13,574 nt of DNA, from positions 1 to 13,574 of the forward strand of contig JAUHWE010000050.1 of NCBI GenBank assembly GCA_030424825.1, in the 5' to 3' direction. The notes under the pieces are model-generated. The model was given only the letters and a program-made list of their open reading frames with translations. It was not told the DNA's origin and searched no databases. Source of the stretch: Verrucomicrobiia bacterium. Its GTDB lineage: Bacteria > Verrucomicrobiota > Verrucomicrobiia > Opitutales > Opitutaceae. Position numbers and translations under genes: made by a program. Numbering within the stretch: the first letter of the stretch is position 1; each line of letters opens with the position of its first letter. Positions 1 through 13,574 of the stretch are shown in pieces.

Positions 1-182
1 TGAACGTAGGGATAGTGGTTTGGGTGTTCTGGATTCCATAATACGCTTTGAGGCACTCTCTAAGGGGAATCAGAATGGTGATCGAATCAGTGGGTGAAGA
101 CAACTCTTTGTGGCGCTCCCTTTTCAATTATAAATTTGATATCGTAGGCAAAATTAAAAAAAACGTGTCGCCCTCCGGAAAC

Positions 183-199
183 TGCCGATTGATTCGGCA
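183..199. repeat. Small perfect inverted repeat (hairpin)
   Basis: TGCCGA and TCGGCA form a perfect 6-bp GC-rich stem around the 5-base loop TTGAT. No T-tract follows directly on either strand, so it is not a standard intrinsic terminator. A run of eight A lies about 20 bases upstream. The function is unknown, and a repeat this short can occur by chance. Confidence 0.35.
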
Positions 200-606
200 A
201 AATCCTGCTCCTCAAATTGGATACGCATCCAAATCGGGTCCGGTATCTCAAGCGAGCCGTCGTCGACTGCGGCTATGGTTCGGGTTTGACTCGCCCACCC
301 CGTACTAGAATTGACGGTGAGAAAAGGGAGCGGGTAATGGGGATACTGGGGGAGATTGAGACTCGTCCTGATCCATCGGCGATTGGCAGTTGGAAATTCG
401 GCCAAGTTAAGGGGGAGAATCGTTAATTTCTTTCTTTTAAGGCAGATTAGTGCCAAAAATGATGGATCCATCAATGACCCTCAATGAAATGAGCGAATCC
501 GATCATGTTTCCCTTTTTTTAACGATGCTCAGGGGCCCGTCATACGTGGGTCTTCAAGTTCGCATGACAGGGTTGGCGAGTCGGATAGGACGCCCTTTGC
601 TGCGGT

Positions 607-621
607 TTGGCGGCGAGCCAA
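607..621. repeat. Small perfect inverted repeat (hairpin)
   Basis: TTGGC and GCCAA form a 5-bp stem around the loop GGCGA, about 165 bases before the tdh start. It could be part of a structured leader, but it is short, has no T-run after it, and could be chance. Confidence 0.25.
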
Positions 622-722
622 GTGGAAGCCTCCTGTCTGGAAAGTCGACACCCTATGAGTTATGCGGTACGGCTAAAGGTGGTTGTTCCGTCACTCCGAC
701 CTCGAAGGGAATCGAACGCGGA

Positions 723-750
723 TTCAAGGCAAGTTTCCAATAGTTAAAAT
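723..750 (+). promoter_or_regulatory. Possible weak promoter for tdh-kbl-transporter cluster
   Basis: A -10-like TAAAAT (745-750, five of six matches to TATAAT) lies 36 bases before the tdh start. The element 16 bases upstream (TTCAAG, 723-728) matches only three of six positions of the -35 consensus. This is the best sigma-70-like candidate close to tdh, but it is weak. Confidence 0.25.
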
Positions 751-785
751 GTACCCATGAATAACCTACATAATTGCAGGATAGT

Positions 786-1814
786 ATGAAAGCGCTAGTC
801 AAAACACAGGCAAAGCGGGGACTCTGGCTCGAGGATGTCCCGGAGCCAGAGGTTGGCATTAACGACGTCCTTATCAAAGTTCGAAAAACCGGAATCTGCG
901 GTACGGATCTACATATATACACTTGGGATGAGTGGGCCCGGAAAACAATCCCTGTGCCCATGGTAGTGGGACACGAGTTTGTGGGGGAGGTCGTGAGTGT
1001 AGGATCCAATGTGAACGACTTTCATGTCGGCGAGATTGTCAGTGCCGAAGGCCACGTTGTTTGTGGGCGCTGTCGGAATTGTTTAGCAGGCCGTCGTCAC
1101 CTATGCAAAGACACCGTTGGAATCGGGGTTAATCGACCAGGAGCATTTGCGGAATACATCAGTGTACCGATGACCAACGTATGGCATCATCGCGAGGGCG
1201 TAGACGAGGAGGTGGCCAGCATCTTCGATCCGTTGGGCAATGCGGTGCACACGGCACTGTCGTTTGAACTGCTGGGCGAGGACGTGTTGATAACTGGCGC
1301 AGGACCGATTGGGATCATGGCGATTCCCGTGGCCAAGCATGCAGGCGCGCGGCATGTGGTTATCACCGATGTGAACGAATACCGTCTGGATCTCGCCAAA
1401 AAGATGGGAGCGACCGTTGCTCTGAACGTTAAAACGGGCCGCATTGCTGATTTGCAGGTTAAGCTAGGGATGAAAGAAGGATTTGATATCGGTCTCGAGA
1501 TGAGCGGCAACCCGCGAGCCTTCAGTGAAATGGTCGACAATATGTGCCACGGTGGCAAAATAGCGATGCTCGGAATTCCGAGTGAGAAAATTGACATCGA
1601 CTGGAACAAAGTGATTTTCAATATGCTGACGATAAAGGGAATTTACGGGCGAGAAATGTATGAGACATGGTATCAGATGAGCGTGTTGCTCGAGAGCGGT
1701 ATGAATATAAAGCCTGTCATTACCCATCGACTACACTACACCGAATTTGAGAAAGGATTTGCTGCCATGGAATCGGGCGATTGCGGAAAAGTAGTCCTCG
1801 ATTGGAACGATTGA
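786..1814 (+). CDS. tdh: L-threonine 3-dehydrogenase
   Basis: This zinc-dependent medium-chain dehydrogenase oxidises L-threonine to 2-amino-3-oxobutyrate with NAD+, the first step of threonine breakdown to glycine in the cytoplasm. The 342-residue product matches E. coli Tdh (341 residues, recalled) along its length. Visible landmarks are catalytic zinc ligands Cys38 and His63-Glu64 (motif GHE), structural zinc cysteines 93, 96, 99 and 107, the Rossmann motif GAGPIG at 171-176, and the family stretches TWDEW and IYGREM. I chose the ATG at 786 because AGGA lies 4 bases upstream and because it gives the conserved MKAL N-terminus; an in-frame TTG at 774 would add four residues. It ends 5 bases before kbl, whose enzyme uses the unstable product, so translation is probably coupled. 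Confidence 0.97.
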
Positions 1815-1819
1815 AACTA

Positions 1820-3010
1820 ATGAATTCTGATTTTATAGATCATGCCACGGGGCAACTCGAATCCATTCGAGCGGCCGGAACGTTCAAAAGCGAACGGGTG
1901 ATCATGACGCCGCAAGGTACCATGATCCGTGTTTCGGACGGACAAGAGGTTCTCAATCTTTGTGCCAACAACTATCTAGGTCTCGCTCAGAATCCGGAAA
2001 TTAGACAGGCCTCTCATGACGCTTTGGATACGTGGGGTTACGGACTTGCGAGCGTACGCTTCATCTGTGGCACACAGGGGATTCATAAGGAGTTGGAATC
2101 GAGCTTGAGTGACTTTCTGGAAACGGAGGACACTATTTTGTATTCGTCATGCTTCGACGCCAATGGAGGCCTTTTTGAGACTCTTCTCGGGGCGGAAGAT
2201 GCTATCATCAGCGATGAGCTGAATCACGCGTCCATCATCGATGGAGTACGTCTCTGCAAGGCGAGCCGGTATCGCTACAAGAATTGCGACCTAGCCGATT
2301 TGGAGGCGAAGCTGGCAGAAGCCGATCGAAATGGAGCGCGATTTAAACTGATCGCGACAGACGGCGTTTTTTCCATGGACGGATTTATTGCACCGCTCAA
2401 AGAGATCTGTGATTTGGCTGACCAATACAATGCGCTCGTGATGGTAGACGATTCCCATGCGGTAGGTTTTATGGGGACGCACGGTCAGGGGACCCATGAA
2501 CATTGTGGTGTTGTGGAGCGAATCGACATTCTAACGGGAACCCTTGGAAAAGCCTTGGGAGGCGCCAGTGGCGGTTACACGAGTGGCAGAAAGGAAATCA
2601 TCGAACTGCTTCGCCAACGATCCCGGCCTTATTTGTTCTCCAACACGATGTGTCCCAGCATCGTTGGGGGGTCGATCGCGGCGTTGGAACTGCTCAAGGC
2701 GTCCACTTCATTGCGGGACCAGTTGGAAGCGAATACCCGCTACTTTCGGGAAAAGATGACGTCCGCTGGATTCGATATCGTGCCTGGGGAACATCCGATC
2801 GTCCCCATCATGCTCGGTGAGGCTTCGTTGGCTTCCCGTTTCGCCGATGCGATGCTGGAGCGGGGAATCTACGTTGTTGGCTTTAGTTTCCCCGTCGTCC
2901 CGGAAGGCAAGGCGCGCATACGTACTCAGATCAGCGCTGCCCATACCCGGGTTGAATTGGATAAGGCGGTGAGCGCCTTCGTGGAAACCAAGGCGGCGCT
3001 TGGGATTTAG
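1820..3010 (+). CDS. kbl: Glycine C-acetyltransferase (2-amino-3-ketobutyrate CoA ligase)
   Basis: This PLP enzyme of the alpha-oxoamine synthase family splits 2-amino-3-oxobutyrate with CoA into glycine and acetyl-CoA, completing the pathway begun by Tdh. The product is 396 residues, close to the E. coli length of 398 (recalled). The PLP lysine is Lys244 in [14 protein letters not shown]. The conserved VDDSHAVGF (209-217) contributes Asp210 and His213 to cofactor binding. Other landmarks are ANNYLGLA (49-56), SVRFICGTQ (78-86) and RSRPYLFSN. The ATG at 1820 fits the family N-terminus; the frame is also open about 13 codons further upstream inside tdh, but those residues have no counterpart in the family. 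There is no clear Shine-Dalgarno, which fits coupling to tdh 5 bases upstream. The order is tdh then kbl, the reverse of the E. coli operon. Confidence 0.96.
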
Positions 3011-3019
3011 AAACTGATT

Positions 3020-4504
3020 ATGCAGGAAGCGAAATCAAACCCCACCTGGTTCGGTCATCCCGCCGGTCTATCCACGTTGTTTTTCACCGAACTATGGGAG
3101 CGCTTTAGCTACTACGGAATGCGGGCCCTGCTGGTCCTTTTCATGGTGGATACCGTTAACGCAGGGGGTATGGGGCTCGATGATAAAACGGCGAGCGCTA
3201 TTTATGGTTTGTACACCGCTTTTGTCTATCTGGGGGCCTTGCCGGGTGGCTGGATCGCTGATCGGCTTTTGGGCGCTCAGCGTGCCGTCTGGATTGGGGG
3301 ACTTGTCATCGCTGCCGGACACTTCACCTTGGCGATTCCCTCGACTTCGGCTTTTTTCGTGGGGCTTGTATTGGTGGTTGTGGGTACGGGATTGTTAAAA
3401 CCGAACGTGAGTGCGATTGTCGGACAGCTTTATCCAGAAGGAGGGGCGCGACGCGATGCGGGTTTCACTATCTTCTACATGGGGATCAACATGGGGGCGT
3501 TCCTAGGGCCGCTCATTTGTAGCTATCTGGGAGAGAAAGTAAACTGGCATGCTGGATTTGGAGCCGCCGGTGTCGGGATGTTGCTAGGAGTCATTCAATA
3601 CAAGCGTTCGGCGGGCCGTCTTGGAGATGCCGGGCTACACTCTGCGGCACCTCCAAGCGAAGCAGGTGGAGTGGACAGGGCCTGGTATCCTGTAATCGGT
3701 GGTTGCGTGATTGTTCTGGCGGCGGTTGTCATGGGCTTAACAGGGATTCTGGAATTCAATGCCTTAGTGTTGGCGCAGAATACCACCTACGTAATCGAAG
3801 GGTTGGCCTTTGCCTTTTTCGTCTACATTTTTTCGTTAGGCAAGCTGACTCCGATGGAACGCAAACACACTCTCGTGATTGTGGCGCTATTCATTACTTC
3901 GGCCGTATTTTGGTCGGGATTTGAGCAGGCGGGGTCCTCTCTGAATCTCTTTGCGGACAGGCACACGGATCGAATGGTATTTGGATTCGAAATACCAGCG
4001 GGCTGGTTCCAGTCGCTAAATCCGTTTTATATTGTTGTGCTGGCCCCGATTTTTGCGGCGGTCTGGGTAAAGCTGGCCCGACGTCAACTGGATCCTTCGA
4101 TGCCTGGAAAATTCGCCTTAGGGCTTTTGATCCTGGGGCTCGGTTTCTTGGTTATGGTAGTGGCGGCCAAGATTGTTGTGGCGGGCAATCAAGCGGCTCC
4201 TTATTGGCTGATCCTCACCTACCTGCTACACACGATGGGTGAGCTTTGCCTCAGCCCGGTTGGTTTAAGCTCGGTCACGAAACTGGCACCGAAAAGATTT
4301 GTGGGGCAAATGATGGGTATTTGGTTTTTGGCAACATCGCTAGGCAATCTGCTGGCCGGACTGATGGCGGGCCGATTCAATCCGGAAGCTCTCAACGAGA
4401 TGCCAGGGCTTTTTATGCAGATAGTCCTAACGGTCACAGGAGCCGGTTTGCTATTGCTGGTATTCACAAAACCGATCAAGCGATTGATCGGAAAAATCGA
4501 GTGA
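3020..4504 (+). CDS. POT/PTR2-family proton-dependent oligopeptide transporter
   Basis: This is an inner-membrane symporter of the major facilitator superfamily that imports di- and tripeptides with protons. The 494-residue product has the length and strongly hydrophobic pattern of the DtpT/Dtp group, with about 12-14 membrane helices. Family motifs are clear: ELWERFSYYG (24-33), carrying the ExxER-F-YY proton-coupling motif of helix 1; GGWIADRLLG (75-84); the PTR2 signature region GTGLLKPNVSAIVGQLY (121-137); FYMGINMGAF (151-160); and a late GELCLSPVGLS segment. It starts 9 bases after kbl with no strong Shine-Dalgarno, so it is probably co-transcribed with tdh-kbl. The cluster then links peptide uptake to threonine catabolism (inference). 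Exact substrates cannot be read from the sequence. Confidence 0.93.
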   Translation: MQEAKSNPTWFGHPAGLSTLFFTELWERFSYYGMRALLVLFMVDTVNAGGMGLDDKTASAIYGLYTAFVYLGALPGGWIADRLLGAQRAVWIGGLVIAAGHFTLAIPSTSAFFVGLVLVVVGTGLLKPNVSAIVGQLYPEGGARRDAGFTIFYMGINMGAFLGPLICSYLGEKVNWHAGFGAAGVGMLLGVIQYKRSAGRLGDAGLHSAAPPSEAGGVDRAWYPVIGGCVIVLAAVVMGLTGILEFNALVLAQNTTYVIEGLAFAFFVYIFSLGKLTPMERKHTLVIVALFITSAVFWSGFEQAGSSLNLFADRHTDRMVFGFEIPAGWFQSLNPFYIVVLAPIFAAVWVKLARRQLDPSMPGKFALGLLILGLGFLVMVVAAKIVVAGNQAAPYWLILTYLLHTMGELCLSPVGLSSVTKLAPKRFVGQMMGIWFLATSLGNLLAGLMAGRFNPEALNEMPGLFMQIVLTVTGAGLLLLVFTKPIKRLIGKIE

Positions 4505-4567
4505 TCCGTTTCCAGACTGCTTCCTCCTCAAAATAATATTGAACGGGAGTCTGTGGAAGTTATCCCC

Positions 4568-4585
4568 TCGGGACCGGTACCCCGA
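4568..4585. terminator. Weak possible hairpin between convergent genes
   Basis: TCGGG (4568-4572) and CCCGA (4581-4585) can pair around an 8-base loop in the gap between the transporter and the facing ABC ATPase gene. No clean T-run follows on either strand, only TTTG on the plus side, so this is at best a weak bidirectional stop signal. Confidence 0.2.
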
Positions 4586-4640
4586 AGTTTGTCATAGACT
4601 CTGATGGGTCGGTTGTTCCGTGAACCTTCGTTCTGTGCGG

Positions 4641-5774
4641 CTAGATCGATGCCAGGGAGGCCTCGGTTATAGGGTCGAAAAGGTGCACGTTCTTTTGATC
4701 GAATGAGACTTTGGTTCGTTGACCCGCTTTGAAAGGGGAGTCGTTCGTTGCGCGTGCTGTGAGAGAGGTGGTTCCATTCGTCAAATGCAGCAATGTTTCA
4801 TTGCCTAAAGGTTCGACCATTTCAATGTCTAGCTCGACAGGTTTTTCTACCTGGGATTTGTCCATTGAGAGCTGAATGTTTTCGGGACGAATCCCGAGTA
4901 TCAGATCTTTGCCTACAAAAGGCTCGGCTTGATGGGCGAGGGCTGGATCTAGCTCGACGTGAATGGCATTCTCGGAATCACTAATCTCTAGAAATTGAAG
5001 TTTCCCTTCTTTCCGCTCGATGCGGCCCTTCACGAAGTTCATAGGGGGATTGCCAATAAATCCGGCTACGAAGAGGTTCGCGGGCTTATTGTAAAGATCG
5101 AGTGGCTGAGCGGTTTGCATGATTTCCCCTTCGTGCATCACGCAAATGCGGTCTCCCATGGTCATCGCTTCAGTCTGGTCGTGCGTTACGTAAATCATGG
5201 TGGCGTTCAGACTGGAGTGGAGCTTGGATATCTCCTTGCGCGTTGAAACACGTGTTTTCGCATCGAGATTTGAAAGCGGCTCGTCGAAAAGGAAAACCTT
5301 GGGCTGGCGAACAATGGCCCGTCCCACCGCTACCCGTTGACGCTATCCTCCGGAGAGCGCTTTGGGGTACCGATTCAAGAGAGTTTCGATTCCGAGTATT
5401 CGAGCCGCTTCCTCGACTCTTTCTTTGATCTCTGGTTTCGGAAGCTTGCGGAGCTTCAACCCGAAGGCGATATTTTCGAATACCGTCATGTGAGGGTAGA
5501 GGGCGTAGTTCTGAAAAACCATGGCGATATCGCGATCTTTCGGCGGCAGGTCGTTAATTATTCGGTCGTCGATCGTGATCGTCCCTTCGCTGATTTCTTC
5601 CAGTCCGGCAATCATGCGGAGTGTGGTTGTCTTTCCGCATCCTGAGGGCCCGACAAGGACCATGAGCTCGTGGTCCCCGATTTCGAGGTCGATTTTCTTC
5701 ACGGCTTCGAAAGGAGGGTTTCTGCCCTTTCCCGGGTAGATTTTCTGAAGACGATTGAGACGAACAGTGGGCAT
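4641..5774 (-). pseudogene. ugpC: Sugar ABC transporter ATP-binding protein (UgpC/MsmK/MalK type), interrupted by an in-frame TAG
   Basis: Read through its one internal stop, this is a full-length 377-codon ATPase of the CUT1 sugar-importer group, the cytoplasmic subunit that powers uptake of oligosaccharides or glycerol phosphate. Walker A is GPSGCGKTT (42-50), the Q-loop Gln is residue 88, Walker B is VFLFDEP (160-166), the D-loop is SNLD and the H-loop His is 198. The C-terminal third has the regulatory OB-fold features of this group, including GIRPENIQLS. Codon 144, at 5343-5345, is TAG. It stands exactly where the Gln of the LSGGQ signature belongs, and the next residues RQRVAVGRAI continue correctly in the same frame. 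A single C-to-T change (CAG to TAG) explains it. Neither half alone could form a working ATPase. No permease or binding-protein gene is adjacent. Alternatives are a sequencing error, a recent null allele or readthrough. Confidence 0.85.
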
Positions 5775-6047
5775 TGTGATTCAAGTTGGGTGGAGAGTAG
5801 TCGCTAATTGTGGTAGCATCGGAAGTTTGCTGACCGATTTCGAGGTAATACTTCTCTTTGCTTGAAGCAGTGATCCCGACGGGGTTGTCAGGAATTCTCC
5901 AAACACTTCTTTTTCAATGTTTTCGTTCCAAGTGGGTCAGATGGATCAGAGTTTGACCGAAAGGAAGAGAAGCAGACTGAGGTATTCCGTTTTCAACCCC
6001 TGCTTCTTTCACTGTCGTTCGACCTTCTGAGGATTTTCGTTGATCGA
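5775..6047. other. Intergenic region between divergent genes
   Basis: These 273 bases separate the minus-strand ABC ATPase gene from the plus-strand shikimate-dehydrogenase-like gene, so both promoters should lie here. I found no pair of -35/-10 elements with good sequence and spacing on either strand. TTGTCA (5885-5890) and TTGACC (5953-5958) are -35-like on the plus strand but lack a matching -10 at normal distance. Confidence 0.5.
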
Positions 6048-6887
6048 ATGGTTTGGATTGCGTCTAGTGTTTCGGTAATGTTCGAAGTCCTAAGTGAGAC
6101 AGACGGCTTCCTGTATCCGATTATTGGAAACCCGATTGAGCAGGTGAAATCACCGGATTTGTTTAATCAGTACTTTTATGAAAGCGGCCTGGAAGCTCGA
6201 ATGGTGGCGATCAAGGTGGCTTCTTCCGAATTAGGGATCTTTTTCAATTGTTTGCGAAACTCGAAAAGAGCGAGAGGCTGTGTGGTCACGGTTCCCCACA
6301 AGAACGCCTCGGTGCCCTATATGGATCAGCTGTCCGATCGATCGAAGCAGTTGGGTGCCCTTAACGTAGTTCAGGTGGAGAACGGTTGTTTGTCGGGCGA
6401 CATGGTGGATGGATTGGGCTTTCTCGCTGCGATTCGTAACCATGGTTTCTCCTGCCAGAACAAGAGCCTTGGAATCGTCGGCTTGGGTGCGGCGGGGGCG
6501 GCGATCGCTCATGCCGCTGCAAGTTCTGGCGCACGAACGATTGCTATTCAAGAGCTCGATTTGACACGTTTAGCCTTTGCCAAGGAGTCTTTGGTGAGCG
6601 CTTTTCCGAAGGTTGATTGGACTTTTGAAATAGCGGCGCTGGAAAATTTCGACCTGATCGTGAATGCATCGCCAGTCGGAATGAACGGCGACCCTCGCTT
6701 GCCGATCCCTCTCGATTCGGTGAGGTCGGATTGCCTGATCATGGATCTCGTCACGAAGCCGAAAATAACGCCATGGCTTAAGACGGCCTTGGGGCGTGGA
6801 TGTGAAGTGGTGTTTGGATCGGAAATGGTCCGAGGCCAGTTTCGCTTGATGGGACAATTCATGGGCTTGGAAATCCCAGAGACCTAG
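6048..6887 (+). CDS. aroE: Shikimate dehydrogenase family protein (AroE-like, QVKSP/GDMVDG variant)
   Basis: This is an NAD(P)-dependent oxidoreductase of the shikimate/quinate dehydrogenase family, 279 residues. The N-terminal substrate domain has IIGNPIEQVKSP (25-36), the catalytic-lysine motif VTVPHK (Lys85) and GALNVV (103-108). The C-terminal Rossmann domain has GLGAAG (145-150), and the family's late Gln sits in VRGQF. Canonical AroE has HSxSP, NT and GxNTD at the substrate site. Here these are QVKSP, NV and GDMVD, keeping the Lys85 and Asp121 pair but losing the first Ser and both Thr. Such QV-SP/GDM-DG proteins form a separate AroE-like group, so the natural substrate may not be shikimate and the symbol is only by family. 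The start is uncertain: ATG 6048 has GAGGA 14 bases upstream, while ATG 6078 would give a more typical N-terminus. Its stop lies 53 bases from the stop of the facing carboxypeptidase gene. Confidence 0.85.
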   Translation: MVWIASSVSVMFEVLSETDGFLYPIIGNPIEQVKSPDLFNQYFYESGLEARMVAIKVASSELGIFFNCLRNSKRARGCVVTVPHKNASVPYMDQLSDRSKQLGALNVVQVENGCLSGDMVDGLGFLAAIRNHGFSCQNKSLGIVGLGAAGAAIAHAAASSGARTIAIQELDLTRLAFAKESLVSAFPKVDWTFEIAALENFDLIVNASPVGMNGDPRLPIPLDSVRSDCLIMDLVTKPKITPWLKTALGRGCEVVFGSEMVRGQFRLMGQFMGLEIPET

Positions 6888-6940
6888 AAGCTGTTTGATT
6901 CCCGAAGCGCTATACCTATGCTGAGTTTTATTAGGACCAA

Positions 6941-7945
6941 CTAGTCGTTGGGTTCAACAGGCTGACTGTAGCCCCAATTGATAAGCTCTTGGGTGAAGGT
7001 GTCGCGGCGCTTGCTAGATTGGAAGCCAGTCGTTACTGCGATGAGGCGGCGGCCCTCCCGAAGGCAGGTCGCGGTGACGCAATAGCCAGCTCCTTTCGTG
7101 TATCCGGTTTTCAATCCATCGACTCCTTTGGTGGTGAATATGAGACGATTGTGATTGGCCAATACAGTTGGTTTGCCGGTATCCGCTCGAAAGTCGTAGG
7201 TGGGGATGGAAGCCCATTCGAGGGCCTTGTCGAATCGCATGAGAGCGATGGCGAGCCGGGCCAGATCCTGACAGGATGCGGTGTTGCCCGTGTTTCCTTC
7301 CGGTAGACCGTGGGCATTGAAAAAGTGGGTAGAATTCATGTTGAGCTCTACTGCTCTCAAATTCATTCGATCTACAAATTGGTCCATGCTTCCTTCGGCT
7401 AGGTATTCACCAACCAGATACGAAGAATCATTAGCGCTTTTAACCATGATGGAAATAAGCAACTCTTTGAGGGTGAAACTTTCTCGAGGGTCGAGCCATA
7501 CTTGGCTTCCTCCAATTTTGAATGCGGCGTTGGTCACTTGAATAACCGTATCCATCGACAGGTCGGTGCGAGACTCTTCATCCTCGAAGGCAAGCAGCGC
7601 AGTCATCATTTTAGTCATCGAGGCGATCCGGACCGGCTCGTCACTGTTTCTTTCCCACAAGAGGCGGTCGTTGGTGAAGTCGTATAGGAGACCCGATCGG
7701 AGGTCGTCGGTACGGATGTTTCCAGGCAAGACGTCGAAGACTGCCCCGGAGAACTCATCGATGATTGCGAGTTCTGGTTTGGGTTCAACCTCTTCTAGAA
7801 AATCGTCTTCTTCGGGTCCTGAGGGCCGATTCCCCTCGGAGATCGGGTCAACGGAGGGTTCCGCTTTTTCGGGGCTATGGGTGTCGGATGTTTCGGTTCC
7901 AGGCCGGAGTCCGATGTATGCGAACACGAGAATGTGGGCGAGCAA
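6941..7945 (-). CDS. D-alanyl-D-alanine carboxypeptidase (PBP5/DacF type, peptidase S11), N-terminally anchored
   Basis: This serine D,D-carboxypeptidase trims the terminal D-Ala from peptidoglycan stem peptides outside the cytoplasmic membrane. Numbered from the TTG at 7945, the catalytic motifs are SMTK (109-112), SAN (170-172) and KTG (279-281), in the usual order and spacing for S11 enzymes. A hydrophobic N-terminal segment is followed by an acidic, Pro/Glu-rich linker of about 50 residues. The chain stops soon after the catalytic domain at LINWGY, so the C-terminal beta domain and amphipathic membrane anchor of E. coli PBP5 are missing. The start is uncertain: TTG 7945 leaves no basic residues before the membrane segment. 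The frame stays open to 8035, and a CTG at 7972 would supply the Lys-Lys expected of a signal anchor. It lies downstream of the small membrane protein gene on the same strand. Confidence 0.9.
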   Translation of the reverse strand: MLAHILVFAYIGLRPGTETSDTHSPEKAEPSVDPISEGNRPSGPEEDDFLEEVEPKPELAIIDEFSGAVFDVLPGNIRTDDLRSGLLYDFTNDRLLWERNSDEPVRIASMTKMMTALLAFEDEESRTDLSMDTVIQVTNAAFKIGGSQVWLDPRESFTLKELLISIMVKSANDSSYLVGEYLAEGSMDQFVDRMNLRAVELNMNSTHFFNAHGLPEGNTGNTASCQDLARLAIALMRFDKALEWASIPTYDFRADTGKPTVLANHNRLIFTTKGVDGLKTGYTKGAGYCVTATCLREGRRLIAVTTGFQSSKRRDTFTQELINWGYSQPVEPND

Positions 7946-8012
7946 GGCAATTCCGAATAGCTTCTTATACAGATATCTTAAGTCGAGACGAGTGATACTC
8001 GCATTGTAAAAA

Positions 8013-8273
8013 CTAACGACGCGTATTGCGACGGATTAACCAGCGGGCGAGCCAGTAGAGGGCGAGCAAAAGCACCAGCCACCGCCAAGCGAAGAGGGTG
8101 CGCCCCAAATTGACGATCGAAGGCGGGTAAAGAATGGCGATCCCGATCCCGATGATCGCTCCGATGACGAACTTCTTGGAAATGCGAAGCTTGACCGCTT
8201 TCTTTTCGCGGGACTTCTTTTCGTTCGGGAGGGAATCGACGAGTTCCCATTCTGGATCGTCATTGTTTTTCAT
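8013..8273 (-). CDS. Small two-helix membrane protein, function unknown
   Basis: I do not recognise this 86-residue protein. It has a charged N-terminus of about 34 residues rich in Lys and Glu. Two hydrophobic segments follow: FVIGAIIGIGIAILY and, after a short loop, RWLVLLLALYWLARWL. It ends in a very basic tail with five Arg among the last seven residues. Two membrane helices with cytoplasmic ends is the likely topology by the positive-inside rule. No Shine-Dalgarno is seen before the ATG at 8273. It lies just upstream of the D,D-carboxypeptidase on the same strand, so the two may be co-transcribed and share a cell-envelope setting, but that is only inference. Overlapping frames of similar length exist here; this one is chosen for its ATG and coherent membrane pattern. 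Confidence 0.6.
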   Translation of the reverse strand: MKNNDDPEWELVDSLPNEKKSREKKAVKLRISKKFVIGAIIGIGIAILYPPSIVNLGRTLFAWRWLVLLLALYWLARWLIRRNTRR

Positions 8274-8347
8274 GCAACGGATTCAATGTTTCTGTAGGTT
8301 TTGTATTGGAGCGCTCGTTGGCGAGGTCAACGTGTAAAGGAAGAGCT

Positions 8348-8836
8348 ATGGGCAAACCGGAAGCGCAGATTCACCTAATAGTCGACGGATTCAACGTCGC
8401 GCACGCTTGGGGACTGGTAAAGAGACGATCGGGAGGGTGGATTAGCCGAATTCAAAACGCTCTTCAGGAGGAGCTGAGAGAAATCCACGACGAGAAAGAG
8501 TGGAGGATCACGATTGTTCTGGATGGGAAAGGTAACGAAATCGACCGGCAGGTGCCATTGGGAGACGATTCTTTCGTGGTCCTTTTCTCGCCTAGTTCGA
8601 TGACTGCGGACGCGGTGATCGAGCAACTGGTGAGCGGCGCCCCTCGACCCGAAGGGATCCGCGTGGCGTCGGAGGACCGGGCGATTGTGCATTCGATTGA
8701 GGCGAGTGGTGCGGAAGCGATGTCCCCTGCCGCGCTACGGGTGGAGGTTGGCGCCGCACGGCGAGTGAAGCGGTCTCGTTTGAAAAACAATGCAGATGCG
8801 TCAAAAAACGCTTTCGAAAATCGGATTCCTCTGTAG
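8348..8836 (+). CDS. YacP-like NYN-domain (PIN-like) ribonuclease
   Basis: The 162-residue product fits the YacP/NYN family (DUF901), PIN-like metal-dependent RNA-cleaving proteins; B. subtilis YacP (Rae1) is a ribosome-associated endonuclease. The family pattern is visible in order: LIVDGFNVAHAW (10-21), with first acidic residue Asp13; ITIVLDGKG (54-62), with Asp59; TADAVIEQLV (86-95), with Asp88; and VASEDRAI (106-113), with Glu109 and Asp110. A basic tail after residue 138 (RRVKRSRLK) could contact RNA. I chose ATG 8348 because AAGGAAG lies just upstream; a TTG at 8306 would add 14 residues that do not fit the family. The gene ends 17 bases before the DUF2851 gene, suggesting an operon. 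Ribosome association is known for YacP and not shown here. Confidence 0.85.
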   Translation: MGKPEAQIHLIVDGFNVAHAWGLVKRRSGGWISRIQNALQEELREIHDEKEWRITIVLDGKGNEIDRQVPLGDDSFVVLFSPSSMTADAVIEQLVSGAPRPEGIRVASEDRAIVHSIEASGAEAMSPAALRVEVGAARRVKRSRLKNNADASKNAFENRIPL

Positions 8837-8853
8837 ATTGAGGGTTCGCTCCG

Positions 8854-10047
8854 ATGAATGTTACCCTAGGCGTAGAAGAATTCCAGGGCCTTTATGGGCC
8901 CTTTCAAGTCAGTGAGTTGGTTCTCCAGAAAATCTGGCTGAAAGGCGCTTTTGATTCCAAGCGATTGTTGGATAGTTGTGGGAGGCCAGTGCGGGTGCTT
9001 TTCCCCGGCCGTTGGAACCGGCTAGCGGGTCCCGATTTTAAAGAGGGCATCCTCGAGATTGACGGGGAAACAGTGGAGGGCGATGTCGAGATCCACTTCT
9101 CGCAAAACGACTGGAAAGCCCACGGCCACCACGAAAATCCCAATTTCGACCGCGTTGTGCTGCACGTCGTCTACCATCCTGTTCGATCGAGGGACGGCGA
9201 GACGATGACGGCTTCCCGGACTGTGGTTCCTACCGTCTCATTGATGGATTTGCTTTGGTACGACTTGGAAGAATACGCGAGCGAAGATTCAATCATCGAG
9301 TCGACGGGAGGCTCCAGTGAAGCGGCGTTTGAGAAACTGTTTGAACAGAGCATCGAGCAGCGGCGAGAGTGCTTGAGAGTCGCGGCACTGGAACGTTGGA
9401 ATATGAAGCAGAAATTTGCCAAGCTCAGGATTGAACGCCTGGGTTGGGTCGAGGCATGTCACATGACGGCCTTGGAAATCATGGGTTATGCGGCCAATCG
9501 CATTCCCATGTTGCACGTCGCTGCCGCCTATCCTGCATTGAAAATGCGACCGAAGCCTCTCGAAGTGGCAAAGCTTTGGGAAGCCGGTCGGGACTTTTGG
9601 ACCACTTCGGGGGTCCGCCCGGCAAATCATCCTAAGATTCGGCTCGAGCAGTTTTGCCGCTGGATTTCTGACCGGCCAGACTGGCATGACTTGCTTCTTT
9701 CATTGGCATCGCGTCTTCCCGCCAATCCGATAGGTGAAGAACGCACAACCGAGTATCGAAAGGCGGTAGGTATCTCGCAGATTCAGGAGATCGTTTCTGA
9801 CAAGATCGTAGGGCGCTCGGTGAGTGGATCCAAGTTGGATACGCTTATTTGTGACGGATTTCTCCCGCTTTTGGCGGCCCAAAGCGGAAGCGACTTCAGT
9901 GGGCTTTGGTTTCACTGGTATGCGGGGAATGTGCCTGAGTATCTAGGAGAGAGCCTTAACAGCTTGAGTGTTCTGGAAACGGGCCGCTTTCCCAAATCGA
10001 ATGGGTGGGTCCAAGGAATGCTGAAAATCAAACATGCGGCGGCATAG
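8854..10047 (+). CDS. DUF2851 family protein
   Basis: The 397-residue product matches the pattern I know for DUF2851, a family of unknown function common in Bacteroidota and Verrucomicrobiota. The N-terminal half carries the diagnostic motifs: PGRWNRLAGPDF (51-62) and GDVEIHFSQNDWKAHGH (76-92), followed by a VVLHVVYH strand. The many acidic and His residues there resemble a nuclease-like active site, but no activity is established to my knowledge. The C-terminal half is helical and has the ALEIMGYAANRIPM segment typical of the family. There is no signal peptide or membrane helix, so it is probably cytoplasmic. GAGGG lies 9 bases before the ATG at 8854. Only 17 bases separate it from the NYN nuclease gene, so the two are probably co-expressed. 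Confidence 0.85.
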   Translation: MNVTLGVEEFQGLYGPFQVSELVLQKIWLKGAFDSKRLLDSCGRPVRVLFPGRWNRLAGPDFKEGILEIDGETVEGDVEIHFSQNDWKAHGHHENPNFDRVVLHVVYHPVRSRDGETMTASRTVVPTVSLMDLLWYDLEEYASEDSIIESTGGSSEAAFEKLFEQSIEQRRECLRVAALERWNMKQKFAKLRIERLGWVEACHMTALEIMGYAANRIPMLHVAAAYPALKMRPKPLEVAKLWEAGRDFWTTSGVRPANHPKIRLEQFCRWISDRPDWHDLLLSLASRLPANPIGEERTTEYRKAVGISQIQEIVSDKIVGRSVSGSKLDTLICDGFLPLLAAQSGSDFSGLWFHWYAGNVPEYLGESLNSLSVLETGRFPKSNGWVQGMLKIKHAAA

Positions 10048-10062
10048 ATCGTTTGGGCTGCC

Positions 10063-10082
10063 GCTGGATTTTCAGCTTTTTT
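10063..10082 (+). terminator. Probable intrinsic terminator after the DUF2851 gene
   Basis: GCTGG (10063-10067) can pair with TCAGC (10072-10076), with one G-T wobble, around an ATTT tetraloop. Six T (10077-10082) follow directly. It lies 16 bases after the DUF2851 stop, the expected place for an operon end. The stem is short, so efficiency may be modest. Confidence 0.45.
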
Positions 10083-10169
10083 CCCTGTGTTCGGATGGGA
10101 CTTCGCTGGCCCTGTCAATCTGCGGTTTTAGAGCTTTCTACCACTAGACTTCCTTCTCTAAGGAGACGC

Positions 10170-10198
10170 TTGACTTTTAGAAGGCTGAGAAATTTACT
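10170..10198 (+). promoter_or_regulatory. Likely sigma-70-type promoter of nusA-infB
   Basis: TTGACT (10170-10175) matches the -35 consensus at five of six positions. After an ideal 17-base spacer comes TTTACT (10193-10198), matching the -10 consensus at four of six. Transcription would start near 10205, giving a leader of about 64 bases that contains the hairpin-plus-T-run at 10223-10252. It lies downstream of the terminator that closes the DUF2851 operon, so nusA appears to have its own promoter. Confidence 0.5.
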
Positions 10199-10209
10199 CC
10201 CTGCCTTAA

Positions 10210-10226
10210 TTTTCATTTTATGAAAA
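10210..10226 (+). repeat. AT-rich inverted repeat overlapping the nusA leader terminator
   Basis: TTTTCAT (10210-10216) and ATGAAAA (10220-10226) form a perfect 7-bp stem around a TTT loop. The AAAA at 10223-10226 is also the A-tract that can pair with the T-run of the following terminator, so the two structures compete for these bases. The GC-rich core of the terminator is not shared. Confidence 0.5.
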
Positions 10227-10330
10227 GTGGGTCTTTGACCCGCTTTTTTTTTCATCAGCAAAGCAATCATGAGCAGCGAAATTTTATCCGTATTGGAGTA
10301 CATGGAGAAAGAGAAAGGGATCGGTCGTGA
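10220..10330 (+). other. Possible short upstream ORF across the nusA leader terminator
   Basis: An ATG at 10220 opens a 36-codon frame ending with TGA at 10328-10330. It crosses the whole terminator and overlaps the start of nusA in the +1 frame. The nine-T tract falls exactly on three Phe codons (9-11). A ribosome translating it would unfold the hairpin. There is no Shine-Dalgarno before the ATG and the later codons look arbitrary, so it may be chance. Confidence 0.2.
10223..10252 (+). terminator. Strong intrinsic terminator in the nusA leader (candidate attenuator)
   Basis: GTGGGTC (10227-10233) and GACCCGC (10237-10243) form a 7-bp GC-rich stem with one T-G wobble and a TTT loop. The stem can be extended by A-T pairs from AAAA (10223-10226) into the T-run. 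Nine T (10244-10252) follow. The T-run ends only 16 bases before the nusA ATG, so no normal promoter fits between terminator and gene. It therefore probably works inside the nusA transcript. It could also be a backup stop for the DUF2851 operon, read by nusA transcription as well. Confidence 0.8.
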
Positions 10331-11528
10331 AGACATGATTTCTGCGATCGTTACAGCTATCAAGAATGCCGCCGCGAAAGGGGTAAATGCGGGCCAGGAG
10401 CTCAAAGTTGAGATCGATCCGAAAAATGGAAAGATGCAAGCGTGGGCACTGCTGGAAGTGGTTGATTCGGTCAGCGATCCGAAGAATGAGATTCCTTTAG
10501 AAAAGGCGCGCTTGAACCAGCCGGATATCCAGTTGGGCGATATGTATGAAAAGGAGATGGACCCGGCCTATTTGGGTCGGATAGCGGCCCAGACCGCCCG
10601 CCAGGCGATCATGCAGCGCTTGCGCCAGTTCGAGAAAGAGCGCATCTATGACGATTTTAAGGACCAAGTCGGAGACATTGTAAGTGGGATCGTTCGGAGA
10701 CGGGAACGGGGCGACCTGTGTATCGACCTTGGCAAAGCGGAAGCAATCATGCCTTCACGGGAACAAGTTCCCGGTGAGGATTACGCGCCGGGCGAACGCA
10801 TTCGTTGCTTCCTGCTGAAAATCGAAGCGTCGAACCGTGGCCCCGAGCTAATTTTGACCCGCTCGAGCCCCAAGTTTGTTCGCAGGCTATTTGATTTGGA
10901 AGTGACGGAAATCGCTGATGGAACGGTAAAGATCGAAGCCTTCGCCCGCGAGCCCGGCTACCGTACCAAGATTGCCGTTTCTTCGTCCGATCCCAAAGTA
11001 GATCCTGTAGGTGCGTGTGTCGGCGCGCGAGGAGCGCGGGTAAAGAGTATTGTCCGTGAACTTGGCGGCGAGAAAATCGATATCATCCGCTACGTCGAAG
11101 GCCCGAAGGAATTGGCTTTGGAAGCGCTCAAGCCGGCGATTCCTCGAAACGTGGAACTAGACGAAGTGAACAAACGCCTTCGCATCGAGGTGTCGGAAGA
11201 CGATTTGGCGATTGCCATCGGACGGAAGGGGCAGAATGCCCGCCTCACTTCCAAGCTCGTGGGATGGAAAATAGACATCATTAAAGAAGAGGTGCACGAG
11301 GTCAGCATGGAAGCGAAGCAGCAGCAAGCGGCCGAAGGCCTGAATCAAATCGAGGGAATCGACGATGAAGTGGCGGCTCGCCTCGTTCAAAACGGACTGA
11401 TCAGTCCTGAGGTGTTCCTCGATGTGGAATCTTCTGATTTGCAGGATCTTGGCTTTGACGCTGAGCAAGCAGATGATATTTTGGCAAAAGTGAATGCTTT
11501 CTTGGAGAAGCAGAATATTTCCTCTTAA
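10269..11528 (+). CDS. nusA: Transcription termination/antitermination factor NusA
   Basis: NusA binds RNA polymerase, promotes pausing and intrinsic termination, and takes part in rRNA antitermination. The 419-residue product has the full core: an RNA polymerase-binding N-terminal domain (about 1-130, opening [17 protein letters not shown]), an S1 domain (about 132-200), KH1 with GARG at 252-255, and KH2 with GRKG at 318-321. A C-terminal helix-hairpin-helix-type module (about 355-412, around [13 protein letters not shown]) follows. No Shine-Dalgarno is visible; the T-run of a terminator ends 16 bases before the ATG. The usual upstream partner rimP is absent here, and no ylxR gene lies between nusA and infB, which starts 67 bases downstream. 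Self-regulation through the leader terminator is plausible (inference). Confidence 0.97.
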
Positions 11529-11595
11529 AACTGGATTTCGCATCTAATTGGAAAGGCATCGCACTACTTAAAATTTAGCACCGTAAATCTATCGC

Positions 11596-13574
11596 ATGAG
11601 CGTACGAATCTATCAGCTTTCCAAAGAGATCGGAATGGACAACGCCGAGCTTCTTGATCTCCTCCGCGAGCGAGGCTTTCAAGTCAAGAGCGCGTCCAGC
11701 ACGGTCGACAATATTTCGGCGGAATCTTTGAAAGAAGAGTTTGCGAATAAATCTGAGGACGCTGCACAAGCGGATTCTCCGGAAGAAGGGGAGTCTAAAG
11801 AAGCAGAAGAGAAGCCGATCGCACCGCCTTCGGCGAGTGCCTTTGTGCGGACCAAGGCTCAGATCGAAGAGGAAAAGGAAGCTGCTAAAGAATCGGCGGC
11901 AGCAAAAGTCGCGGCACCTCCGCCACCTGCTCCAGCACCGGCCGCTCCCAAACCGGTAGCGCCTCAATCGCCCAGTCCATTGCCCCCTCCGGCAGTTGCA
12001 AAGGCACCTACGCCTCCTCCCGTCGCGAGCCCAGCAAACGCGGGTCCCCCGCCACCACCATCTCCGACCCCGGCAGGGCCTCCTCCCATGGCGGCCCCCA
12101 CATCACCGGTTGGGGTTGGCGCTCCGGTCCCTGAAGCGAACAAAGAACCGGCGGCTGAAGAATCTGGAGAGATTCGCACGATCATTTTAAAGCCGCCAAT
12201 CGTGGTGCGCGACTTGGCGACGGAACTTGGGGTGAAGCCTTTCAAGTTGATCTCTGAACTGATGGAGATGGGCATTTTCGCTTCCATCAATCAAAGTTTA
12301 GAAGAGGATGTTGCGAGTAAGATAGCAGAAAAACGAGGTGTAATTCTCGAGATTCGTCATCGTGGTGAAGGCCTGAAGGCGAAGAAGAAAAAGGAAGTTA
12401 AGGAAGTCGATGAATCCGCGCTTCTTGAAGAGCGTCCTCCTGTAGTTTGTATTTTAGGACATGTGGACCATGGTAAGACATCCCTGCTGGATTTTATTCG
12501 CAAGGAGAACGTCGTTTCGTCTGAAGCAGGTGGCATTACTCAGCACATCGGCGCTTATCAAGTGTCGCACAAGAACAAGAAAATCACATTCCTGGATACA
12601 CCGGGTCACGCAGCATTCAATGCAATGCGGGCACGGGGAGCGGATGTGACGGATGTTGCGATTCTAATTGTAGCCGCTGATGACGGATTTATGCCCCAGA
12701 CTGACGAGGCACTGAAATTTATCCAAAAGTCTGGTGTCCAGCCGATTGTCGCGATCAATAAGATAGACACTCCCGGCGCGAATATCGACCGTGTGAAAAC
12801 TCAGATGCAAGAGCGTGGTATTCCCCCGGAAGATTGGGGCGGAGAAACGATTGCGGTTGCGATTTCAGCGCTTAAGGGCGACGGGATCGACGAGCTTCTG
12901 GATATGGTTCAGCTGCAGGCGGAGGTTCTCGAATTAAAGGCGAATCCGAAGAAGTCTGCGGAAGGAGTCGTTATTGAAGGACAGGTCGAAGTCGGACGTG
13001 GCGCTACTGCGACTGTGATTGTACAAGCCGGTACCTTAAAGGTAGGCGATGCGCTCGTATGCGGGCACAACTACACGAAAGTGAAGGCGCTCTTCAACGA
13101 GCACGGCAAGAACATGAAAGTGGCCCCTCCTTCCACCCCCGTGCGAATTATTGGCTGGTCGGGTGTTCCTGATTGTGGGGCGACCTTCCACGCTGCTAAG
13201 AATGAAAAAGCGGCCAAGCGCGAAGCGGAAGAGAATCTGGTAGGGGTTCGGGCGGAACAGAAGGCGGATGCTGAAGACCGGATGCCTACATCCCAGGAAA
13301 AGCTTTTTGCTGCAATCGCAGCGAACCAGAAAAAGACGCTTCGGTTAATCATCAAGGGCGATACTTACGGCTCGGTTGAGGCGATCAAGAATGCTTTGAT
13401 GGAGATCAAGAGTGAGAAGGTAGCGCTGGAGATTGTCCGGTCTGGAATTGGTGTTGTTAGCAAAAGCGACGTGCAAAAGGCGAGTGCGGGTGGCACCGAA
13501 ATTATCGGCTTCAATGTAAAGTCCGAGAATGGTGTTCAAGCCCTGGCAAAGCACCACGCAGTCAAGATTACGCA
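11596..13574 (+). CDS. infB: Translation initiation factor IF-2 (3' end beyond the window)
   Basis: IF-2 is the GTPase that places initiator fMet-tRNA on the ribosome and promotes subunit joining. About 659 codons are present and the frame is open at the window edge, so roughly the last quarter to third is missing. An N-terminal IF2_N-type helical domain opens with [21 protein letters not shown] Pro/Ala-rich linker spans about 105-183. A second IF2_N-like module (around [20 protein letters not shown]) precedes the GTPase domain. G-motifs are GHVDHGKT (288-295), DTPGH (334-338), NKID (388-391) and a G5 [15 protein letters not shown] forms the switch region. Domain II and the start of domain III follow. 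ATG 11596 gives the conserved N-terminus. No Shine-Dalgarno is seen. It lies 67 bases after nusA and is probably co-transcribed with it. Confidence 0.97.

Follow-up and report, generated by a model that had tools for sequence, protein, structure and literature searches.

Why would a gene carry an intrinsic terminator between its promoter and its start codon? The question is raised by the nusA-infB operon of a Verrucomicrobiia bacterium, in a stretch of 13,574 nucleotides which was analysed as a whole and which we call the window. The initial annotation placed a candidate transcription attenuator in the leader of this operon. This proposal is supported by the conservation of promoter, terminator and spacing, by the rarity of the arrangement elsewhere and by the changing neighbours upstream. 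From these comparisons we consider it very probable that positions 10170-10268 are the regulatory leader of nusA-infB and a real transcription attenuator of the rimP-leader kind.

Elements of the leader in the window

The source genome is fragmented into 811 contigs. The closest named relatives are MAGs of Opitutaceae and Opitutales and isolates of Pelagicoccus, with NusA proteins 84-98% identical, and from the titles of these records we place the genome in the order Opitutales of the phylum Verrucomicrobiota. The elements of the leader and the two genes behind it are listed in the table. The open reading frame at the annotated ATG (10269) is indeed NusA, which has matches in 55/57 genomes (own genome counted), and the distance of 16 bases between T-run and ATG is exact. 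The next gene is infB. Two other places in the window deserve mention. On the minus strand, a gene that we take from its sequence to be ABC transporter ATPase-like (4641-5774) is interrupted in its signature motif by an in-frame stop, which may be a sequencing error or the mark of a pseudogene. At 774-3010, a zinc-binding dehydrogenase gene slightly overlaps a gene of the class I/II aminotransferase fold, a pair that presumably resembles threonine dehydrogenase and 2-amino-3-ketobutyrate ligase.

Table. Features of the nusA-infB leader and operon, in window positions.
Feature	Position	Strand	Basis
nusA promoter (predicted), -35 element TTGACT	10170..10175	+	TTGAC conservation in the order
-10 element TTTACT, 17-nt spacer, A2 missing	10193..10198	+	retained in the genus
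Putative start region of transcription, about 7 nt past the -10 element	10205..10206	+	promoter geometry
Possible competing hairpin UUUUCAU-UUU-AUGAAAA; 3' strand overlaps the terminator 5' arm	10210..10226	+	
Intrinsic terminator stem-loop (predicted) GAAAAGUGGGUC-UUU-GACCCGCUUUUU; 5' arm 10222-10233, loop UUU 10234-10236, 3' arm 10237-10248	10222..10248	+	fold, compensatory changes
T-run of nine T; first five T also paired in the stem	10244..10252	+	
16-nt spacer from T-run to nusA ATG, without Shine-Dalgarno-like 4-mer	10253..10268	+	
nusA, 419 aa	10269..11528	+	Pfam NusA_N, KH_5
infB (IF-2), runs past the window end	11596..13574	+	Pfam IF2_N, GTP_EFTU, IF-2

The promoter had been called a good match (10170-10198). 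This was generous, because it agrees with the consensus at 9/12 positions and has T instead of A at position 2 of the -10 element; a strict sigma-70 scan of the window misses it and returns five other sites, fewer than the 9.1 expected by chance. Yet the site is conserved. Both TTGACT and TTTACT are retained in 11/11 leaders of the genus, TTGAC lies 45-80 nt before the terminator stem in 92/93 non-redundant leaders of the order (clustered at 80% identity), and the best -10 element has A2 and T6 in 72/92. We also observed that in the order G is strikingly scarce among the first bases inferred to be transcribed (1-5% G per position at about 36-45 nt past the start of the -35 element). The hairpin holds a second candidate promoter (TTGACC from 10235), which we discarded since the loop varies among the leaders.

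The terminator stem begins 23 nt after the promoter-like site. The strong hairpin and nine-T tract of the initial annotation (10223-10252) were recovered with the stem starting one base earlier and the T-run ending at the same position. The fold of 10205-10252 reaches -15.8 kcal/mol, compared with -4.41 (sd 2.05) in 200 dinucleotide shuffles, of which none was as low. A scan for terminator-like sites in the window lists 20, of which this is the first; shuffles give 15.6, so that taken together the sites show no enrichment. A short open reading frame from the ATG at 10220 was rejected because that ATG is not retained across leaders.

Conservation of the leader and its association with nusA

A first set of 54 leaders, the window included, was drawn from relatives in the genus, the family and the order, and 53 of them have the terminator. 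It was enlarged with the loci of the order from a phylum search and with 80 named loci (NusA 67-98% identical, assigned to the order from identity and record titles), giving 165 loci and 144 distinct leaders. The terminator is found by rule in 141/144. The three misses are one leader without any terminator (L046, also the exception in the first set) and two in which a longer-looped stem is visible by eye (L056 and L057). The stem ends 13 to 62 nt before the ATG (median 23), and the longest T-run has at least seven T in 129/141 leaders. Hence the comparison of related nusA leaders that had been proposed as a check finds hairpin, promoter and spacing conserved.

The helix itself is maintained. 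In an alignment of 36 of the 144 leaders, 95.6% of the cells are paired, and 14 cells carry double-sided compensatory changes, compared with 3.3 in shuffles. At one pair of the stem, 31 of the 36 have a U-G wobble and the other five C-G; searched with a simple expression across the order (n=141), this pair is T-G in 103 leaders, C-G in 13, another pair in 4 and without match in 21. A single transition would turn the conserved U-G into a Watson-Crick pair, which hints that the stem is kept moderately weak in the order. Outside the order, T-A (22) is more frequent than T-G (15) at this position among the 60 leaders in the matches listed.

These 60 leaders, again among the matches listed, were picked for spread of families and comprise 20 from the same class and 40 from other classes. 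With the rule relaxed to 4 of 8 T and 160 nt, 50/60 have the hairpin (17/20 in the same class, 33/40 in the others), and GTGGG or GTGGA stands in the 5' arm of 44/60. By the same rule, shuffled leaders have the hairpin in 9.4% and the GTGGG/GTGGA form in 0.6% of cases, and gene starts of the sister genome G010 in 22/265 and 2/265. Ten of the 60 listed leaders have no hairpin by rule; in one of them, L127, an irregular form can be made out by eye. TTGAC occurs 35-110 nt upstream, mostly near 60, in 31/50 of the listed hairpin leaders, compared with 6.6% in shuffles; in the same class outside the order, this holds for only 6/17 of those listed. By this comparison, promoter, terminator, their spacing and their association with nusA have been kept throughout the order and, less evenly, across the phylum.

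How particular is this arrangement to nusA? As a control we took twenty 20-kb stretches (400 kb) of G010 and the starts of their longest open reading frames of at least 150 aa. One and the same rule, a terminator 10-65 nt before the start, holds for 137/141 nusA leaders and for 2/265 of these starts. One of the two is nusA itself, which leaves 1/264 other starts. The core pattern of the terminator occurs in 39/61 genomes of the family, once in each, and its reversed control in 0/61. In 27 of the 39 it could be placed relative to nusA coordinates, and all 27 are directly upstream of nusA; the other 12 were not placeable, and the remaining 22 genomes hold no exact match.

This rarity also bears on a possible role in translation. 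The T-run is separated from the ATG by 16 nt, and 139/141 leaders of the order lack a Shine-Dalgarno-like 4-mer before nusA (two have one), so one might think of hairpin and T-run as a U-rich ribosome landing site or as shielding the start region of a gene that lacks such a motif. But Shine-Dalgarno-like 4-mers are not enriched at G010 starts in general (42/256 in our sample, 47/256 in a control stretch), such a hairpin is rare at the other starts, and outside the order, among the matches listed, its distance from the start reaches 107 nt. We regard a translational role as highly improbable.

The terminator might instead end transcripts of the upstream gene, a DUF2851 gene with its stop at 10047, and so insulate nusA without any regulatory role. 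In the window that gene shares the strand of nusA, as does the upstream neighbour, by longest open reading frame, in 90/131 leaders. Directly behind it, however, is a weak terminator-like site that includes six T (10063-10076), possibly the end of its transcript, and the conserved promoter stands between the gene and the nusA terminator. Moreover, the upstream genes change. The neighbour is on the opposite strand in 41/131 leaders, some of which look like antisense artefacts, and the seven such neighbours that were checked all match Pfam families (QueC, isopropylmalate/isocitrate dehydrogenase, ABC ATPase, ALAD, GFO/IDH, protein kinase and DEAD helicase). In one Opitutales MAG (L177) a 6S RNA match (2630-2818) lies directly upstream of the nusA leader, within 250 nt of nusA; in another locus (L208) a tRNA does so within the same distance, and four more tRNA matches are found about 900-1,500 nt upstream of nusA. 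The changing neighbours and the seven real genes on the opposite strand argue that the terminator belongs to nusA, and insulation alone is a very unlikely explanation.

Proposed read-through and the factor possibly sensed

In the attenuator that we favour, transcription would start near 10205 and meet the intrinsic terminator after about 48 nt, so that nusA-infB mRNA would come only from polymerases that read through the T-run. A leader of this length seems to leave no room for a ligand sensor or a leader peptide. Transcription of nusA may also start downstream of the terminator, which is conceivable because leaderless starts were reported in Akkermansia, where they make up 10% of start sites according to an excerpt of that report.

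Promoter and terminator together make a complete short unit, and the terminated RNA of about 48 nt might itself be a functional small RNA. Conservation falls mostly on the promoter, the terminator and a TCACTTT stretch able to pair with the terminator arm, and at gathering score Rfam matches neither the window nor the leader in 20 relatives (searched with E up to 10, the window gives chance-like matches only). Of the explanations weighed here, this is the one that we least expect to hold.

The attenuator reading leaves the level of read-through to be explained. NusA favours hairpin pausing and intrinsic termination, which is established and is described in a review (PMC12288461); more NusA would thus be expected to bring more stopping. 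A higher level of NusA would stop a larger fraction of polymerases at the leader, and NusA and IF-2 would thereby hold their own level. The autoregulation of B. subtilis nusA by attenuation, mentioned in the initial annotation, is reported in the same review; there, NusA stimulates an intrinsic terminator of the 5' leader and so controls how far transcription proceeds into the gene. In E. coli, NusA represses the operon, according to excerpts of PMC2965389. By analogy with these two species and with S. agalactiae, NusA is probably the factor sensed here, though we hold this with less assurance than the attenuator itself.

The attenuator might also respond to IF-2, a ribosomal protein, NusG, the speed of the polymerase or the level of NTPs. 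This is compatible with the attenuator part of our explanation, and it is the sensed factor that would differ. We consider it possible but rather unlikely, given the reports on NusA in B. subtilis and E. coli, and the leader stays on nusA where RimP is not found. The annotation had remarked that no rimP precedes nusA; this was borne out and extends further. The RimP_N profile matches in 0/38 relatives and in 0/115 genomes of the phylum, and the C-terminal domain of RimP (DUF150_C) in 0/29 relatives (own genome counted in each), whereas each of the two models was found in 10/14 control genomes (DUF150_C over the cut-off in eight). A highly diverged RimP could escape these models. A loss of this ribosome maturation factor throughout the phylum is possible. 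The position of the leader directly on nusA, with RimP not found, speaks for NusA rather than RimP as the factor involved.

A second element might take part in the decision. A hairpin at the 5' end could compete with the terminator for its 5' arm. In the window it is weak (-4.7 kcal/mol for 10205-10236, z -1.73, 18/200 shuffles as low). In many leaders an upstream strand, e.g. UCACUUU, can pair with AAAGUGG of the terminator 5' arm, and strands of the same leader pair more stably than strands swapped between leaders (permutation z -5.7 and -4.3), in permutations that do not remove the relatedness among leaders. Among 45 disjoint pairs of nearest relatives, the own pairing was better in 25, worse in 11 and equal in 9 (p 0.024), or in 23, 15 and 7 when GGG was left out (p 0.032). 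A contiguous helix of at least 6 pairs is present in 53/91 leaders, compared with 46% of swapped and 22% of shuffled ones (helix score z 3.8). Against its own dinucleotide shuffles, the competing helix reaches p <= 0.05 in only 12/93 leaders, and in a fixed register the hairpin shows no covariation (75.9% paired, 76.1% in shuffles). Tentatively, a weak 5' hairpin that shares the terminator 5' arm may set the level of read-through.

One might go further and speculate that in Verrucomicrobiota the rimP-leader has turned into a stand-alone gauge of NusA, in which the 5'-end hairpin and the terminator compete for one arm, held weak in the order by the conserved U-G pair, and NusA-controlled pausing alone decides between stop and read-through. 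We find this doubtful. Being so short, the leader lends itself to experiments on how NusA gauges its own abundance.

Known leaders of the nusA-infB operon

The idea of an attenuator at this operon is already published; the Verrucomicrobiota leader differs in standing directly on nusA. The rimP-leader was described in 2010 by Naville and Gautheret (PMC2965389) and called, in the consulted parts of that paper, the most ubiquitous transcription attenuator; both RimP and NusA are considered there as regulator, with NusA as the best candidate. Verrucomicrobia are not named in its main text. A literature search, thin on subscription journals, found nothing on this leader in Verrucomicrobiota, and the excerpts of PMC8060035, PMC3814617 and PMC4782308 hold nothing on it.

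According to the excerpts of PMC2965389, the rimP-leader shares with the window a short terminator with a G-rich 5' arm, a C-rich 3' arm and a T-run, placed in the leader of the nusA/infB operon. Its distance to the gene is 4-130 nt there and 16 nt from T-run to ATG here. The stem core is GGGc(...)gCCC in the rimP-leader and GGGUC..GACCC in the window. Among the 141 leaders of the order, 70 have the strict GGGc(...)gCCC, 36 the form of the window, GGGt(...)rCCC, 11 a near form and 24 none; among the 60 listed outside the order, the numbers are 3, 18, 1 and 38. The general form of the rimP-leader has no antiterminator in these excerpts, whereas a weak competing hairpin is possible in the window. 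Finally, the first gene is rimP there and nusA here. An intrinsic terminator does stand ahead of nusA and infB in the 5' leader of their operon, and rimP is not its first gene; we therefore call the leader one of rimP-leader type, on nusA. The gammaproteobacterial rimP leader of Rfam (RF01770) belongs to the same operon and, like the window, is a leader with a terminator. The window scores 13.9 bits with this model, whose gathering cut-off is 47; nothing in the own genome or at the loci of 20 relatives is over the cut-off, and 1/14 controls is.

In the consulted parts of PMC4448216, the rimP operon leader of S. agalactiae yields a short RNA with the terminator 31 nt after the start, and negative feedback by NusA is proposed, as we propose for the window, but rimP is in the operon and the phylum is another. 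Attenuation at the B. subtilis nusA leader is shown by experiment in the excerpts of PMC12288461, whereas for the window we infer it. Compared with these systems, a leader that stands on nusA with no RimP found offers a natural separation of the two candidate regulators, and it argues for NusA.
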